From contig NZ_JACJOT010000008.1 in the NCBI RefSeq assembly GCF_014695715.1, forward strand, positions 1,364,001 to 1,428,000: a stretch of 64,000 nt of DNA, given 5' to 3'. The notes under the pieces were generated by a model. That model worked only from the letters and a program-made list of their open reading frames with translations, was not told the DNA's origin and made no database searches. The position numbers and the translations under genes are program-made. Positions 1 through 64,000 of the stretch are shown one piece after another. Numbering within the stretch: the first letter of the stretch is position 1; each line of letters starts with the position of its first letter. This DNA is from Microcoleus sp. FACHB-68. GTDB lineage: Bacteria > Cyanobacteriota > Cyanobacteriia > Cyanobacteriales > Oscillatoriaceae.

Positions 1-2
1 AT

Positions 3-338
3 CTCGGCCTCGTCCCCACAACAGACAGCGAAGGCGTCATGCAAGACGTACATTGGTACAGTGGCGTGATTGGCGGGATGTTTCAAGGCTACACCCTCGG
101 CAACCTGATGAGCGCCCAGTTTTATGAAACAGCCCTCAATATCAATCCAGAAATTCCCGTTGATATTGAGCGAGGCAATTTCACCAGCCTGCATCAGTGG
201 CTTCAAGAAAACATCTACCAGCACGGACGCAAATACACCGCAGATGAATTGCTTGAGCGCGTCACGGGCAGTCCTTTGAGCGTCGAACCCTTTATCCGCT
301 ACATCCGGGGCAAATACAGTGAACTCTACTCGCTGTAA
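3..338 (+). CDS. Carboxypeptidase Taq (M32 metallopeptidase), C-terminal part
   Basis: The reading frame is already open at the window edge, so this is the last 111 codons of a gene that starts upstream. The visible part has LQ/MQDVHW followed by GGMFQGYTLGNL and ends in a helical tail, which matches the C-terminal end of M32 zinc carboxypeptidases. The HEXXH catalytic helix lies upstream, outside the window. The family removes C-terminal residues from peptides in the cytoplasm. The stop TAA is followed by a 108-bp gap before sucrose synthase on the same strand. Family assignment is fairly sure, but the intactness of the gene cannot be judged. Confidence 0.8.
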   Translation, partial: LGLVPTTDSEGVMQDVHWYSGVIGGMFQGYTLGNLMSAQFYETALNINPEIPVDIERGNFTSLHQWLQENIYQHGRKYTADELLERVTGSPLSVEPFIRYIRGKYSELYSL

Positions 339-446
339 AAAGTGTGAGATTTTAACGCTTTTTATACTACAGAGGGAGTCCCCCTCAGGGCAGCATTTTG
401 TAACTTAGTGGTTGTAAAAGCTATTAATTTCTACAGGGGAGGCTTC

Positions 447-2867
447 ATGTCTGATTTGTTACAAACTGTTATCGAAAGTAGTGAAAAAAGCGATCTTCGG
501 CAATTTATCAGTGATATCCGACAACAAGAAAAGCGATATTTACTCAGAAATGACATCCTAACTGCCTTCGCCGACTTCTGCATCAATTACCAAAAGCCCG
601 AAGCGTTTGCTGATTCTTCCGTTTTAGGTAAATTTATTTACGAAACTCAGGAAATTATCATTGAGGAGGACAGTATCTGTCTGATCGTGCGCCCCAAAAT
701 TGCCTCTCAAGAAATTTACCGGCTCACAGATGACTTGAAAGTTGAACGGCTGAGTGCCGAAGAGTTACTGGATGTGCGCGATCTTTTTGTCAAGCACTTC
801 CACCCCCACGAAGGAGATGTATTCGAGATTGATTTTGGGCCGTTTTACGATTACTCCCCCACTATTCGCGACCCGAAAAACATTGGTAAAGGAGTGCAAT
901 TCCTCAACCGATATTTATCTAGTAAACTGTTTCAAGACCCCAAACAGTGGCTAGCGGCGCTGTATGATTTCTTGAGCGTCCACAGCTACAATGGCATTCA
1001 ACTGCTGATTAACGAACGCATTAAAAACCAGCAGCAGCTTTCTGATCGGATCAAGCAAGCGATCAAATTTGTCGGTGCTCGCCCAGGGGATGAACCCTAC
1101 GAAAACTTCCGCTTGGATCTGCAAGTGATGGGCTTTGAACCGGGATGGGGTAACACTGCCGGCAGGGTACGCGAAACGTTGGAAATTCTCGATGAACTGA
1201 TTGACTCGCCTGACGATGCCGTTCTCGAAGCTTTCATCTCCCGCATTCCGATGATCTTTCGCATCGTTTTGGTGTCTGTGCATGGCTGGTTTGGCCAAGA
1301 AGGAGTTCTAGGCCGGCCTGACACCGGCGGCCAAGTTGTCTACGTCCTCGACCAAGCCAAAAGCCTAGAAACTCAACTGCAAGAGGAACTCTCCCTAGCC
1401 GGTTTAGATGCCTTCGGTGCCCAGCCCAAAGTCATCATTCTCAGCCGGCTGATCCCCAACAGTGACGGCACCCGCTGTAACCAGCGCCTGGAAAAAGTTC
1501 ATGGAACCGATAATGCTTGGATTTTGCGCGTTCCCTTCCGCGATTTTAATTCCAACCTCACCCAACACTGGATTTCGCGGTTTGAAATTTGGCCTTATCT
1601 GGAAACTTACGCCATTGATGCCGAAAAAGAACTGCTGGCAGAATTTCAAGGCCGGCCTGACTTTATCATCGGCAACTACTCTGATGGCAACTTAGTCGCC
1701 TTCCTGCTAGCGCGTCGCCTCCAGGTTACTCAGTGCATTGTCGCCCACGCCCTAGAAAAATCTAAATACTTGTTTAGTAACCTTTACTGGCAAGAATCGG
1801 AAAAGGCGTACCACTTCTCCCTGCAGTTCACCGTCGATTTGATTGCGATGAACGCCGCCAATTTTATCATCAGCAGCACTTATCAAGAAATTGTGGGAAC
1901 GCCAGATAGTGTAGGGCAATATGAGTCTTACAAGTGCTTCACCATGCCGGATTTGTATCACGTCGTTAATGGAATTGAGCTGTTCAGTCCCAAATTTAAC
2001 GTCGTGCCGCCCGGAGTGAATGAGAGCGTATATTTCCCCTACAGCCGGCAAGAAGATCGGCTCAACAGTGTCCGTGAACGCCTCGAAGACCTGCTTTTCC
2101 ATCAAGAAGACCCCGCTCATATCTTTGGCAAACTCGACGATCCCAGCAAGCGCCCGCTGTTTTCAATGGCACGCCTCGACCGCATTAAAAACCTCACCGG
2201 CTTGGCAGAATGCTTTGGTAAGAGCAAGGCATTGCAAGAGAGCTGCAATTTAATTTTGGTTGCCGGTAAATTGCACGTTAATGAGTCAACCGATCACGAA
2301 GAACTCAGCGAAATGGAGAAGCTTTATCGGCTCATTGACGAATACAATTTGCACGGGCGTGTTCGCTGGTTGGGAGTGCGTTTACCCAAGAGTGACTCCG
2401 GCGAAATTTACCGAGTCATTGCCGATCATGAAGGGATTTTTGTCCAGCCGGCCTTATTTGAAGCTTTTGGTTTAACAATTTTGGAAGCCATGATCTGTGG
2501 CGTTCCTACCTTTGGCACTCAATTTGGCGGACCGTTGGAAATCATTAAAGATAAAGTCAACGGATTTTACATCAACCCCACAAACTTGGAAGAAACCGCC
2601 GAAAGAATCCTGGATTTTATTACTAAATGTGACCAAAATCCTAATTACTGGCACCAAATTTCCAAAGCCGGTATCGAGCGAGTTTACAGCACCTACACCT
2701 GGAAAATCCACACCACGCGGCTGCTATCTTTAGGCAAAATCTACGGTTTTTGGAACCACATCTCCAAAGAAAACCGTGAGGATATGCTGCGTTACATCGA
2801 ATCGCTGTTTTATCTGCTCTATAAACCCCGCGCCAAACAGCTTCTCGAACAACACCAGGAACGGTAA
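447..2867 (+). CDS. susA: Sucrose synthase
   Basis: Reversibly converts sucrose plus a nucleoside diphosphate into nucleotide-sugar and fructose; in cyanobacteria it mainly cleaves sucrose and feeds ADP/UDP-glucose to polysaccharide synthesis. The protein is 806 residues, the usual length. Residues 1 to about 260 form the sucrose-synthase N-terminal region; the rest is a GT-B glycosyltransferase family 4 unit, with VSVHGWFGQ and GRPDTGGQVVYV in the first Rossmann half and the nucleotide-binding EAFGLTILEAM near residue 670. A GTG at 408 could extend it by 13 codons, but ATG 447 has the purine-rich site AGGGGAGG just upstream and gives the family length. It appears monocistronic. Function is assigned with high confidence; the preferred nucleotide is not visible. 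Confidence 0.95.
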   Translation: MSDLLQTVIESSEKSDLRQFISDIRQQEKRYLLRNDILTAFADFCINYQKPEAFADSSVLGKFIYETQEIIIEEDSICLIVRPKIASQEIYRLTDDLKVERLSAEELLDVRDLFVKHFHPHEGDVFEIDFGPFYDYSPTIRDPKNIGKGVQFLNRYLSSKLFQDPKQWLAALYDFLSVHSYNGIQLLINERIKNQQQLSDRIKQAIKFVGARPGDEPYENFRLDLQVMGFEPGWGNTAGRVRETLEILDELIDSPDDAVLEAFISRIPMIFRIVLVSVHGWFGQEGVLGRPDTGGQVVYVLDQAKSLETQLQEELSLAGLDAFGAQPKVIILSRLIPNSDGTRCNQRLEKVHGTDNAWILRVPFRDFNSNLTQHWISRFEIWPYLETYAIDAEKELLAEFQGRPDFIIGNYSDGNLVAFLLARRLQVTQCIVAHALEKSKYLFSNLYWQESEKAYHFSLQFTVDLIAMNAANFIISSTYQEIVGTPDSVGQYESYKCFTMPDLYHVVNGIELFSPKFNVVPPGVNESVYFPYSRQEDRLNSVRERLEDLLFHQEDPAHIFGKLDDPSKRPLFSMARLDRIKNLTGLAECFGKSKALQESCNLILVAGKLHVNESTDHEELSEMEKLYRLIDEYNLHGRVRWLGVRLPKSDSGEIYRVIADHEGIFVQPALFEAFGLTILEAMICGVPTFGTQFGGPLEIIKDKVNGFYINPTNLEETAERILDFITKCDQNPNYWHQISKAGIERVYSTYTWKIHTTRLLSLGKIYGFWNHISKENREDMLRYIESLFYLLYKPRAKQLLEQHQER

Positions 2868-2870
2868 GAG

Positions 2871-2957
2871 AGGGCATGGGGCATGGGGCATGGGGCATGG
2901 GGCATTGGGCATTTCTCCCCTCTCTCCAACTAGCCCCTAGTCCTTAGTCCCTAGCCT
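2871..2957. repeat. Short tandem heptamer arrays (GGGGCAT, then TAGTCCC type)
   Basis: Six copies of a GGGGCAT-type heptamer (2871-2912) are followed by a second array of TAGCCCC/TAGTCCT/TAGTCCC units (about 2930-2957). The second array runs into the TAG stop codon of the next, oppositely oriented gene. Such STRR-type heptamers are typical cyanobacterial intergenic repeats. Related arrays lie at 10950-11032 and 35212-35245. Confidence 0.85.
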
Positions 2958-3433
2958 CCTAAACTGCGTCCCGCACCATGTAATTCTGGTGCGGGAGTTT
3001 CAGTCTCTTTAGCATTTAACTTGCGGTTAAATTCACGAATTCGGCGAGATAAAAGACGGATAATATTGACCGCAATTCCTGGGGTTTCTTCAATGGCATC
3101 GTAGAGTTGCTGCTGCGTTAGCATCAGACAGTCACAGGGTTCCAAAGTCGTGACAGAGGCAGAACGAGGTTCGGCATCGAACAACGACATCTCACCAAAA
3201 CAAGCACCTTGCTCAAGTTGTGCCAGATCCTGCTCTCCCAGGTGAACCCGGACTCGCCCAGAAACGACAATGTAGAGGGAACGCCCCTCTTGTCCTTGAG
3301 TGAAAATCGTGTGCTGAGCTGGAAATGAAAGCTCATCCATCACAGAAGCCAGCCGGACGAGAAAATCATCCCGTAGCTCTTTAAATATCGGGACTCCCCT
3401 GACAAATAATAGGCGGTCAACGCTAGTCAGCAT
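2951..3433 (-). CDS. Stand-alone cyclic-nucleotide-binding domain protein
   Basis: A 160-residue protein that is almost entirely one CRP/cNMP-binding domain: beta-roll from about residue 15 and phosphate-binding cassette FGEMSLFDAEPRSASV at about 80-95, with the Glu and Arg that contact the cyclic phosphate and ribose both present. There is no helix-turn-helix, so it is not a CRP-type transcription factor; the C-terminus is a short charged tail (about residues 135-160). It follows the large translocase/HEAT protein on the same strand, 104 bp downstream of that gene's stop. In related proteins a cNMP domain is part of the same polypeptide as the HEAT repeats, so a regulatory partnership is a reasonable inference. 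Start ATG 3433 is the only plausible one. Confidence 0.8.
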   Translation of the reverse strand: MLTSVDRLLFVRGVPIFKELRDDFLVRLASVMDELSFPAQHTIFTQGQEGRSLYIVVSGRVRVHLGEQDLAQLEQGACFGEMSLFDAEPRSASVTTLEPCDCLMLTQQQLYDAIEETPGIAVNIIRLLSRRIREFNRKLNAKETETPAPELHGAGRSLGG

Positions 3434-3492
3434 TTAAGTTGTTCATCCTCAGGATTCCGGTTGCCTCTAGAGAAACGATGGAGCGGGAACGT

Positions 3493-3530
3493 TGAATGAT
3501 GAGGGGAAGAACAGTTTAATTCATCATTCA
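3493..3530 (-). terminator. Perfect 10-bp hairpin after the translocase/HEAT gene
   Basis: TGAATGATGA (3493-3502) is the exact reverse complement of 3521-3530, with an 18-nt loop. It lies directly after the stop of the gene ending at 3538 on the minus strand. There is no clear U-run, so it may be an mRNA 3'-end stabiliser rather than an intrinsic terminator. Confidence 0.5.
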
Positions 3531-3537
3531 TCCTTCA

Positions 3538-6500
3538 TTAAGTTGCCTCAAATCCGGCTATCCCCGGATAATTGGAAGCGCGGTTTGCTTCGCCGGCCTG
3601 GTCGAAATACCCCCGCCCCGATGCAGTTTCTGCTGAATTGCTAACGGCCAATTCAGCCATCATCTGCTTAACTTGGGCAGCAACGAGTCGATCGGGATCG
3701 TTTTGCAGCATTGGTAGCAATTCTACCAATGCGCGTGGCGAAGCGACTCCCAGATAGGCAAGTACCGACTCGCGCACCAAACCTCTGGGATGGCGCAGAC
3801 AAGCGAGTGTCTGATCCGCCGTCAGACTCCAACGGGCGGACCGGGCCAGATGGAAACAGCAAGCCAGGGGCCAATCGGAGAGGAAATGGCGTAACTCTAG
3901 CAGCCGGCGTAGGCGATCGCTGGGAGTCATGGGCTGATAAACCAGGAGTTCTGACAAGTTTTGCAGTTTTTCCCGATCCTCGCGCCGGTCTAACACACTC
4001 AGCAGCGCTCGTTTAGTCGGAATATCCAAAGTATTATCTAAAATTTCCAGCCCCCGCGCCATATTTGACCGCGAACCCGATTTCAAGTTAAATGAGGCTG
4101 CCTGAATGCTCGTGTGGGGATAAAGGAACTTCATCAGCAAAAATAACCGATCTACCGCATCCGCTTGCAGATCCCGCAGCGCCCGTCGCAGCAGTTCTGC
4201 TTCCTCACCGGCAACTTGTTCTGCCGGCAGATCCACCAGTGCCGCATAAAGCTGACCGAGGAACCTCAATTCCTGGTCAATTAAGGTTTCTACGCCACTA
4301 CGACCCAAACGATCCAACACCCCTTCAATCCCGGCTTCTTGGGGCATTTTCAGCAGAATCCGGAGAATATTACGCCGGGTTGTACCCCAAGCCGTCATCA
4401 AGTGAGAAGCCAGGGCGTCTAGGGCTTCCCGCGTGCCGATCTGGCCTAGGGCACTCCAAGCGTGCATCCGCACTAAATCGGGCTTGTGAGCATCTTCTGC
4501 AAGTACCACAAGCGGGTTAATGATTTCGTTATCTAATCGAACCAAGGCACGCAGGGCGGCTTCGCGGGTGGATTTATAGTAAAGTCCACGCAGCAGAGAA
4601 GGATAATATTCCTCTAAATGTGTGGATGCGATCACATCCAGCAAAGCGCAGCGCACCCGCAACGATTCATCCTGTAAGAGGTTGGGGATATAAAGTCGCA
4701 AGCCTTGCAAATAATCGGCCTCGCCCAGCGCCCGACAGCCCATCACCCGTTCCCGTTCTTGTTTATGGGTGAGCATTCGCCGCAGGGCGTTGGTGGCTTC
4801 GGCTTTTTGCTCCCGGTTGCCCCGGCGCATGATCAGGGAAGCGGCGGTTCCTCGCACCACGGGGTCTACTTGGGGTTGCAAATAAGGTCTTAAAGCTTGA
4901 ATATCTGGGGCTTTCTCGGTTAGCCAGACGTAGCGTAAACCTAACGCTAAGACTTCTGGCGGCAGGGTGTGCTCGATCAGCGCCCGCACTTGGGGAAGGT
5001 AGGCGGGACTGGGATGGTTGAGCATCGTCTCCAGACTTTGGCGCTGCAAAGCCGGCGGCAGGGTTACCAGCAGCGGCGCGAGAACTTCACCAACATTGTT
5101 GGGATCGATTTGGGTGAGGAGTTCAATACAAGAGCGTTTATCGGCTTCTGTACCGGGCTTTTCTAAGGTGTCTACCACGGCACGTTTGAGGACACGCAGA
5201 TCCACGTCTGTCACCCCCAGCCGGCCCCTTTCAGCGCTGGAGACGAGCAAGCCGACATAACGAGATCGCAGCATCCAAACGACGTACACCCAAGCCAAGG
5301 CTAAGAGCACAATCTGACCGACAAAAATCCATCCCTCTAATTGCACAACTGCGGCATCTGTGGCTTTGGGCAGTACAAAGCGACAGAACCAAATGGTTGC
5401 AAAAATCATCAAGCCAATCACGCCGTCGGATAGCGGCTCAGCAATGCCATTGACGACGGCCTGCACGTCATCACGATTGGCTTCTGGGATAGGTTGGAAT
5501 AAGACGGGGCTAACCCCTTCAAATAGGGTGTAGTGCAATAGTTCTTCAAAAAACTTGAGAACCACCAAACCGGAAAATAAGGGCAACAGGTTTGTGAAAG
5601 AAGTGATTACGGAACCTAACCCAATTACCGCCAAACCAGCCGGTAAGATGATGGCGGAACCAAACACGCCCATGCGTTCAACGAGCCGGCTAGAGACAAA
5701 CCACTGCATCACGAGTTCAAAGATGCCCAGAAAGCCGTTGAAAACGCCAATGAACGCTGCGATACCCAGACTTTTATCGCCTAAATCTTGCTGTTCTAAC
5801 TCGCTTAAGAATTGAAAATCAACCAGGATATTTAGCAATTCTGCGAGGACAAAAAAGGCGATTAAGGGGACGACGTAGTGCTGGATGGGACCGCGTAGCC
5901 GTTTGTTGGCGAATTCTGCCTGTTCATCCTCTTCTTCTCTGAGGGGAGAGTCGGGAAATGCTTGTTGGTAAGCTTGACTGAGATAGTACAGGATGCCGGC
6001 TCCTAGCACCATCATCAAGCAAGCCATGAGGATGACATTATTCAGTCCGACTAAATTGAGAAAGAAGGGCAGGGAAAAGCCGCTAACAACATCGGCAAGC
6101 AAGATACCGCTGCTGATAATCGGGTAGGTGCGTTTAATTTCCCGAATGTTAAAGAGTTGGTTGGCGGTGATCGAGGTGTTGAGGTCGTTGAGGACGTAGA
6201 TCCCATCCAGCCACAGACGCATCAGAAAGACGGTGATACCTAGGATCACCGGCAGCCCTAATCCAACCCGGAACAGCAGTAGGGGGGCTGCCATGATCAG
6301 GGCAATCAACACAATCACTCGGCGCAGGGGCAGGATGCTTTGCAGCCACGTATACAATGCGCCTAAGGCAGAACCAATAACGGCACCGGAGATATAAATC
6401 CACGGCAGCTGTTCTGCACCATATTCGTCTAAGAACAGTCCAACTGTACTGGCTTCTAGCCAGAGAACTCCCACAGAGGTTGCTGTGTAGAAAGCGAACA

Positions 6501-6597
6501 TCAGGAAGGTTCGTTCTGCTTCCTCTGGCCGCAAATTCACCCACTGTAGAAGTATCTGCCCCCATCTTCCCCCAAACCGCTGATCTCTCAGTTCCAT
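3538..6597 (-). CDS. Nucleotide-translocase-like membrane protein with HEAT repeats
   Basis: A 1019-residue protein. Residues 1 to about 470 contain around 12 hydrophobic segments resembling the ATP/ADP translocase (NTT/TLC) and MFS fold, e.g. RTFLMFAFYTATSVGVLWLEA near the start. Residues from about 480 to 960 are soluble alpha-helical repeats of HEAT/PBS-lyase type (for instance RMHAWSALGQIGTREALDAL). The C-terminal 50 residues are low complexity. Start: ATG 6597 is preceded by AGGAATGAACGGGGC; an upstream in-frame ATG at 6738 would add 47 unlike residues and is less likely. Transport substrate is unknown; the HEAT part suggests a scaffold or regulatory platform at the membrane. The small cNMP-binding gene follows on the same strand. 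Confidence 0.75.
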   Translation of the reverse strand: MELRDQRFGGRWGQILLQWVNLRPEEAERTFLMFAFYTATSVGVLWLEASTVGLFLDEYGAEQLPWIYISGAVIGSALGALYTWLQSILPLRRVIVLIALIMAAPLLLFRVGLGLPVILGITVFLMRLWLDGIYVLNDLNTSITANQLFNIREIKRTYPIISSGILLADVVSGFSLPFFLNLVGLNNVILMACLMMVLGAGILYYLSQAYQQAFPDSPLREEEDEQAEFANKRLRGPIQHYVVPLIAFFVLAELLNILVDFQFLSELEQQDLGDKSLGIAAFIGVFNGFLGIFELVMQWFVSSRLVERMGVFGSAIILPAGLAVIGLGSVITSFTNLLPLFSGLVVLKFFEELLHYTLFEGVSPVLFQPIPEANRDDVQAVVNGIAEPLSDGVIGLMIFATIWFCRFVLPKATDAAVVQLEGWIFVGQIVLLALAWVYVVWMLRSRYVGLLVSSAERGRLGVTDVDLRVLKRAVVDTLEKPGTEADKRSCIELLTQIDPNNVGEVLAPLLVTLPPALQRQSLETMLNHPSPAYLPQVRALIEHTLPPEVLALGLRYVWLTEKAPDIQALRPYLQPQVDPVVRGTAASLIMRRGNREQKAEATNALRRMLTHKQERERVMGCRALGEADYLQGLRLYIPNLLQDESLRVRCALLDVIASTHLEEYYPSLLRGLYYKSTREAALRALVRLDNEIINPLVVLAEDAHKPDLVRMHAWSALGQIGTREALDALASHLMTAWGTTRRNILRILLKMPQEAGIEGVLDRLGRSGVETLIDQELRFLGQLYAALVDLPAEQVAGEEAELLRRALRDLQADAVDRLFLLMKFLYPHTSIQAASFNLKSGSRSNMARGLEILDNTLDIPTKRALLSVLDRREDREKLQNLSELLVYQPMTPSDRLRRLLELRHFLSDWPLACCFHLARSARWSLTADQTLACLRHPRGLVRESVLAYLGVASPRALVELLPMLQNDPDRLVAAQVKQMMAELAVSNSAETASGRGYFDQAGEANRASNYPGIAGFEAT

Positions 6598-7025
6598 GCC
6601 CCGTTCATTCCTGTGTTGTAGATATCCGAAGATGGCTTTTGTGCTAGCTGTTCGGTCAGCCGGTCGGGGTTGGTTTTGCGGGTAAATTGTCTGCAATTGA
6701 GCCAAAATTGCGCTCTCACACTCGCCCGTACCAGTCACATATCTTTTGTGCTATTCGTTATTAATTTTTTGAGCGCTGACCTTTGAGTGCTTCACCAACC
6801 ACGAACCGATGAGCTAACTTGCCTTCGCAGGATTCGCCGGCAATTTTGCACCGGCATCGCTAGCCTCTGAGGAGGATACACATCCTCGTCTTCTTCCCCA
6901 CTCGCCGGTAGGGGTACGAGTGGCGCATCTATTTTGAGCAGCGCTATCGTCAAGGCGTAGCGCTGCCCACTTATCTATCCCGCATTCGAGCCGGTGTCAG
7001 CTCTTATCTTATGCGACTGATGTTA
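6598..7025. other. 428-bp intergenic region between infC and the translocase gene
   Basis: Both flanking genes are on the minus strand. The stretch holds a GAGGATACACATCCTC hairpin near 6872-6888 and a 9-bp perfect inverted repeat, GCAGCGCTA (6938-6946) with its complement at 6958-6966, in GC-rich sequence. These could form the infC 3' end. No convincing gene was seen. Confidence 0.4.
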
Positions 7026-7556
7026 TTACTTTTTGGGGGAGAGCAACATCATCATACTACGCCCCTCTTTTTTGGGCGCTTGCTGAACTTCAGCAACTTC
7101 TTGCAAATCTGTTGCCATCCGCTTCAGTAAGCCTTCTGCCAAGTCTGTATGCTGAATTTCTCGGCCCCGGAACATAATGGTTGCTTTAACCTTATCTCCA
7201 TCATGAAGAAAGCGCTTTGCTTGATTGATCCGCACTTGGTAGTCGTGATCTTCAATCTTGTAGCGCATTTTCACTTCTTTGACTTCAGCAGTGTGTTGCT
7301 TTTTCTTAGCTTCGCGGGCTTTTTTCTCCTGTTCAAACTTAAACTTGCCGTAGTCCATAATCCGGCAAACAGGTGGATCTGCCTTGTCACTCACAAGCAC
7401 GAGATCCAGTTCCTTTTCGTAAGCTTGGCGCAAAGCATCTTGCGGCGTCATGATTCCCAACTGTCCTCCGTCGGTATCAATAACGCGTATCTTGGGAAAG
7501 CGAATTCTTTCGTTAATTTGGGGTAAATCGCGATTCGGGCGTCTCTTTTCTATCAC
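7026..7556 (-). CDS. infC: Translation initiation factor IF-3
   Basis: Binds the 30S subunit, prevents premature 50S joining and checks the start codon. The N-terminal domain begins with the conserved [19 protein letters not shown]; the linker is [15 protein letters not shown] and the C-terminal domain carries [14 protein letters not shown] and MFRGREIQH. It ends at 176 residues, the normal cyanobacterial length. The first usable standard start is GTG 7556, with no good Shine-Dalgarno upstream. As remembered, homologues start two residues earlier (MPVIEK), which here would be an ACG codon (7562-7560) preceded by ATA. This may reflect the rare start codon known for infC autoregulation in E. 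coli (AUU). Confidence 0.95.
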
Positions 7557-7898
7557 AGGCGTTATAAGGTATGAGGTGATGGGAGCGGTTAGTTAAGGGT
7601 TTACGTGAGCTATTGGGTGAGTCAGTGAACAGCCTCAAACTTCTATCAAGAAATGTCATGATTGAGGCAGTGGTTAAGAAGGCGATTATTATATCGTATT
7701 CAATCCATGCACAATGTATGTGAACTTGTAATTGCCATTCTACTCAGTCTGACTGAGTTTCTGTAACTGTGTTAATCTATCTTCGGAAATAGCTTGCCTC
7801 AAAAAGCTATAGCCATTGGAAATGCAGACCCAAGGCTATGGCCAAAACCATTAAAATTGAGAAGAAAGTTTGTAAAGTAATTTTGAGTTGAGGCAAGT
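7557..7898. promoter_or_regulatory. Divergent promoter region of infC and the alpha/beta hydrolase
   Basis: A 342-bp, mostly AT-rich spacer between two outward-facing genes, so it must contain both promoters. Apart from the possible small peptide frame at 7807-7896, nothing specific was recognised and no hairpin stands out. Confidence 0.4.
7807..7896 (-). CDS. Possible 29-residue single-helix membrane peptide
   Basis: From TTG 7896 the minus strand encodes a 29-residue peptide: a short polar start (PQLKITLQ), one continuous hydrophobic segment (FFSILMVLAIALGL) and HFQWL before a TAG stop. It looks like the small single-helix subunits of thylakoid complexes. The TTG start, the lack of a clear ribosome site and the position head-to-head with the next gene make it uncertain. 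I do not recognise a family. Confidence 0.25.
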   Translation of the reverse strand: MPQLKITLQTFFSILMVLAIALGLHFQWL

Positions 7899-8876
7899 GT
7901 GACTGTTTCCAGGCAATGGCAGCAACGAGTTGGAAGTCAGCGGGACTGGATCTGGCGCGGGTGGCAAACTCGCTATACTTACCTACGCTCTCCAGGGTTC
8001 GACCGGCAGGGCGAATCCCCAGTCGCTTCTTCTCCCTTAATTCTACTGCATGGGTTTGGGGCATCGATTGGCCACTGGCGAAACAATCTGGCTGATTTGG
8101 CTCAGCATCACACGGTTTACGCATTAGATATGCTGGGCTTTGGAGCGTCTCAAAAAGCACCGGCTCAGTACAATGTATCACTGTGGGTCGAGCAAGTCTA
8201 TGAATTCTGGAAGACGTTTATTAATGAGCCGGTTGTGTTGGTGGGCAACTCGATAGGTTCTTTGGTTTGTCTGGCGGCGGCGGAGGCTCATCCAGAAATG
8301 GTGCGGGGCATTGTGATGCTCAGTCTGCCTGATCCCTCTGTACGAGAGGAGGCGATCCCGGCATGGTTGCGACCGATCGTTACAACAGTTGAAGGAATCG
8401 TGGCCTCACCGGCATTGCTGAAAACGATATTTTATTTTGTTAGACGCCCCTCAATTGTTCGCCGTTGGGCCGGCATCGCTTATGCAAATCCGACGGCTGT
8501 AACAGAAGAACTGGTGGAAATTTTAGCCGGCCCTGCTCAAGATCGCGGTTCCGCCCAAGCTTTTTGCGCCATTCTCAAAGCAATGGCCAGTTCCAAATTT
8601 GGGCCAAGCGTTAAGAAAGTTCTGCAAAACCTAAAAATTCCGATGCTCTTGATTTGGGGACGTGAAGATCGCATGATCCCCCCCGGACTCGCCCGTCAGT
8701 TTGGCCAGCATAACACCGGCTTGCAGGTCGTTGAGCTAGAAAATGCCGGCCACTGCCTCCATGATGAATGTCCAGAGCAAGTTAACAAAATGATCTTGGA
8801 GTGGCTGAACGAGCAGTGTGCCGGTGCGCCGGTTTCGCCTTCCGTCTCAACGTCTTCTGCCATCTTCAGCCCCTAA
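7899..8876 (+). CDS. Alpha/beta hydrolase fold protein
   Basis: A 325-residue hydrolase with a complete catalytic set: oxyanion-hole LLHGFGASIGHWRNNL (about 52-67), nucleophile Ser in VGNSIGSLV (about 116-124), acid in WGREDRMIPP (about 253-262) and His in NAGHCLHDECPE (about 280-291). The start MTVSRQWQQRVGSQRDWIWRG is typical of a cyanobacterial subgroup related to plant and cyanobacterial esterases that act on chlorophyll-derived or other hydrophobic esters, but the substrate cannot be read from the sequence. GTG 7899 is the start; the last 20 residues are low-complexity Ser/Pro. No operon partner is visible. Confidence 0.85.
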   Translation: MTVSRQWQQRVGSQRDWIWRGWQTRYTYLRSPGFDRQGESPVASSPLILLHGFGASIGHWRNNLADLAQHHTVYALDMLGFGASQKAPAQYNVSLWVEQVYEFWKTFINEPVVLVGNSIGSLVCLAAAEAHPEMVRGIVMLSLPDPSVREEAIPAWLRPIVTTVEGIVASPALLKTIFYFVRRPSIVRRWAGIAYANPTAVTEELVEILAGPAQDRGSAQAFCAILKAMASSKFGPSVKKVLQNLKIPMLLIWGREDRMIPPGLARQFGQHNTGLQVVELENAGHCLHDECPEQVNKMILEWLNEQCAGAPVSPSVSTSSAIFSP

Positions 8877-9175
8877 AAACAGCCTTTTGTCGCTTCAGCA
8901 CAGCGCCGATAAATCAGGGATTTGAGCAGATTTCATCTATTTACCAAAACATCCATCCCCAAAGAAGTTGACACTCGCTGCAAAAAAAGCGCAAAGTAAG
9001 CCCGTTACCAACATTTGCGGTACAATGTCTGCCCTTGAGGAACTAGAACACAGGGACTAGAGACTACAAACTAGGGATTCTACCGTAGCTAAAAGCCAAT
9101 CAAACATTTTGTTTTGACTTTTAACCAATAACCGTATCAGACTCACCGACTTTTGTTTTGGCATAACTCAGGAAT
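8877..9175. other. 299-bp intergenic region
   Basis: Between two plus-strand genes. It contains a short degenerate heptamer run (GGACTAGAGACTACAAACTAGGGA, about 9054-9077) of the TAGTCCC repeat type and, presumably, the promoter of the pentapeptide gene. No hairpin or small gene was recognised. Confidence 0.4.
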
Positions 9176-9691
9176 ATGAAACTCAGCATTCTAGCGATCT
9201 GCACACTGTTAGCCAGCCTCTGTCTACCGAATCCAGCTTTTGCTGCCAATCCCCAACACCTCAGACGCTTGCTTGATACCAATGTCTGTCGCGGCTGTAA
9301 CCTCAAGGGCGCTAACCTGAGCAAAGCCGACCTCAGCAACGCTGACCTTCGGGGTGCTTTACTAACGAATGTGAACCTACAAGGGGCTAATTTGTCTGGT
9401 GCAAAACTGCATCGCGCCCACATGAGCAATGTCAACTTAAGCGGCGCTTCTCTGGTGGGGGCTGATCTTAAAGGAACTTCTCTGGATGATGCTGACTTAA
9501 CAAATGCAGACCTCAGACAGGCTCAACTGACTTTTGCGACGTTAATTCGTGCCAACCTGTTGAACGCGGATTTGAGGGGCGCTTATTTTGTTGGTGCGAA
9601 TCTGCGAGATGCAAATCTAACTGAAGTAGATTTATCGAGTGTGATTTTAACAAGAGCAACGATGCCGGATGGCAAAGTCAACAAAGAATAG
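9176..9691 (+). CDS. Secreted pentapeptide-repeat protein
   Basis: 171 residues. Residues 1-23 are a Sec signal peptide (hydrophobic core followed by PAFA/A). From about residue 41 there are tandem A(D/N)LxX repeats (LKGANLSKADLSNADLRGALL and so on) for over 20 units, which fold into a right-handed quadrilateral beta-helix. Two cysteines (CRGC, about 38-41) precede the helix. Probable location is periplasm or thylakoid lumen. Pentapeptide proteins are very common in cyanobacteria and mostly without known function. ATG 9176 has a weak upstream purine stretch (CAGGAAT). Confidence 0.9.
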   Translation: MKLSILAICTLLASLCLPNPAFAANPQHLRRLLDTNVCRGCNLKGANLSKADLSNADLRGALLTNVNLQGANLSGAKLHRAHMSNVNLSGASLVGADLKGTSLDDADLTNADLRQAQLTFATLIRANLLNADLRGAYFVGANLRDANLTEVDLSSVILTRATMPDGKVNKE

Positions 9692-9785
9692 ATGAACGCA
9701 AAAGGGAAAGGGTAGGGGCTAATAGTTTATGGTTGATGGCATAAACTATTCGCAAGCTTGCAATTAGCAATTTCAGTAAAAAGCA

Positions 9786-10949
9786 ATGCAGACAGCAAAA
9801 CTAGGCCAAAGATTTTCGCTGTGCTGGGGATTGCTAACAGCCCCAGGCTGCCGGCAGTGCCGGCCTTTAACCCTCGGCTTTGCCGGCATGATGATGATGT
9901 GTACGCAAGAAATTGCTGTGCTGCCGGCACAAGCAGCTATTTTGTCAAGCTGGAACTTTGACTCAAAAAATAACCAGCTGGAATTGATGGTGCAGGAGGG
10001 GGCGCAGCCGAGCTTCTCGGTGTTGAGCCAACCCCCACGCATTGTTTTAGACCTCCCCAATACTGATTTGGGAGTCAATCCCAGCCAAAAGACTTATTCG
10101 GGCACTGTGCGTCAAATTGAGGTATCGCAGATCCAGGGCGGAACGACCAGAATTGTGATGGAGTTCGATCCCGCAGTTGTTTTAGACCCCGCCCAAGTGC
10201 GGCTGCAACGAGTATCAGCACCGATTGAAAGCGGCCCATTCCGAGATCGGTGGGTTCTGCGTCCCTTCGTTGCTACGGCACCCATCGGCACAGGTGGTTG
10301 GCAAACTGCTTCACCCCTACCACCAGCAACTTATAGCAACCCTCAGTCTGCTGCTGTCAGCGTTCCACCTTTGGAACAGACCAATTTCCCGCGCCCAACG
10401 GCAGTGGGTGAGTTTGACCAGCCCTTCCCTCCTGCCCCGCAACTGCCGCGATCAAATCCGCTTGGCACCCTTCCTCTAGCACTTCCCACAGAAACCTCTG
10501 CTATTCCTGTCCCCTCGGCAACGGTGATGGTGCCTTCTCTAGAAACGCAATCACCTGTGGGGATAACAAAAGTTGGTTTTGCTAATCCTGCCCCTGCCGG
10601 CCTTCCCAAGCCGCGAGGAAATGAGATTTTGCTGCCGGCAGGGGCGCAACTGTTTGTCCGTTACGCGGGTGAAAGAATTGTGAAGTTTCACCCCGATTTA
10701 GACCGGCAGGAAGTCTTGTTTCTAGATGCGGCAATTTTTGATAGGGCCGGCAACTTGATTGCGCCTGAAGGAACGCCCGTGATTGGACGGTTTGAAAGCA
10801 ATCGCAAGGGCAGCCGGTTTGTCGCTCAAGCCATTACCCTTTTTGGTCGCAATATCCCCCTAGCTGCCCAATCAGAACGCTACAAGAAACCTAACCTTCT
10901 GCAACCGGGTGGAATTATGGAAATCCGTCTGAAGGAAGCCTTGCGCTAA
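9786..10949 (+). CDS. AMIN-domain exported protein
   Basis: 387 residues. After a long N-terminal region with a hydrophobic segment (about 15-50) comes an AMIN domain (about 55-140: SWNFDSKNNQLELMV, RIVLDLPNT, GTTRIVMEFDP), a fold that targets proteins to peptidoglycan or the cell envelope. A Pro/Ser-rich linker of about 130 residues follows, then a conserved C-terminal block (about 275-385: LPAGAQLFVRYAG, FDRAGNLIAPEGTPVIGRF). No amidase or secretin domain is present. It is 94 bp downstream of the pentapeptide gene on the same strand. The exact start within the N-terminal region is uncertain. Confidence 0.8.
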   Translation: MQTAKLGQRFSLCWGLLTAPGCRQCRPLTLGFAGMMMMCTQEIAVLPAQAAILSSWNFDSKNNQLELMVQEGAQPSFSVLSQPPRIVLDLPNTDLGVNPSQKTYSGTVRQIEVSQIQGGTTRIVMEFDPAVVLDPAQVRLQRVSAPIESGPFRDRWVLRPFVATAPIGTGGWQTASPLPPATYSNPQSAAVSVPPLEQTNFPRPTAVGEFDQPFPPAPQLPRSNPLGTLPLALPTETSAIPVPSATVMVPSLETQSPVGITKVGFANPAPAGLPKPRGNEILLPAGAQLFVRYAGERIVKFHPDLDRQEVLFLDAAIFDRAGNLIAPEGTPVIGRFESNRKGSRFVAQAITLFGRNIPLAAQSERYKKPNLLQPGGIMEIRLKEALR

Positions 10950-11032
10950 GGGAATGGGGATTGGGGATTGGGATTAGGGAATTTGTAACCTCTCTTCTCC
11001 CTAACCCCTAGTCCCTAGTGCCTAGTTCCTAA
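10950..11032. repeat. Heptamer arrays (GGGGATT and CTAGTCC types)
   Basis: Directly after the AMIN gene stop there are GGGGATT-like units, then CCTAACCCCTAGTCCCTAGTGCCTAGTTCC-like units reaching to the psbY stop codon. The architecture is the same as at 2871-2957: a G-rich array followed by its TAGTCCC-type counterpart. Confidence 0.8.
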
Positions 11033-11033
11033 T

Positions 11034-11159
11034 TCAGGTTCCTCTGTTCAAAAACCCTTGAATTTGCCGGATGGCTGCCGGCGCAATGTTAAACAATGCC
11101 CAGCTTGCGGCCAGAGCGATAGGGCCAACAACGATAAGCACACGCCAATCAAAGTCCAT
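11034..11159 (-). CDS. psbY: Photosystem II protein PsbY
   Basis: A 41-codon gene. The peptide starts [20 protein letters not shown] and continues [21 protein letters not shown]. It has a single transmembrane helix preceded by the DWRV motif and followed by an amphipathic AAIRQIQ tail, which is the PsbY pattern. PsbY is a peripheral one-helix subunit of photosystem II near cytochrome b559 in the thylakoid membrane. ATG 11159 is preceded (reading the minus strand) by GAGGGAAACCCAA, a good ribosome site. It stands alone between the AMIN gene (convergent) and the gamma-carbonic-anhydrase-like gene (same strand). Confidence 0.9.
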
Positions 11160-11344
11160 TTGGGTTTCCCTCTTTTAAAAGATTGTTACACCGTTCTCAT
11201 TTGTAATATTTTGCGGCGAAAGGGGCGAAATTGCTAGACCTTTCCCTTAATTGAGCGGTGAGCTTGTTAAGGCTTGGGATCAAGGGCAAATGAGGAACCG
11301 GCAACGAACTCTTTAAAATCCAAACTCTCACACCTTAATTTGGA

Positions 11345-11902
11345 TTAGTGGGGGTGGGTGAATCCGAGATTGGTGCCTTTGCCGGCATGAACCAAAGCCA
11401 GTTGCTCATAGCGTTCTGCGTGTTTTATCAGTTCAGCGGCTTCTTCGGGGGAAATCTCTCGCAACCGCTTTGCCGGCACCCCCACAACAAGGGAAAAGGG
11501 TGGCACATCCTTTGTCACAATCGCGCCGGCTCCAATAATGCTGCCGGTTCCCACGCGCACACCGTCCATCACCACAGCGCCGATCCCGATCAGGCTACCC
11601 CGTTCAATGTAAGCACCGTGAACCACGGCTCGATGACCGATGGTAACGCATTCTTCTAGAATTGTTGGCTGACCCGGATCGCCGTGTAGAATCGCACCAT
11701 CTTGGATATTGGTGCACGCTCCGATTTCAATTTTTTCCACATCTGCTCGCACGACTGCGCCATACCAAATACTCGCGCCGGCAGCTACGGAAACTTGACC
11801 GATAACCGTGGCATTCGGGGCGATAAAAGCAGCGAGAGAAAGGTCAGCAGGGGGCCAATAAGAGACCTGTATGGGTAAAGGTTGGTTAAAATTGCTCACC
11901 AT
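11345..11902 (-). CDS. Gamma-carbonic-anhydrase-like left-handed beta-helix protein
   Basis: 185 residues built of hexapeptide repeats (about 25-145), with the zinc-ligand pattern of the gamma-CA family: His in ILHGD and two His in IGHRAVVHGA. An Arg and Asp pair (VVRADVEKIEIG) and NIQDG, both conserved in this family, are present. It belongs to the YrdA/PaaY-like small homologues rather than the carboxysomal CcmM, which has extra RbcS-like repeats. Whether it has carbonic anhydrase activity cannot be told. Start ATG 11902. A hairpin, AATCCAAA (11317-11324) with TTTGGATT (11339-11346), overlaps its stop codon and may end the transcript. Confidence 0.85.
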   Translation of the reverse strand: MVSNFNQPLPIQVSYWPPADLSLAAFIAPNATVIGQVSVAAGASIWYGAVVRADVEKIEIGACTNIQDGAILHGDPGQPTILEECVTIGHRAVVHGAYIERGSLIGIGAVVMDGVRVGTGSIIGAGAIVTKDVPPFSLVVGVPAKRLREISPEEAAELIKHAERYEQLALVHAGKGTNLGFTHPH

Positions 11903-12006
11903 TGTTTGCCGGTTAATCAGAGAATCCCCGTAGAATTTGAGCTGAGGGCGGAATACCCACAGCTATAATAAAAGCACTGAAACTGGCGCATAAATAATAT
12001 GCTGGT

Positions 12007-12525
12007 ATGCACTTCATGATCAATCCAGGCTTGCAGTACCCTATTTTTGGCTCGGAGATTCAATGCCCCCACTGCCGGCAAACGATTCCGGCACTTACGC
12101 TAACAGATACTTATTTGTGCCAACGTCATGGTGCGTTTGAGGCAAATCCGAAGACGGGGGAATTGATCCATCTTCAATCCGGGCGTCACTGGCGTCGGTG
12201 GAACAATGAGTGGTATCGGCAACACACCCATCCGGATGGGATTCGATTTGAAATCCATGAGGCACTTGATCGCCTCTACACCCAAGGTTTCCGCGCCACG
12301 CGGGTGATTATCGCCCAACGCTATAAAGACTTAATTAGCTCTTATTTGGAGCGCAGCACGCCTTGGCGGGGCCAATCTGACTCTCCCAAACCCCGACTTT
12401 ACGGGCTGCCGGTGGAGTTTAGCCCCGATCCCGCAGAAGAACCCTGCTGGGAAGTGATTAATTTTGAGCTTGACAAAGAGCCGGGGGTGCCGGTTCGTTA
12501 CCCTTATTTCCGGCTGTTTGAGTAG
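12007..12525 (+). CDS. Cyanobacterial conserved protein with CxxC zinc motif (TIGR02652-like)
   Basis: 172 residues. An N-terminal zinc-ribbon-like element, CPHCRQTIPALTLTDTYLC followed by QRHG, lies at about residues 21-43. The remainder (ERSTPWRGQ, PRLYGLPVEFS, CWEVINFELDKEPG, RYPYFRLFE) is strongly conserved in cyanobacteria as I recall the TIGR02652 family. Function is unknown. ATG 12007 or ATG 12016 may be the start. A good terminator follows at 12578. Confidence 0.75.
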   Translation: MHFMINPGLQYPIFGSEIQCPHCRQTIPALTLTDTYLCQRHGAFEANPKTGELIHLQSGRHWRRWNNEWYRQHTHPDGIRFEIHEALDRLYTQGFRATRVIIAQRYKDLISSYLERSTPWRGQSDSPKPRLYGLPVEFSPDPAEEPCWEVINFELDKEPGVPVRYPYFRLFE

Positions 12526-12577
12526 GGTTGGGTTTCGCCGACTATTTTTGCACCCACTGCTGACAATCACTCAAAAA

Positions 12578-12601
12578 AACCCGCTCATATCGCAGCGGGT
12601 T
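12578..12601 (+). terminator. Hairpin terminator after the CxxC protein gene
   Basis: AACCCGCT (12578-12585) pairs perfectly with 12594-12601 around an 8-nt loop. A-rich sequence precedes it; the following T-run is weak. Confidence 0.55.
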
Positions 12602-12677
12602 CAATCAATAATTTTGGTGCCGGCGCAGACTGTTATTTCAGAAAATCCGCCCGTACTCTTGACAATTTAAATTGATT

Positions 12678-13115
12678 ATGCATCACGCTTCCATTCGCAC
12701 TGCGAATATTCACCGGGCGATGGCGTTTTACGAACTATTGGGCTTTAGTGTTTGTGAGCGCTTTACTGCCGGCATCACCCTCGCCTGTTGGATGGAAGGG
12801 TTAGATGGGCGCATAGAATTAATTCAAATTCCCCAACCCAAGCCGGCACCGGATGCCTTTGAGGATGAACATTATACGGGTTATTATCATTTATCGTTTG
12901 ACCTCACCGACACCGCAACAGATTTACCCGGTTGGTTAAACGCTTTAAAAGAACGGTTTACCCAAGCTGCCGGTGAGCAACCCGAACAATTCCAACCTTT
13001 AAAAATTCTATTAGAACCCACCCAACAGATGATTGGGGATCGTGTTTACGAAGTTGCTTTTATTGCGGATACGGATGGGTTGCCTTTAGAATTCTTGCGC
13101 TGTTTAAAAGGGTAA
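12678..13115 (+). CDS. VOC-superfamily (glyoxalase/dioxygenase fold) protein
   Basis: 145 residues forming one vicinal-oxygen-chelate unit: HHASIRTANIHRAMAFYELLGF at the start, RIELIQIPQP in the middle, and YEVAFIADTDGLPLEFL at the end. The His near the start and Glu near the end are possible metal ligands. This fold covers glyoxalase I, dioxygenases and resistance proteins; the substrate is unknown. ATG 12678 is chosen over a TTG six bases upstream. It is 152 bp behind the CxxC protein gene with a terminator between, so probably a separate unit. Confidence 0.8.
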   Translation: MHHASIRTANIHRAMAFYELLGFSVCERFTAGITLACWMEGLDGRIELIQIPQPKPAPDAFEDEHYTGYYHLSFDLTDTATDLPGWLNALKERFTQAAGEQPEQFQPLKILLEPTQQMIGDRVYEVAFIADTDGLPLEFLRCLKG

Positions 13116-13152
13116 AAAGTGCAGGAGTCAGAGGAAGATAAATTAGAATAAC

Positions 13153-13335
13153 CTACCGGCAAACCAAAACACAAGAATTTTGCGGGCGAACATCTTGATG
13201 CTTTTCAGGCAACGGCGCTTTTATTTCAACAGCATTTGAGCCATACCCAGCCGGCACTCTAGACTCAGCCTGTTTAACCGCTGATAAACCAATTGTTAGA
13301 CAAAGTGCAGTGATTGCCAAAATTCCAAATTTCAT
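13153..13335 (-). CDS. Small exported protein of unknown function
   Basis: 60 residues: a clear signal peptide (MKFGILAITALCLTIGLSAVKQAES) and a mature part of about 35 residues with two Cys near the end (NSCVLVCR), possibly a disulfide loop. ATG 13335 follows the strong site GGAGGGAAATCAG, which supports it as a real gene. I do not recognise a family. Confidence 0.6.
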   Translation of the reverse strand: MKFGILAITALCLTIGLSAVKQAESRVPAGYGSNAVEIKAPLPEKHQDVRPQNSCVLVCR

Positions 13336-13459
13336 CTGATTTCCCTCCAATAATTGCAATATTCAGTTTTCAAAAACGCGCTTTTCTGCCAGAAATAGCA
13401 AGTTGTATTCAGTTATTTTCTTGCCGATTTCTCTGAAAACTTATAACAACGGGCTATTT

Positions 13460-13726
13460 TTAGTAATAACGCCGCTCAATCCATTCGCGCATCTCAGCAT
13501 CAGAAGCTACACAAATAGATCGTCCTGTTGTTGGATCGTAAGCGTGCCAGCCGGTTTCACCGTTGCGGTCAGATGTTTTCCAAACTCGCAGTTCATGGCC
13601 GCTTGCTAACCACACAAAAAGGCGCTGCCAAACTGTTTTAAAGATTAAGGGAAAGCGTGTCGAGGCATTTTTCGAGGCGTTTAAAGATACCTGAGATACC
13701 GCTTCTGGAGTGTGAGAGGTTGTCAT
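13460..13726 (-). CDS. Conserved hypothetical protein divergent from the MocR regulator
   Basis: 88 residues. The C-terminal half is well formed (VWKTSDRNGETGWHAYDPTTGRSICVAS, then REWIERRYY) and resembles a cyanobacterial family of unknown function, in which a short beta-rich module ends in a WIE-R-YY helix. It lies head-to-head with the MocR-type gene; the shared 217-bp spacer holds a perfect inverted repeat, so it is a candidate target of that regulator. Confidence 0.6.
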   Translation of the reverse strand: MTTSHTPEAVSQVSLNASKNASTRFPLIFKTVWQRLFVWLASGHELRVWKTSDRNGETGWHAYDPTTGRSICVASDAEMREWIERRYY

Positions 13727-13812
13727 AACTAGAACCTCATGTTTGCTTTTGAATCTGTTACCTTTACTTTCTCCTAATAGAGATTGACCTGAGAAGGTAC
13801 AGATTGCTAGAG

Positions 13813-13879
13813 TTTAGCTAGTACAGTTGCCACAACTAAAAGTGTTCTAGTAAAACTTAGTAAAACTGTACTAGCTAAA
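13813..13879. promoter_or_regulatory. Candidate operator: perfect 16-bp inverted repeat
   Basis: TTTAGCTAGTACAGTT at 13813-13828 is exactly repeated in reverse complement at 13864-13879, 35 bp apart. Extra CTAGTA/TAGTAAAAC half-sites lie between (13848-13863). It lies in the spacer of two divergent genes, one of them a GntR/MocR-type regulator, and the 51-bp centre-to-centre distance (about five helical turns) suits binding by a dimer or tetramer. Inference: it is the autoregulatory site. Confidence 0.65.
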
Positions 13880-13943
13880 GCGGTTTTGCATCGCTTATAT
13901 TGCTTAACATCCCTCTGCTGTCATTCTGAGGAAGAAACGCACC

Positions 13944-15395
13944 GTGATTATTCCACTGGAGCGACAATCATCCAAAGCCGTCTATCTGCAAATTCGGGAT
14001 CGCATTAGCCGGCTTATCAAATCAGGTGTTTTAAAACCCGGGGACAAACTTCCCTCAATTCGGGCGTTAGCTTTAAGTACACAAGTCAACAAATTAACCG
14101 TTATTGAAGCCTATAGCGTCCTGGAAGCTGATGGGTTAATTCACGCTCGTCAAGGCGCTGGTTATTTCGTCAGTAAGCCCGCAATCGCCTGTCCCCAGCC
14201 GGCTTCAACCTTTGCCCCACCCCAAGATGTGATTGTATCCGAACGGCAGGGGGGGTCATTTTTCAACGTCATCATGAGTTCACTGGATGCGCTGCACCAC
14301 TTAGGTACGATTGATTTCAGCAGTGGGTTTCCCCTCGACTCAGGATTAGAAGATTTACAGCGCATTGCCAGACGCGCAGTCAAGCAAATGGCTGAGGCTT
14401 TATTTCACTATGATGTGCCGCAAGGACAGTTCACTTTGCGGCAACAAATTAGCCGGATGTTGGTGCAGCGAGGACTGGAAGTGACGCCAGAGAATTTGAT
14501 CGTCACAAATGGTTCACAGCAAGGGTTATCCTTGGCAATTAATTACTATGTGAATCCCGGAGACTGGGTGATTGTAGAAAGTCCCACTTATCACGGGGCA
14601 TTGTCAATTTTGTGTTATAGGGGAGCTAGGGTGATTGGCATTCCCATGACAGCAGAAGGGATGAATTTGGAATTACTTGAGCAGTACCTTTATACGCATC
14701 ACCCAAAGCTGATTTACACAGTTTCGACGATGCACAATCCGACAGGGGTGACAACGCCCCAATCTCACCGGCAGCACTTATTAAGACTAGCTGAGCGTTA
14801 TGGTTGTGCGATTTTAGAAGATAATGCTTATGAAGGTTTAAATTTTGAGCCAGTGCCGGCACCGATTAAAGCGCTAGATCGGCATGATTGCGTGACTTAC
14901 TTGGGCACTTTTTCCAAAACTTTGATGCCCGGTAGTCGCGTGGGTTACATGGTAGTAACGGGAAAAAATTACCAGCCTTTTGTTGAACGTAAATTACTGG
15001 GCGACTTACATACTTCAACGGTTTCTCAGGCAATTATTAGTGAATATCTTGCTTCCGGGCACTATCGCCGCCGGCTGAGTTATTTGCAAAGCCATCTTTT
15101 ACAAAGCCGGAATGCGATGTTAAGTGCTTTGGAGCAATACTTCCCTATAGAAGCTTCTTGGACTGTTCCACACGGCGGTTTATTTTTGTGGGTGCATTTA
15201 CCAGATGGTTTACCCATGAAATCAATCTGTCAGAAAGCGGTTTCTCAAAATGTTTTAGTTACTGATGGTAAGGCTTTTTTCCCAGATGAACAGGGATATC
15301 CAGCAATGCGGCTGAATTTTTCTCATACGCCGGAAGAGATTGAGCGCGGAATCTCGGTTTTGGGTAAATTGTTGAAGGATGCTTTGGTTGCGTAA
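13944..15395 (+). CDS. MocR-type regulator: GntR HTH fused to PLP aminotransferase fold
   Basis: 483 residues. Residues 1-75 are a GntR winged helix (AVYLQIRDRISRLIKSGVL, KLPSIRALA, VNKLTVIEAY, GLIHARQGAGYFV). Residues 110-480 are a fold-type I aminotransferase domain with the PLP lysine in TYLGTFSKTLMPGSRVGYM and the NPTG motif in MHNPTGVTT. MocR regulators sense PLP or amino-group compounds and control nearby genes. GTG 13944 follows GAGGAAGAAACGC. The stop codon lies inside the first 73-bp repeat downstream. PLP-synthesis genes are not adjacent, so the target may be the divergent small gene, or its own promoter. Aminotransferase activity is possible but usually secondary. Confidence 0.9.
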   Translation: MIIPLERQSSKAVYLQIRDRISRLIKSGVLKPGDKLPSIRALALSTQVNKLTVIEAYSVLEADGLIHARQGAGYFVSKPAIACPQPASTFAPPQDVIVSERQGGSFFNVIMSSLDALHHLGTIDFSSGFPLDSGLEDLQRIARRAVKQMAEALFHYDVPQGQFTLRQQISRMLVQRGLEVTPENLIVTNGSQQGLSLAINYYVNPGDWVIVESPTYHGALSILCYRGARVIGIPMTAEGMNLELLEQYLYTHHPKLIYTVSTMHNPTGVTTPQSHRQHLLRLAERYGCAILEDNAYEGLNFEPVPAPIKALDRHDCVTYLGTFSKTLMPGSRVGYMVVTGKNYQPFVERKLLGDLHTSTVSQAIISEYLASGHYRRRLSYLQSHLLQSRNAMLSALEQYFPIEASWTVPHGGLFLWVHLPDGLPMKSICQKAVSQNVLVTDGKAFFPDEQGYPAMRLNFSHTPEEIERGISVLGKLLKDALVA

Positions 15396-15756
15396 GGGCG
15401 AAGCATTCGAGATTTCAACTTTTGTGAAGAACCGAACTGTGGCTGCCCGAAACTCTGGCGAAGTGTAAGGGCGAAGCATTCGGGATTTCAACTTTTGTGA
15501 ACAACCGAACTGTGGCTGCCCGAAACTTTGGCGAAGTGTAAGGGCGAAGCATTCGGGATTTCAACTTTTGTGAAGAACCGAATTGTAGCTGCCCGAAACT
15601 CTGGCGAAGTGTAAGGGCGAAGCATTCGGGATTTCAACTTTTGTGAACAACCGAACTGTGGCTGCCCGAAACTCTGGCGAAGTGTAAGGGCGAAGCATTC
15701 GGGATTTCAACTTTTGTGAAGAACCGAACTGTAGCTGCCCGAATGCTTCGCCCCTA
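15392..15756. repeat. Five tandem copies of a 73-bp repeat
   Basis: Units start at 15392, 15465, 15538, 15611 and 15684, exactly 73 bp apart. Each begins GTAAGGGCGAAGCATTCGGG (first copy with GAG instead of GGG), continues through TTTCAACTTTTGTGAA and ends CTGCCCGAAACTCTGGCGAA. Copies differ at few positions; GAAG/GAAC alternates through copies 1-5, suggesting duplication of a two-unit block. The first unit contains the MocR stop codon. There are no spacers, so this is not a CRISPR array. Confidence 0.95.
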
Positions 15757-15778
15757 CTGTGTAAATCTTCGGTTCTTC
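15688..15778. repeat. Two interleaved inverted repeats at the end of the 73-bp array
   Basis: GGGCGAAGCATTCGGG (15688-15703) is complementary to 15738-15753, and GAAGAACCGA (15718-15727) is complementary to 15769-15778. The order is A-B-A'-B', so an RNA copy could form a pseudoknot or two mutually exclusive hairpins. Confidence 0.8.
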
Positions 15779-15851
15779 AAGTATGACAAAGATATTATAA
15801 TGGAGGGCACAAAAATTTCAATTTTGAAGGGCAAGAGGGTGCTTAACAGTT

Positions 15852-16451
15852 ATGAACTATAACCCGGAGAAACATCATCGCCATTCAATTCGCCTTAAAG
15901 GATATGATTACAGGCAGGGAGGTGCGTATTATGTCACCATTTGCTGTCATCAAAGACGATTTTTATTAGGAGAGATTGTAAGCGGGGTAATGCACTCAAA
16001 TCACATCGGTGCGACTGTTCAAGCTGTTTGGGATAGTTTACCGCACCATTTTCCATTTTTAGAATTGGATGCTTTTGTCGTGATGCCTAATCATATACAT
16101 GGAATTCTTGTAATTGTTGAAAATTATAGCGAAGCATCTGTGCCAGAGGATAATGATACTCCATTGATCTTTTCACAGAGGAAGATTTCCCCTAAGCCGG
16201 CAGAGCAAACGATACCCCCTCGCGGCACACTAGCCGGTTCATTGGGGGCAATTATTCAAAACTTTAAATCAGTGACCACGCGCCGAGTCAATCGTCTAAC
16301 GGGCAATAAAGCGACAATCTGGCAGCGCAACTATTATGAAAAAATTATTCAGAATAAAACCGCTTATCAAAATATCAGGCGATACATCATGGAAAATCCA
16401 CTCAACTGGAACGAGGATGAACACAATCCGAGCAATAAAATCAATAAATAA
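15852..16451 (+). CDS. REP-associated tyrosine transposase (RAYT, IS200/Y1-like HUH)
   Basis: 199 residues. The HUH motif is in MPNHIHGIL (His 81 and 83), preceded by the typical RRFLLGEI and ELDAFVV strands. The catalytic tyrosine is expected in WQRNYYEKIIQN, followed by YIMENPLNW, a hallmark of this family. Family members cut single-stranded REP hairpins; they are usually domesticated and do not form classic insertion sequences. The gene looks intact, with a short charged C-terminal tail, and is flanked by palindromes that fit its expected substrate. Start ATG 15852; a GGAGGG (15802-15807) lies too far upstream to be its site, so translation strength is unclear. Confidence 0.9.
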   Translation: MNYNPEKHHRHSIRLKGYDYRQGGAYYVTICCHQRRFLLGEIVSGVMHSNHIGATVQAVWDSLPHHFPFLELDAFVVMPNHIHGILVIVENYSEASVPEDNDTPLIFSQRKISPKPAEQTIPPRGTLAGSLGAIIQNFKSVTTRRVNRLTGNKATIWQRNYYEKIIQNKTAYQNIRRYIMENPLNWNEDEHNPSNKINK

Positions 16452-16468
16452 GCAATATCATAAAATAT

Positions 16469-16561
16469 GTAGGGGCGAAGCATTTGGGCGCAAATACATA
16501 AAATATATGAAAAATAACTATACCCAAATGCTTCGCCCAACTCTCCAGGTAACGCCCCTAC
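16469..16561. repeat. REP-type palindrome downstream of the RAYT gene
   Basis: GGGCGAAGCATTTGGG (16473-16488) pairs perfectly with 16523-16538. The overlapping outer arm GTAGGGGCG (16469-16477) pairs with CGCCCCTAC (16553-16561), so two alternative foldings share the left arm. The core is the same as at 15688 apart from one base. Confidence 0.85.
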
Positions 16562-16703
16562 GGGGGAATTTATAAGAATTTCGGCAGCAAAAGCGCACCC
16601 ATCAATCAGAGAGATGGCAGAAAAGAGTAACAACCGATCCCCTTAAAATCTCCACAAGCCTATACTTGTAAGTAGTACAGGCAATCATACTTGAGGGAAG
16701 GAC

Positions 16704-18014
16704 ATGGCTCCAAATCCCATCATCATGCAGGCAGTCGAACAGATGGGCTACCGCGTCACAGTCGGAGACGTAGCCACCAAAGCCGGCTTAAATATCAATC
16801 TGACTGAACGAGGATTATTAGCCCTTGCGTCCGAGGCGGGTGGGCATTTACAAGTCGCAGACACCGGGGACGTTGTCTACCTATTTCCCCCAAACTTCCG
16901 GACAATTATCCGCAATAAGTATTTACAGATACAACTGAAGGAATGGTGGGAAAAAGTCTGGCGGGTGTTATTTTACCTGATCCGGATATCCTTCGGGATT
17001 GTTTTGCTGCTTTCAATCGCCATAATTTTTCTGACGATTTTTGCCATTCTCACTGCCACTAATCAAGATGGTGACAGCAGAGGCGAAGGCAGCCATTCGG
17101 GTGGCGGGATGATCTTCATGCCGAGTTTCTGGATCGGGCCAGATTGGTTCTGGTTTTTATACTGGGATTATGACAATCCCCGCCGGCAGTACCAACGCCG
17201 GCAATCTCCCGGTGAAGGTAACCAGATGCATTTTCTGGAAGTCGTCTTCTCCTTCCTTTTTGGCGATGGCAATCCCAATGCGGATCTGGAAAAACGCCGG
17301 TGGCAAGCCATTGGTAACGTCATCCGCAACAACCAAGGTGCGGTGATTGCCGAACAAATTTCCCCCTATCTAGACGACACCGGCACCGGCTACGCCAAGG
17401 AATATGAAGAATATATGCTGCCGGTGCTCAGCCGCTTTAATGGCCGGCCTGAAGTCAGTCCCGAAGGCCAATTAGTCTATCATTTCCCAGAGTTGCAAAC
17501 CACCGCAAAAGAACACCAGATACAGCCGGTGCAAGCTTATTTGCGGGAAGGGCTGTGGCGCTTCAGTCAGGCAAATTCTAGCCAACTCATGCTGGCAATC
17601 GGGTTGGGTGCAGTGAATTTTATTGGTGCGCTTGTTCTAGGTTCCCTATTAGCCAGTGGCACAGCCGCAAAATTAGGGGGCTTCGTTGCCTTCGCAGCCT
17701 CAATTTACAGCGTTTTACTTGCATACGGAATCGGCTTTTTGGCAGTTCCTTTAGGCCGGTATTTCTGGATTCAGTGGAAAAACCGCAAAATAGAATCCCG
17801 AAATCAAATTAGACAAGAGCGTGCGGTTATTTTAAATCAACCGGATGCTGAATTGCAGAAAAAACTTGCCTTTGCCCAACAATTTGCCGCACAAAGTATT
17901 ATTGGCAGTGAAGACCTGGCTTACACAACAGAAACTGATTTAATCGAACAAGAAATCGAGCAAACAGCCAAACTCGATGCCGAATGGCAGCGCCGGCTCA
18001 ATAGCGGAGAGTAA
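16704..18014 (+). CDS. Conserved cyanobacterial/plastid membrane protein of unknown function
   Basis: 436 residues. A soluble N-terminal domain (1-80: MQAVEQMGYRVTVGDVATKAG, GLLALASEAGGHLQV) looks like a winged-helix-type fold. Two hydrophobic helices follow (about 95-120), then a Gly/Ser stretch and a WIGPDWFWFLYWDY segment, a repeat of the N-terminal-like domain (about 195-275: GNVIRNNQGAVIAEQI, YMLPVLSRFNGRPEVS) and two further transmembrane segments (about 295-355). As I recall, it is homologous to a plastid protein loosely annotated as iron-sulfur related (At5g03900 type), but the function is unproven. ATG 16704 follows GAGGGAAGGAC, a strong site. Confidence 0.6.
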   Translation: MAPNPIIMQAVEQMGYRVTVGDVATKAGLNINLTERGLLALASEAGGHLQVADTGDVVYLFPPNFRTIIRNKYLQIQLKEWWEKVWRVLFYLIRISFGIVLLLSIAIIFLTIFAILTATNQDGDSRGEGSHSGGGMIFMPSFWIGPDWFWFLYWDYDNPRRQYQRRQSPGEGNQMHFLEVVFSFLFGDGNPNADLEKRRWQAIGNVIRNNQGAVIAEQISPYLDDTGTGYAKEYEEYMLPVLSRFNGRPEVSPEGQLVYHFPELQTTAKEHQIQPVQAYLREGLWRFSQANSSQLMLAIGLGAVNFIGALVLGSLLASGTAAKLGGFVAFAASIYSVLLAYGIGFLAVPLGRYFWIQWKNRKIESRNQIRQERAVILNQPDAELQKKLAFAQQFAAQSIIGSEDLAYTTETDLIEQEIEQTAKLDAEWQRRLNSGE

Positions 18015-18018
18015 GGGA

Positions 18019-18042
18019 GAGTGGGGGAAAAATACCCCACTC
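18019..18042. terminator. Bidirectional terminator between convergent genes
   Basis: GAGTGGGG (18019-18026) pairs with 18035-18042 around an A-rich 8-nt loop, placed between the stops of two converging genes (18014 and 18050). Confidence 0.6.
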
Positions 18043-18049
18043 CCAATCT

Positions 18050-18271
18050 CTAATCCTTGGGACGCTTGAAAACTAAAAAGCCGTAGCCATAAGCCGGCGT
18101 ATAATTCAAGCCAACCATTTCCCAACCTTCCTCTCCAACTTGATTGGCGTATTCATGTAGAGGCTTATTAATGCTGGGATCTCGCGCTTCTTGACCATTC
18201 ACGCTTTGGGCGCGGAGATCCCCAGCAAAATAGTCAAACCGAACGAACAGATATTCCCACTTCGGCATCAT
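18050..18271 (-). CDS. DUF4177-like small protein
   Basis: 73 residues: MPKWEYLFVRFDYF at the start, EYANQVGEEGWEMVGLNY and GFLVFKRP at the end. The WEY-x-V strand, helix with GWE, then a final FKRP strand is the pattern of the DUF4177 fold. Two adjacent ATGs (18271 and 18268) follow GAAAGGGGC; an ATG at 18295 is also in frame but lacks a site. Function unknown. Confidence 0.6.
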   Translation of the reverse strand: MMPKWEYLFVRFDYFAGDLRAQSVNGQEARDPSINKPLHEYANQVGEEGWEMVGLNYTPAYGYGFLVFKRPKD

Positions 18272-18405
18272 GCCCCTTTCAATTTCAGACAACATTCCGT
18301 CCCATATAAATATTTTCTAGATTTGTTAGAAAAAAATTCCTAGTCTGCTAATTTCTGCCCTTCCTAATAAATGGGACACAGACAGAAACAAACATTCAGA
18401 TGCCG

Positions 18406-19599
18406 CTACTCTACCTGGATTGTAGCTAGCGTTGCGCCTTGGTAATAATGGGCCAAAATCGACTGGTAGGGAACGCCCCGCCTAGCCATGTTGTAAGCGC
18501 CCCACTGACTCAGGCCAATTCCGTGACCGAAACCGTAGCCTTGAATAACAAAAGCAGTGGGAACCGGCTTAGAATTGCCTTTACTAGGCTGCTGACCGCC
18601 CTGCGGGTTCACCTTAAAGCGAGAGCTTCTCAGTCCCAGTGTGTCTCTGAGGGCATCCCCACTCATCGACCGAGTGCCGGCATCCCCAACCACTTTCATC
18701 GTAATAATCCGACCTGTGGGCGTGGTGCGTTCGGGTGTCATTGACACCACATTGCCGACGCCAGAAATCAAACCGCTGAGTTCTTCACGGGAAAAGGTTT
18801 TTGTCCACTCATAGCCTGGTGTTCCCCGATCATCATCCGGAACGCCGCGCAAGTAGGGGAGGGGTTCTTCCCATACATCCTCGACGTTTTCCGTGTGTCC
18901 CCCAGAGGAAGAATGGAACACTGCGAGAATAATTTCTCCATTATGGGTGAGCACTTGGCCGGCTGTGGTATCCACGGCTGCATAGGTGCCAGGAGATTCT
19001 GTTTCAACGCCTTTGTAAACCTGCCATCCCTGGTTATCGCCCACATCATACAAGCCATTTGTGCCGGCCCCGCGTTCGTGAAGGGCGTAGGAACGTGCAG
19101 CCACCGCTTGCGCCTTCAGGGCTTCTTGGGGCCAACCGCCGTCCATTTCGGCACCGAGAACACTGTAGAGATATTTTTCGAGATCGACGTAATTAACCGC
19201 TGTGATGCCTTTGCCGGTGGGAACCAAGAGGGTGCGGCCTCGATACCAGCGATCATTAATGTAAATATAACCGTCGCCGGTTGGCTCGATCCAAATCTGA
19301 CCGGCTTGCCAGCGGTTGATGGCGACAAATTTGCCTCGCAGTTCCGCAGCAAAGCCATTCATGCCGGCGAGTTCGCCTAAAACTTGACCAGCACCATTGC
19401 GAACGATCGCGTTCGTGGAACTGCCGACTTTAACCTTACTGACCTCCTCTTCAATGGCCACTCGCATTTCCAGCGCTGCCTGAGCCGGTGCTAGCAGCAT
19501 CAACCAGATTAGAGTCGAAAGCCACCAGGAATGTTTTCCCCATTTCATCGGCTGTTGAACTCGTGAGAGCACAGAGAAGGAGAAAAATCTAGCACTCAT
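18406..19599 (-). CDS. SpoIID/LytB-domain exported protein
   Basis: 397 residues. A signal peptide ends near APAQA (about residue 40). The SpoIID domain spans about 140-390: YVDLEKYLYSVLGAEMDGGWP, LKAQAVAARSYAL, HSSSGGHTENVEDVW, PYLRGVPD and GYGFGHGIGLSQWGAYNMA. SpoIID is a lytic transglycosylase acting on denuded peptidoglycan in Bacillus; cyanobacterial homologues are probably cell-wall enzymes or amidase enhancers (LytB-like). The first ATG (19599) has TAAGGGGAAT upstream; a later ATG (19548) would give a more typical signal peptide, MKWGKHSWW. Confidence 0.85.
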   Translation of the reverse strand: MSARFFSFSVLSRVQQPMKWGKHSWWLSTLIWLMLLAPAQAALEMRVAIEEEVSKVKVGSSTNAIVRNGAGQVLGELAGMNGFAAELRGKFVAINRWQAGQIWIEPTGDGYIYINDRWYRGRTLLVPTGKGITAVNYVDLEKYLYSVLGAEMDGGWPQEALKAQAVAARSYALHERGAGTNGLYDVGDNQGWQVYKGVETESPGTYAAVDTTAGQVLTHNGEIILAVFHSSSGGHTENVEDVWEEPLPYLRGVPDDDRGTPGYEWTKTFSREELSGLISGVGNVVSMTPERTTPTGRIITMKVVGDAGTRSMSGDALRDTLGLRSSRFKVNPQGGQQPSKGNSKPVPTAFVIQGYGFGHGIGLSQWGAYNMARRGVPYQSILAHYYQGATLATIQVE

Positions 19600-19953
19600 T
19601 TGGATAAATTCCCCTTACAGTCAAAAAAAGCACGAATGACAAGCGCTTCTGCGATTAAACTTCGCCGTCAAAATCAAACTTAAAAGCCATTTGCCAATGT
19701 GGCACAATATTAAAACAATTGATTCCCCCTTGGGTAGTAGTTCTCGCGCTTCTTTTCGGCTTTGCGCCAGCCGCCGGCCCTCATCAAACAAAATGTCGCC
19801 GGTGTGCAATTTTGGCCAGCGCCGTAAAAACCTTTAATAAAGTGTAATTTGCATTCCGAAATTCAAGTGCTGTAGATACAATAAACCCAACACAGATAAA
19901 CCAGCAAAATCGGCACAGCCTTTAAATGGGGCATCACCGCAGGGGTGACTATT
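19600..19953. promoter_or_regulatory. Divergent promoter region of the SpoIID gene and potA
   Basis: 354 bp between outward-facing genes. A short TCACC/GGTGA hairpin (about 19934-19948) overlaps the potA ribosome site AGGGGTGA, which could limit translation. Small frames on the minus strand are not convincing as genes. Confidence 0.4.
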
Positions 19954-21084
19954 ATGTTTCAGACGGCTACACAAAATCGAGGCACTACGGGAACAGAGAC
20001 CAGTCTCGACGTTGAACTGCGTAAAGTTTTTAAAGTGTTTAACGGCGAAACGGCTGTACGCGGTGTCGATCTCGATATCCATCGGGGAGAGTTCTTCAGT
20101 ATTCTTGGCCCTTCTGGCTGTGGTAAAACCACCACACTGCGCTTAATGGCCGGGTTTGAGACGCCGTCAGCAGGAGAGGTCATGATTCGGGGCCAATCTA
20201 TGACCCAAGTCCCACCCTACCGGCGGCCCGTTAATACTGTCTTTCAAAGCTATGCCTTATTTAACCACCTGAGTGTCTGGGATAATATTGCCTTTGGACT
20301 GCGAATTAAACGCCTAGGTAAAGCAGAACTTGAAGATCGGGTAAAAGAAGCGCTCAAGCTTGTCAAAATGGAAGCCTACGCCAGCCGGTATCCAGCGCAG
20401 TTATCGGGGGGACAGCAACAGCGGGTGGCTTTGGCGCGAGCACTGGTGAACCGACCGGCAGTCGTATTGCTTGATGAACCCCTCGGTGCCCTAGATTTGA
20501 AACTGCGGAAGGAAATGCAGGTAGAGTTATCAAATCTGCATCAAGATTTGGGCTTAACGTTTATTATGGTTACGCACGATCAGGAAGAGGCGCTTTGCTT
20601 ATCTGACCGTATTGCCGTGATGAATCATGGCCGCATTGAGCAAATTGGCTCCCCCAGCGAAATTTATGAGCGACCCCGCACACCTTTCGTTGCAGATTTT
20701 ATCGGGGAAACCAATCTGTTTAATGGCAGGATTGAAAATCAAGACGGCTCAACCCTCCAGATTTTGACTGAGAAAAAGCTCAAAATTACGGTGCAGCAGC
20801 CAGAAGTTTGGACTCAATTAGGCTCCGGAGAGCCAGTGGTTGTCAGCGTGCGACCGGAGAAAATTCAGTTAAATTTGTATCCACCAAACCTCCCGACTGA
20901 CTGCTTTGAGGGCCGGCTAAAGCACGTTATGTATTTGGGCACCCATGTACATTATGTGGTGCAGTTAGTGTCAGGAGACACCCTAACCGTTATGCAGCCT
21001 AACACGGTTGGCAGTTTGCCGGATGCAGACACTCCCATTTATGTTTCTTGGTCGCCCACAGATTGTATTGCGCTGCCGGCTTAA
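19954..21084 (+). CDS. potA: Polyamine ABC transporter ATP-binding protein
   Basis: 376 residues. Walker A GPSGCGKTTT, Q-loop YALFNHLSVWDN, signature LSGGQQQRVALARAL, Walker B VVLLDEPLGALD and H-loop VTHDQEEA. A C-terminal TOBE domain (about 285-370) is typical of spermidine/putrescine importers. It energises uptake with the potD, potB and potC products encoded next. ATG 19954 is preceded by AGGGGTGA; a GTG at 19945 lies within that site and is less likely. Substrate class is inferred from the PotA type and neighbours. Confidence 0.92.
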   Translation: MFQTATQNRGTTGTETSLDVELRKVFKVFNGETAVRGVDLDIHRGEFFSILGPSGCGKTTTLRLMAGFETPSAGEVMIRGQSMTQVPPYRRPVNTVFQSYALFNHLSVWDNIAFGLRIKRLGKAELEDRVKEALKLVKMEAYASRYPAQLSGGQQQRVALARALVNRPAVVLLDEPLGALDLKLRKEMQVELSNLHQDLGLTFIMVTHDQEEALCLSDRIAVMNHGRIEQIGSPSEIYERPRTPFVADFIGETNLFNGRIENQDGSTLQILTEKKLKITVQQPEVWTQLGSGEPVVVSVRPEKIQLNLYPPNLPTDCFEGRLKHVMYLGTHVHYVVQLVSGDTLTVMQPNTVGSLPDADTPIYVSWSPTDCIALPA

Positions 21085-21394
21085 AAAACTGGGCAATAAT
21101 GCTGGATCTGGGAAAATTCTCACCTTTAAATTTTGAATCGTTGAATGCTTGAATTCCTGAGTTAAATTCAAGCATTCAATGCCTAAAAAATGGGATGTTA
21201 ACCTATTAAAAACGAATGCGAACACAGGAAAAATCACAGAAAACCCTCCTTTAGAGCGAGTTTATAAAAGCTAGCAGCAGCCAAATACTGAAGGCTGTAA
21301 TTTTAGATGAGCCATTCGTCATCTAAAATAGAAAATATCCAATCTGCAATTTAAAATCCGCTGACTGTTCATCGCTGACGATCCCTAAAAAACA
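21085..21394 (+). promoter_or_regulatory. 310-bp spacer between potA and potD with a 15-bp perfect hairpin
   Basis: TTGAATGCTTGAATT (21141-21155) is perfectly complementary to 21165-21179 with a 9-nt loop. A run of six A follows, not T, so a true terminator is doubtful; it may protect the 3' end of the potA message or reduce read-through. Further on, AATCTGCAATTTAAAATC-type low-complexity sequence occurs. Confidence 0.6.
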
Positions 21395-22513
21395 GTGCCT
21401 TCAAAAGATTTACACGCATCTGGGTTCTCCACAACACGACGCCGGTTCTTACAAGCATCAACTGCGGCAGTCGTGGGATCGACGCTATCGAGCTGTGGGT
21501 GGAGGCTGGCTAATGTGCAATCCTCTCCTGGCCCGATTCCGCCCACCAAAATGTACATCTACACTTGGGCGAACTATACCGATGAAGAGTTGCTCAAGAA
21601 CTTCTCCGAGCAAACCGGCATCGAAGTGATTGCTGATGTGTTTGAGTCCAATGAAGCAATGCTTGCCAAAATTCAGACCGGCGGTGGGGGTGCCTACAGC
21701 ATCATCTACCCCTCGGAGTACATGGTGAGAAAGCTGATTGAGCTGGAGATTTTGCGAGAACTCGATCACTCGCGTTTGGTGGGAATTAAAAATCTGTACC
21801 CGCGATTTCAAAATCCCGACTACGATCCGGGGAACCGCCACAGTGTACCGATCAGCTGGGGAACCACCGGCCTGATTTACAACCCAAATAAGTTGCAAAA
21901 TCCTCCACAGGATTGGAACTACCTCTGGGATAACCAGCGAGATTTGTCCCGCCGGCTCACCTTGCTTAATGATCTTCGCGAGGTCATGGGTTGCGCGTTA
22001 AAAAGCTTAGGCTACTCCTACAATTCCACCAATCCAGAACACATTAAACAGGCGTATGAGAGGTTAGTCGCACTCAAGCCGGCAGTGGCAGCGTTTAATT
22101 CCGACGCATGGCGTGATCAAATATTAGCTGGTGATTTACTGATGGCAATGTGTTATTCATCAGATGCCAATGAAGTCATCTCAGAAAATTCGGAATTAAA
22201 ATATGTACTGCCAACAAGTGGGTCTTCCTTATGGATAGATACCCTCGTCATTCCCAAATTTGCCCCCAATGTAGAGGGCGCTTATGCTTGGATTAACTTC
22301 TTATTGCAGCCGGCAGTGGCCGCAAAGATTTGCGAGCGATTGAGTTTTGCAACCCCTAATCAAGTAGCTGTTAATAAACTGCCTGAAGAAGTTCGTAACA
22401 ATGTCGGCTTGTTTCCGCCAGAATCAGCCTTAGAAAAGTGTGAAGGTCTCGCGCCGCTGGGAGAAGCAAACGAACTTTATGAACGCTACTGGACAAAATT
22501 AACCAGTGGGTAA
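21395..22513 (+). CDS. potD: Polyamine-binding lipoprotein, twin-arginine signal
   Basis: 372 residues of the PotD family: YIYTWANYTDEELLKNF, GIEVIADVFESNEAMLAKI and GYSYNSTNPEH. The N-terminus carries a Tat-type motif TTRRRFLQAS followed by a lipobox-like LSSC (Cys near 34), so it is probably a folded lipoprotein on the periplasmic face. It captures spermidine/putrescine for PotBC. GTG 21395 is the start; upstream in-frame sequence offers nothing better. It sits between potA and potB. Confidence 0.92.
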   Translation: MPSKDLHASGFSTTRRRFLQASTAAVVGSTLSSCGWRLANVQSSPGPIPPTKMYIYTWANYTDEELLKNFSEQTGIEVIADVFESNEAMLAKIQTGGGGAYSIIYPSEYMVRKLIELEILRELDHSRLVGIKNLYPRFQNPDYDPGNRHSVPISWGTTGLIYNPNKLQNPPQDWNYLWDNQRDLSRRLTLLNDLREVMGCALKSLGYSYNSTNPEHIKQAYERLVALKPAVAAFNSDAWRDQILAGDLLMAMCYSSDANEVISENSELKYVLPTSGSSLWIDTLVIPKFAPNVEGAYAWINFLLQPAVAAKICERLSFATPNQVAVNKLPEEVRNNVGLFPPESALEKCEGLAPLGEANELYERYWTKLTSG

Positions 22514-22623
22514 ATCGTCACGGATTTTCGCTCTTTTGTCAGTAGCGAATTCTTCATCATTCATGACAGCAAACAATTTGCAATTAGCCAATAGCAACTA
22601 ACAATTAATTCCAGAGGAAATCG

Positions 22624-23532
22624 GTGTCTGTATCTACTAAAACCTCCCCTCCCGTTCCCCCACAGTCTCAGCCCGATGTCCGCCGGCTGGGGTCAAACTT
22701 GTTAGGCCCAGCGGTGTTACTTGGCCCCGCCGGCTTGTGGTTGCTCTTGTTGCTAGTGGTGCCCACCCTAGTAATTTTCGAGCTAAGTTTGGTGCCAAAT
22801 ATCCGACCTGGGGATCTGGTCATTCCTTCAGGTTTGGGCAACTATCTGCGAGTATTTGAATCCCTGAACCTCCAAGTCATGGGGAGATCGCTATTCTTTG
22901 CCATCGGCACTACCCTGATTTGTTTGAGCCTGGGCTTTCCCGTTGCTTATTGGATTGCCTTAATGACCCCCCAGCGATGGCGAAATCTGCTGCTGCTGGG
23001 CTTTATTTTGCCTCTGTGGACTTCTTCTCTCCTGCGTTCTTACGCTTGGGTAACGATTCTACGACCCACTGGCGTGCTTAATTTATTTCTCACCAGTTTA
23101 GGATTGCCGGCTTTGGATTTACTTAACCGCAGCTCAGCCGTTTTGATTGGCATGAGCTACAGTTATCTACCCTACATGGTTTTGATTCTATACGCGTCCC
23201 TAGAAAAACTTGATCGGCGCTTGCTGGAAGCTTCAGCAGATTTGGGAGCCAATCCGATTGAAACCTTCTGGAAAGTAACCGTTCCCCAAACCTTCCCTGG
23301 AATTGCCGCCGGCTCACTGTTGGTTTTCATCAGCAGTTTAGGCGATTTTGTTGATCCAGAATTGTTGGGTGGGGCATCTAGCATGACCGTCGCCCGCTTA
23401 ATTTACAACCAATTTTTGGGAGCTACTCAAAATTGGGGCTTCGGTTCAGCGCTGAGCATGGTTTTAATTTTTCTCGTCAGTATTGCAATTGCGCTTTTAC
23501 TGAAATATGGCGATACTAAGCCACAAGGATAA
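22624..23532 (+). CDS. potB: Polyamine ABC transporter permease 1
   Basis: 302 residues with six predicted membrane segments and the permease EAA loop (LLEASADLGANPIETFWKVTVPQTFPGI, about residues 200-227). The first 20 residues are a Pro/Ser-rich cytoplasmic tail. GTG 22624 is preceded by AGAGGAAATCG. It pairs with PotC to form the channel. Confidence 0.92.
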   Translation: MSVSTKTSPPVPPQSQPDVRRLGSNLLGPAVLLGPAGLWLLLLLVVPTLVIFELSLVPNIRPGDLVIPSGLGNYLRVFESLNLQVMGRSLFFAIGTTLICLSLGFPVAYWIALMTPQRWRNLLLLGFILPLWTSSLLRSYAWVTILRPTGVLNLFLTSLGLPALDLLNRSSAVLIGMSYSYLPYMVLILYASLEKLDRRLLEASADLGANPIETFWKVTVPQTFPGIAAGSLLVFISSLGDFVDPELLGGASSMTVARLIYNQFLGATQNWGFGSALSMVLIFLVSIAIALLLKYGDTKPQG

Positions 23533-23652
23533 AAACAAGCTGAATAATCCTTGCTTTTTCAGGAAATTTATTTGCAGTTGAAATCACTTTTTATTAATGA
23601 GTTCGGCAATTCCATAAAAGCAGAAATCTAAACTCTAAACTCTAAAATCGGT

Positions 23653-24498
23653 ATGACAGAAACGGTGAGCCATGAACTGGAGGAGATACCCGTAGATATG
23701 GTGCAATCTAAACCTAAATTTCAGGTTTCTTGGCAGGTTGTTTTTTCCCTGGTAATGTTTGTTTTCATGTATCTGCCAATTGTGGTTCTGACTGTTTATA
23801 GCGTTAACCAGTCTCCCTACAGTGCCGGCTGGAAAGGATTTACCTGGGATTGGTATCTCAAACTCTTTAGTGACAAACGAATTTTAACGGCGCTGCAAAA
23901 TAGTTTGACGGTGGCTTTCAGCGCGGTTGTCATCTCAGCAATATTCGGCACCCTGCTGGCGGTGGGTTTGGCTCGTTATCGATTTCCTGGTAAAAACTTA
24001 TTTCTAGGAATCTCTTACCTACCATTAATTATCCCAGATATTGCGATTGCGGTGGCTACTTTGGTATTTCTAGCAGCACTGCAATTTCGTTTAAGTTTGT
24101 GGACGATTGTAGCAGCTCATGTTGTGTTTTGCTTGGCTTATATTGCTCTTGTTGTTTCCACCCGGCTTGCAGATTTAAACCCACATTTAGAGGAAGCTGC
24201 CCTTGATTTAGGCGCGACGCCGGCAGAAGCGTTTATTAAAGTCCTATTACCTCAACTCATGCCAGGAATTATCTCTGGTTGTCTCTTGGCATTTGTCCTC
24301 AGCATGGACGACTTTTTAATTGCTAGTTTCACTTCCGGTACAGGTGCAACAACGCTGCCAATGGAAATCTTTAGTCGCATTAGAACCGGCGTTAAACCCG
24401 ATATTAATGCCCTGAGTGTGATTCTAATTCTGGGATCAGGAACGATTGGATTTATCGGTCAGTATTTAAGCAATCAAGGCGAACAAAAGAAACGCTAA
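23653..24498 (+). CDS. potC: Polyamine ABC transporter permease 2
   Basis: 281 residues, six membrane segments, EAA loop EEAALDLGATPAEAFIKVLLPQLMPGI (about 192-218) that contacts PotA. Last gene of potADBC. ATG 23653. The 120-bp gap from potB has no terminator, so co-transcription is expected. Confidence 0.92.
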   Translation: MTETVSHELEEIPVDMVQSKPKFQVSWQVVFSLVMFVFMYLPIVVLTVYSVNQSPYSAGWKGFTWDWYLKLFSDKRILTALQNSLTVAFSAVVISAIFGTLLAVGLARYRFPGKNLFLGISYLPLIIPDIAIAVATLVFLAALQFRLSLWTIVAAHVVFCLAYIALVVSTRLADLNPHLEEAALDLGATPAEAFIKVLLPQLMPGIISGCLLAFVLSMDDFLIASFTSGTGATTLPMEIFSRIRTGVKPDINALSVILILGSGTIGFIGQYLSNQGEQKKR

Positions 24499-24521
24499 AA
24501 TAACAGCTTTTTCCCATAAAA

Positions 24522-24544
24522 ATAGCAGGCTTCTTGCCTGCTAT
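24522..24544 (-). terminator. Terminator between potC and the DUF1517 gene
   Basis: ATAGCAGGC (24522-24530) pairs perfectly with 24536-24544, loop TTCTT. On the minus strand it is followed by TTTTTA, so it best serves the gene at 24630, but it may also stop potC transcription. Confidence 0.7.
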
Positions 24545-24629
24545 ACAGAAAAAAATTAGATTACCTAAGATGCAAGGGGTAGGAGCCAGGACAAAGTTGA
24601 GAATAGCATTAGCCCCTAGCCCCTAATTC

Positions 24630-25607
24630 CTACACCAGTCTCAGGTTAGAATACTCAGCCATGATGTCATCTGAGGTTAAGGTGTCACCGGCAGCTTGAG
24701 GTGTCCAGAGAATTTCTACTGCCAACAGTTGTTCGCTGGAGATGCCGCCAATTTGACGCAGTGCTTGACGTAAATCGTCTGAACTATTGATCGCCGGCAG
24801 TTGTAGTTTGCCTTGGGTAGCAACGATAATCGAGACGACAATGTATTCTCCCGGCCCTTCCGTGTTCGCCAATTCTCCACCGCGTTGATCAGCCGGCAGA
24901 TAGTTTTGAGCCTCCGATCCGCGCAGTTGGTTATTGACGTTGGAAAGAGTTTCTGCAGTGAATTTGCTGCGTTCTGTCAAAGACAGTTGGTTGAATTTAG
25001 CTTCTGCTGATTCTAAGCGAGCTTGCTGCGATTCGGCTGCGCCATAGAACAAGTATTCAGGATGACGCAATAAAGCGAGGGAGGCTTCTTGCAAAACTTG
25101 TGCCCGACCGGCAGCTGTGCCGGTGTCTGCTCTTTCAGCCAGTTCGTCTAGTTCACCTTGCAGAGAACGTGCTTCAGCCAGCAGTCCCACTTGCACTCGC
25201 GCCACAGAAACCGTGGGGTTGTTGTATTCGAGCTCTTCGACTGAAGTGCCGGCGCGACGGAAGCTTTGTACCAAGAAGTTCGCAATTGCGATAAAAATCA
25301 AGATCGTAAAGATCCCCCCAAATCCACCGCCGACGCCCCAGAAGGGAAGCAGGAAGGGAAAGCCAAATCCACCGCCACCGGGGTAATATCCGCCGCCTCT
25401 TGGGTAGTATCCGCCGCCTGGTGGTGCGTAGGTGCGCGGAGACGAGAAGGTGCGACTGGGGGCACTAAATGAGCCACCGCCAATCCGTCCGCCGGTGCGG
25501 GCTGCCAAGGCTCCATCCGCATGAGAGAAGGCTAAGGTAATCACCAGCCCGATCACCAGCAGGGATTTTACAAAGGGTTTGATTAACGAAAGCAGTTTGT
25601 TACGCAT
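24630..25607 (-). CDS. DUF1517 membrane protein (FLAP1-like)
   Basis: 325 residues: signal peptide or first helix (1-35), then a Gly/Tyr/Pro-rich stretch with repeated GGGYYP (about 45-85), one strong membrane helix (IFTILIFIAIANFLVQSFRRA, about 98-118) and the conserved DUF1517 domain (about 130-325: VQVGLLAEARSLQGELDELAER, LLRHPEYLFYG, EYIVVSIIVATQGKL). DUF1517 includes, as I recall, the chloroplast protein FLAP1, implicated in acclimation to fluctuating light; a thylakoid role here is inference. ATG 25607. Confidence 0.75.
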   Translation of the reverse strand: MRNKLLSLIKPFVKSLLVIGLVITLAFSHADGALAARTGGRIGGGSFSAPSRTFSSPRTYAPPGGGYYPRGGGYYPGGGGFGFPFLLPFWGVGGGFGGIFTILIFIAIANFLVQSFRRAGTSVEELEYNNPTVSVARVQVGLLAEARSLQGELDELAERADTGTAAGRAQVLQEASLALLRHPEYLFYGAAESQQARLESAEAKFNQLSLTERSKFTAETLSNVNNQLRGSEAQNYLPADQRGGELANTEGPGEYIVVSIIVATQGKLQLPAINSSDDLRQALRQIGGISSEQLLAVEILWTPQAAGDTLTSDDIMAEYSNLRLV

Positions 25608-26160
25608 AAATATTGTCCCTATTTCTTCCGACGATCAAAGCTTTTCTGGCTTTGGGGGTTGCCATACTGACGATTGCTTTGGCCGCTTCTCTAGCTCAAT
25701 CTGCTTAGCTTGGGTCTTGGCTGGGTGTCAGCAATGGCACCCTTCTAATCTATCGCCTTCTCTCACCCCTAGGGAGCCATCTCAGGGCAGATCCCTGGGG
25801 GAGATATCCGTACTTTAGGAAGAAGAAGAGTATCAGTTAATCTGCTAAGCCGGTTGCGTTTGAATTTATGGATGCTGCCGGCATGGGTTGAAATGAATAG
25901 GAGAAGCCGTTTAGCAGTTTCTGCCGGCACCTTTAAAATCAGAGGCTCACAAATTCTGATTTTCTTTATAAAGAAATGGGTTCTTAGCTTTTTTAAATTT
26001 TTTCCATACAAATTAGATGTCGTTAAGTTAAAACTTGACGTAGATTTTTAGGTTGCAGCGCGTCATCACTCAAATTTTCCCTGAATTTTCCATCACCGGC
26101 TTAATGTTCTAAAGCGGTTTTCTGTAAAATGCACCCTGCCGGCGATGGGAAAAATTCGAG
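25608..26160. promoter_or_regulatory. 553-bp spacer upstream of the DUF1517 gene with a GC-rich hairpin
   Basis: Both flanking genes are on the minus strand. A 10-bp stem with one mismatch (CCCCTAGGGA at 25766-25775 with 25792-25801) lies about 160 nt before the DUF1517 start, so it may be in its leader or end upstream transcription. A motif AATTAGATGTCGTTAAGTTAAA (26011-26032) recurs with two changes at 41550. No credible gene. Confidence 0.45.
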
Positions 26161-26382
26161 CTAACCGCCCCCAACAATCGTGACAATTTCCAGGCGATCT
26201 CCTTCCTGCATTTGTGTGTTTTCCCAAAACTGCCGGTGTAAAATTTCGCCGTTATACTCCACCGCCACTAAACGCGGGTTCATCCCCATTTGCTCCAACA
26301 GTGCCGGCAGAGATATTTGGGGTGAGCAAGTGCGAATTTCCCCATTCACTTGTAGGCTAATTTGTCTGGTGTCACTCGTCAT
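26161..26382 (-). CDS. thiS: Sulfur carrier protein ThiS
   Basis: 73 residues, beta-grasp fold, ending in VGGG so that the C-terminal Gly-Gly is available for adenylation and thiocarboxylation. VNGE near the start and RLEIVTIVGGG at the end match ThiS. It donates sulfur to ThiG for the thiazole of thiamine. It follows thiE on the same strand after 121 bp, forming a thiES pair. Confidence 0.92.
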   Translation of the reverse strand: MTSDTRQISLQVNGEIRTCSPQISLPALLEQMGMNPRLVAVEYNGEILHRQFWENTQMQEGDRLEIVTIVGGG

Positions 26383-26503
26383 TTTTTAGGTTAAAAAAGC
26401 GTTTATCTGTTCCTTGCCATTTTTTCCAGTTTATTTGCCATTGCTTAATAGCCGATTAAAAATTACTTTTAACCATTCACGTAAGCAATTGCTAAGAGTA
26501 AAC

Positions 26504-27604
26504 TTATCCCTCCGCACTTTTTAAAGCTCGCATCGTTTGCAGGCGAGTTAATTGGGAGATAAAATACTGAGTCACCAGGGTTGGTTGTTCGGCTTGCATA
26601 ATCGCACGTACCACTGCAACGCGATCAGCACCGGCATTGAGCACATCATTGAGATTATTCATATCAATTCCCCCAATGGCAAACCAGGGAATCGGTGAGT
26701 GATTGGTGGCGTAGCGGATGTAATCGAAGCCGGCAGCCGCTTTCCCAGCTTTAGTTGGCGTTTCATAAACCGGCCCGACCCCAATATAATCCGCGCCTTC
26801 CTGTATCGCTCGTTGCATTTCCTCTGGATTCGTAGTAGAACGACCGATTAAGCGTTGAGGGCCAAGCATTTGCCGCGCTAGGGCGATTGGCACATCTTGC
26901 TGTCCTAAATGAACCCCATCTGCCTCAACGGCTAAAGCCAAATCCACACGATCGTTGACCAGAAAAAGCGCACCGTAGCGCCGGCATAACTTGCACAGCT
27001 TTTGAGCATTTCTGAGGCGTTCACCGTCGTCAGCGTTTTTATCTCGATATTGAACCAAAGTTAATCCCCCTTGCAGCGCCGCTTCCACAACTGGAAACAG
27101 ATGTTCTGAAGGAGAAGTCACTAAATAAAGGTGCGTTCGCAGTAGAAGTTGAAGCCGGTGATAAGCGAGTAGGCTGCTTTCCAGGGTGTAAACGCGATAG
27201 CGCATCTGCTTAAAAGTCGCGCCCATATCCGGATGATACAATTTGCCGTACTCTTCTATTACCCGCAGGGCTTCTTCCACACGGCAAAAATTGGCTTGCA
27301 ACAACTGCTGGATGCTAGATCGCTGTTCTTCTTGAGGATGGCTTAACTCGGTTCCCAGATCGCCTGGAGTGTCTCTTGCTGATCGCAACTCCGGCGTGTG
27401 CCAGCTTGCCAATTCTTGGCGCAAATGTTTGCACTCCCCAGCAAGTTGGGCACTATTAATACCGAACCGGCACCATTCTTCAACAATTCTCAACCCTTCG
27501 CGAGCGCGATCTAAGTTTGCATCTAAAATGCGGCAGAGGGCCGGCTGACCCCCTAGGGACACAAAGCCTTGCGGCTTTTCACTCAAGCTATGTCGATCGC
27601 CCAT
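26504..27604 (-). CDS. thiE: Thiamine-phosphate synthase with N-terminal extension domain
   Basis: 366 residues. The C-terminal 200 are the TIM-barrel thiamine-phosphate synthase: VQYRDKNADDGERL, FLVNDRVDLALAVEADGVHLGQ, IGRSTTN, GADYIGVGPVYETPTKAG, FAIGGI. It joins HMP pyrophosphate and thiazole phosphate. The first 150 residues (RILDANLDRAREGLRIVEEWCRFG, VEEALRVIEEYGKL) form a helical domain found in front of ThiE in cyanobacteria (ThiD2-type in Pfam, from memory), with an internal repeat of the R-EGLR-IEE pattern. ATG 27604 follows GGGGGTGTTTTG; TTG 27628 is an alternative. No TPP riboswitch was recognised upstream. Confidence 0.92.
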   Translation of the reverse strand: MGDRHSLSEKPQGFVSLGGQPALCRILDANLDRAREGLRIVEEWCRFGINSAQLAGECKHLRQELASWHTPELRSARDTPGDLGTELSHPQEEQRSSIQQLLQANFCRVEEALRVIEEYGKLYHPDMGATFKQMRYRVYTLESSLLAYHRLQLLLRTHLYLVTSPSEHLFPVVEAALQGGLTLVQYRDKNADDGERLRNAQKLCKLCRRYGALFLVNDRVDLALAVEADGVHLGQQDVPIALARQMLGPQRLIGRSTTNPEEMQRAIQEGADYIGVGPVYETPTKAGKAAAGFDYIRYATNHSPIPWFAIGGIDMNNLNDVLNAGADRVAVVRAIMQAEQPTLVTQYFISQLTRLQTMRALKSAEG

Positions 27605-27919
27605 CAAAACACCCCCATGAATTTTCAATGTTAAGAATTATCCGCCGGCAGTGCGGTGCCGTTGGAGACTCAATTGAGACCCCATGACCAGAACAGGGAC
27701 AATCTAAAATTTTGCCATTGCTCCTGGTTATTTTAATTATTTTTAAGCGATGAGCACCGACTTGGCAGATCCGACAAAATGAGAGGCAATGATTTTCAGC
27801 TTTGCTCAGTAAACCAGACGGGATTCATTCCATCTGTAGATTGTTTTAACTGTCTCATTTGAGCGGGTGCACGTCCATCAAGAATCGGTTAAAGTCTAAA
27901 CCACCGTTGGAGGAGATCC
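27605..27919. promoter_or_regulatory. Divergent promoter region of thiE and the beta-helix gene
   Basis: 315 bp between outward-facing genes. It includes the palindrome CTCAATTGAG (about 27670) and no recognisable TPP-riboswitch core. Nothing else stands out. Confidence 0.4.
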
Positions 27920-29644
27920 GTGAGTTTGTTATACTCCCGCAACTGTCAAAGTAGCGCAGCCGCCAGCCGGCACCACAGCTTGATGCAGCCAGTCGGTAAG
28001 GATCTAGCCCGTACAGGGTTAGGATTGGCCGCCACAGCCTTACTTTGGTTGTCTCACTCAGCCGCTATTGCTCAAACACCATCGGTTGGGGCGATTCCAG
28101 AAGCGCCTCAACTTGACCTTTTGATGGCCCAATCACCCTCACCCAGCACCATGCTGTATGTCAATCCCACGTCTGGGAAGGACTCAGCCGGCAGTGGGGC
28201 CGAAAGTGCGCCGTTCAAAACCGTCACCCAGGCTTTGAGCGCAGCAGGGCCAAACACTGTAATTTTATTAGCACCGGGGACTTATAATGCTCAAACCGGC
28301 GAAACGTTTCCGCTAATGCTGAAACCGGGTGTCACGGTTCAGGGTGATCCCCGCAGCCGTGGCCAAAATATTACGATCGTCGGGGGCGGTGCCTTCCTCA
28401 GCCCCTCGGTGGCCACGCAAAACATTACCATTTTGGCCGCTGATAAAGCTGGGCTAACAGGAGTGACTGTCACCAATCCCAACCCACGCGGTTATGCCTT
28501 ATGGGTGGAATCGAGCAGCCCTCTGGTTGCAGATAATACCTTCACCGGCAGCACCCACGACGGCATTTCTGTGGTGGGAACCAGTGCGCCGGTGATTCGC
28601 GGCAATTACTTTAAGCAAAATGGGGCGAACGGAATCACGATTTACGGATCTTCCCAGCCTCAAGTGCAGGATAACGTTTTTGAAAATACGGGATTTGGCA
28701 TCAATATTGGCCAGAATGCCGCGCCGACGTTAACTGGCAACCGGATTATCCGCAACCGATCAGGCGTTTTGGTGCAAGCCAATGCGCGGCCCGTATTGCG
28801 GAACAATCAAATTGAAGGCAATGTGCAAGATGGCGTTGTTGCCCTGGCGCAAGCTCAGCCAGACTTAGGGAATGGGGGCGAACGGGGCGAGAATGTGTTT
28901 CGCAACAATGGTCAATTAGATATCAACGCCAAAGCTTCCAATCAAGTGATCCCAGCCTTTGGCAATCAAATGTCGAGTGATCGCACAAGCGGTCAAATTG
29001 ATTTAGCCGGCAAGGTGGCTTTAGCCCCCAGGCCGGTTCTTCCTCAACCAAGGGCGGCTAGTTTATCGGCAAGAACCAATACTCAGCCGGCAGTAAACAG
29101 CGTTCAGCCGGCAGCTACCCCTGCACAGCCAAGCGTTGCCAGCAATCCCCAACCTGTAAGGCCGGCACGCACTGGTGCCCCCGTTGCCGCCTCTTCCTCA
29201 CGCCCCTACAAGCCGGTGAGTGCCTCACAAGCCGCGATTGACATCCCCGTTCCTCCACCCTCATCAGCCAGCGCCAGCCGAGTGTCGCCTTCTGAAAGCC
29301 TGTCAACGCTGCCCATTCTCGCCCCACCGCCTCCCAGCGCACAAGCCGCAGCCCCAGCAGTCCTGCCGGTTCCTGGCCCTGATATCCCCTTGGGAGATGG
29401 TGCTTCCCCACCGGCGGCTGCCGGTGGTGGATCTGCGGCGCTGCGCTATCGAGTAATCGTTGAAACCAGTGGTGAGCGAGAGCAAGCTCGTGTGAGAGCG
29501 CTTGTTCCAGAGGCATTTCGCACATTCCTCAACGGTCGGGTGGTGATGCAAGCCGGCGTCTTCAGCTCACGAGATAATGCCGATGAAATGATGGAAAAGC
29601 TGAAAAGGCAGGGGTTTAAAGCCACGATGGACGAACTTGAATAA
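27920..29644 (+). CDS. Exported right-handed beta-helix (DUF1565-type) protein with C-terminal SPOR-like domain
   Basis: 574 residues. Signal peptide to about residue 50; then LYVNPTSGKDSAGSG, the DUF1565 start, and parallel beta-helix coils (about 75-340: SSPLVADNTFTGSTHDGISV, APVIRGNYFKQNGANGITIYG and so on). A 150-residue Pro/Ala/Ser linker precedes a C-terminal domain (about 505-574: YRVIVETSGEREQARVRALVP, FSSRDNADEMMEKLKRQGFKA) of SPOR type, which binds denuded peptidoglycan at division sites. Likely a cell-wall-associated periplasmic protein. GTG 27920 with GGAGGAGATCC. Confidence 0.8.
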   Translation: MSLLYSRNCQSSAAASRHHSLMQPVGKDLARTGLGLAATALLWLSHSAAIAQTPSVGAIPEAPQLDLLMAQSPSPSTMLYVNPTSGKDSAGSGAESAPFKTVTQALSAAGPNTVILLAPGTYNAQTGETFPLMLKPGVTVQGDPRSRGQNITIVGGGAFLSPSVATQNITILAADKAGLTGVTVTNPNPRGYALWVESSSPLVADNTFTGSTHDGISVVGTSAPVIRGNYFKQNGANGITIYGSSQPQVQDNVFENTGFGINIGQNAAPTLTGNRIIRNRSGVLVQANARPVLRNNQIEGNVQDGVVALAQAQPDLGNGGERGENVFRNNGQLDINAKASNQVIPAFGNQMSSDRTSGQIDLAGKVALAPRPVLPQPRAASLSARTNTQPAVNSVQPAATPAQPSVASNPQPVRPARTGAPVAASSSRPYKPVSASQAAIDIPVPPPSSASASRVSPSESLSTLPILAPPPPSAQAAAPAVLPVPGPDIPLGDGASPPAAAGGGSAALRYRVIVETSGEREQARVRALVPEAFRTFLNGRVVMQAGVFSSRDNADEMMEKLKRQGFKATMDELE

Positions 29645-29654
29645 CTCAGCCGTC

Positions 29655-29698
29655 CCTTATCCTCAGTCTTTAGCAACGGATAGAGACTGAGGACAAGG
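29655..29698. terminator. Bidirectional terminator between convergent genes
   Basis: A 15-bp stem with a single mismatch: CCTTATCCTCAGTCT (29655-29669) with 29684-29698, loop 14 nt, between the stops at 29644 and 29722. Confidence 0.65.
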
Positions 29699-29721
29699 AA
29701 TTGAGGCGAAATGCTCTGTTT

Positions 29722-30861
29722 TTACCCAGTAATTTGGTCAACGACCCACTCAAATGTTGCCATGACTTGCTGGAGTGTCGTTTCATCTTGCAAGGTAGAC
29801 AAACGCAAACTGGGTAATCTTCTTTCGCTGGGATCAGCGGGTAGAGACAGACCGATGGAACTCAGTTGGTTTCTGAGTTCCAGCCATTTCTCTTCAGAAT
29901 TAAAAGGCCGTTGTGAGGCGTAGTTGCTAGAAGAAATTTCTAGTTGGCCAGCAATATCTACCGTGAAAAGTTCAGGCAGTAATATTCCCTTATGCTTTAG
30001 CTTGGCTGCAAAGCCCCCGTATGTGTCGCCGGTGCCCCACTGAACGCTTACGTCAGGTTCTTGCTCACGCGCCCATTCATAGATTTTTTTGGCAATCTTA
30101 GCCTCATCTCTGCCTTGTCTAGCTGCAAATTCTTGGAAGAATGAAACTTCATCCCACCGTCTTCTCTCACGAGTTGCACTAGATTTTTTGTGTTGGGCTT
30201 CCGCTGTTTGGCCGATGATTCTAGGCACTAAAGTTTTTAAACCGTTCTCACTTACATATTGTTTGATTTCCACAGCCAGCACTTCTGTAGGGTCCATTTG
30301 TTCGTTAAGAAACTCCACCACCCGTTGCAATTCTGGGGAAATGTCATCCGCTACAAAAGCTAAACGAACTTTACCGGCTTGTAAATTCGTTTTAACTTTT
30401 TGCCAAAACAATTCTTCATCAGCGTCAGATCCTAAAAATTCTTCAAATATCTGTTCGGGATCGCGACCTTGATCTCGACAGTTCGATTCAAACTGGACAA
30501 CAATTGACTCAACCGGCCAGTAAATGACGACATTCGCCGCATAGTCAAGCATCTGGCCCATGACTTCTCGCCGGCTGCGGCTGTCGTTACTGCTTTTGAC
30601 TTCTACAAGGGTGGGAATTGCATTCTGATCGAGAAACAAATGATCAAGCGACCACTTTCCATTCCCCTCTTCTTCCGGGATTGCCATCTCTCGTGCGATC
30701 AATAGCCATCGTCGGGGAGTCGCGCGATCTATCTGGTCTCCAGCTAAAAGATTGGGATATTTTTCTAGCAGTTCTTGCAGCCGATCTTCTGAGTCATAGG
30801 CTTGTTCTGTCATTTCAACAAGCCGATCATCATCCTGAATGAGATAAATACCTCCACCCAT
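29722..30861 (-). CDS. PD-(D/E)XK nuclease-like protein
   Basis: 379 residues. Residues about 60-115 contain D-H-L-F-L-D followed by PTLVEVKSS and RREVMGQMLDYAAN, a typical PD-(D/E)XK active site (Asp, Glu-Val-Lys) with the downstream helix. A charged middle (about 215-240) leads to a C-terminal region with GYG/GF elements (YGGFAAKLKHKGILLPELFTVD). ATG 30861 follows AGGGGGATTGCA and is better than 30900. No partner methylase or helicase is next to it, so it is not an ordinary restriction system; role in repair or defence is open. The upstream region is AT-rich with repeated ACAATATT elements. Confidence 0.6.
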   Translation of the reverse strand: MGGGIYLIQDDDRLVEMTEQAYDSEDRLQELLEKYPNLLAGDQIDRATPRRWLLIAREMAIPEEEGNGKWSLDHLFLDQNAIPTLVEVKSSNDSRSRREVMGQMLDYAANVVIYWPVESIVVQFESNCRDQGRDPEQIFEEFLGSDADEELFWQKVKTNLQAGKVRLAFVADDISPELQRVVEFLNEQMDPTEVLAVEIKQYVSENGLKTLVPRIIGQTAEAQHKKSSATRERRRWDEVSFFQEFAARQGRDEAKIAKKIYEWAREQEPDVSVQWGTGDTYGGFAAKLKHKGILLPELFTVDIAGQLEISSSNYASQRPFNSEEKWLELRNQLSSIGLSLPADPSERRLPSLRLSTLQDETTLQQVMATFEWVVDQITG

Positions 30862-30965
30862 TGCAATCCCCCTATGGTTGCTGATTAGCCCGATGCACAA
30901 CTGCTTTCTTTTCTTTGTTTCTGTGAAAGTGAATCAAAACACTCCACATCTATTCTTTTATTTAT

Positions 30966-31006
30966 ACAATATTTTTGATAATAAAATATTGTATGATTAC
31001 AATATT
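30966..31006. promoter_or_regulatory. AT-rich operator candidate with three ACAATATT elements
   Basis: ACAATATT occurs at 30966-30973, in reverse complement at 30985-30992, and again at 30999-31006; the last two form an 8-bp perfect inverted repeat with a 6-nt spacer. The cluster is about 105-145 bp upstream of the nuclease-like gene. Confidence 0.4.
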
Positions 31007-31331
31007 TTGTCAGGTTTACCAAAACTTTAATAAGTTTAAATCTTGCTGTAGTTTTGCTTAAGTCTACTGGACTCAAGCTCAATAAAACTTCATAAACTAT
31101 AAATAATAAAAATCCAAACTTATTAACTCAATTGACTGTGCTTAACATTAGCAGAGTTTGTACTAAATCGAGGGAGGTTACAAAGAGAGCCGGAAAGCAA
31201 CTCAACCACTCGTTGCTCAAACGCCTCCTGGGTAAGCTTGTCCCATTTTAGCTTTAAAAAAACTTCGAGGTTATAACTTAGGGAAGAGAAAAGTGCAAAC
31301 CATCAGTAAAAAACAAAACCAACTGACTAAA
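31007..31331. other. AT-rich intergenic stretch
   Basis: Between the nuclease-like gene and dapF. It is low-GC and shows no recognisable gene or clear motif. Its composition differs from the surrounding genes. Confidence 0.4.
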
Positions 31332-31389
31332 GATTTTAGATTTTGAACGCGTAAATTTTAAACGGCTCGCTCATTCAAAATCTAAAATC
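31332..31389 (-). terminator. Perfect 16-bp inverted repeat after dapF
   Basis: GATTTTAGATTTTGAA (31332-31347) is exactly complementary to 31374-31389 with a 26-nt loop. It starts 11 bp beyond the dapF stop. The stem is AT-rich and lacks a U-run, so a 3'-end stabiliser is as likely as a terminator. Confidence 0.6.
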
Positions 31390-31399
31390 CCCCGATTTC

Positions 31400-32254
31400 T
31401 TATAAAGTGCCGGTAAAGACTCGCTCAGCCGGCCCGGTCATGTAAAGCCGGTTATCTGTTGCTGACCATTCAATGTGCAAACACCCGCCAGGAAGTTCCA
31501 CCGTTGCAGTGCGGTCACACCGGCCTGTCAGAACACCCGCCACCAGTGCAGCACAAGCGCCGGTGCCACAAGCCAGCGTAACACCGGCACCCCGTTCCCA
31601 CACCCGCATTTTTAAGTAATCCGGTTGCACCACTTCAATAAACTCCGTATTTGTGCGCTTGGGAAATACCGAGTGATGCTCAAACAGGGGGCCAATTGCT
31701 TCCAGAGAAATCGCCGCGACATCCTCCACAAACGTAATGCAGTGTGGGTTGCCCATGCTCACGCAAGTCACCGACCAAGATTGACCGGCAACTTCCAAAG
31801 ACTGATCGACAACTTTCTCATCAGGTGCACCCAAGGTTGTAGGAATTTCAGCAGCGAGAAGCCTAGGTTCGCCCATATCCACAGTTACCTGACCGTCAGG
31901 CCGGATTTTGGGAGCAATAACACCGGCTCCCGTATGGATGCGATAGGAACGAGAAGAAGCGACTTCTCCCCCACCCGCGCCGGCTTCCAGATCGGCTAAG
32001 AACCCAGCCAAACAGCGAATTCCATTGCCGCACATCTCTGGCTCAGAACCGTCAGAATTAAAAATCCGCATCGTGTAGTCAGTGCCGGCACCTCCTGGCA
32101 AGGCGAAAATCACACCATCCGCACCAATGCCAAAATGACGATCGCACAGCTTCACCGCATCTGCCGGTGTCAAACACGGTTCTGAAGACGTGCGATTGTC
32201 AATCAGAATGAAGTCATTGCCAAGTCCGTGATACTTTGTAAATTCGATTGCCAT
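31400..32254 (-). CDS. dapF: Diaminopimelate epimerase
   Basis: 284 residues. Interconverts LL- and meso-diaminopimelate for lysine and peptidoglycan. Both catalytic cysteines are present: EMCGNGIRC (about residue 77) and [10 protein letters not shown] (about 229), plus [11 protein letters not shown] at the start. ATG 32254. hfq lies divergently 267 bp upstream, an arrangement seen in other cyanobacteria. Confidence 0.96.
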
Positions 32255-32521
32255 CGAGTTCTCCGCTTTTAGCTAGCCGCTTTCAGCATCCAACTGTTAC
32301 TGTACGGCTTTCTGGGGGGCAGTGAGGCGATTTTGCAAGTCCGTAAGGGAATTATAGAGTGCTTGCGCCTAGCGCTTCGTTTCTCCTAACTCATCTGTTG
32401 CCGGCCTTGACCAAAATCGGATAAAAACCCACTGCCACCCATCAGAGCGAGTAGCCAACTGAATGTCTGATCGCCAAATCTTTAAACTTTTTGTAAATTA
32501 TCCCCCAGGACGGATTAAATT

Positions 32522-32734
32522 ATGGCTGAGTTCAATACAGGATTGCCCAGCATTCGCCAAGTTCAGAATTTAATTAAAGACAAAAAACAGGTTGAGATTA
32601 AAGTCACCACCGCCGATCTGCTCACAGGCCAGATTCGCTGGCAAGATGAGAACTGCGTTTGTGTATTCGATCAGCAGGATCAGCCGACCATTGTTTGGCG
32701 GCACGCAATTGTTTACATCAAGCCCAAATCTTGA
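32522..32734 (+). CDS. hfq: Cyanobacterial Hfq-like protein
   Basis: 70 residues with an Sm-type fold: LPSIRQVQNLIKDKKQVEIKV, DLLTGQIRWQDENCVCVF and the Sm2 strand TIVWRHAIVYIKP. The canonical YKHA-type Sm2 motif is replaced by WRHA, as in other cyanobacteria, whose Hfq binds RNA poorly and in Synechocystis acts at the type IV pilus base through PilB. The window also has pilMNOQ, but 9 kb away. ATG 32522. Confidence 0.9.
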   Translation: MAEFNTGLPSIRQVQNLIKDKKQVEIKVTTADLLTGQIRWQDENCVCVFDQQDQPTIVWRHAIVYIKPKS

Positions 32735-32791
32735 ATCGAGAGGGGGAAAATGGCCCTCCCTTTGCGCTATCCTTTTGAGCCGGCGTCCCAC

Positions 32792-35122
32792 TCAACCATC
32801 TCGCAAACTATCACTCGGTAAAAACTCCTGGAGCGGTTCACTCACCGTCGCTCGGATCACAGGCACCTGCAACACCGGCAAGTGGGGAGATGGCGCGATG
32901 ATCCGGCGCACTTGATTGAGCGAATGGAAACCCCCGCACAGCAGCAGGCGATCACCTGCTTGAAAATTGGTTTCACCATTCGGAAAGCGGATAAACTTAC
33001 CCTCTCGCCGGATCGCTTGCACCTGCACCCCATGCAGCCGGCGCAGATCCAGTTCAGACAACGCTGTCCCCACCACAGGACTGCCATCTGGCACCGTCAA
33101 CCACTGACAGGACATACTTTCACGCGGGACAGCCACCTCACCTTTGACCAACTGGGCAAAAGCAGCCAGTTCTTCCGGTTCTCCCACTACCAAAAGCCGA
33201 TCCTCGGCTAACAGTGTAGTCTGCGAATCTGGATAGTCGATTTCCTCCCCAGATGAGCGGCGAATGGCCATCAAACTGATGCCGGTGAGGTGGCGCAGGT
33301 CTGTTTCTTCGAGCGTCATCCCAGCCAGGGGAGACCCTTCCGGCAGCGGATACCACTTGCTGTTCATATCCTTGGCCGCCACTTGCAAATCCCGCGATAC
33401 TTGAGAAGCCGAGCGTTCCGGTCGCAGATCCAAATAGTGCCGGCTGCGGATTTGCGCCACTTCTCGCTGAATCACCGGCAGCAGCAACCCCATGCCGGCC
33501 AGCAAATGAGCTGACAGTTCCAAACTCGCCTCAAACTCCGGCTGCACAACTTCTCGCGCCCCTAACTGGTACAGCAGTTCGATATCTTTATCTCGGTTAG
33601 CCCGAACCACAATATCCAAGTCCGGGGCCAGTTCCAAGGCTCTCTTGAGGCATAGCCGGCTGCTCATGGCGTCAGGCAGCGCAATGGCCATCGCCCGCGC
33701 CTGTTCTACCCCAGCGGCTTCTAATACGTGCAAACTCGCGGCATTGCCATAGACATAGCTAACGCCGGCCTCTCGCATCTGCTGAATTTGACTTTCAGAC
33801 TGATCGATCACCACCACCGGCAGTCCGTGTTCTTGCACCAGTTTCACAAGATTGCGCCCAACTCGCCCATAGCCTACGATCACGACATGATTTTGCACCG
33901 ATTTTTCAGCGGACACTTCCAAGGGCACATCCGCTTGATTGAAATACTTTTTCAGCACGGGCAGTTCTAATAACTTCGGCACCAGTCCCAGTACGAAGGG
34001 TGTCAGCACTAGCGTTACTGCCGTTGTGCCCACAATGAGCAAATAAACTTCGCGGGAAACCAGACCCAGCAGTTGCCCTTCACTGGCAAGGACAAAGGAG
34101 AATTCTCCGATCTGCGCTAAACCCACGCCGGCAATTAAAGCGGTTTTCAGGGGATAGCCAAACGCCCTGACAATCGGTGTGACAATTAAAAACTTGCCGA
34201 CAAGTACCAGCGCCACCAGTCCCAAGATCAGTTCTAGATTTTTCCATAGGAACAGTGGGTCAATCAGCATCCCCACCGAGACAAAAAATAGGGCAGCAAA
34301 GATATCCCGCACGGGTTCGACATAAGTTAGGGTTTGGTCGGCGTACTCGACCTCTGAAATCATCAGGCCGGCGACAAACGCTCCCATTTCGATAGAAAAG
34401 CCCAAACGATCAGTGAGCAGGGCAATGCCCAAGCACAGGGCAACCACTCCCAGCAAAAATAGCTCCCGACTCTCGGTTTTCGCCAAAAATTGCAGCAACG
34501 AGGGGACAACCCAGATGCCGGCAGCCACTGCGCCGGCGGCAAATAACCCAAGGCGTACCAGGGAACTAGCAACGGTCATGCCAAAGGCTTCCGGTGGCTG
34601 GTCGAGTGCCGGCAGAACGGCCATCATCAGGCCCAAAGCTAAGTCCTGCACGACTAAAATTCCCAGCATCACCTGCCCGTGGGGTGTGGCGGTTTCGTTG
34701 CGTTCCATCAGGCACTTGAGCACCACAGCGGTTGAAGATAAAGAGAGGATCGCGCCTAAGAACACACCCTGTGCCGGTGAAGACACCCAGCCCATCCCCA
34801 CAGATGCTAAGGTCGTGATCCCAATTGTCAGGGCAATTTGCAGCCCGCCCCCTCCCAGACTGATGCGTTTGACTTTGTTAAGTTCGGCCAAGGAAAACTC
34901 AACGCCCAAGGCAAACAGTAAAAAGGCCACACCGAACTGCGCTAGGGTTTCGACCTGCACGATTTCTTTAATGAGTCCTAATCCTGCTGGGCCTACGATT
35001 ATCCCACCTAGCAGATAGCCCAGTAAAACCGGCTGTCGCAGGAGTGCCGCAAACAGCCCCCCAGCGGCGGCGGCGGCTAGAACTGTTACTAAGTCAACGA
35101 TCAATCTAAAATCTTCTTGCAC
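32792..35122 (-). CDS. CPA2 cation:proton antiporter with RCK (TrkA) domains
   Basis: 776 residues. About 12 membrane helices (1-385) of the Na/H exchanger fold, including GVEFSLAELNKVKR and VFLGAILSLSSTAVVLKCL. A TrkA-N Rossmann domain starts at about 408 (VVIVGYGRVGRNLVKLV) and two TrkA-C domains follow (about 580-660 and 670-745). The layout is that of KefB/KefC-type K+/H+ antiporters with duplicated C-terminal sensor domains. The start is GTG 35122. It converges with hfq, 57 bp apart. Confidence 0.92.
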   Translation of the reverse strand: MQEDFRLIVDLVTVLAAAAAGGLFAALLRQPVLLGYLLGGIIVGPAGLGLIKEIVQVETLAQFGVAFLLFALGVEFSLAELNKVKRISLGGGGLQIALTIGITTLASVGMGWVSSPAQGVFLGAILSLSSTAVVLKCLMERNETATPHGQVMLGILVVQDLALGLMMAVLPALDQPPEAFGMTVASSLVRLGLFAAGAVAAGIWVVPSLLQFLAKTESRELFLLGVVALCLGIALLTDRLGFSIEMGAFVAGLMISEVEYADQTLTYVEPVRDIFAALFFVSVGMLIDPLFLWKNLELILGLVALVLVGKFLIVTPIVRAFGYPLKTALIAGVGLAQIGEFSFVLASEGQLLGLVSREVYLLIVGTTAVTLVLTPFVLGLVPKLLELPVLKKYFNQADVPLEVSAEKSVQNHVVIVGYGRVGRNLVKLVQEHGLPVVVIDQSESQIQQMREAGVSYVYGNAASLHVLEAAGVEQARAMAIALPDAMSSRLCLKRALELAPDLDIVVRANRDKDIELLYQLGAREVVQPEFEASLELSAHLLAGMGLLLPVIQREVAQIRSRHYLDLRPERSASQVSRDLQVAAKDMNSKWYPLPEGSPLAGMTLEETDLRHLTGISLMAIRRSSGEEIDYPDSQTTLLAEDRLLVVGEPEELAAFAQLVKGEVAVPRESMSCQWLTVPDGSPVVGTALSELDLRRLHGVQVQAIRREGKFIRFPNGETNFQAGDRLLLCGGFHSLNQVRRIIAPSPHLPVLQVPVIRATVSEPLQEFLPSDSLRDG

Positions 35123-35211
35123 AGGTTTATGAGAAAAATTATTAAGGTCTATAAACTTCAGAATATAAAGTTTTTTGGGATTGTGGGTAGAAGTTTAGGT
35201 AAAGAGTGTAG

Positions 35212-35245
35212 AGGGGCATGGGGCATAGGGCATGGGGATGGGGGA
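35212..35245. repeat. GGGGCAT heptamer array
   Basis: Several GGGGCAT/GGGCATA units in tandem, followed about 40 bp later by a C-rich TCTCCCCCTC and CTAGCCCTTAG stretch. It is the same repeat type as at 2871, here upstream of both the antiporter and the peptidase gene. Confidence 0.75.
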
Positions 35246-35356
35246 AGAGTTGCATTTGTCCCACTCTCCCCCTCTATCTCCTAGCCCTTAGTTCTATGCC
35301 TCTCAGCCTGAGAAAGGGCTGGAAACAGAACCCGCAAAACGCTAGTCTAGTTGCCA

Positions 35357-36343
35357 ATGCTGACTGAATCCCAACGCATGATGAGTATCTTGAATCAAAC
35401 CAATAATTTCCCAAATAATGGGCTGGGTTCATCCCCACGCCTTGCACAAGTTGCTGCCGATGCTGTTTCTTGGGTGCGGCGTCTAGGCGTTGCGACAAGT
35501 TTGACCGTTGGAATTGCTGCCGGCGCGGCTAGCTGGGCAATGCCGGCGCTTGCCCTACAAGTCCAACTGAGTCCGAAAAATCCCCAACTGGGCGATACGA
35601 TGTCGGTGATGATTCGGTTAGACAAACCGGCAAATAATAACGCCAGTCCTACCGTAAAAATGAACCAGAAGACCTACCAGACGTTTGCGGTAGGCCCAAA
35701 TCGGTATCGGGCTTTGCTGCCCTCAACACCGTTAGATCGCCCTGGCACTTGGAAAATTGAGGTAGCCGGTGAAGGTCAGGTGCGTAACTTGGCAGTGCAG
35801 GTGCGCGATCGCGACTTCCCTACCCAGTCCATCTGGTTGCCGCCAGGGAAGGATGGAGATGTTAGCGATTATGAGTTCGATATTGTAGACGCTTTCAAAA
35901 AGTTACAAACTCCGCAAAAGTTTTGGAATGGGGCATTTCTGCGGCCTAATGCCGGTGAAATTACTACAATTTATGGAGTTCGCCGCTATTATAATGGTAA
36001 ATTTGCTGAAGATTATTACCATCGGGGTGTAGACTATGCTGGAGCTTACGGTTCAGCAGTGGTCGCACCGGCAGCCGGTCGAGTGGCTTTGGTGGGGCGT
36101 GAAGCCGACGGATTTGTGATTCACGGAAACTGCATTGGTATTGACCACGGTCAGGGTGTGACAACTATCTATCTTCATCTGAGCAACATTAAAGTTAAGG
36201 AAGGAGATATGGTGAAACCCGGTCAAGTGATCGGTGCTGTCGGAAATTCGGGGGCTTCAACCGGCCCTCATTTACACTGGGGTCTGTATGTACACGCTTT
36301 GTCTGTCGATCCAGTACCCTGGCGATATCAAGGATTTGAATAA
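35357..36343 (+). CDS. Exported M23 peptidase (LytM-type)
   Basis: 328 residues. A membrane or signal segment (about 45-70) is followed by a beta-rich domain (LQVQLSPKNPQLGDTMSVMIRLD) and a C-terminal M23 domain with the zinc ligands H-R-G-V-D (about residue 225) and PHLHWG (about 310). It cleaves peptidoglycan cross-links or, if inactive, activates amidases; the ligand set looks complete. Start is uncertain: ATG 35357, TTG 35351 and ATG 35378 are all in frame. Confidence 0.88.
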   Translation: MLTESQRMMSILNQTNNFPNNGLGSSPRLAQVAADAVSWVRRLGVATSLTVGIAAGAASWAMPALALQVQLSPKNPQLGDTMSVMIRLDKPANNNASPTVKMNQKTYQTFAVGPNRYRALLPSTPLDRPGTWKIEVAGEGQVRNLAVQVRDRDFPTQSIWLPPGKDGDVSDYEFDIVDAFKKLQTPQKFWNGAFLRPNAGEITTIYGVRRYYNGKFAEDYYHRGVDYAGAYGSAVVAPAAGRVALVGREADGFVIHGNCIGIDHGQGVTTIYLHLSNIKVKEGDMVKPGQVIGAVGNSGASTGPHLHWGLYVHALSVDPVPWRYQGFE

Positions 36344-36444
36344 CTCTTCTTTTTTTATGGGTTTAGTCACATTCGTAGCTGAATTTAGGGCAAGATTATT
36401 CCAGGTTTGCCCTGTTAAGATAGTGCCGGGGAGCGTAAGAATTT

Positions 36445-36996
36445 ATGAGTATTGAAAGAATCGTTGAGCAGGCACTGCAAGATGGCTATCTGACGCCAGC
36501 AATGGAAGCCGAGGTAGGCCGCATTTGTAACACTGCCTCTGAATTGTCGATTGAAGAGTATATGGCTCTTGATCGTCTAATGGGAGCGCTTTTGACGGGT
36601 GAGGTGGTTGTTTTACCTCGCAAACAATTCATCAATGTGATGGAAGAGTTGGTTCTCTCAGAAGCGATTGCACGGGTTGCAGAAATTGAAGCCACCAGCG
36701 AGCAAACTCTGGATGTAGGAGATATCGCTGCTTACGCGCTGAACCGGCTACCTCCCCTCTATGCCACAACGGAGGAAGGGGCGAATTTTCAGCGATCCCG
36801 CGCTAAGGAAGAACTGCAAACCCTGATCGCTGCTCAAGTTAATGAAGCGATCTCCCGCAACCTCGATCAACCAGAATTCTTCCCAGAACGCCAAGTTTTA
36901 GGCAAGTCGTCGGGTAACGAAGTGCTCACTCAAGTCAGTGCTTTGCTACAGACTTATGCCCACAACTTTGAACCTAAACCGAGAAATTCTCTTTAA
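36445..36996 (+). CDS. ComFB-family protein, possible cyclic-dinucleotide receptor
   Basis: 183 residues. The ComFB domain (about 40-140) shows VVLPRKQFINVMEELVLSEAI, VGDIAAYALNRLPPLYATTEEG and RAKEELQTLIAAQVNEAI. Originally named from a Bacillus competence operon, cyanobacterial members have been reported to bind c-di-GMP or c-di-AMP and to affect cell size or competence; I rely on memory for that. ATG 36445 follows GGGGAGCGTAAGAATT. A long hairpin follows the stop. Confidence 0.78.
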   Translation: MSIERIVEQALQDGYLTPAMEAEVGRICNTASELSIEEYMALDRLMGALLTGEVVVLPRKQFINVMEELVLSEAIARVAEIEATSEQTLDVGDIAAYALNRLPPLYATTEEGANFQRSRAKEELQTLIAAQVNEAISRNLDQPEFFPERQVLGKSSGNEVLTQVSALLQTYAHNFEPKPRNSL

Positions 36997-37014
36997 ATTT
37001 TAGGGTTGGTTAAT

Positions 37015-37070
37015 TTGAAGGATTTCGGATGGGCCAGTTTTGGATTGACTGGCAATCTGAAATCCTTCAA
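37015..37070 (+). promoter_or_regulatory. 56-nt hairpin between the ComFB gene and ilvC
   Basis: The outer stem is 12 perfect bp (37015-37026 with 37059-37070); an inner stem GCCAGT/ACTGGC (37033-37038 with 37048-37053) closes a 9-nt loop. It can be the 3' end of the ComFB transcript or part of the ilvC leader (82 nt before its ATG). Confidence 0.65.
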
Positions 37071-37127
37071 TGCGTTTTCAGGTAACCGCCGGCAGGTATA
37101 ATACAAGATTTGCTACCAAAATCTTGA

Positions 37128-38147
<1,020 letters not shown>

Positions 38148-38662
38148 AAGCAAAACAAGCGCGTTAGGGGCGGTTGACTTTCCGCCCCGAATTCATTGCT
38201 TTTAGTTGCAACCAAAGCTTGCAAACCAAAGTAAACACAGTTTAATTTTCTCTTTGTAAAAGTCGCTCAACGGTAAATTAATACATTTCTAATTTTTGGT
38301 TTTATATTTGATCGAGTGATCATCTCATGAAAATCCATATTAGGTAAATTACCTTCATGAATTCTAAATAAGCAAAGTTTGTTTTGAGTTTCTTGCAGAT
38401 AATCTACTGAATTTTTGGTAAAACTCAGAGAATCTTGAATTGATTTATACCTCTATTTAGCTTTTTTTTACGCCGGTTTATTCCTTCTCGTTTAGTATTC
38501 AAAATAGGCGTTAGATCACAATAAAATTATAGATTTGCCTTAACATAGATTCTAAACAAAGGGGACATCAAGTTCTCTTTCGCCCGCCTTTCATCTTTTG
38601 ATATAAGGCAATTGAGCGGGCGTCTTCTTGGCAGTTTAAATACTCGACAGCCCTGATAAGCC
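38148..38662 (+). promoter_or_regulatory. 515-bp AT-rich region between ilvC and folC
   Basis: A GC-rich hairpin GGGGCGG/CCGCCCC (38167-38188) just after ilvC is probably its terminator, though without a long T-run. The middle is AT-rich with no gene. A CGCCCGC/GCGGGCG stem (38581-38587 with 38616-38622) lies 40-80 nt before the folC start and may structure its leader. Confidence 0.5.
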
Positions 38663-39973
38663 GTGAACATCGATTCTCTTCTCAAGCCGTTTGAACATTT
38701 TGGCGTCGATCTCGGCCTAGATCGAATTCAGCAACTGCTAGCCAACTTAGGCAATCCTCATCACCAAGTCCCTGTAATTCATGTAGGGGGAACGAATGGC
38801 AAAGGCTCAGTTTGCGCTTATTTATCAGCAATACTGACAGAAGCCGGCTATCGAGTTGGACGTTACACCTCTCCTCATTTAGTAGATTGGTACGAACGCA
38901 TTTGTCTCAATGAACAACCCATCACCCCCGAAGATTTGCAGCAGTTGCTGGTACAAGTGCAAAACGCCATTCAACCAGATCAACCCTCACCCACTCAATT
39001 TGAAGTAATTACGGCAGCAGCTTGGCTTTATTTCGCCCAGCAGCAAGTCGATGTCGCCGTTGTAGAAGTTGGGTTAGGAGGGCGTTTGGATGCAACAAAT
39101 GTCTGTGATCGCCCCCTCGTCAGCATCATTACTTCCATAAGCTGGGAACACTGGCAGCGCCTCGGCCCTACTTTGGCGGATATTGCCTTTGAGAAAGCCG
39201 GCATCCTTAAACCAGGGTGTCCTGCTGTCGTAGGACAGCTACCTCCCGAAGCAAAGGCTGTGGTCGAAAACCGCATTGCTGAACTTGGCTGTGTGGCAGT
39301 GTGGCCGGCACCGGCTGTTAGCGAAACAAGAGAGGGGGAAAGTCAGTATTCCTCGGATCTTGGCAACCCAGCACCCCAGCAGCCTGAGTGGGCGACATCC
39401 CAGGGTATTAAGTATCCGTTACCGATTCCGGGAGATGTTCAATTAGGGAATTCGGCGCTAGTAATGGCAGCGCTACAAATTTTGCGGCAGCAGGGATGGC
39501 AAATTTCTGATGAGGTGATCGCGGCAGGAATGGCTAAAACAGATTGGCCAGGACGCCTACAGTGGTTGAGATGGCGAGATCGCCCGTTATTGATTGATGG
39601 TGCCCACAACGGCGATGCTGCGGGCGTTCTGCGCCGGTATGTCGAGAATTTGGAGGTTAAATCGATAATTTGGGTAATGGGGATGCTGTCTACCAAGGAT
39701 CGCACCGGCATCTTTAACGCACTGCTGCGGCCTGGGGATCGATTGTATCTCGTGCCGGTGCCCGATCATGCTTCTGCTGAACCCGAAGAACTCGCCACCC
39801 ACGCCCAAATGATTTGCCCCCAGTTGCTAGAGTGCCGATGCTTTACTGGCTGGGAAGCCGGTGTAGAGGCAGCCATCAAAAATATTGACAGTTTAACCGT
39901 TTTATGCGGCTCCCTTTATCTGATTGGCGATTTCTTAAAAAGCCAACGTTCCCAGCCGCAATCTCCAAATTAA
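38663..39973 (+). CDS. folC: Folylpolyglutamate/dihydrofolate synthase
   Basis: 436 residues of the Mur-ligase fold: P-loop VGGTNGKGSV (about 42-51), omega loop RYTSPHLVDWYERI, GLGGRLDATN, and C-terminal DGAHNGDAAG. It adds glutamate to folates. GTG 38663. The stop TAA lies within a TTAA shared with the stop of the convergent gene, so there is no room for a terminator. Confidence 0.95.
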   Translation: MNIDSLLKPFEHFGVDLGLDRIQQLLANLGNPHHQVPVIHVGGTNGKGSVCAYLSAILTEAGYRVGRYTSPHLVDWYERICLNEQPITPEDLQQLLVQVQNAIQPDQPSPTQFEVITAAAWLYFAQQQVDVAVVEVGLGGRLDATNVCDRPLVSIITSISWEHWQRLGPTLADIAFEKAGILKPGCPAVVGQLPPEAKAVVENRIAELGCVAVWPAPAVSETREGESQYSSDLGNPAPQQPEWATSQGIKYPLPIPGDVQLGNSALVMAALQILRQQGWQISDEVIAAGMAKTDWPGRLQWLRWRDRPLLIDGAHNGDAAGVLRRYVENLEVKSIIWVMGMLSTKDRTGIFNALLRPGDRLYLVPVPDHASAEPEELATHAQMICPQLLECRCFTGWEAGVEAAIKNIDSLTVLCGSLYLIGDFLKSQRSQPQSPN

Positions 39974-41358
39974 CCTCTCAGCCGGTTCCAACTTTGTGCG
40001 GCATCGGCAACCGCCTGATCCACCGGCTTCTCATCCAGCATTGCCGCCTGCAAATTGTCATAAATAATCTTTTGCAGCTGGTTGCTATCCTTCATTGCGG
40101 GGACTAAAACCTCGGCATTTTTCAGTTGATTCGCGCTGATCGCCCGCGCTTTATCCACTGCAGTCGCATTTGCCGGCTGAGTTTGGAAGTAGCTATCTTT
40201 GAGTGCCTGCTGGTTAGAAGGCAACACATTAGCAGCTTTAGCAAACGCCAACTGATTGGCACTATTGGTTACAAATAAGGCAAATTTGAGGGCATCATCA
40301 GGCCGATTGGTGCCTTTGGGGATCGTTAAGTTCATTACCGCAACATTTTTCTTGCCGGTTGGGCCGGTGATCTCTGGGGCGGGGACGGAAACCTGAGCGA
40401 TCGTCGGTGCATTTTGGGCAATTGTCTTGAAAAACTGAGGCCCAGAAGACAGCAGGGCAGTCTCACCGGCTTGGTAAAGTTCGATTGCCCGTCGGTGTCC
40501 TTGGGTGAGGGCTTCCTGTGGTATTAGCTTTTGTTTGTAGAGGTTTACCCAATACTGAAACGCCGCTTTCCCTTGAGGCGTGTTAAAAGCAGCTTTCCCT
40601 TGGTCGTCTACCAGTTTGACGCCCATCTGCACCAAAGATTCCAGCACTTCTCCTGAATCTTCTGGCACAAAGGTTACAAAAAAGGCGTATTTGCCGGTTT
40701 TTTCCTTAATTTGTTTGGCAACTTGCGCCAATTCCGCATAAGTTGCTGGGGGTTTAGAGATGCCGGCTTTTTTAAATAACTCGGTGTTGTAAATAGTTAT
40801 GCGAGTTGTAAGATACCAAGGAATTCCAAAGCTTTGACCGTTGAACGTGTTGGCTTTCCAAATATTGGGTAAATATTGCTGACGCACATTATCAGGCACT
40901 TTAGAATCAAGATACATCCAAGCATTGCGTCCTGCCAAAAGGGAAGCGAAGTTGGGATTGAGGTTGACGACATCAGGGGCAGTCTGGGCTGAAACAGCGG
41001 CTAAAATTTTGCTTTCCATCGCAGACCAAGCCACATCCACCCAGCGGACTTTGATGTTTGGGTTTTCGGCTTCAAAAGAAGTGATCAGGTTGTTGAAATA
41101 ATCTGTAAACTGTGGCTTAAGCTGCATTGTCCAGAATTCTACTTCCTGCTGTCCTGTGGCAGCCGGTTTGATGCCGGTGCCTCCGTCACCCGGAAGGGGT
41201 CCACAGCTCATCGCCCAGCTAAGCAAAAAGCCCAGCAGCGCAAGAATACTCAAACGTTTCCAGTTAGCGGTTAAATTTAAAACATTCCGCAAACCTCGGT
41301 CGATCCGAAAGGTTACCCACTGTGTCAACTTTGACCTCTGAGTTTTAATCCTGCTCAT
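39970..41358 (-). CDS. Sugar ABC transporter substrate-binding lipoprotein
   Basis: 462 residues of the MalE/UgpB class: VEFWTMQLKPQFTDYFNNLI, FEAENPNIKVRWVDVAW, PDVVNLNP and ALLSSGPQF. Lipobox LSWAMSC at about residues 46-52, after an unusually long, positively charged N-terminal tail of about 35 residues. It delivers a sugar or glycerol-phosphate-like solute to an ABC permease that is not encoded nearby. ATG 41358. It overlaps folC by the four bases 39970-39973. Confidence 0.88.
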   Translation of the reverse strand: MSRIKTQRSKLTQWVTFRIDRGLRNVLNLTANWKRLSILALLGFLLSWAMSCGPLPGDGGTGIKPAATGQQEVEFWTMQLKPQFTDYFNNLITSFEAENPNIKVRWVDVAWSAMESKILAAVSAQTAPDVVNLNPNFASLLAGRNAWMYLDSKVPDNVRQQYLPNIWKANTFNGQSFGIPWYLTTRITIYNTELFKKAGISKPPATYAELAQVAKQIKEKTGKYAFFVTFVPEDSGEVLESLVQMGVKLVDDQGKAAFNTPQGKAAFQYWVNLYKQKLIPQEALTQGHRRAIELYQAGETALLSSGPQFFKTIAQNAPTIAQVSVPAPEITGPTGKKNVAVMNLTIPKGTNRPDDALKFALFVTNSANQLAFAKAANVLPSNQQALKDSYFQTQPANATAVDKARAISANQLKNAEVLVPAMKDSNQLQKIIYDNLQAAMLDEKPVDQAVADAAQSWNRLRG

Positions 41359-41964
41359 TTTGCTTGCCTTTGATGCCGGTTACTGAACCGATTGTGCCCA
41401 ATGTACTAGATTATCGAAATGTGATGGGGAGTGCGAGAACGCAGATCCGCTGCTACGCATTTAATTTATCTAATGAGATAGAAGGAAGATAGGGAGAAAG
41501 GGAAATAGGGCAAGGAATTTAAGATTTTTTCTGGCTCGTAGACAATACGAATTAGATGTACGTTAACTTAAACATGGCGGCTGCTGAATGTTTCAGGCGA
41601 GGCACGCCGGCCTGCCTCAGAAGCGACTATGCCTGAAATGGCAAAAGGCAAATACCAGTAAATCTATTTTGTGCACCTTATTTTAGTGTTTGTGAACGAT
41701 AAAATTCTTGTTTGCTGAATGCAAGGTGACTAGGCACTTTAACCGGATCTTCTAAACACATTGGTGAGGGCCAGTGAGCAAATAGGAAGGTGGGCCGCTA
41801 AATCGGGAATCCTAGCAGAGGCAGCTTGTTTGTAAAGTTTCTAACGAACGTGGTGATTCTTGATGAAATTGGGTACGATTTGAGTACCATAAATTCGGTA
41901 TTATCATCTCGCTCTGGCTAATTTTCAATATCCCATCCACCTTGATACGTGAGCGGACAAAGCC
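41359..41964. promoter_or_regulatory. 606-bp region upstream of the pilus operon with nested inverted repeats
   Basis: Divergent promoters of the sugar-binding protein and pilM must lie here. TTTCAGGC (41591-41598) pairs with GCCTGAAA (41631-41638), enclosing GAGGCA/TGCCTC (41599-41604 with 41613-41618): a two-stem structure 327 bp before pilM. AATTAGATGTACGTTAACTTAAA at 41550-41572 resembles 26011-26032. A purine-rich heptamer-like tract lies at 41477-41517. No gene. Confidence 0.5.
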
Positions 41965-43068
41965 GTGGTTAACTCATTCAAACGTCTATTTTCCAAAAGC
42001 AAGCAAGGGGTCGGTATAGAATTGGCTCCTGAACGGATCAATATTGTGCAGCTCCGCAAACAGGGTCAGGGTTACAAAGTGGCCACCTTTGCCTCGGTGC
42101 CGGTGCCGGAAGATGTCTTTCAAGAAGGCCAAATTGTTGACTCTCCGACTTTAGCTGCCTTGATCACGGAAACGCTGGCAGAACACAAGATTAAAGCAAA
42201 GCAGGTCGCTACGGCAATCCCTGGGAAAGAAGCCGTGATCCGGTTGATTCCGGTGCCGGCAGAACTCAATGACTTAGAGTTAAAGGAATACATGAACTCG
42301 GAAGCGGGGCTGTATTTGCCATTCCCACGGGAAGAAGCAGATGTAGACTTCCAAAAATTGCAACCGTTTGTGGATGAAGATGGGATTGAAAAATACCAGG
42401 TGCTGTTGGTTGCCACCCGCAAAGAAATTACAGATGTCTATATCGATATCTTCAAGCAGGCTGATTTAAAAATTGATGTTATAGAGGTGACGAGTTTTTC
42501 CCTGATCCGGACAATTCGAGAGCAATTGCAGCAGTTTACTCCGCAAGAAGCAGCAGTGCTTGCAGATATCGAGTTTGACACAACTGAAATTGCCATTGTT
42601 GTAGATGGCATCCCTCAGTTTTCCCGAACCATTCCGATCGGCACCTTCCAAATTCAAAGTGCGCTGTCAAAAGCGATGAACTTACCGCCGTCGAGAAACA
42701 CCGATCTGCTGGCGGGGATGACCATTCCCGTTACCCCCGTGGATACATCAGGACTGGGTACAATGGGAGGGACAAACCCCGGAACTGCAGCCATGCTCAA
42801 GATTTTAGGAGAACTCGCGGATGAAATCCGTCGCTCCATTGACTTCTATCTCAACCAGAGCGAAAACTTAGAGGTAGCGCAGCTTCTACTGGCAGGGCCA
42901 GGTGCTGCACTCGGTCAACTGGATGAATTTTTCATGCAACGGTTAAGCCTGCCCACTTCTCAGGTAGATCCAGTGGAAAGTTTATCGTTGGAAATTGATG
43001 AAGAAATTACTGAGGTGCAACGACCAGGACTGGGGGTTGTACTGGGTCTAGGACTACGGGAGGTGTAA
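41965..43068 (+). CDS. pilM: Type IV pilus assembly protein PilM
   Basis: 367 residues, actin-like ATPase fold (SHS2 and phosphate-binding elements): GVGIELAPERINIVQL, TAIPGKEAVIRLIPVP, VLADIEFDTTEIAIVVDG and LLLAGPGAALGQLDEF. It sits on the cytoplasmic face and binds the PilN N-terminus. GTG 41965 and a 4-bp gap to pilN. First gene of pilMNOQ. Confidence 0.95.
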   Translation: MVNSFKRLFSKSKQGVGIELAPERINIVQLRKQGQGYKVATFASVPVPEDVFQEGQIVDSPTLAALITETLAEHKIKAKQVATAIPGKEAVIRLIPVPAELNDLELKEYMNSEAGLYLPFPREEADVDFQKLQPFVDEDGIEKYQVLLVATRKEITDVYIDIFKQADLKIDVIEVTSFSLIRTIREQLQQFTPQEAAVLADIEFDTTEIAIVVDGIPQFSRTIPIGTFQIQSALSKAMNLPPSRNTDLLAGMTIPVTPVDTSGLGTMGGTNPGTAAMLKILGELADEIRRSIDFYLNQSENLEVAQLLLAGPGAALGQLDEFFMQRLSLPTSQVDPVESLSLEIDEEITEVQRPGLGVVLGLGLREV

Positions 43069-43072
43069 TTTT

Positions 43073-43987
43073 ATGTATAGCCTTGATATTAATTTTCTCA
43101 ATGACCGGCCTGATTATGTCACCCAAAAAACCAAACGCAAGGGGGGCAAAATTCAGGTTGGGGATAGGACTGCGTTAATTGCGGGAGTGGCGACGGGTGT
43201 TTTTTTCCCGGCTTTGGTGATGGGTTTTTGGTTCGTTGCCCAGTCGGGTAATCAAAAACTGCAAGATCAATTGGCAACATTGGAAGGGCAAGCCGGCCAA
43301 TTGGCTAGCAAAGATAGCGAGTATAGAGCTATTAGAGCGCAAAGCGATCAAATTAAGGCCGAGACGGATGGATTAGCGCTGCTGTTTAATACTTCGCTCA
43401 AGCCGGTTTCAGCGATTTTACAAGATATCCGCGACCGGGTGCCGGCAAACGTTCAAATTGCTGACGTTGAGCAAACTGTAAAAGTAGCAACCCCAGTTCC
43501 AGGCACACCCCCGCCGGCAGCAGCACCCCCGCCACCAGCAGCCGGGACTCCCCCAGCAGCCGGTGCGCCCCCAGCAGCCGCAGCACCTCCCCCACCGGCA
43601 GTATCTCCGTGGCAACAGTTTACCCAAAAACTCGTGATCAACGGCACAGCAAAATCGTTTGACGAAGTGAATGATTTTATGCTAGGTCTCCAGGATTCTA
43701 AATTCTTGAATGCGTCAGAAGTTAAGATCCTTGAAGCGAACTTGACAGACAACTCCTTGCAAACGAGAACTGTCCTGCCTCAAAACAAAAATAAGCAGCC
43801 AGATGACCCGTCTAATGAAGGGCAACCTCCGGAAATACAACTGCCAAAAGTGGTGACTTACAAAATTGAAGCCGGTGTTAGTAACGCAAACGCTTCAGAG
43901 GTGGTTCGAGAACTGAATCGGAAGGGTGCGATTGGACTGGCAACTCGGATCGAACAACTGCAAAACAAGGAGGTCATTAAACCATGA
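43073..43987 (+). CDS. pilN: Type IV pilus assembly protein PilN
   Basis: 304 residues. The N-terminal PilM-binding motif is MYSLDINFLNDRPDY, a single membrane helix lies at about 42-62 and the periplasmic part is a ferredoxin-like domain. A Pro/Ala-rich insertion (about 143-178, APPPPAAGTPPAAGAPPAA) splits the periplasmic part, as often in cyanobacteria. ATG 43073; it overlaps pilO by four bases. Confidence 0.93.
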   Translation: MYSLDINFLNDRPDYVTQKTKRKGGKIQVGDRTALIAGVATGVFFPALVMGFWFVAQSGNQKLQDQLATLEGQAGQLASKDSEYRAIRAQSDQIKAETDGLALLFNTSLKPVSAILQDIRDRVPANVQIADVEQTVKVATPVPGTPPPAAAPPPPAAGTPPAAGAPPAAAAPPPPAVSPWQQFTQKLVINGTAKSFDEVNDFMLGLQDSKFLNASEVKILEANLTDNSLQTRTVLPQNKNKQPDDPSNEGQPPEIQLPKVVTYKIEAGVSNANASEVVRELNRKGAIGLATRIEQLQNKEVIKP

Positions 43988-44721
43988 CAGTTAGTGAAGA
44001 GTGGGGTCCGGGCGAAGAAGAGCAGGAAGCTGGCGGTGGCCTATTTGGCATTAAATTTACGCCAACGATTATTGGGGTTTTGGTCGCCGTTGCTGGTGTG
44101 GCAGCGGCAGTTGGTCTGTATATGTACGTGCTGACGCCTGAGTGGACAAAGCAGGAAGAACTTAAAGGCAAGATTAGCACCAAAGAAAGTGAAATTGCAC
44201 AGCTCAAAGTTGGTGCGGCCAAAATTGAAGAAGCCAAAGTTGAATTACAGAGAGAAAAACAGCTAAAAGCTGAGGTAGAAGCTTTGTTTGGTGATCAAAC
44301 AAAGCTAGATACTTTACTGTTGGATATCAACAAAATTGTCAAACAGGGTGGAGCTAGGATTCAACTGTTTAAACCAGATAATGAAATCATCAGTAACACC
44401 CTGTATCCAGATGGTAAAGGGCCAAGCCTTCCAAATCTAGCTCAGTTTAAAGCTGTGCCACTGAGATTGGAGTTAGAGGGGACATTCGCTCAAACGCAAT
44501 CCATTATTCGTAACATTGAGCGGTTAGAGCCGCTGCTAGTAATGGGAGAATTCAGCGCGAAAATAGATGAACAAACGATGCGACTGGTGGTAGACGAACA
44601 AGGCAAAGTGCGCGGGCTAACTGAACCGGCTCTTGACACCACTTTGAAGATGACGGTTATTGTACCTAAATCAGCGGAAGAAATTGCCGGCGCAACACCG
44701 GCAACCCCACCAGCCAAGTAA
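43984..44721 (+). CDS. pilO: Type IV pilus assembly protein PilO
   Basis: 245 residues: acidic N-terminal tail, membrane helix (about 29-52), coiled-coil (about 60-105: KGKISTKESEIAQLKVGAA) and a ferredoxin-like periplasmic domain. It pairs with PilN to link the inner-membrane platform to the secretin. ATG 43984 overlaps the pilN stop (ATGA), indicating translational coupling. No separate PilP is present, usual for cyanobacteria. Confidence 0.92.
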   Translation: MTVSEEWGPGEEEQEAGGGLFGIKFTPTIIGVLVAVAGVAAAVGLYMYVLTPEWTKQEELKGKISTKESEIAQLKVGAAKIEEAKVELQREKQLKAEVEALFGDQTKLDTLLLDINKIVKQGGARIQLFKPDNEIISNTLYPDGKGPSLPNLAQFKAVPLRLELEGTFAQTQSIIRNIERLEPLLVMGEFSAKIDEQTMRLVVDEQGKVRGLTEPALDTTLKMTVIVPKSAEEIAGATPATPPAK

Positions 44722-44828
44722 ACAAGACGAAACAAGCGAAGTTTAAAAGCCATAGCATCCAGGAGCCAAAACCGGCAACAATCATCGGATGCAATTTCAT
44801 ACCATTTTTGTGAGTTGAGGAGAGAACG

Positions 44829-47240
44829 GTGAAACAGGATCGGGGATTTGGCGGCCTCTTGCTCGCAGGAGCAGTGGTATTAATGGGACAAGCGCCGGTG
44901 TGGGCGCAAGCTACCCAAGTCACAGGTGTGCAGGTTAGGCAAAGCAATCAGGGAATTGAGGTTTTCTTGGAAACTCAGAGCGGCGAACGCCCTCAGATTT
45001 TCACGGTAAGCCGGGGTAACGATCTGGTCGCCGATGTCATCAACACACAGCTTCGCTTACCACAAGGCAATATCTTTCGTCAAGACAACCCCTATCCTGG
45101 CATTGCCTCCGTGGTCGTCACTCAGCTTGATGCCAATAGTGTTCGGGTGATCGTCGCCGGCACTACTGGTACTCCTTCTGGACAAATTGCCGGTAGAGAC
45201 AGTCAGGGGATCCTCTTTAGCTTTACGCCGGGAGCCGGCACAGCCGCAGGACGCCCTAGCCAAAATGTGCCGCCAGCCCCACCGGGTCTGCCTTCGATTA
45301 ACCCAGGGCCAATGGCTCAAACTCCACCAGGGCCGGCACCCAATGTTTTGGTTCCAAACCCAGAAATTACCATTGATGGCGTGCCGGCAACTCCTCCGAT
45401 TGCCAATATGCCGCCCGCTGCTGCCGGTCCCAGCGCAGCGCCACCTTTCTTGCCACGAGCCGTTGCACCACCCGTGGGCGATATTGCAGCCGCAACCACT
45501 GATTCAGCGGCTTCGACTATCGATCTGGGCACCAATCAGCGGGTGCCTCGTTTAGTTTTGAAAGACGCGCCGGTTCGCGAGGTGTTGTCACTCTTGGCAA
45601 GAGAAGCCGGTCTTAACCTCGCCTTTACCGCAGAAGTCCCTGGTGGGCCGACAGCAGCCGGTCAGCCAGCAGCACCTGGGGGTCAAGCGGCAGCCGGTGC
45701 CGGCATACCGACGATTTCACTAGATATTGAAAATGAGTCGGTACAAGATATCTTTAACTACGTCCTCCGGCTCAGTGGTTTGCAAGCCAACCGAATTGGA
45801 CGCACAATTTTTGTAGGCAGCCGATTACCCAACGAGCTAAGTGATGTGGTGATTCGTACCTATCGGCTTAACCAGGTGCAGGCACGACAGGCATCCGGCT
45901 TTTTAGCCAGTATGGGAGCCGAGAGTGCTGTGACTTCCACTCAAGAAGTGACTCAGGTAACGGCTATTCCCATCCAAGGAACCCAGCAAGCAATTACACA
46001 ATCGAACACCAGGACTCAAACAACCATTGACACCCTTCGCTTTACCTCGCAAAACGCACAACCCGTCTTGCAAGGTTTGCAAGTCTTGGTTGATGAGCGG
46101 CTCAATTCTGTTACCTTAGTTGGCCCTCGCCGTCTCGTAGAAATGGCTGCCTCTCAATTGGTGCAGCTTGACCTACGTCGGCGTCAAGTGGCGGTCAATG
46201 TCAAAATTATTGATATTAACCTCTCCTCAGTAGATAACTTCAACAGCAGTTTTTCTTTTGGAATTGGTGACACTTTCTTTGTCAACGATAACGGAGCTGC
46301 TGCCCTCAACTTTGGAGGGATTAACCCCCCTAGTAGAGCAACTACCACCGGCGGCATAACGAATCCGCCAATAGTTCCTAATCCCCTTAGCGAAGAGGAA
46401 CCTTTCTTTGATACACGGGGCACATTTAATGTACCGCTTACCGGCAATCCTAATGGGGTTTACCTAGACCCCCGTCCGCCTGTATCGCGAGATCCCCTAG
46501 ACGTAGGTGTTCAAGAGTACACGGTTCCTACAATAGATCCAGCAACAGGAAACATCACTGCTACTGGCTCTGCAACTTTTGGCTTATTTCCTTTTATCCA
46601 ATACCCCAGAAGGTTTCTATCCCTGCTGCAAGCTCAAGTGATCAGTGGCAATGCGAAGATTCTGACCGACCCGACATTAGTCGTTCAAGAAGGGGAAACT
46701 GCTAGGGTCAACCTCACTCAAGATGTAATTGGCAACATCGAGATCGAGAGAGAATCCTCTGAAGGTGTAACAGTAAGCACAACGACAGCAGAAAAGGAAC
46801 AGGCCGGTTTAATTCTTGCTGTTATTGTTGAGCGCATTGACGATAACGGTTTTATCTCGTTAAGGGTTAACCCCCAGGTAAGATCCATTGCGGATTCAGC
46901 AGTGTTTGAAGACACCACCATTGCTTTACTGGCAGAGCGTAGCCTGGACTCTGGACTGATTCGCTTGCGAGATGGCCAGACCTTAATTCTCTCAGGGATT
47001 ATTCAAGAACAAGATCGAGTTACCGCTAGAAAAATCCCCCTGTTGGGCGATCTGCCAATTATTGGTGCTTTGTTTAGAAGCACTGATAGAACCAATACAC
47101 GGGCTGAGGTGATTGTGGTGCTGACGCCGCAGATTATGGATGACTCTGAACTCTCACCGTTCGGCTATGGCTACACTCCAGGCCAAGATGTGCGTCCGCT
47201 GATCCAAAGGCAGATGCTCCCTGAGGGCAATTCTCGGTAA
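44829..47240 (+). CDS. pilQ: Type IV pilus secretin PilQ
   Basis: 803 residues. Signal peptide (1-26), AMIN domain (about 30-125), Pro/Ala-rich linker, secretin N domains (about 240-330 VPRLVLKDAPVREVLSLLAREA; about 340-460) and the C-terminal secretin pore (about 560-790: VQEGETARVNLTQDV, LILSGIIQEQDR, IPLLGDLPIIGALF). It forms the outer-membrane channel for the pilus. GTG 44829 with GAGGAGAGAACG. A strong terminator follows, so it ends the operon. Confidence 0.96.
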   Translation: MKQDRGFGGLLLAGAVVLMGQAPVWAQATQVTGVQVRQSNQGIEVFLETQSGERPQIFTVSRGNDLVADVINTQLRLPQGNIFRQDNPYPGIASVVVTQLDANSVRVIVAGTTGTPSGQIAGRDSQGILFSFTPGAGTAAGRPSQNVPPAPPGLPSINPGPMAQTPPGPAPNVLVPNPEITIDGVPATPPIANMPPAAAGPSAAPPFLPRAVAPPVGDIAAATTDSAASTIDLGTNQRVPRLVLKDAPVREVLSLLAREAGLNLAFTAEVPGGPTAAGQPAAPGGQAAAGAGIPTISLDIENESVQDIFNYVLRLSGLQANRIGRTIFVGSRLPNELSDVVIRTYRLNQVQARQASGFLASMGAESAVTSTQEVTQVTAIPIQGTQQAITQSNTRTQTTIDTLRFTSQNAQPVLQGLQVLVDERLNSVTLVGPRRLVEMAASQLVQLDLRRRQVAVNVKIIDINLSSVDNFNSSFSFGIGDTFFVNDNGAAALNFGGINPPSRATTTGGITNPPIVPNPLSEEEPFFDTRGTFNVPLTGNPNGVYLDPRPPVSRDPLDVGVQEYTVPTIDPATGNITATGSATFGLFPFIQYPRRFLSLLQAQVISGNAKILTDPTLVVQEGETARVNLTQDVIGNIEIERESSEGVTVSTTTAEKEQAGLILAVIVERIDDNGFISLRVNPQVRSIADSAVFEDTTIALLAERSLDSGLIRLRDGQTLILSGIIQEQDRVTARKIPLLGDLPIIGALFRSTDRTNTRAEVIVVLTPQIMDDSELSPFGYGYTPGQDVRPLIQRQMLPEGNSR

Positions 47241-47285
47241 ATACAGGTTAAAGAGAGAAACGTATTCTCCCTTTATAGTTTTGTG

Positions 47286-47322
47286 CCCCTGTTTTAGCTG
47301 AAACAGGGGTTTTTGCTTTTTT
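47286..47322 (+). terminator. Rho-independent terminator of the pilMNOQ operon
   Basis: CCCCTGTTT (47286-47294) pairs with AAACAGGGG (47301-47309), followed by TTTTTGCTTTTTT. Classical strong stem plus T-run, 46 bp after pilQ. Confidence 0.92.
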
Positions 47323-47920
47323 GAGCAAGGGGAGGCTGAGTTTTTTGGCCGGCATTAGGAGATTTGGCCATCTTGATTGGGCCACGCCGGCATTTACAAA
47401 ATGTTTTATTGGTCAGCTCAATGGTGAACAGTACGCTTAGCGAACCAAATTCGTGCAAAATCAGCTTTTTAGGATTTACTGATTCCCGGCACTCGGTTTC
47501 TAGAATTTTAGATAAGGAAAATTATTATTTTAAGTGATTGATTTAAAATAAGCATTTATAGCTTGTAAACTTTACTGCTTAAGCATTTTATTATTATTTT
47601 TATTGTTTTAACCTCTGCAAGCTTATAGCAAAATTACAAGTAAACAGAATAGGTATTTATTCTGATTTTTGAGAAAAAATCGGGTTCGGCAAAGCTGCAA
47701 AGCGGCTTGAAATTGGCAAAAAAATACTCAGATCCACATAAATTAAAGGTTTCAGGCTTCCATATCAGGCTTGCACCCTTTAGAATATTGCAGTGAAAAC
47801 TAGAGTCTGTGGGATTTTCAGCGATTTTTAGCAAGTCCCGCCAAGACTTATGCCCGGATCTCTCTTTTGAGGTCGCCCAGTGATGTTTAACACGTTCTAC
47901 AAACGCTAAGGATCTTTGAA
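47323..47920 (+). promoter_or_regulatory. 598-bp AT-rich region upstream of the HU gene
   Basis: No gene is supported. The first 90 bp contain two GCCGGC motifs; the remainder is AT-rich with long T/A runs and probably holds the HU promoter. The sequence AACACGTTCTACAAACGCTAAGGATC before the HU ATG provides a weak ribosome site. Confidence 0.4.
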
Positions 47921-48199
47921 ATGAACAAAGGCGAATTAGTTGACGTTGTGGCTGAAAAAGCCAGTGTGACTAAGAAACAGGCCGATGCTGTACTCACAGC
48001 AGCCCTGGAAGCGATTATGGAAGCCGTTTCCGAAGGTGACAAAGTGACATTGGTCGGCTTTGGCTCGTTTGAATCTCGCGAACGCAAAGCCCGCGAAGGT
48101 CGCAACCCCAAAACCGGCGACAAAATGGAAATCCCGGCAACGAGGGTGCCTGCCTTCTCCGCCGGCAAGTTGTTCAAGGAGAAGGTTGCGCCCGAATAA
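47921..48199 (+). CDS. hup: DNA-binding protein HU
   Basis: 92 residues, complete HU: MNKGELVDVVAEKASVTKKQ, helix-rich dimerisation part, then GFGSFESRERKAREGRNPKTG in the DNA-binding arm with the IPAT tip. It bends and compacts DNA. ATG 47921. Confidence 0.97.
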   Translation: MNKGELVDVVAEKASVTKKQADAVLTAALEAIMEAVSEGDKVTLVGFGSFESRERKAREGRNPKTGDKMEIPATRVPAFSAGKLFKEKVAPE

Positions 48200-48226
48200 T
48201 CGTTTCTCTAAGGCAAGAACCAAACC

Positions 48227-49312
48227 TTGAAGCAACCGGCACATGGGGGGAATTTAGCTTGGGCAGCGGCATTAGCCGGCTGCCCCCCTTCGGCCATTCT
48301 TGATTTTTCTGCCAGTATCAATCCCTTGGGTCCTCCCAGCAGCGCGATATCGGCGATTCAAACCCATATCAGCGAGCTGAGAGCTTATCCCGACCCGGAT
48401 TATCAGGAACTGCGGACGGCGCTGGCTCAGCTGCACCAGCTTAGCCCTGAGTGGATTCTTCCTGGTAATGGCTCGGCAGAGTTATTAACGCTTGCCGGCA
48501 GGGATTTTTCGCAACTGGCAGAGACTTATTTGCTTACGCCGGCATTTGGTGACTACAGGCGGGCACTCAAGGCATTTGATGTGAATGTGTTTGAGTGTCC
48601 TTTGTCATTTGTCAGAGAGCAGTGGTCACTTGTTTTGAGTCAATCCCAAGGGACGCAAAACAAAGGACTTTTACTCAATAACCCGCACAACCCCACCGGC
48701 ACTCTGTTCCAAAAAGAAACGATTCTGCCTTACTTAGAGCAATTTGCTCTGGTAGTGGTCGATGAAGCTTTTATGGACTTTCTACCGGCAGATCGGCAGC
48801 AGAGTTTAGTGCCGGTGGTGCGGGATTACCCCAACTTAGTGATTCTGCGCTCACTGACGAAATTCTATAGCCTGCCCGGACTTCGCTTAGGTTATGCAAT
48901 TGCACATCCAGAGCATTTACGCAAGTGGCAGTTGTGGCGTGATCCGTGGCCGGTCAATGTTTTAGCAGCCGCTGCCGGCGTAGCCGTGGTGCAAGATACC
49001 GAATTTCAACAAAAAACCTGGGATTGGTTGCCACCGGCACGAACCCAACTATTTGAGGGACTGGCACAAATACCCGGTTTGCAACCTCATGCCGGTGCTG
49101 CCAACTTCTTACTCGTAGAGTCCGATCAGCCTACTTCTTGGCTGCAACAAACATTACTCAAGCGCAAACAAATTTTAATCCGCGACTGCCTCAGCTTTCC
49201 CGAATTGGGCGAACGTTACTTTCGGGTTGCCGTTCGCTTAGAATCTGAAAACCAACGTTTACTAGAAGCACTAGCAGAAATCCTGTCAGGAAAAGACAAG
49301 CCTGAAAAATGA
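48227..49312 (+). CDS. cobD: L-threonine-O-3-phosphate decarboxylase-like (CobD/HisC family)
   Basis: 361 residues, fold-type I PLP enzyme: HGGNLAWAAALAGCPPSAILDFSASINPLGPP at the N-terminus, NNPHNPTGTL (about 145-154), VVDEAFMDF and PLP lysine in RSLTKFYSLPGLRLGYA. The N-terminus is characteristic of CobD, which makes aminopropanol phosphate for the cobalamin loop; many cyanobacteria make pseudocobalamin instead, so exact role is open. The start is TTG 48227, matching where family members begin. It follows HU by 27 bp. Confidence 0.85.
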   Translation: MKQPAHGGNLAWAAALAGCPPSAILDFSASINPLGPPSSAISAIQTHISELRAYPDPDYQELRTALAQLHQLSPEWILPGNGSAELLTLAGRDFSQLAETYLLTPAFGDYRRALKAFDVNVFECPLSFVREQWSLVLSQSQGTQNKGLLLNNPHNPTGTLFQKETILPYLEQFALVVVDEAFMDFLPADRQQSLVPVVRDYPNLVILRSLTKFYSLPGLRLGYAIAHPEHLRKWQLWRDPWPVNVLAAAAGVAVVQDTEFQQKTWDWLPPARTQLFEGLAQIPGLQPHAGAANFLLVESDQPTSWLQQTLLKRKQILIRDCLSFPELGERYFRVAVRLESENQRLLEALAEILSGKDKPEK

Positions 49313-49389
49313 GAAAATAAAAAAAAACTTTGGCTCACACACATCCCATTTATAAAAACTTGAAAAAATCTATTTTAAAACTATAAAAT

Positions 49390-49422
49390 TATCTGTGTTT
49401 ATCTGTGTGCATCTGTGGTTAA
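49390..49422. repeat. Dispersed intergenic repeat ATCTGTG...ATCTGTGGTTAA
   Basis: TATCTGTGTTTATCTGTGTGCATCTGTGGTTAA-type repeat (units of ATCTGTG). Its reverse complement form AACCACAGAT...CACAGATAAACACAGAT recurs at 60277-60358 around a large palindrome. Confidence 0.7.
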
Positions 49423-49492
49423 AAAAAATCCATATTTTCAAACATAAATAACAAAACCTCAAATTATTTTCATAAATTTGTAGAGTTCAAAC

Positions 49493-50932
49493 ATGGCAGT
49501 TGACTACGACTTAGTAATCATTGGAAACACTCCTGCCGGCTTTTATGCCGCAGCCAAAGCCGCATCCCTTAAAGCCAGAGTTGCCTTAATCGCACCCGAA
49601 CCCTTGGTGAATGCCGGCGCACATAGCAAAGCATTAACCCAAATTAGCCGCACTGCTCAGCAAATGAGGGCAGCGCATCAATTTGGTATCTACTGCGACA
49701 CTGATGAACAGATATCGGCAGCCCCGCAAATCTCCGTAAAATTGAACGAAGCAATGCAATGGTGTGCCGGCATTGTCTCTAACTTAGAAGCGCAGCAATC
49801 ACCTGCAGTCTTGGCTTCTTTAGGCGTTGATTTCATTGCCGGTGCCGGCCAATTTTATCCCAAACCTCAGCTTGGTTTTGAAGTCAAAGATCGACGACTC
49901 CGCGCCCGCGCTTATCTACTCGCCACCGGCACTCTATCAGCGATTCCAGATATTGACGGACTCGCAGCGACCGGCTATCTTACTGCCGAGACAATTAGCC
50001 AGTTTGCTAACATCAAACCCCAGCCTCAAAACTTAATGGTAATTGGTGCAGAACCCACCGCAATAGAACTCGCTCAAACATTTGTGCGCCTGGGAAAAAC
50101 TGTCACCCTAGCAGTCAGAAGCCCTTATATTTTACCCAAAGAAGACCCAGAAGCAGCACAGCTAATTCAGGCACAGCTAGAAGCTGAGGGAGTGCGTATT
50201 CTCACGAAAACCGAGGTAACTCAAGCTAAATCCATCGACGGTAAAAAATGGGTTCAAGCCGGCAACCAAGCAATTGAAGTGGATGAAATTTTGCTGGCAG
50301 CCGGTGAGCAGCCGAATCTAGACTCGTTAAATTTAGAATCGGTAGGGGTAAAATGGCATTTGCGGGGCATTGAGCTGAGCGAAAAACTGCAAACGACGAA
50401 TCCCCGAATTTTTGCCTGTGGCTACAATCTTGCTCATCTGGGGAATTATGAAGCCGATATTGCGCTAAAGAATGCGCTATTTTTGCCGGTTTTCAAGGCA
50501 GATTATCACGGCATTCCCTGCGGAATTTTCAGCGATCCCCAACTAGCGCGGGTTGGAATCTCGGAAGCGCAAGCAAGAAGCCAATATGGAAAGGATGTTT
50601 TGGTGTTGCGGCAGTATTTGAAGACGATTGCCGGAGCGCAGATGCTGGGAGAAACGACAGGATTGTGTAAAATTATTGTTCGGGGCAATGGCGAGATTCT
50701 CGGCGCTTCGATTGTCGCGCCCAATGCCGGTGAGCTGATTTATCCGATTGCGCTGGCGATGCGGCAGAAAATTAAGGTAGAGAAGCTAAAATTGCCGGCA
50801 ATCTGGCCCAGTTTATCAGAAATTACTGAGAATACGGCTGCGGAGTGGAGCCGGCAGCGTCTCAGCCGTAATGAACGTTTGCAAGATTTTTTGGAAGGTT
50901 TGTTCAATTGGCGTCGAGGCCGGTTTAAATAG
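49493..50932 (+). CDS. FAD/NAD(P)-dependent oxidoreductase lacking the redox disulfide
   Basis: 479 residues with the full layout of lipoamide dehydrogenase/mercuric reductase: FAD motif LVIIGNTPAGFYAA, NAD motif LMVIGAEPTAIELAQ, ACGYN near 303, and the C-terminal dimerisation domain (about 340-460). The site that should read GCxxxxC-SKAL is NAGAHSKAL, so both redox cysteines are gone, and the C-terminal His-Glu dyad is also not seen. It is therefore not a disulfide reductase. Similar degenerate forms exist in cyanobacteria, function unknown. ATG 49493. Confidence 0.8.
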   Translation: MAVDYDLVIIGNTPAGFYAAAKAASLKARVALIAPEPLVNAGAHSKALTQISRTAQQMRAAHQFGIYCDTDEQISAAPQISVKLNEAMQWCAGIVSNLEAQQSPAVLASLGVDFIAGAGQFYPKPQLGFEVKDRRLRARAYLLATGTLSAIPDIDGLAATGYLTAETISQFANIKPQPQNLMVIGAEPTAIELAQTFVRLGKTVTLAVRSPYILPKEDPEAAQLIQAQLEAEGVRILTKTEVTQAKSIDGKKWVQAGNQAIEVDEILLAAGEQPNLDSLNLESVGVKWHLRGIELSEKLQTTNPRIFACGYNLAHLGNYEADIALKNALFLPVFKADYHGIPCGIFSDPQLARVGISEAQARSQYGKDVLVLRQYLKTIAGAQMLGETTGLCKIIVRGNGEILGASIVAPNAGELIYPIALAMRQKIKVEKLKLPAIWPSLSEITENTAAEWSRQRLSRNERLQDFLEGLFNWRRGRFK

Positions 50933-51037
50933 ATAGGTTTAGATTTAATCGATGGTTACATTTTCTGAGAAAATATTTTAGAAAGCTCACCCGTAAAAAA
51001 TAGAATGTGAGCTTGGTCAATTAATTGCGAACGTATA

Positions 51038-52912
51038 ATGGATCGATTTCGAGTAGAAGTTATTTCTAAAACATTAAATCCCCAGCAGGTGGTTTATGGT
51101 GCCCTTCATCAAGATTATAGTGAGGGGTTTGTGTTTGACGAGCGCGAATCGTGGCCGTCTGAGTCAAAATGTGGCGAACTTATTGTTAAGCGTCTTTTAG
51201 CCGGCGAACGTGGGCATTTTGGGCCAATAGAACACGTTCAAATTGTGTTTAATTGTGGCTATTTTCCTCACAGTGTCATGCAGCAGGTACGGACACATCG
51301 TGTGGGAATTTCATTCGATGTACAATGTCTTGGCCCAAACACCGAGATTACCTTTGTCGATTGCGAAGGGCAAAGCGCCAAAAAATTACGCAAGACAATT
51401 GGGGAATTGTACGATCTCTGGACAAACGGAGAAAACGCGATTCGCTCCAGGAACATTCGAGGCAGAAACGGAGAACTGCCCGGAGAATATCGCCGCGATT
51501 GCAAAAAAAGAATCCGCAAAATGCGAATTCGCGTACTGAACGAAGAAACGGGACTGTTTGAATTTAGCCATATCAAAGATGTAACTTGTAGTGGACTTCA
51601 GCCCGTTTATCGCGTAACGCTTGAAGATGGAAAGAGCCTGGACTGCACCGCGAATCATCGACTTTTTACTTCAGAAGGGTGGCAGACAATGGGCGAAGCT
51701 GTTGGATTGACAGCGGACAGGATGACAAAGCAGTGCTTCGTAATGTGCAATGGAACGCTTGCAGCCGGCACAGGTCTTTACCGAGACAAAGCTTGGTTAG
51801 AGACACAGTTAGGCAATGGACTTTACGCAAATGAAATGGCACAGTTAGCGGGTTGCTCAATAGAGGCGGTTAAGAAATGGGTTTATATCTATAGATTGTC
51901 GCTCAACAAAAGACCAATGGAGGGAAGAACACCTTGGAACAAGGGCAATGGAGGATACAAACTCAACCTATCCAAAGAAAGCCGACAGAAACGTCTAGAA
52001 AATGCCAAGAAATATACAAAAAGAGGGGAAGATTCTCATTTCTGGAAAGGCGGCACATCGACTGAACGCGAACTTATAGGTGCGTGGACAAGACAAATTG
52101 CAGCCCAAGTTCACCAAAAATTTAATTACATTTGCCAAAAATGCGGAACAAAAGGAGGCAAGCTTCACGCACATCATTTAGTGCCGGTGTTTGCGGATGA
52201 ATCCCTTGCGTATGAATTTAATAACTTGGTGAGTTTGTGCAAGGAATGCCATGAATATATCCACCAGAATAACGAAGAAGCTGATTTTGCTAAATCTTAC
52301 CAACCAATCTTAGAACCTCAACATTGGCAGCCAAAACCTAAACCTCCTGGTAATAAACTCAGAGCGCATCCCGTCAAAGTCAAAAGTGTGGAGTACCTTG
52401 GCAAACAAATAACTTATGACTTAGAGATTGAAGAACCTTGGCATAACTTTGTAGCGAATGGCATGGTTGTTCACAACTCTAACCGCTACACCGGCAACCG
52501 CATCGCTCAAGCTGCTCAAGGTTTAAAAGATATCGAAGATGTGTTTTATTTACGTCCTGTCGGTCATTATCTGGATCGGCAGGGAAAACGTTATGACTAC
52601 ACTCAGGAAATGCGAGAAAAAGACTTATCTTGGTGTATTGAAGCCGCAAAACGCTATCAGCAACTTCTTGAGCAAGGAGTTTCTGAAGAACACGCAAGAG
52701 GAATTATTCCTTTTGATGTCCGGCAGCATTTTGTCGTATCTTTCAACGCGCGATCTTTAATGCATTTGCTTGACCTAAGAGCTAAACCAGATGCTCAGTT
52801 AGAATGTCAAAAACTCTGCGATCTCATTATGCCGCATTTCAAGGAATGGATGCCTGAATTAGCAGAGTGGTATGAGAAATCCAGGCTAAAAAAAGCGCGA
52901 TTAGCTCCCTAA
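51038..52912 (+). CDS. thyX: FAD-dependent thymidylate synthase ThyX, interrupted by an intein
   Basis: 624 codons: N-extein 1-96, intein 97-480, C-extein 481-624. The joined host protein of 240 residues is a normal ThyX: methylates dUMP to dTMP with methylene-tetrahydrofolate and NADPH through FAD. The ThyX motif is RTHRVGISFDVQ joined to SNRYTG, so the insertion sits in the middle of the signature that binds FAD and dUMP; excision is required for activity. HVQIVFNCGYFPHSVMQQ and the C-terminal FVVSFNARSLMHLLDLR are also typical. ATG 51038. Reading frame is continuous. dcd is convergent next door, so both enzymes serve dUMP/dTMP supply. Confidence 0.95.
   Translation: MDRFRVEVISKTLNPQQVVYGALHQDYSEGFVFDERESWPSESKCGELIVKRLLAGERGHFGPIEHVQIVFNCGYFPHSVMQQVRTHRVGISFDVQCLGPNTEITFVDCEGQSAKKLRKTIGELYDLWTNGENAIRSRNIRGRNGELPGEYRRDCKKRIRKMRIRVLNEETGLFEFSHIKDVTCSGLQPVYRVTLEDGKSLDCTANHRLFTSEGWQTMGEAVGLTADRMTKQCFVMCNGTLAAGTGLYRDKAWLETQLGNGLYANEMAQLAGCSIEAVKKWVYIYRLSLNKRPMEGRTPWNKGNGGYKLNLSKESRQKRLENAKKYTKRGEDSHFWKGGTSTERELIGAWTRQIAAQVHQKFNYICQKCGTKGGKLHAHHLVPVFADESLAYEFNNLVSLCKECHEYIHQNNEEADFAKSYQPILEPQHWQPKPKPPGNKLRAHPVKVKSVEYLGKQITYDLEIEEPWHNFVANGMVVHNSNRYTGNRIAQAAQGLKDIEDVFYLRPVGHYLDRQGKRYDYTQEMREKDLSWCIEAAKRYQQLLEQGVSEEHARGIIPFDVRQHFVVSFNARSLMHLLDLRAKPDAQLECQKLCDLIMPHFKEWMPELAEWYEKSRLKKARLAP
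51326..52477 (+). mobile_element. ThyX intein (384 residues) with HNH homing endonuclease
   Basis: Starts with Cys in CLGPNTEITF (block A). Block B is VYRVTLEDGKSLDCTANHRLF, with the TxxH motif (TANH). The C-terminal part is VKVKSVEYLGKQITYDLEIE, then HNFVANGMVVHN (blocks F and G with the penultimate His and final Asn); the +1 residue is Ser. All splicing residues are present, so it should splice. The centre holds a helix-turn-helix-like segment (YANEMAQLAGCSIEAVKKW), two NUMOD3-like patches (RTPWNKGNGG, EDSHFWKGG) and an HNH nuclease with two zinc pairs (CQKCG and CKEC) around HAHHLVPV and NNLVSLCKECHEYIH. Insert coordinates are given by the Gln-Cys and Asn-Ser junctions. Confidence 0.95.
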
Positions 52913-52954
52913 CAACTGTATAATCACGCTCATTCTTAAGGAGTGCTATTCCAC

Positions 52955-53536
52955 TTAAACTCTGGGTAAAGTCACCATCTCTGATTGATCTTGATATTTA
53001 CCCTGACGAGTTTCATAACTGATTGAACAGGGTTCTCCTTCAAAAAATAGCAGTTGCACGACGCCCTCATTAGCATAAATTCGACAATCAGCACTTGAAG
53101 AGTTAGAAAACTCTAGGGTTAAATGACCTCGCCATGCTGCTTCTGCCGGCGTTATATTTGCGATAATTCCACAACGCGCGTAAGAGCTTTTCCCGATACA
53201 AACTACAGTAATAGTGTCGGGAATTTCTAATCTTTCCAGTGCAACTCCCAAACCGTAAGAGTGTGCTGGCAGAACAAAATAACTGCCGTTTTTATCTGTA
53301 TAAAGCTTTGTTGGTTCTAAATTCTCAGGATTAAAGTTTTTGGGATCGACAACGGTTCCCGGAATGTGGCGAAAAATTCGGAATTCAACGGGAGACAGCC
53401 TGATATCATAACCAAAGCTACTAAGACCGTAGGAAATAACAGGTAGCTCCTCATTGCGTCGAACTAATTTAGACTCAAAGGGAGAAATCATGCCTTTCTC
53501 TGCCATTCGAGCAATCCAAATATCGTTTTTAATCAT
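52955..53536 (-). CDS. dcd: dCTP deaminase
   Basis: 193 residues, the family length. Converts dCTP to dUTP, the precursor of dUMP for ThyX. Conserved parts: IKNDIWIARMAEKGMI, SYGLSSFGYDIRLS, GKSSYARCGI and NITPAEAAWRGHLTLEFSN (catalytic Glu in the last). ATG 53536 gives the family start MIKND; an in-frame ATG 53611 would add 25 unlike residues. Converges with thyX, 42 bp between stops. Confidence 0.93.
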   Translation of the reverse strand: MIKNDIWIARMAEKGMISPFESKLVRRNEELPVISYGLSSFGYDIRLSPVEFRIFRHIPGTVVDPKNFNPENLEPTKLYTDKNGSYFVLPAHSYGLGVALERLEIPDTITVVCIGKSSYARCGIIANITPAEAAWRGHLTLEFSNSSSADCRIYANEGVVQLLFFEGEPCSISYETRQGKYQDQSEMVTLPRV

Positions 53537-53861
53537 CTGTATTTGCTTATAACCGGCAACTCCGGTGAATTTCAGTATTTGAACAGCAACTTTCAAAATT
53601 GCTTGCGGCATTTATAGCCGGCTCAAGATCATATCAATAAACGGGGGCAATTTGTCAACATTGCTTAACAATCTATAGGGAGTGCAGTGATTGTTAAGAA
53701 TCAATAAATATAAGCTGCTGATTATAAACACTAATTAGATACATCTACTCACTGTCAAGCTTAGAAAAATTGCTATCTTGGACTGAACACAACGGATGCC
53801 GGAAATGCCATGTTATCCCGTGTTGTCAATCCTGAAGTTAACTTCTATTAAAGAGGATACG

Positions 53862-55475
53862 ATGAACCAACCACTTGCCGGCCTCGTGAAACACTCGAAA
53901 ATCATATTACTCGCCGGCTGCATTCCCTTCCTGATGTTAGCAGCGTGTGGCCCTCAGATGACCGGATCAAGTGCGCCTGCCGGCAATGCACCGCCGGTAA
54001 CTGCACAAAAAGCCGCAATACCGGCATCTGAAACCCCTGGACGAAGAGTAGCCGAAGACTACAATCGCATTGAGGATAACCCATTTCAGGTTGTTAATAA
54101 TAGCCCGCTTTCAACATTTTCTATCGATGTAGATACGGCATCCTACAGTAACATTCGACGGTTTATTAATGAAGGTCAACTCCCGCCGCCAGACGCCGTT
54201 AGAATCGAAGAAATGATTAATTACTTTACTTACGATTATCCTCAGCCTAAAGGTGAACAACCCTTTTCGGTTACAACAGAAATTTCTCAAGCGCCTTGGA
54301 ACCCTTCACACAAGTTAGTTCAGGTTGGTTTACAAGGAAAACGCATTTCCACTGAAAATTTACCGCCGAGCAATCTTGTCTTTCTTATAGATGTTTCTGG
54401 CTCAATGAATAGGCAGAATAAACTACCGTTGCTCAAATCAGCTTTGCAATTATTGGTTGATGAGTTATCTGAAAAAGACCGGGTATCGATTGTTGTGTAT
54501 GCTGGGGCTGCCGGCTTAGTTTTACCACCAACTCCCGGCAACCAAAAAGACAAGATATTACAGGCAATTGACAAACTAGAGGCAGGCGGTTCTACTGCCG
54601 GCGGTGAAGGCATTCAACTTGCCTATCAAGTTGCCCGAAATAGTTTCCTAAAATCTGGGAATAATCGCATCGTCATGGCAAGTGATGGGGATTTTAATGT
54701 TGGGGTTTCCAGCGATGGGGAACTGGTACGTCTGATAGAAGATTATCGAAAGCGAGATATCTTTCTCACGATTCTTGGATTCGGTATGGGAAATCTCAAA
54801 GACTCTAAGATGGAGCAATTGGCAAATAAAGGTAATGGAAATTACGCTTATATCGATAACCTTTTAGAAGCCAAAAAAGTTTTAGTGACGGAGATGGGCG
54901 CAACGCTATTAACAATAGCCAAGGACGTAAAGATTCAAGTTGAATTTAATCCCGCTAAAGTTCAAGCTTACCGTTTAATTGGGTATGAAAACCGGCGGCT
55001 ACAAAGTCAAGATTTTAATGATGACAAAAAAGATGCTGGAGAGTTGGGCGCGGGACATTCGGTAACAGCATTATATGAAATTCTCCCGACTGGGGTGAAA
55101 AGTGATGTCAACTTGCCGGCTGTTGATGATTTGCGATATCAACAAAAAAATAATGTCGCACCGGCTGCTTATAAAAGTGATGAACTGATGCTAGTTAAGT
55201 TACGTTACAAAGCGCCTAAAGCGGAAACTTCTCAGTTAATCTCACAGCCATTAGTTGACCGAGGTGTAAAATTAGAAAATGCCTCAAATAACTTGAAATT
55301 TTCTGCAGCCGTTGCTGCATTTGGTATGGTTTTGCGGGATTCTCAATACAAAGGAACTGCGAATTTTGATCAAGTTTTAAGCCTTGCCAAGCAATCGAAG
55401 GGTACAGACTTGGAAGGCTACCGAACCGAATTTATCCGTTTGGTTGAAAAGAGCAAATCTCTAGCAGGAAAATAA
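53862..55475 (+). CDS. VWA-domain lipoprotein (YfbK-like)
   Basis: 537 residues. Lipoprotein signal with lipobox LMLAAC (Cys about 30). An N-terminal conserved region (FSIDVDTASYSNIRRFINEGQLPPPDAVRIEEMINYF) and a VWA domain (about 175-350) with MIDAS DVSGSMNRQ; the C-terminal region (DELMLVKLRYKAP, LKFSAAVAAFGMVLRDS) completes the YfbK family layout. Probable periplasmic metal-dependent adhesion or assembly factor; partners unknown. ATG 53862 follows AAGAGGATAC; an upstream in-frame ATG at 53796 adds a non-signal N-terminus and is rejected. Confidence 0.88.
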   Translation: MNQPLAGLVKHSKIILLAGCIPFLMLAACGPQMTGSSAPAGNAPPVTAQKAAIPASETPGRRVAEDYNRIEDNPFQVVNNSPLSTFSIDVDTASYSNIRRFINEGQLPPPDAVRIEEMINYFTYDYPQPKGEQPFSVTTEISQAPWNPSHKLVQVGLQGKRISTENLPPSNLVFLIDVSGSMNRQNKLPLLKSALQLLVDELSEKDRVSIVVYAGAAGLVLPPTPGNQKDKILQAIDKLEAGGSTAGGEGIQLAYQVARNSFLKSGNNRIVMASDGDFNVGVSSDGELVRLIEDYRKRDIFLTILGFGMGNLKDSKMEQLANKGNGNYAYIDNLLEAKKVLVTEMGATLLTIAKDVKIQVEFNPAKVQAYRLIGYENRRLQSQDFNDDKKDAGELGAGHSVTALYEILPTGVKSDVNLPAVDDLRYQQKNNVAPAAYKSDELMLVKLRYKAPKAETSQLISQPLVDRGVKLENASNNLKFSAAVAAFGMVLRDSQYKGTANFDQVLSLAKQSKGTDLEGYRTEFIRLVEKSKSLAGK

Positions 55476-55516
55476 TAAATCTTTTGCAAAAATTGAAACT
55501 TTTTACCCAGAAATCT

Positions 55517-55538
55517 GCCGGGAACTTGAGTTCCCGGC
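55517..55538. terminator. Perfect 10-bp GC-rich hairpin after the VWA gene
   Basis: GCCGGGAACT (55517-55526) pairs with 55529-55538. Very stable; no T-run follows (GCTAATTGC). Confidence 0.6.
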
Positions 55539-55564
55539 TAATTGCAAAAGTTCTCTTTAGAGGA

Positions 55565-55586
55565 CTGACTAAGAGTATTTAGTCAG
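55565..55586. terminator. Second hairpin between convergent genes
   Basis: CTGACTAA (55565-55572) pairs perfectly with TTAGTCAG (55579-55586), loop GAGTAT, just before the stop of the minus-strand gene ending at 55610. Confidence 0.55.
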
Positions 55587-55609
55587 ATTTATCCAACTTT
55601 ATGACTTAA

Positions 55610-56146
55610 CTATGGTCGGTGACTGCGCCGAATTTCCGTAATTTGGTCAGCAACTTCCAAAACGGCCACCGGCATCTCAGGGCCGGTCAAGATAATATCC
55701 ACATGACGGGGACGTTTGTCAAGAAATGCCAAGACATCCGCCTCTGGAATCAAGCCAAAATTCATCGCCAAACTCAGTTCATCCAGAACCACAAGGTGAT
55801 AATTACCGGCTAGCACCACTTGCTGGGTATGCAGCCATAGCTTACGCAGCGATTGCGTTTCTACTTCGTCTAGGTGGGGGGTATCGATGCAGCGCGGCAA
55901 ATCACAGCGAATCCAGTCTAAATTCTGCCCCAGTCGCATTGGATGTTCGTGACCTTGGCCAATTCCTCCTTTAAGAAATTGCACCACCAACACCGGCGTC
56001 CCCTGACCGGAAATTCTGAGTGCTTGCGCCATGACGCTGGTGAAAAAGCTGCGGTGGCTGCCGGTGAAGACTTGGATCAGTCCTTCCACGGTATAGGGGA
56101 TGCGACCAGGAGAATTGAGAACTGCGGTTTCTAGCTGTGCGACCAT
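55610..56146 (-). CDS. CobA/BtuR-type P-loop protein without a normal Walker A motif
   Basis: 178 residues aligning with corrinoid adenosyltransferase CobA/BtuR: VLVVQFLKGGIGQGHEHPMRLGQN, RCIDTPHLDEVETQSLRKLWLHTQQVVLAG, YHLVVLDELSLAMNFGLI, VDIILTGPEMPVAVLEVADQITEI. However, the usual Walker A GNGKGKTTA is replaced by VFTGSHRSFFTSVMA, which has neither the Lys nor the GKT. As I remember, this form is common in cyanobacteria. ATP binding in the usual way is therefore doubtful, and the role in cobamide metabolism is unproven. ATG 56146. Confidence 0.75.
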   Translation of the reverse strand: MVAQLETAVLNSPGRIPYTVEGLIQVFTGSHRSFFTSVMAQALRISGQGTPVLVVQFLKGGIGQGHEHPMRLGQNLDWIRCDLPRCIDTPHLDEVETQSLRKLWLHTQQVVLAGNYHLVVLDELSLAMNFGLIPEADVLAFLDKRPRHVDIILTGPEMPVAVLEVADQITEIRRSHRP

Positions 56147-56572
56147 AGGGAAAATTTAACAAGTGACGGATTTTGATAGTAAGCTTACTGAGCACTATAG
56201 CGGCAGTTTAGTCTATAATTCGCAACCAATATATAGTGTGGTTTATCTATGTGTTGCCTAATATAACACTAGATGTATCTCTATTCTTCCTTTCTCCAGA
56301 TAGAAAAATCCTTAGCCGGCGCAACAGGACATAGCCAAGCTCAACCGAACAGTCAGAGAAGCCGGTTAATAAGTTTTATGGATGACGCAGGTTGACCAAA
56401 ACCTGACAGTCTATCCTGTCACTGGTTACACCGGCACCCGTCCAATCCAAAATTAACATCAGGGGTCAAACAATCACCGGCATGAGTGCCCGAAGAAGCT
56501 TACAATAATGGCGTTTAGCGAACCACAGCCCAGTAAAATTGTGCGGAACGCTACGGAAGTAGGAGCTTATTT
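56147..56572. promoter_or_regulatory. 426-bp divergent region upstream of adk
   Basis: Between outward-facing genes; promoters for both are expected. A TGACAG/CTGTCA stem near 56403-56420 is the only hairpin noticed. ACGGAAGTAGGAGC provides the ribosome site before the adk GTG. No gene. Confidence 0.4.
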
Positions 56573-57133
56573 GTGAGACTGGTAATTCTCGGAGGGCCAG
56601 GAGCCGGTAAAGGAACGCAAGCGCAAAAGCTGTGCGCTCACCTCAATATCCCTTTGATTGGCACCGGCGACATTTTACGACAAGCCATCGCTGCTCAAAC
56701 TGAACTGGGGCGTCAAGCTGAACCTTATGTTGAAAAAGGCGAACTCGTGCCCGATCCCACTATGATTGAATTCATTCGCAAGCGAGTTTTAGAGTCTGAT
56801 GCCGCCGGCGGTTGGCTGTTAGATGGCTATCCCCGCACCGCCTTCCAAGCTGAAGAATTAGACTTTTTGCTAGATGACTTGGGACAGCATTTAGATTGGG
56901 CAATTTCTTTAGAAGTCCCTGAAAGCGTCTTAATGAGCCGGTCAATCTCACGGGCACGCCTAGACGATTTGCCAGAAATTGTACAGCGGCGGATTGATTT
57001 ATTCTATGAATATACAATTCCCATCATGGAATACTATGAACACCGGCACCGGCTCTTAAAAGTTAACGCCGACCAACCGCCGGCACAGATCCAGCAAGAT
57101 ATCTTGAAAGTTCTCAATCCATCTAAAATTTAA
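56573..57133 (+). CDS. adk: Adenylate kinase
   Basis: 186 residues, the short form without a full LID domain. P-loop GGPGAGKGTQA (residues 6-16), TGDILRQ, DGYPRT and the short LID SRARLDDLPEIVQRR. Balances AMP, ADP and ATP. GTG 56573 with GTAGGAGC. rph follows after 15 bp, so the two are likely one transcript. Confidence 0.95.
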   Translation: MRLVILGGPGAGKGTQAQKLCAHLNIPLIGTGDILRQAIAAQTELGRQAEPYVEKGELVPDPTMIEFIRKRVLESDAAGGWLLDGYPRTAFQAEELDFLLDDLGQHLDWAISLEVPESVLMSRSISRARLDDLPEIVQRRIDLFYEYTIPIMEYYEHRHRLLKVNADQPPAQIQQDILKVLNPSKI

Positions 57134-57148
57134 AGGTTAAAATCTCCT

Positions 57149-57877
57149 ATGTCTTGGCAGCGTCCTGATGGCCGGCAAGCAGACCAATTACGTCCCCTTT
57201 CTTTTGAGCGAAACTTCACCCGATTCGCAGCCGGTTCAGTTCTAGCAAAATGTGGGGACACTCAAGTTTTATGTACCGTCACAATTCAGCCTGGAGTCCC
57301 TAAATTCTTAAAAGAAACAGGTCAAGGCTGGTTAACGGCTGAATACCGAATGCTACCGGGAGCAACACCCCAGCGCCAAGAACGAGAATTTCTTAAACTC
57401 TCCGGGCGCACCCAAGAAATTCAGCGATTAATTGGGCGCAGTTTACGCGCATCTTTAGATATGCGAGCATTAGGAGAACGTACCGTTATTGTTGATGCAG
57501 ATGTCTTGCAAGCAGATGCCGGCACCCGAACAACTGCAATCACCGGCGGTTTTGTTGCCCTAGCAGATGCTTTGGAAACACTCCTACAAAGCGGAGCATT
57601 AGAGCGTTCGCCCATCCGCCATCAAGTTGCAGCAATTTCAGTCGGACTTTTAGAGGATGAATTGCTTTTGGATCTCAAGTATGAAGAAGATGTCGCAGCC
57701 GAAGTCGATCTTAATGTTGTGATGAACGAGCAGTTAAACATTATTGAAGTTCAAGGAACTGCTGAATCTGGTAGTTTTAGCCGGCATCAACTCAATCAAA
57801 TGATGGATATCGCAGAAAAAGGAATTCGGGAATTATTAGAAATTCAACGGGAAACGCTGCGAACGGCTATCACTTAA
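57149..57877 (+). CDS. rph: Ribonuclease PH
   Basis: 242 residues; starts [17 protein letters not shown] with the RPDGR motif and contains [11 protein letters not shown] and [23 protein letters not shown]. Phosphorolytic 3' trimming of tRNA precursors. ATG 57149; downstream partner of adk. Confidence 0.96.
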
Positions 57878-57891
57878 ATTAGAGTTTTTCC

Positions 57892-58353
57892 TCATTCAAT
57901 ACCTTCTTCCTCATCTTTAATTAAACTATACTCTTCCTCAAACACCTCTTCCCAAGAAAGAGAAGTTAACTGACATTTTTTTCCAATTTCTACAACAGCT
58001 TCTTTCATCGCTTTATTGAAGCATTTATCCCAGATTGATTGAATGAAATCACGATTCAAACTGGGGACTTCTTCTTGACTATCTTCAATTTCAGTACGAG
58101 CAGATAGAATCGTAATAGCCCAACTCGATGAACGGCGCTGTGGCTGACATTTCCACTTGATAATGTGGCTCATCAGCCGAATTAACTGGCTTTGAACCGC
58201 TCGCTTCTCTGTTCTTCCCATTGCTTCAATCAGCGAATCTAAACCCTCGCCGGCTTCCACAGATTTTCCCTCTTGTAAAAATTGCCGCACAGCCACAGCA
58301 GTTTGATAATGAGAGCAAACTGCTAACCATTCCCAATCTTGCTTTGTCTGCAT
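57892..58353 (-). CDS. DUF29-family protein
   Basis: 153 residues, all-helical: DWEWLAVCSHYQTAVAVRQFLQ, LRLMSHIIKWKCQPQRRSSSWAITI and PSLNRDFIQSIWDKCFNKAM. The Lys-Trp-x-x-Gln-Pro and SW patterns are those of DUF29. It has a highly acidic C-terminus. Function unknown; the family is abundant in filamentous cyanobacteria and sometimes toxin-antitoxin associated, but no partner is seen here. ATG 58353 follows TGGAGAAAACG. Confidence 0.75.
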   Translation of the reverse strand: MQTKQDWEWLAVCSHYQTAVAVRQFLQEGKSVEAGEGLDSLIEAMGRTEKRAVQSQLIRLMSHIIKWKCQPQRRSSSWAITILSARTEIEDSQEEVPSLNRDFIQSIWDKCFNKAMKEAVVEIGKKCQLTSLSWEEVFEEEYSLIKDEEEGIE

Positions 58354-58434
58354 CGTTTTCTCCAATCTTGCAAAATAATTGTCAATCTAACGCCGGCCCC
58401 TTATTTACAAAGTGTAGGGAAAGATTAAGAATCA

Positions 58435-58471
58435 TTGCACTTAAACAATGGGATAGTTGTTTTAAGTGCAA
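58435..58471 (+). promoter_or_regulatory. 11-bp hairpin upstream of chlB
   Basis: TTGCACTTAAA (58435-58445) pairs with TTTAAGTGCAA (58461-58471); a one-base bulge then CAA/TTG continue the stem around TGGGATAG. It lies 177 nt before chlB and 80 bp from the divergent DUF29 start, so it could be an operator or part of the chlB leader. Confidence 0.5.
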
Positions 58472-58647
58472 GCTATATCCCAATCACAAAGAGCATTTCA
58501 GCCATTTGATCAGCATTACATCACCCAGAAGTCACCGCTCCGAATGGCTGCAAGTCTGAGAAAATCAAAAACGATTTCAAAATTCAGCACTCATCACTCA
58601 CCTATCTCATTTAGGCTGTGTTCAATTAGCACAAGGGAGAACACCTT

Positions 58648-60174
58648 ATGAAATTGGCTTACTGGATGTATGCCGGCCCCGCACACATCGGCACCCTACG
58701 TGTCTCCAGTTCCTTCAAAAACGTCCACGCCATCATGCACGCACCGATTGGCGATGACTACTTCAACGTCATGCGCTCGATGCTAGAACGGGATCGGAAC
58801 TTCACGCCGGTGACGATCAGCTCGGTTGATCGCAACGTGTTGGCACGCGGATCTCAGGAAAAAGTGGTGGACAACATCACCCGTAAGGACGCTGAGGAAC
58901 GCCCGGATCTGATTGTGCTAACTCCCACCTGCACTTCTAGCATTCTGCAAGAAGACTTGGAAAACTTTGTGCAACGCGCTCAGCTAGATGCCAAAGGCGA
59001 TGTCATGCTGGCAGACGTGAACCACTACCGGGTGAATGAACTGCAAGCAGCCGACAGCACCCTGCGTCAAATTGTCCAGTTCTACATCGAGAAAGCTCGC
59101 AAAAAAGGCGAAATCCCCGAAGGCAAGACAGAAAAGCCTTCAGTTAACATTCTCGGCATTTCCAGCCTGGGTTTCCACAATCACCACGACTGCACGGAAC
59201 TAAAGCGGTTAATGGCTGACCTCGGCATTGAAGTCAACGAAGTGATTCCAGAAGGCGCTTCGGTTCATAACCTCAAGAAATTGCCTCGTGCTTGGTTTAA
59301 CCTGGTGCCTTATCGCGAAATCGGCTTAATGGCAGCGCGTTACCTAGAGAAAGAATTCGGCACACCTTATGTTGATATCACCCCGATGGGTGTGGTGGAA
59401 ACAGCACGCTGCATCCGCAAGATCCAGCAAGTGATTAACGCTCAAGGCGCTGAAGTTGATTACGAAGACTTCATCAACGAGCAAACGCTCCATGTGTCGC
59501 AAGCAGCTTGGTTTTCCCGCTCAATTGACTGCCAAAACTTAACCGGCAAGAAAGCGGTTGTGTTTGGCGATAATACTCACGCCGCCGCTTTAACAAAGAT
59601 TCTGGCGCGTGAAATGGGAATTCACGTTGTTTGGGCCGGCACTTATTGCAAATATGATGCTGACTGGTTCCGTGAACAGGTAAGCGAGTATTGCGATGAA
59701 GTGATCATCACAGACGATCACGGTCAAATTGGCGATGCGATCGCTCGCGTCGAACCGTCTGCTATCTTTGGCACCCAAATGGAACGCCACGTTGGCAAGC
59801 GTTTAGATATTCCTTGCGGTGTGATTGCGGCACCAATTCACGTTCAAAACTTCCCGATTGGTTACAAACCTTTCTGCGGTTACGAAGGCACGAATCAAAT
59901 TGCAGATTTGGTCTACAATTCCTTTACTTTAGGAATGGAAGATCACCTGCTGGAAATTTTTGGCGGACACGACACCAAAGAAGTCATCCACAAGGGAATT
60001 TCTGCTGATTCGGATCTGGCTTGGACAAAAGAAGCTCAAGGCGAATTAAATAAGGTTCCTGGCTTTGTTCGAGGTAAAGTAAAACGCAATACTGAGAAGT
60101 TTGCCCGTGAGCGTGGCTTCAGTCAAATTAATGTTGAGGTGATGTACGCGGCTAAGGAATCTGTCGGCGCATAG
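58648..60174 (+). CDS. chlB: Light-independent protochlorophyllide reductase subunit B
   Basis: 508 residues. With ChlN forms the nitrogenase-like core that reduces protochlorophyllide in the dark; ChlL supplies electrons. The start [19 protein letters not shown], cluster-ligand region with Asp-36 ([11 protein letters not shown]), [16 protein letters not shown], and [15 protein letters not shown] are typical, as is the C-terminal helix-rich extension. chlL and chlN are not in the window. ATG 58648 with AAGGGAGAACACC. The GUN4-domain gene is next on the same strand. Confidence 0.97.
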
Positions 60175-60205
60175 TTGGCGGTTCAGTGATTAGTCGCTAA
60201 CTCGT

Positions 60206-60244
60206 AAAAATCCTTCCGCTGGTGGTTCAGGGGGAGGATTTTTT
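60206..60244 (+). terminator. Rho-independent terminator after chlB
   Basis: AAAAATCCT (60206-60214) pairs with AGGATTTTT (60235-60243); the stem runs on with CC/GG and ends in a run of six T. 31 bp after the chlB stop. Confidence 0.8.
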
Positions 60245-60276
60245 CACTTTTTGGGACAAATATTTTTGTTGATTTT

Positions 60277-60358
60277 AACCACAGATTCCGCAGGTGAAAC
60301 TTGAATGTGCTGTGCTCGTCATTCAAGTTTCACCTGCGTCCACAGATAAACACAGATA
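60277..60358. repeat. Dispersed AACCACAGAT repeat split by a 19-bp perfect palindrome
   Basis: AACCACAGAT (60277-60286) and CCACAGATAAACACAGAT (60340-60357) flank a perfect 19-bp stem: 60289-60307 with 60320-60338, loop 12 nt. The outer sequences match the dispersed repeat at 49390. The palindrome looks like a unit inserted in that repeat. Confidence 0.8.
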
Positions 60359-60400
60359 ATTACTCAAATAATAAATGTGTAATAATTTCTTACGATAACT

Positions 60401-61147
60401 ATGTCTAAAAAATCTAAATCTCAATCAGGTGATGAGCCTAAGCAAGGCAGTTCTAAGGAAGATAAAAAGCATAAGCGGGAAACGCTTTTACGTCTAGAAG
60501 CAAAATTAGATGAAATGCAGGCGCAGTTGCAACAGGCAGGGGAAGAAAGAGCGCAGTTGCTATCTCTGTTGCAGGAAGCAGCACAGGAAAGAGTTTATTT
60601 GCAATCGCAGTTGGAATGGGTGTTATACCGGCTCGAACAAGGAAATGTAGCGCAAACCGAAGAACAAAGCGAAACTGATCAGTATTCAGAAGTTGGAATC
60701 GACTACAGCGAATTGCAGAACTTGCTTGAAAGTGGCAAATGGCAAAAAGCTGATCGGCAGACATGGGAAGTGATGCTAAAAGCTGCCGGTAGAGAGAAAG
60801 AAGGGTGGCTAACGGTTGAAGATATTCAAAACTTTCCCTGCACCGATTTACGCATGATTGATTGGTTGTGGGAACACTACAGCAATGGTCACTTTGGTTT
60901 AAGTGTACAGCAACGCATCTGGCAGAGCAGTAACACCAGCTACACAGATTTTTGTGATTGCATTGGATGGCGTGTTCGGGGTGGGTGGCTTTACTACAAC
61001 GAACTCAGCTTTAATTTGAATGCGCCGGCAGGACATCTGCCGGTTTTAGGATGGCGGCAACGCGCCTGTTATGGGGTTGGCAAATGTACCGCTTCCGAGA
61101 GCATTTCTCATCTAAGCGCAAGACTTTCAACCTGTAACCTTCCCTAA
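60401..61147 (+). CDS. GUN4-domain protein with N-terminal coiled coil
   Basis: 248 residues. A Lys/Glu-rich head (1-27), a coiled coil (about 28-80: LEAKLDEMQAQLQQAGEERAQLLSLLQEA), then a GUN4 domain (about 98-218: DYSELQNLLESGKWQKADRQTWEVMLKAAGREKEGWL, FPCTDLRMIDWLWEHYSNGHFGLSVQQRIW). GUN4 binds porphyrins and stimulates Mg-chelatase in the classical protein. Its place 226 bp behind chlB suggests a role in chlorophyll synthesis, but cyanobacteria have many GUN4-domain proteins of other roles. ATG 60401. The last 35 residues (ASESISHLSARLSTC) lie after the conserved SFNLNAPAGHLPVLG. Confidence 0.8.
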   Translation: MSKKSKSQSGDEPKQGSSKEDKKHKRETLLRLEAKLDEMQAQLQQAGEERAQLLSLLQEAAQERVYLQSQLEWVLYRLEQGNVAQTEEQSETDQYSEVGIDYSELQNLLESGKWQKADRQTWEVMLKAAGREKEGWLTVEDIQNFPCTDLRMIDWLWEHYSNGHFGLSVQQRIWQSSNTSYTDFCDCIGWRVRGGWLYYNELSFNLNAPAGHLPVLGWRQRACYGVGKCTASESISHLSARLSTCNLP

Positions 61148-61190
61148 AGTTTTAAATTCCCTAATTCCGGCTAATTTCTAATACTATCGC

Positions 61191-62108
61191 TCACCGACTC
61201 TCAATGATCTTGTCAAAAAATGTAAAAACAGCCGGTAGTTGTCTCCCCCAAAACTTATAGTCATGTGCCGCACCTTTAATCGGATGATATTCCACCTGAA
61301 TTTTATTACCCTGGCTTTGCACAAGCGCCTGATAAAATAGCCGGCTTTGTTCTTCGGGTACGATATTATCAGCCGTACCGTGAGCAAGATATAAAGGCAT
61401 CTTCCATTCTGAAACTCGCGCCATCGGATTGTCTCGACCTTTCCATCTTTCAGGAAATTTGTTAAACGAACCATAGACAGCGGTCATTAGCCGGTCTTCG
61501 GGCGTATTTTCTTGGCTAAAATCTCCAGAAAGACTTGCTCCCGCTACAAATAACCCTGGATTTTCCAGAGCAATTAGTGCGACTCCCCTGCCGCCGGTGG
61601 AAAGTCCCAGCAAGGTATTATTCTCCCCTTGCTTTAACAAATTATGTCTTTTTTGTATTTCCGGAATAAAACGCTTCTTAATAAATTCTCCCCCCGGCAT
61701 TTTATTCCATTTCAGTTGAGTTTCTGGATAATAGGAACTTTCATATAAGGTTTGTAACATTTCTGGCAAAATCAGAGCGTATCCATATTGATCAGCATAT
61801 TTAACAAGCGGAGAATCTTCTACCCAGCTAGTACGCGGAAAATCCCAGCCTGGAAGGACAACTATCGAACGGTTGCGATAATTTTGGGGAATGTAAATAT
61901 CGTAAGCAACATCATCCACTTTCAGATTTTTACTCCAGCCGGCTTTAAGTTTTGCTGCTGCCGGCTGTGGTGAGGGAGAACTTACATTTGGCTCTTTTGG
62001 ATTAACATCTTGAGCCTGGATTGCCGATTTTGGATTGGAACAACTTTCTAAACTAAAAAATAAAAAAGGAAGAAATATCAATCGTGCCATGAACTTCGAC
62101 ATGAGCAT
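61191..62108 (-). CDS. Esterase-like alpha/beta hydrolase lipoprotein
   Basis: About 305 residues. Lipobox FSLESC after a hydrophobic N-terminal stretch. Catalytic features: VVLPGWDFPRTSW, nucleophile GLSTGGRG, Asp in AHGTADNIVPEEQ and His in KGAAHDYKFW. This resembles S-formylglutathione hydrolase/feruloyl esterase-type enzymes of the esterase-D fold, here exported. Substrate unknown. Several ATGs (62108, 62102, 62087) are possible; 62108 is taken. It converges with the GUN4 gene. Confidence 0.8.
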   Translation of the reverse strand: MLMSKFMARLIFLPFLFFSLESCSNPKSAIQAQDVNPKEPNVSSPSPQPAAAKLKAGWSKNLKVDDVAYDIYIPQNYRNRSIVVLPGWDFPRTSWVEDSPLVKYADQYGYALILPEMLQTLYESSYYPETQLKWNKMPGGEFIKKRFIPEIQKRHNLLKQGENNTLLGLSTGGRGVALIALENPGLFVAGASLSGDFSQENTPEDRLMTAVYGSFNKFPERWKGRDNPMARVSEWKMPLYLAHGTADNIVPEEQSRLFYQALVQSQGNKIQVEYHPIKGAAHDYKFWGRQLPAVFTFFDKIIESR

Positions 62109-62389
62109 TCTGTAAAATTTCAAAATAAACGAACTTAATATTATAAACCTTTTTTTCGTCAAATAGAAGCCTTTTAAATCCTCCTCTCCTCAAAATTTTG
62201 CAGATAATGGTAAACTTTAGAATGCTTTAATTCCGCTCGGCTCAGACAGCAACTGCGCTGCAAACCGAAGCCGGCGCTAGTTTCTCTGAAAAGCCGAGCG
62301 ATAAATTAATTTTTTTTAAGAAGGTAGCTGCAAAACTGAGTATAACTCCAGAACCCTATCTTTTTTCTAGTGTTCATGAGGAAAGACCC
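62109..62389 (+). promoter_or_regulatory. Divergent spacer containing a structured terminator-like element
   Basis: Between the esterase (minus) and the 88-residue protein (plus). CGCTCGGCT (62234-62242) pairs perfectly with AGCCGAGCG (62292-62300); the enclosed 49 nt can form an inner GC-rich stem. AT-rich sequence and eight T (62310-62317) follow. Could be an attenuator or the end of a short RNA; see findings. Confidence 0.55.
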
Positions 62390-62656
62390 ATGAGTGAGTA
62401 TAATCCCGAAACCGGCATTTATGAGCTGACAAAGAGCAAAGCTGACTCTTACTACAACAAGCCCCATGATGAAAGTATTAAAGCTCAAGGGATAGATTAT
62501 TATGCAGAGCTGTTAAAACGAGCGGGATTAAAAGTGATCTCAGTGCATGAAGATTCTTTGCGGGTTAAGGCAAATCAAGTGCAACTGTGGGAAGTGCTTA
62601 GTGATGAGCCACCGGCATGGGAAATTCTGCTGGATGAAGTGCCAAATAACGAGTAG
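62390..62656 (+). CDS. Small acidic protein of unknown function
   Basis: 88 residues: MSEYNPETGIYELTKSKADSYYNKPHDESIKAQGIDYYAELLKRAG, then KVISVHEDSLRVKANQVQLWEVLSDEPP. No signal peptide or membrane helix; helical centre. ATG 62390 follows ATGAGGAAAGACCC, a good site, so it is probably real. I do not recognise a family. It sits behind a structured element and ends at a palindromic A/T stem. Confidence 0.6.
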   Translation: MSEYNPETGIYELTKSKADSYYNKPHDESIKAQGIDYYAELLKRAGLKVISVHEDSLRVKANQVQLWEVLSDEPPAWEILLDEVPNNE

Positions 62657-62674
62657 AACTCTACTGATCAACTC

Positions 62675-62715
62675 AAAAAAAATTGAGAACCCTTCACAGA
62701 GTCCCCAATTTTTTT
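62675..62715. terminator. Bidirectional A/T-stem terminator between the small gene and hli
   Basis: AAAAAAATTG (62676-62685) pairs with CAATTTTTTT (62706-62715), which supplies a U-run in both directions between converging genes. Confidence 0.6.
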
Positions 62716-62759
62716 AACGATTTCAAGCCGCTAAGGCTTTACAGGAATAGACTTAGAAT

Positions 62760-62969
62760 TTAGTACAGACCCAAGAAGTGGAGAACACCTTGGCCGGTGG
62801 TTAGCTCAACAATCAGGGCAATCAGGAAGCCCAGCATTGCCAAACGACCGTTCCAAAGTTCGGCAGTCGGGTTAGAACCAAACTCGAACTTGGTTCCGAA
62901 TTCGCCGTATTTGCGTTGGAATTGACCTTGGTAAGTAGGGTCGGTGTTGGGTGCAGGTGTGTTACTCAT
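62760..62969 (-). CDS. High-light-inducible (Hli/Scp) chlorophyll-binding protein
   Basis: 69 residues; one membrane helix with the LHC motif [21 protein letters not shown] followed by [11 protein letters not shown]. The N-terminal 40 residues are polar ([20 protein letters not shown]). Binds chlorophyll and carotenoid, protects photosystem II assembly intermediates and chlorophyll synthase. The ligand Glu and Asn/Arg are present. ATG 62969 with GGAGATTTA. One HLR1-like half site (TTTACATT) lies upstream, but the full direct repeat is not seen. Confidence 0.93.
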
Positions 62970-63370
62970 GATTAAATCTCCGAATTCAGTAAGCGTGTTG
63001 TGTGCTGTTATTAAGTAATGTAAAGAATGCTTGCGGGAAGCGCCATCTTCCTTTAGGTAAGGAAAAGAATAGCCTCAAATGGCCAAAAGTCTGCCTTAAG
63101 ACGGCGGCCAGATACTTAAAGCCCATTTTTGTTAATCCCACACGGCTTGCCAGTAGGCAGGGGGTTCCCTGTGGAAGCTGATCTGAGGAAAATCGACGGG
63201 TTGCCTTAGAAAGTATTTCAATAGGTGGATGCCACGCCACACTGTTGCATAGGCTACGAATTCAAACAGCTGACTTTATTAAAATCCATAGCAAAACTAG
63301 CGGTGCGAGGGCGCATCCGCTAGCAAGCTAAGTGTATTAAATTCACCGGCAGTTAATAAAACTATTGCGA
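62970..63370. promoter_or_regulatory. 401-bp region upstream of hli
   Basis: The hli promoter should lie here, with the half site CTTTACATTACTTAA on the minus strand (about 63011-63026). The rest, towards the isochorismatase-family gene, carries no gene that can be supported. Confidence 0.4.
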
Positions 63371-63910
63371 TCAGGATGCAGCAGGTGCAGCCAGCATTCC
63401 CTCACTCAGACCGGCATCGCGTAGCCGGTTGGCACCAATATTACGGCTAAGTACCGCCAAACCGGCTAGGTGCGCTTGCAAGCCGGCTGTACTGGCGCAG
63501 CAGTCGGTGATCACGATCGGTTCAATGCCGATGTCGAACACATCCATTGCAATTTTCAACACACACATATCTGTGTCGATGCCGGCAATAAAAATTTTCT
63601 CGATAGAGTTTTCGCGCAGATAGCCGGTGAGTTCATCTGGCATCCCGCACAGTCCCGACTTAGCAAAGATTAGATCCGGCGAGGCATAGGGTTGCAGTTC
63701 TGGGACAATGTTAATTTCAGGATCGCCGGCGCATCCATTCCAGTTGAGAAAGCGACAGTACGGCCCTTCTTGATCGTTAATGAACCGAGTAAAAATCAGT
63801 GGTGCATACTCGCCGGCTTGGATCAGGCGGACGATGCGTTGCGGGATATGATGCGTGAAGTCGTTAATAAAGCCGGCTTGCACATCAACGATGAGTAATG
63901 CCTCAGACAT
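63371..63910 (-). CDS. Isochorismatase-family cysteine hydrolase
   Basis: 179 residues: LLIVDVQAGFIN (catalytic Asp), FAKSGLCG (Lys), cis-peptide region IAGIDTDMCVLKIAMDVFD (catalytic Cys), then VITDCCASTAG. The Asp-Lys-Cys triad is complete. Such enzymes hydrolyse amides such as nicotinamide, ureidoacrylate or N-carbamoyl compounds; the substrate is not readable. ATG 63910, with GAGGAGAGC upstream. Confidence 0.85.
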   Translation of the reverse strand: MSEALLIVDVQAGFINDFTHHIPQRIVRLIQAGEYAPLIFTRFINDQEGPYCRFLNWNGCAGDPEINIVPELQPYASPDLIFAKSGLCGMPDELTGYLRENSIEKIFIAGIDTDMCVLKIAMDVFDIGIEPIVITDCCASTAGLQAHLAGLAVLSRNIGANRLRDAGLSEGMLAAPAAS

Positions 63911-64000
63911 TTCTAAAAGCTCTCCTCAAGAGGGCGCTGAGTTTTTGTTAGCTGCTTTACATCTAATTGACTTGACACCTGCGCTGAATCTCCCTAACGA

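Follow-up and report, generated by a model that had tools for sequence, protein, structure and literature searches.

A predicted splicing-competent class 1 intein with an HNH homing endonuclease in the ThyX of Microcoleus sp. FACHB-68

The thyX locus and the borders of the intein

The window (the whole stretch of DNA analyzed, 64,000 nucleotides) was taken from the genome of Microcoleus sp. FACHB-68 (hereafter G000). ThyX is encoded there by an open reading frame of 624 residues (51038-52912, plus strand) that is split by an in-frame intein of 384 residues (51326-52477), running from Cys97 to Asn480 with Ser481 as the +1 residue. The features of the locus are as follows:

51038..51325, plus strand: ThyX N-extein, 96 aa, ending in RTHRVGISFDVQ; Thy1 match; 98% identity to thyX of the congener G002, which is uninterrupted
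51326..52477, plus strand: intein, 384 aa, C1 to N384, +1 Ser; profiles and alignment; scarlessly absent from G002
51647..51658, plus strand: block B, TANH (its Thr and His act in the N-S acyl shift); from the sequence, with T and H in all aligned relatives
51776..51907, plus strand: part of the endonuclease region resembling a helix-turn-helix (two such units in longer relatives); alignment, with HTH profiles matching relatives
51932..52054, plus strand: NUMOD3-like patches (PWNKG ... GEDSHFWKGG); by eye, kept in relatives
52133..52264, plus strand: HNH core; CxxC pairs CQKC and CKEC, plus HAHH / N / H; PF01844, invariant in six members
52373..52477, plus strand: blocks F and G (TYDLEIEEPWHNFVANGMVVHN); TIGR01443 and alignment
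52478..52912, plus strand: ThyX C-extein, 144 aa plus stop, starting SNRYTG; Thy1 match; protein 100% identical to G002

The first codon of the intein is codon 97 (TGT, from 51326) and the last is codon 480 (AAC, to 52477); codon 481 encodes Ser. The Pfam Thy1 profile (PF02511, 1.6e-35) matched in two pieces, residues 1-96 and 481-624, and between them lay matches to Intein_splicing (PF14890, 1.5e-13) and HNH (PF01844, 2e-7 to 3.9e-7, above cut-off). The NCBIfam models thyX (TIGR02170, above cut-off), intein_Nterm (TIGR01445) and intein_Cterm (TIGR01443) also matched in this reading frame. Once the insert was removed, the host protein was continuous at 240 aa, and the insertion point was the conserved SFDVQ/S (the slash marks the junction). 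Because the joined exteins read RTHRVGISFDVQ followed by SNRYTG, the +1 Ser stands at the end of what we take to be the RHR..S signature of ThyX. Exactly 1152 bases are missing from the thyX of G002, with the frame kept; the borders are therefore not a chance result. An earlier, sequence-only reading of this DNA had placed a 384-codon in-frame insert at these positions, between Gln96 and Ser481, and its borders were right to the base, with Pfam, NCBIfam and the empty site of G002 in agreement. The GC contents of the intein (0.444) and the exteins (0.435) were similar and uninformative.

Splicing residues and the predicted reaction

All of the residues expected of a class 1 intein were present: C97, T204 and H207 in block B, the penultimate H479, N480 and the +1 S481. 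The frame is open, and 23 homologues inserted at this position conserve the residues. The N-terminal Cys, TANH, HN ending and +1 Ser named in the sequence-only reading were recovered in the alignment as common property of the homologues. The intein sequence also matched the solved DnaB and DnaX inteins. AlphaFold2, run with a six-sequence alignment, gave mean pLDDT values of 50 for the intein and 41 for the precursor, which were too low for use.

We consider it very likely (probability roughly 0.93) that the element is a full-length class 1 intein with an HNH homing endonuclease (HEN), located at SFDVQ/S of the sole recognizable thymidylate synthase of the genome, and that it splices to yield a 240-aa ThyX. 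The sequence-only reading had called it complete and probably active; completeness was borne out by the domain matches and by all expected catalytic residues, and activity is a prediction from sequence. Inteins of this kind splice by attack of the N-terminal Cys, transfer to the +1 residue and cyclization of the terminal Asn. Here, a 624-aa precursor would be made, Cys97 would attack the Gln96-Cys97 bond, the N-extein would pass to Ser481, and cyclization of Asn480 would release the 240-aa ThyX.

The stretch separating block A from block B contains a 45-residue insert (about residues 21-66 of the intein; 51386-51525 in the window) with an invariant Cys59. Since this insert is kept even in most HEN-less copies of the intein, it may serve splicing and not homing. 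Such retention, together with that of Cys59 and Cys107 by nearly all family members, would suit a regulated splicing reaction in which one of these conserved, non-catalytic cysteines acted as a switch on dTMP supply. That proposal is very improbable: unrelated inteins often have a Cys ahead of their block B Thr (e.g. those in RtcB and DnaX of G000), and the Cys59 region is absent from the two shortest copies.

The empty site in a congener

Intein-free thyX alleles, which the sequence-only reading had proposed to seek in close relatives, were found, including one in the same genus. The thyX of G002 is uninterrupted and encodes 240 aa, and the protein is 99% identical to the joined exteins of G000. 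The flanking DNA of the two genomes is 92-94% identical, and the 1152 bases are gone without a scar. The site was empty in five other genomes of the family that carry a ThyX of the same type (G002 and G004-G007). Because the congener and these other family members have empty sites, a recent horizontal gain in the G000 lineage is the most likely history judged from the sequences, the choice between gain in G000 and loss in G002 being made by parsimony only. Vertical inheritance followed by precise loss from G002 and the other family members is improbable; recombination with an empty allele could give such a loss, and no donor-like co-conversion tract is visible, but the five empty sites and the conflict between the extein and intein trees (below) argue against it.

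A co-conversion footprint beside the insertion was considered and rejected. Of about 21 positions at which the exteins differ from those of G002, four fall within 30 bases of the insertion, but simulation gave P of about 0.1, and the bases near the insertion differ from those of the likely donors.

In G000 and G002, two closely related hosts, an apparently essential gene thus occurs once with the intein and once without it. The pair is an unusually clean one for comparison, and allows straightforward tests of homing, of splicing cost and of dTMP dependence.

Distribution and movement of the family

An intein at exactly the same site was present in 20 of the 100 genomes near that of the window, its own included (tallied by hand). 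Eleven of these copies are long enough to hold an endonuclease, and nine are mini-inteins of 167-266 residues. Class-wide, a relative of the intein was detected in 51 of 390 genomes (E <= 1e-20). At this one site, the family across cyanobacteria displays every stage of the homing cycle, from full-length to HEN-less.

The sequence-only reading had suggested a comparison of intein and extein trees over cyanobacterial ThyX, and the two were discordant. In the extein tree, empty and intein-bearing alleles are interleaved, and at least six changes are needed to account for them. With G002 included, the extein data reject a grouping of G000 and the hosts of the inteins nearest its own (AU p = 1.5e-4), and the intein tree joins G000 to those nearest inteins with moderate support (85-92%). 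The reverse test on the intein data, with G000 placed among the f9 inteins (G083, G065 and G015), was not significant (p = 0.067), and this placement was not rejected. The clearest single case is that of Nostoc sp. CHAB 5844 and G041, whose exteins are 92.5% identical and whose inteins are 63% identical; a single clade was rejected with p = 7e-43. As the extein and intein trees disagree, the sequences indicate that the ThyX intein family moves horizontally. A viral carrier was sought and rejected: no viral contig matched, phage matches were distant, and plasmid matches were short or partial.

The endonuclease domain

The HNH core with zinc pairs described in the sequence-only reading was confirmed by PF01844, and its two CxxC pairs, HAHH, Asn and His are invariant in six aligned family members. 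For the helix-turn-helix it had also described, Pfam HTH profiles matched four of the six aligned inteins and not the window's own copy, where the similarity was seen by eye. Pfam NUMOD3 did not match the NUMOD3-like patches at all; their likeness is by eye, and the patches are conserved in relatives. Both of these sub-calls are by-eye similarities, because the window copy has no Pfam match for either.

In a close pair of copies (G058/G035), dN was 0.063 and dS was 0.62 over the HEN region; for two picocyanobacterial copies, the values were 0.069 and 0.47. In these two pairs, the HEN region is under purifying selection that is weaker than that on the splicing domain, which suggests that the endonucleases of the family are active now or were so recently. 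Synonymous sites are saturated between the window's own HEN and the nearest inteins, so that selection on this copy was unmeasurable. That inteins pass through a homing cycle is established (PMC4071816). Given the family-wide purifying selection and the scattered distribution, we infer that the HNH domain would act on empty thyX alleles, nicking or cutting them, with the intein then copied into them.

It is possible, though doubtful, that the intein still splices while its endonuclease is already inactive, i.e. that it is fixed and in the decay phase of the cycle. Decay is common, as about half of the copies at the site (nine of 20) are HEN-less, and the window's intein has only one HTH unit, with a linker shorter than in the longest relatives. 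However, none of its HNH and zinc residues is lost; G083, G068 and Nostoc share the single-HTH form, which is therefore no private deletion; and the empty site of the congener suggests recent activity.

Dependence of thymidylate supply on splicing

Only one thyX occurs in the genome, which is 6.53 Mb in size and 99.92% complete. A family search of this genome revealed neither ThyA nor thymidine kinase. Because only thyX is present, without ThyA and without thymidine kinase, dTMP supply should depend on splicing; thymidylate synthesis is thus probably splicing-dependent, a conclusion drawn from the absence of known families. The sequence-only reading had expected this dependence unless a thyA existed elsewhere, and the genome search agrees with it.

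Replacement of thyX in a third Microcoleus genome

In a third genome of the genus (G001, L047:7719-11085), a four-gene cassette replaces thyX and dcd in place (compared with window 51038-53611). Its neighbors are the same as those at the window's thyX locus, at 91% and 88% identity. One cassette gene encodes a 513-aa fusion of MtrA-like, methanogen-type thymidylate synthase and PterinBD-DUF4346 parts; TIGR03283 matched it below the curated cut-off, and PF00303 above its own cut-off. The other three genes encode ComEB-like dCMP deaminase, dCTP-deaminase-like and nucleoside deoxyribosyltransferase-like proteins. No mention of DUF4346 was found in the literature searched.

Among the 100 relatives, ThyX of the cyanobacterial type occurred in 50 genomes and the DUF4346-synthase fusion in 29, with no co-occurrence (tallied by hand; nominal Fisher p = 1e-11 with relatedness ignored, and with uncertain assignments for G042, G048 and G017). 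The two therefore appear to be mutually exclusive. Both kinds of thymidylate synthase may coexist in G083, where the 563-aa product of a gene directly upstream of the intein-bearing thyX (L048:5727-7415) matches thymidylate synthase weakly. G021 carries, close to a DUF4346-synthase fusion, a remnant of the ThyX C terminus some 40 residues long (L049:8723-8842), an arrangement suggestive of thyX displacement.

The notion that intein invasion of thyX, through homing breaks or the cost of splicing, helps to drive replacement of ThyX by the methanogen-type cassette at the same locus is a long shot. It would account for the three states of the thyX locus within one genus: intein, empty and replaced.

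Comparison with known ThyX inteins

The intein is ordinary in kind, a selfish element common in cyanobacterial thyX. The Ter ThyX intein of Trichodesmium erythraeum, likened here from the literature by its host protein, also resides in a cyanobacterial ThyX; a ThyX intein of Trichodesmium was reported by Liu & Yang (2004, J Bacteriol 186:6316), as cited in PMC4649490, and in E. coli the splicing of the Trichodesmium ThyX mini-intein is about 100% efficient (PMC3620165). The cyanobacterial Site-a inteins (Laspinema sp. D2d, Nostoc sp. CHAB 5844, the Synechococcus UW140 MAG and others) occupy the identical site and share the splicing domain and HNH/HTH architecture at 60-75% identity. The longest Site-a copies differ in having two HTH units rather than one, and several Site-a relatives have no HEN. 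Mycobacteriophage ThyX proteins carry inteins as well (PMC5050341); those of Colt, Gizmo and others are likewise HNH inteins in a phage ThyX, but they align with the window's intein only in part, at about 35% identity. The Site-b cyanobacterial inteins (L035:697-1617 in G013; L028 in G099) are related in the splicing domain (29% identity over one end and 59% over the other), but are inserted five residues upstream, before SFDVQ, and their nuclease region looks different.

A third ThyX intein site, RGHYG/C, was noted in G066 (L056:627-2381) and G030 (L057:862-2550). The inteins there have an apparently LAGLIDADG-like nuclease and a penultimate Gly rather than His, and the +1 Cys replaces the usual Pro. 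G000 itself has three more inteins, in DnaB-, RtcB- and DnaX-like proteins (contigs C3, C6 and C15; L060, L061 and L064).
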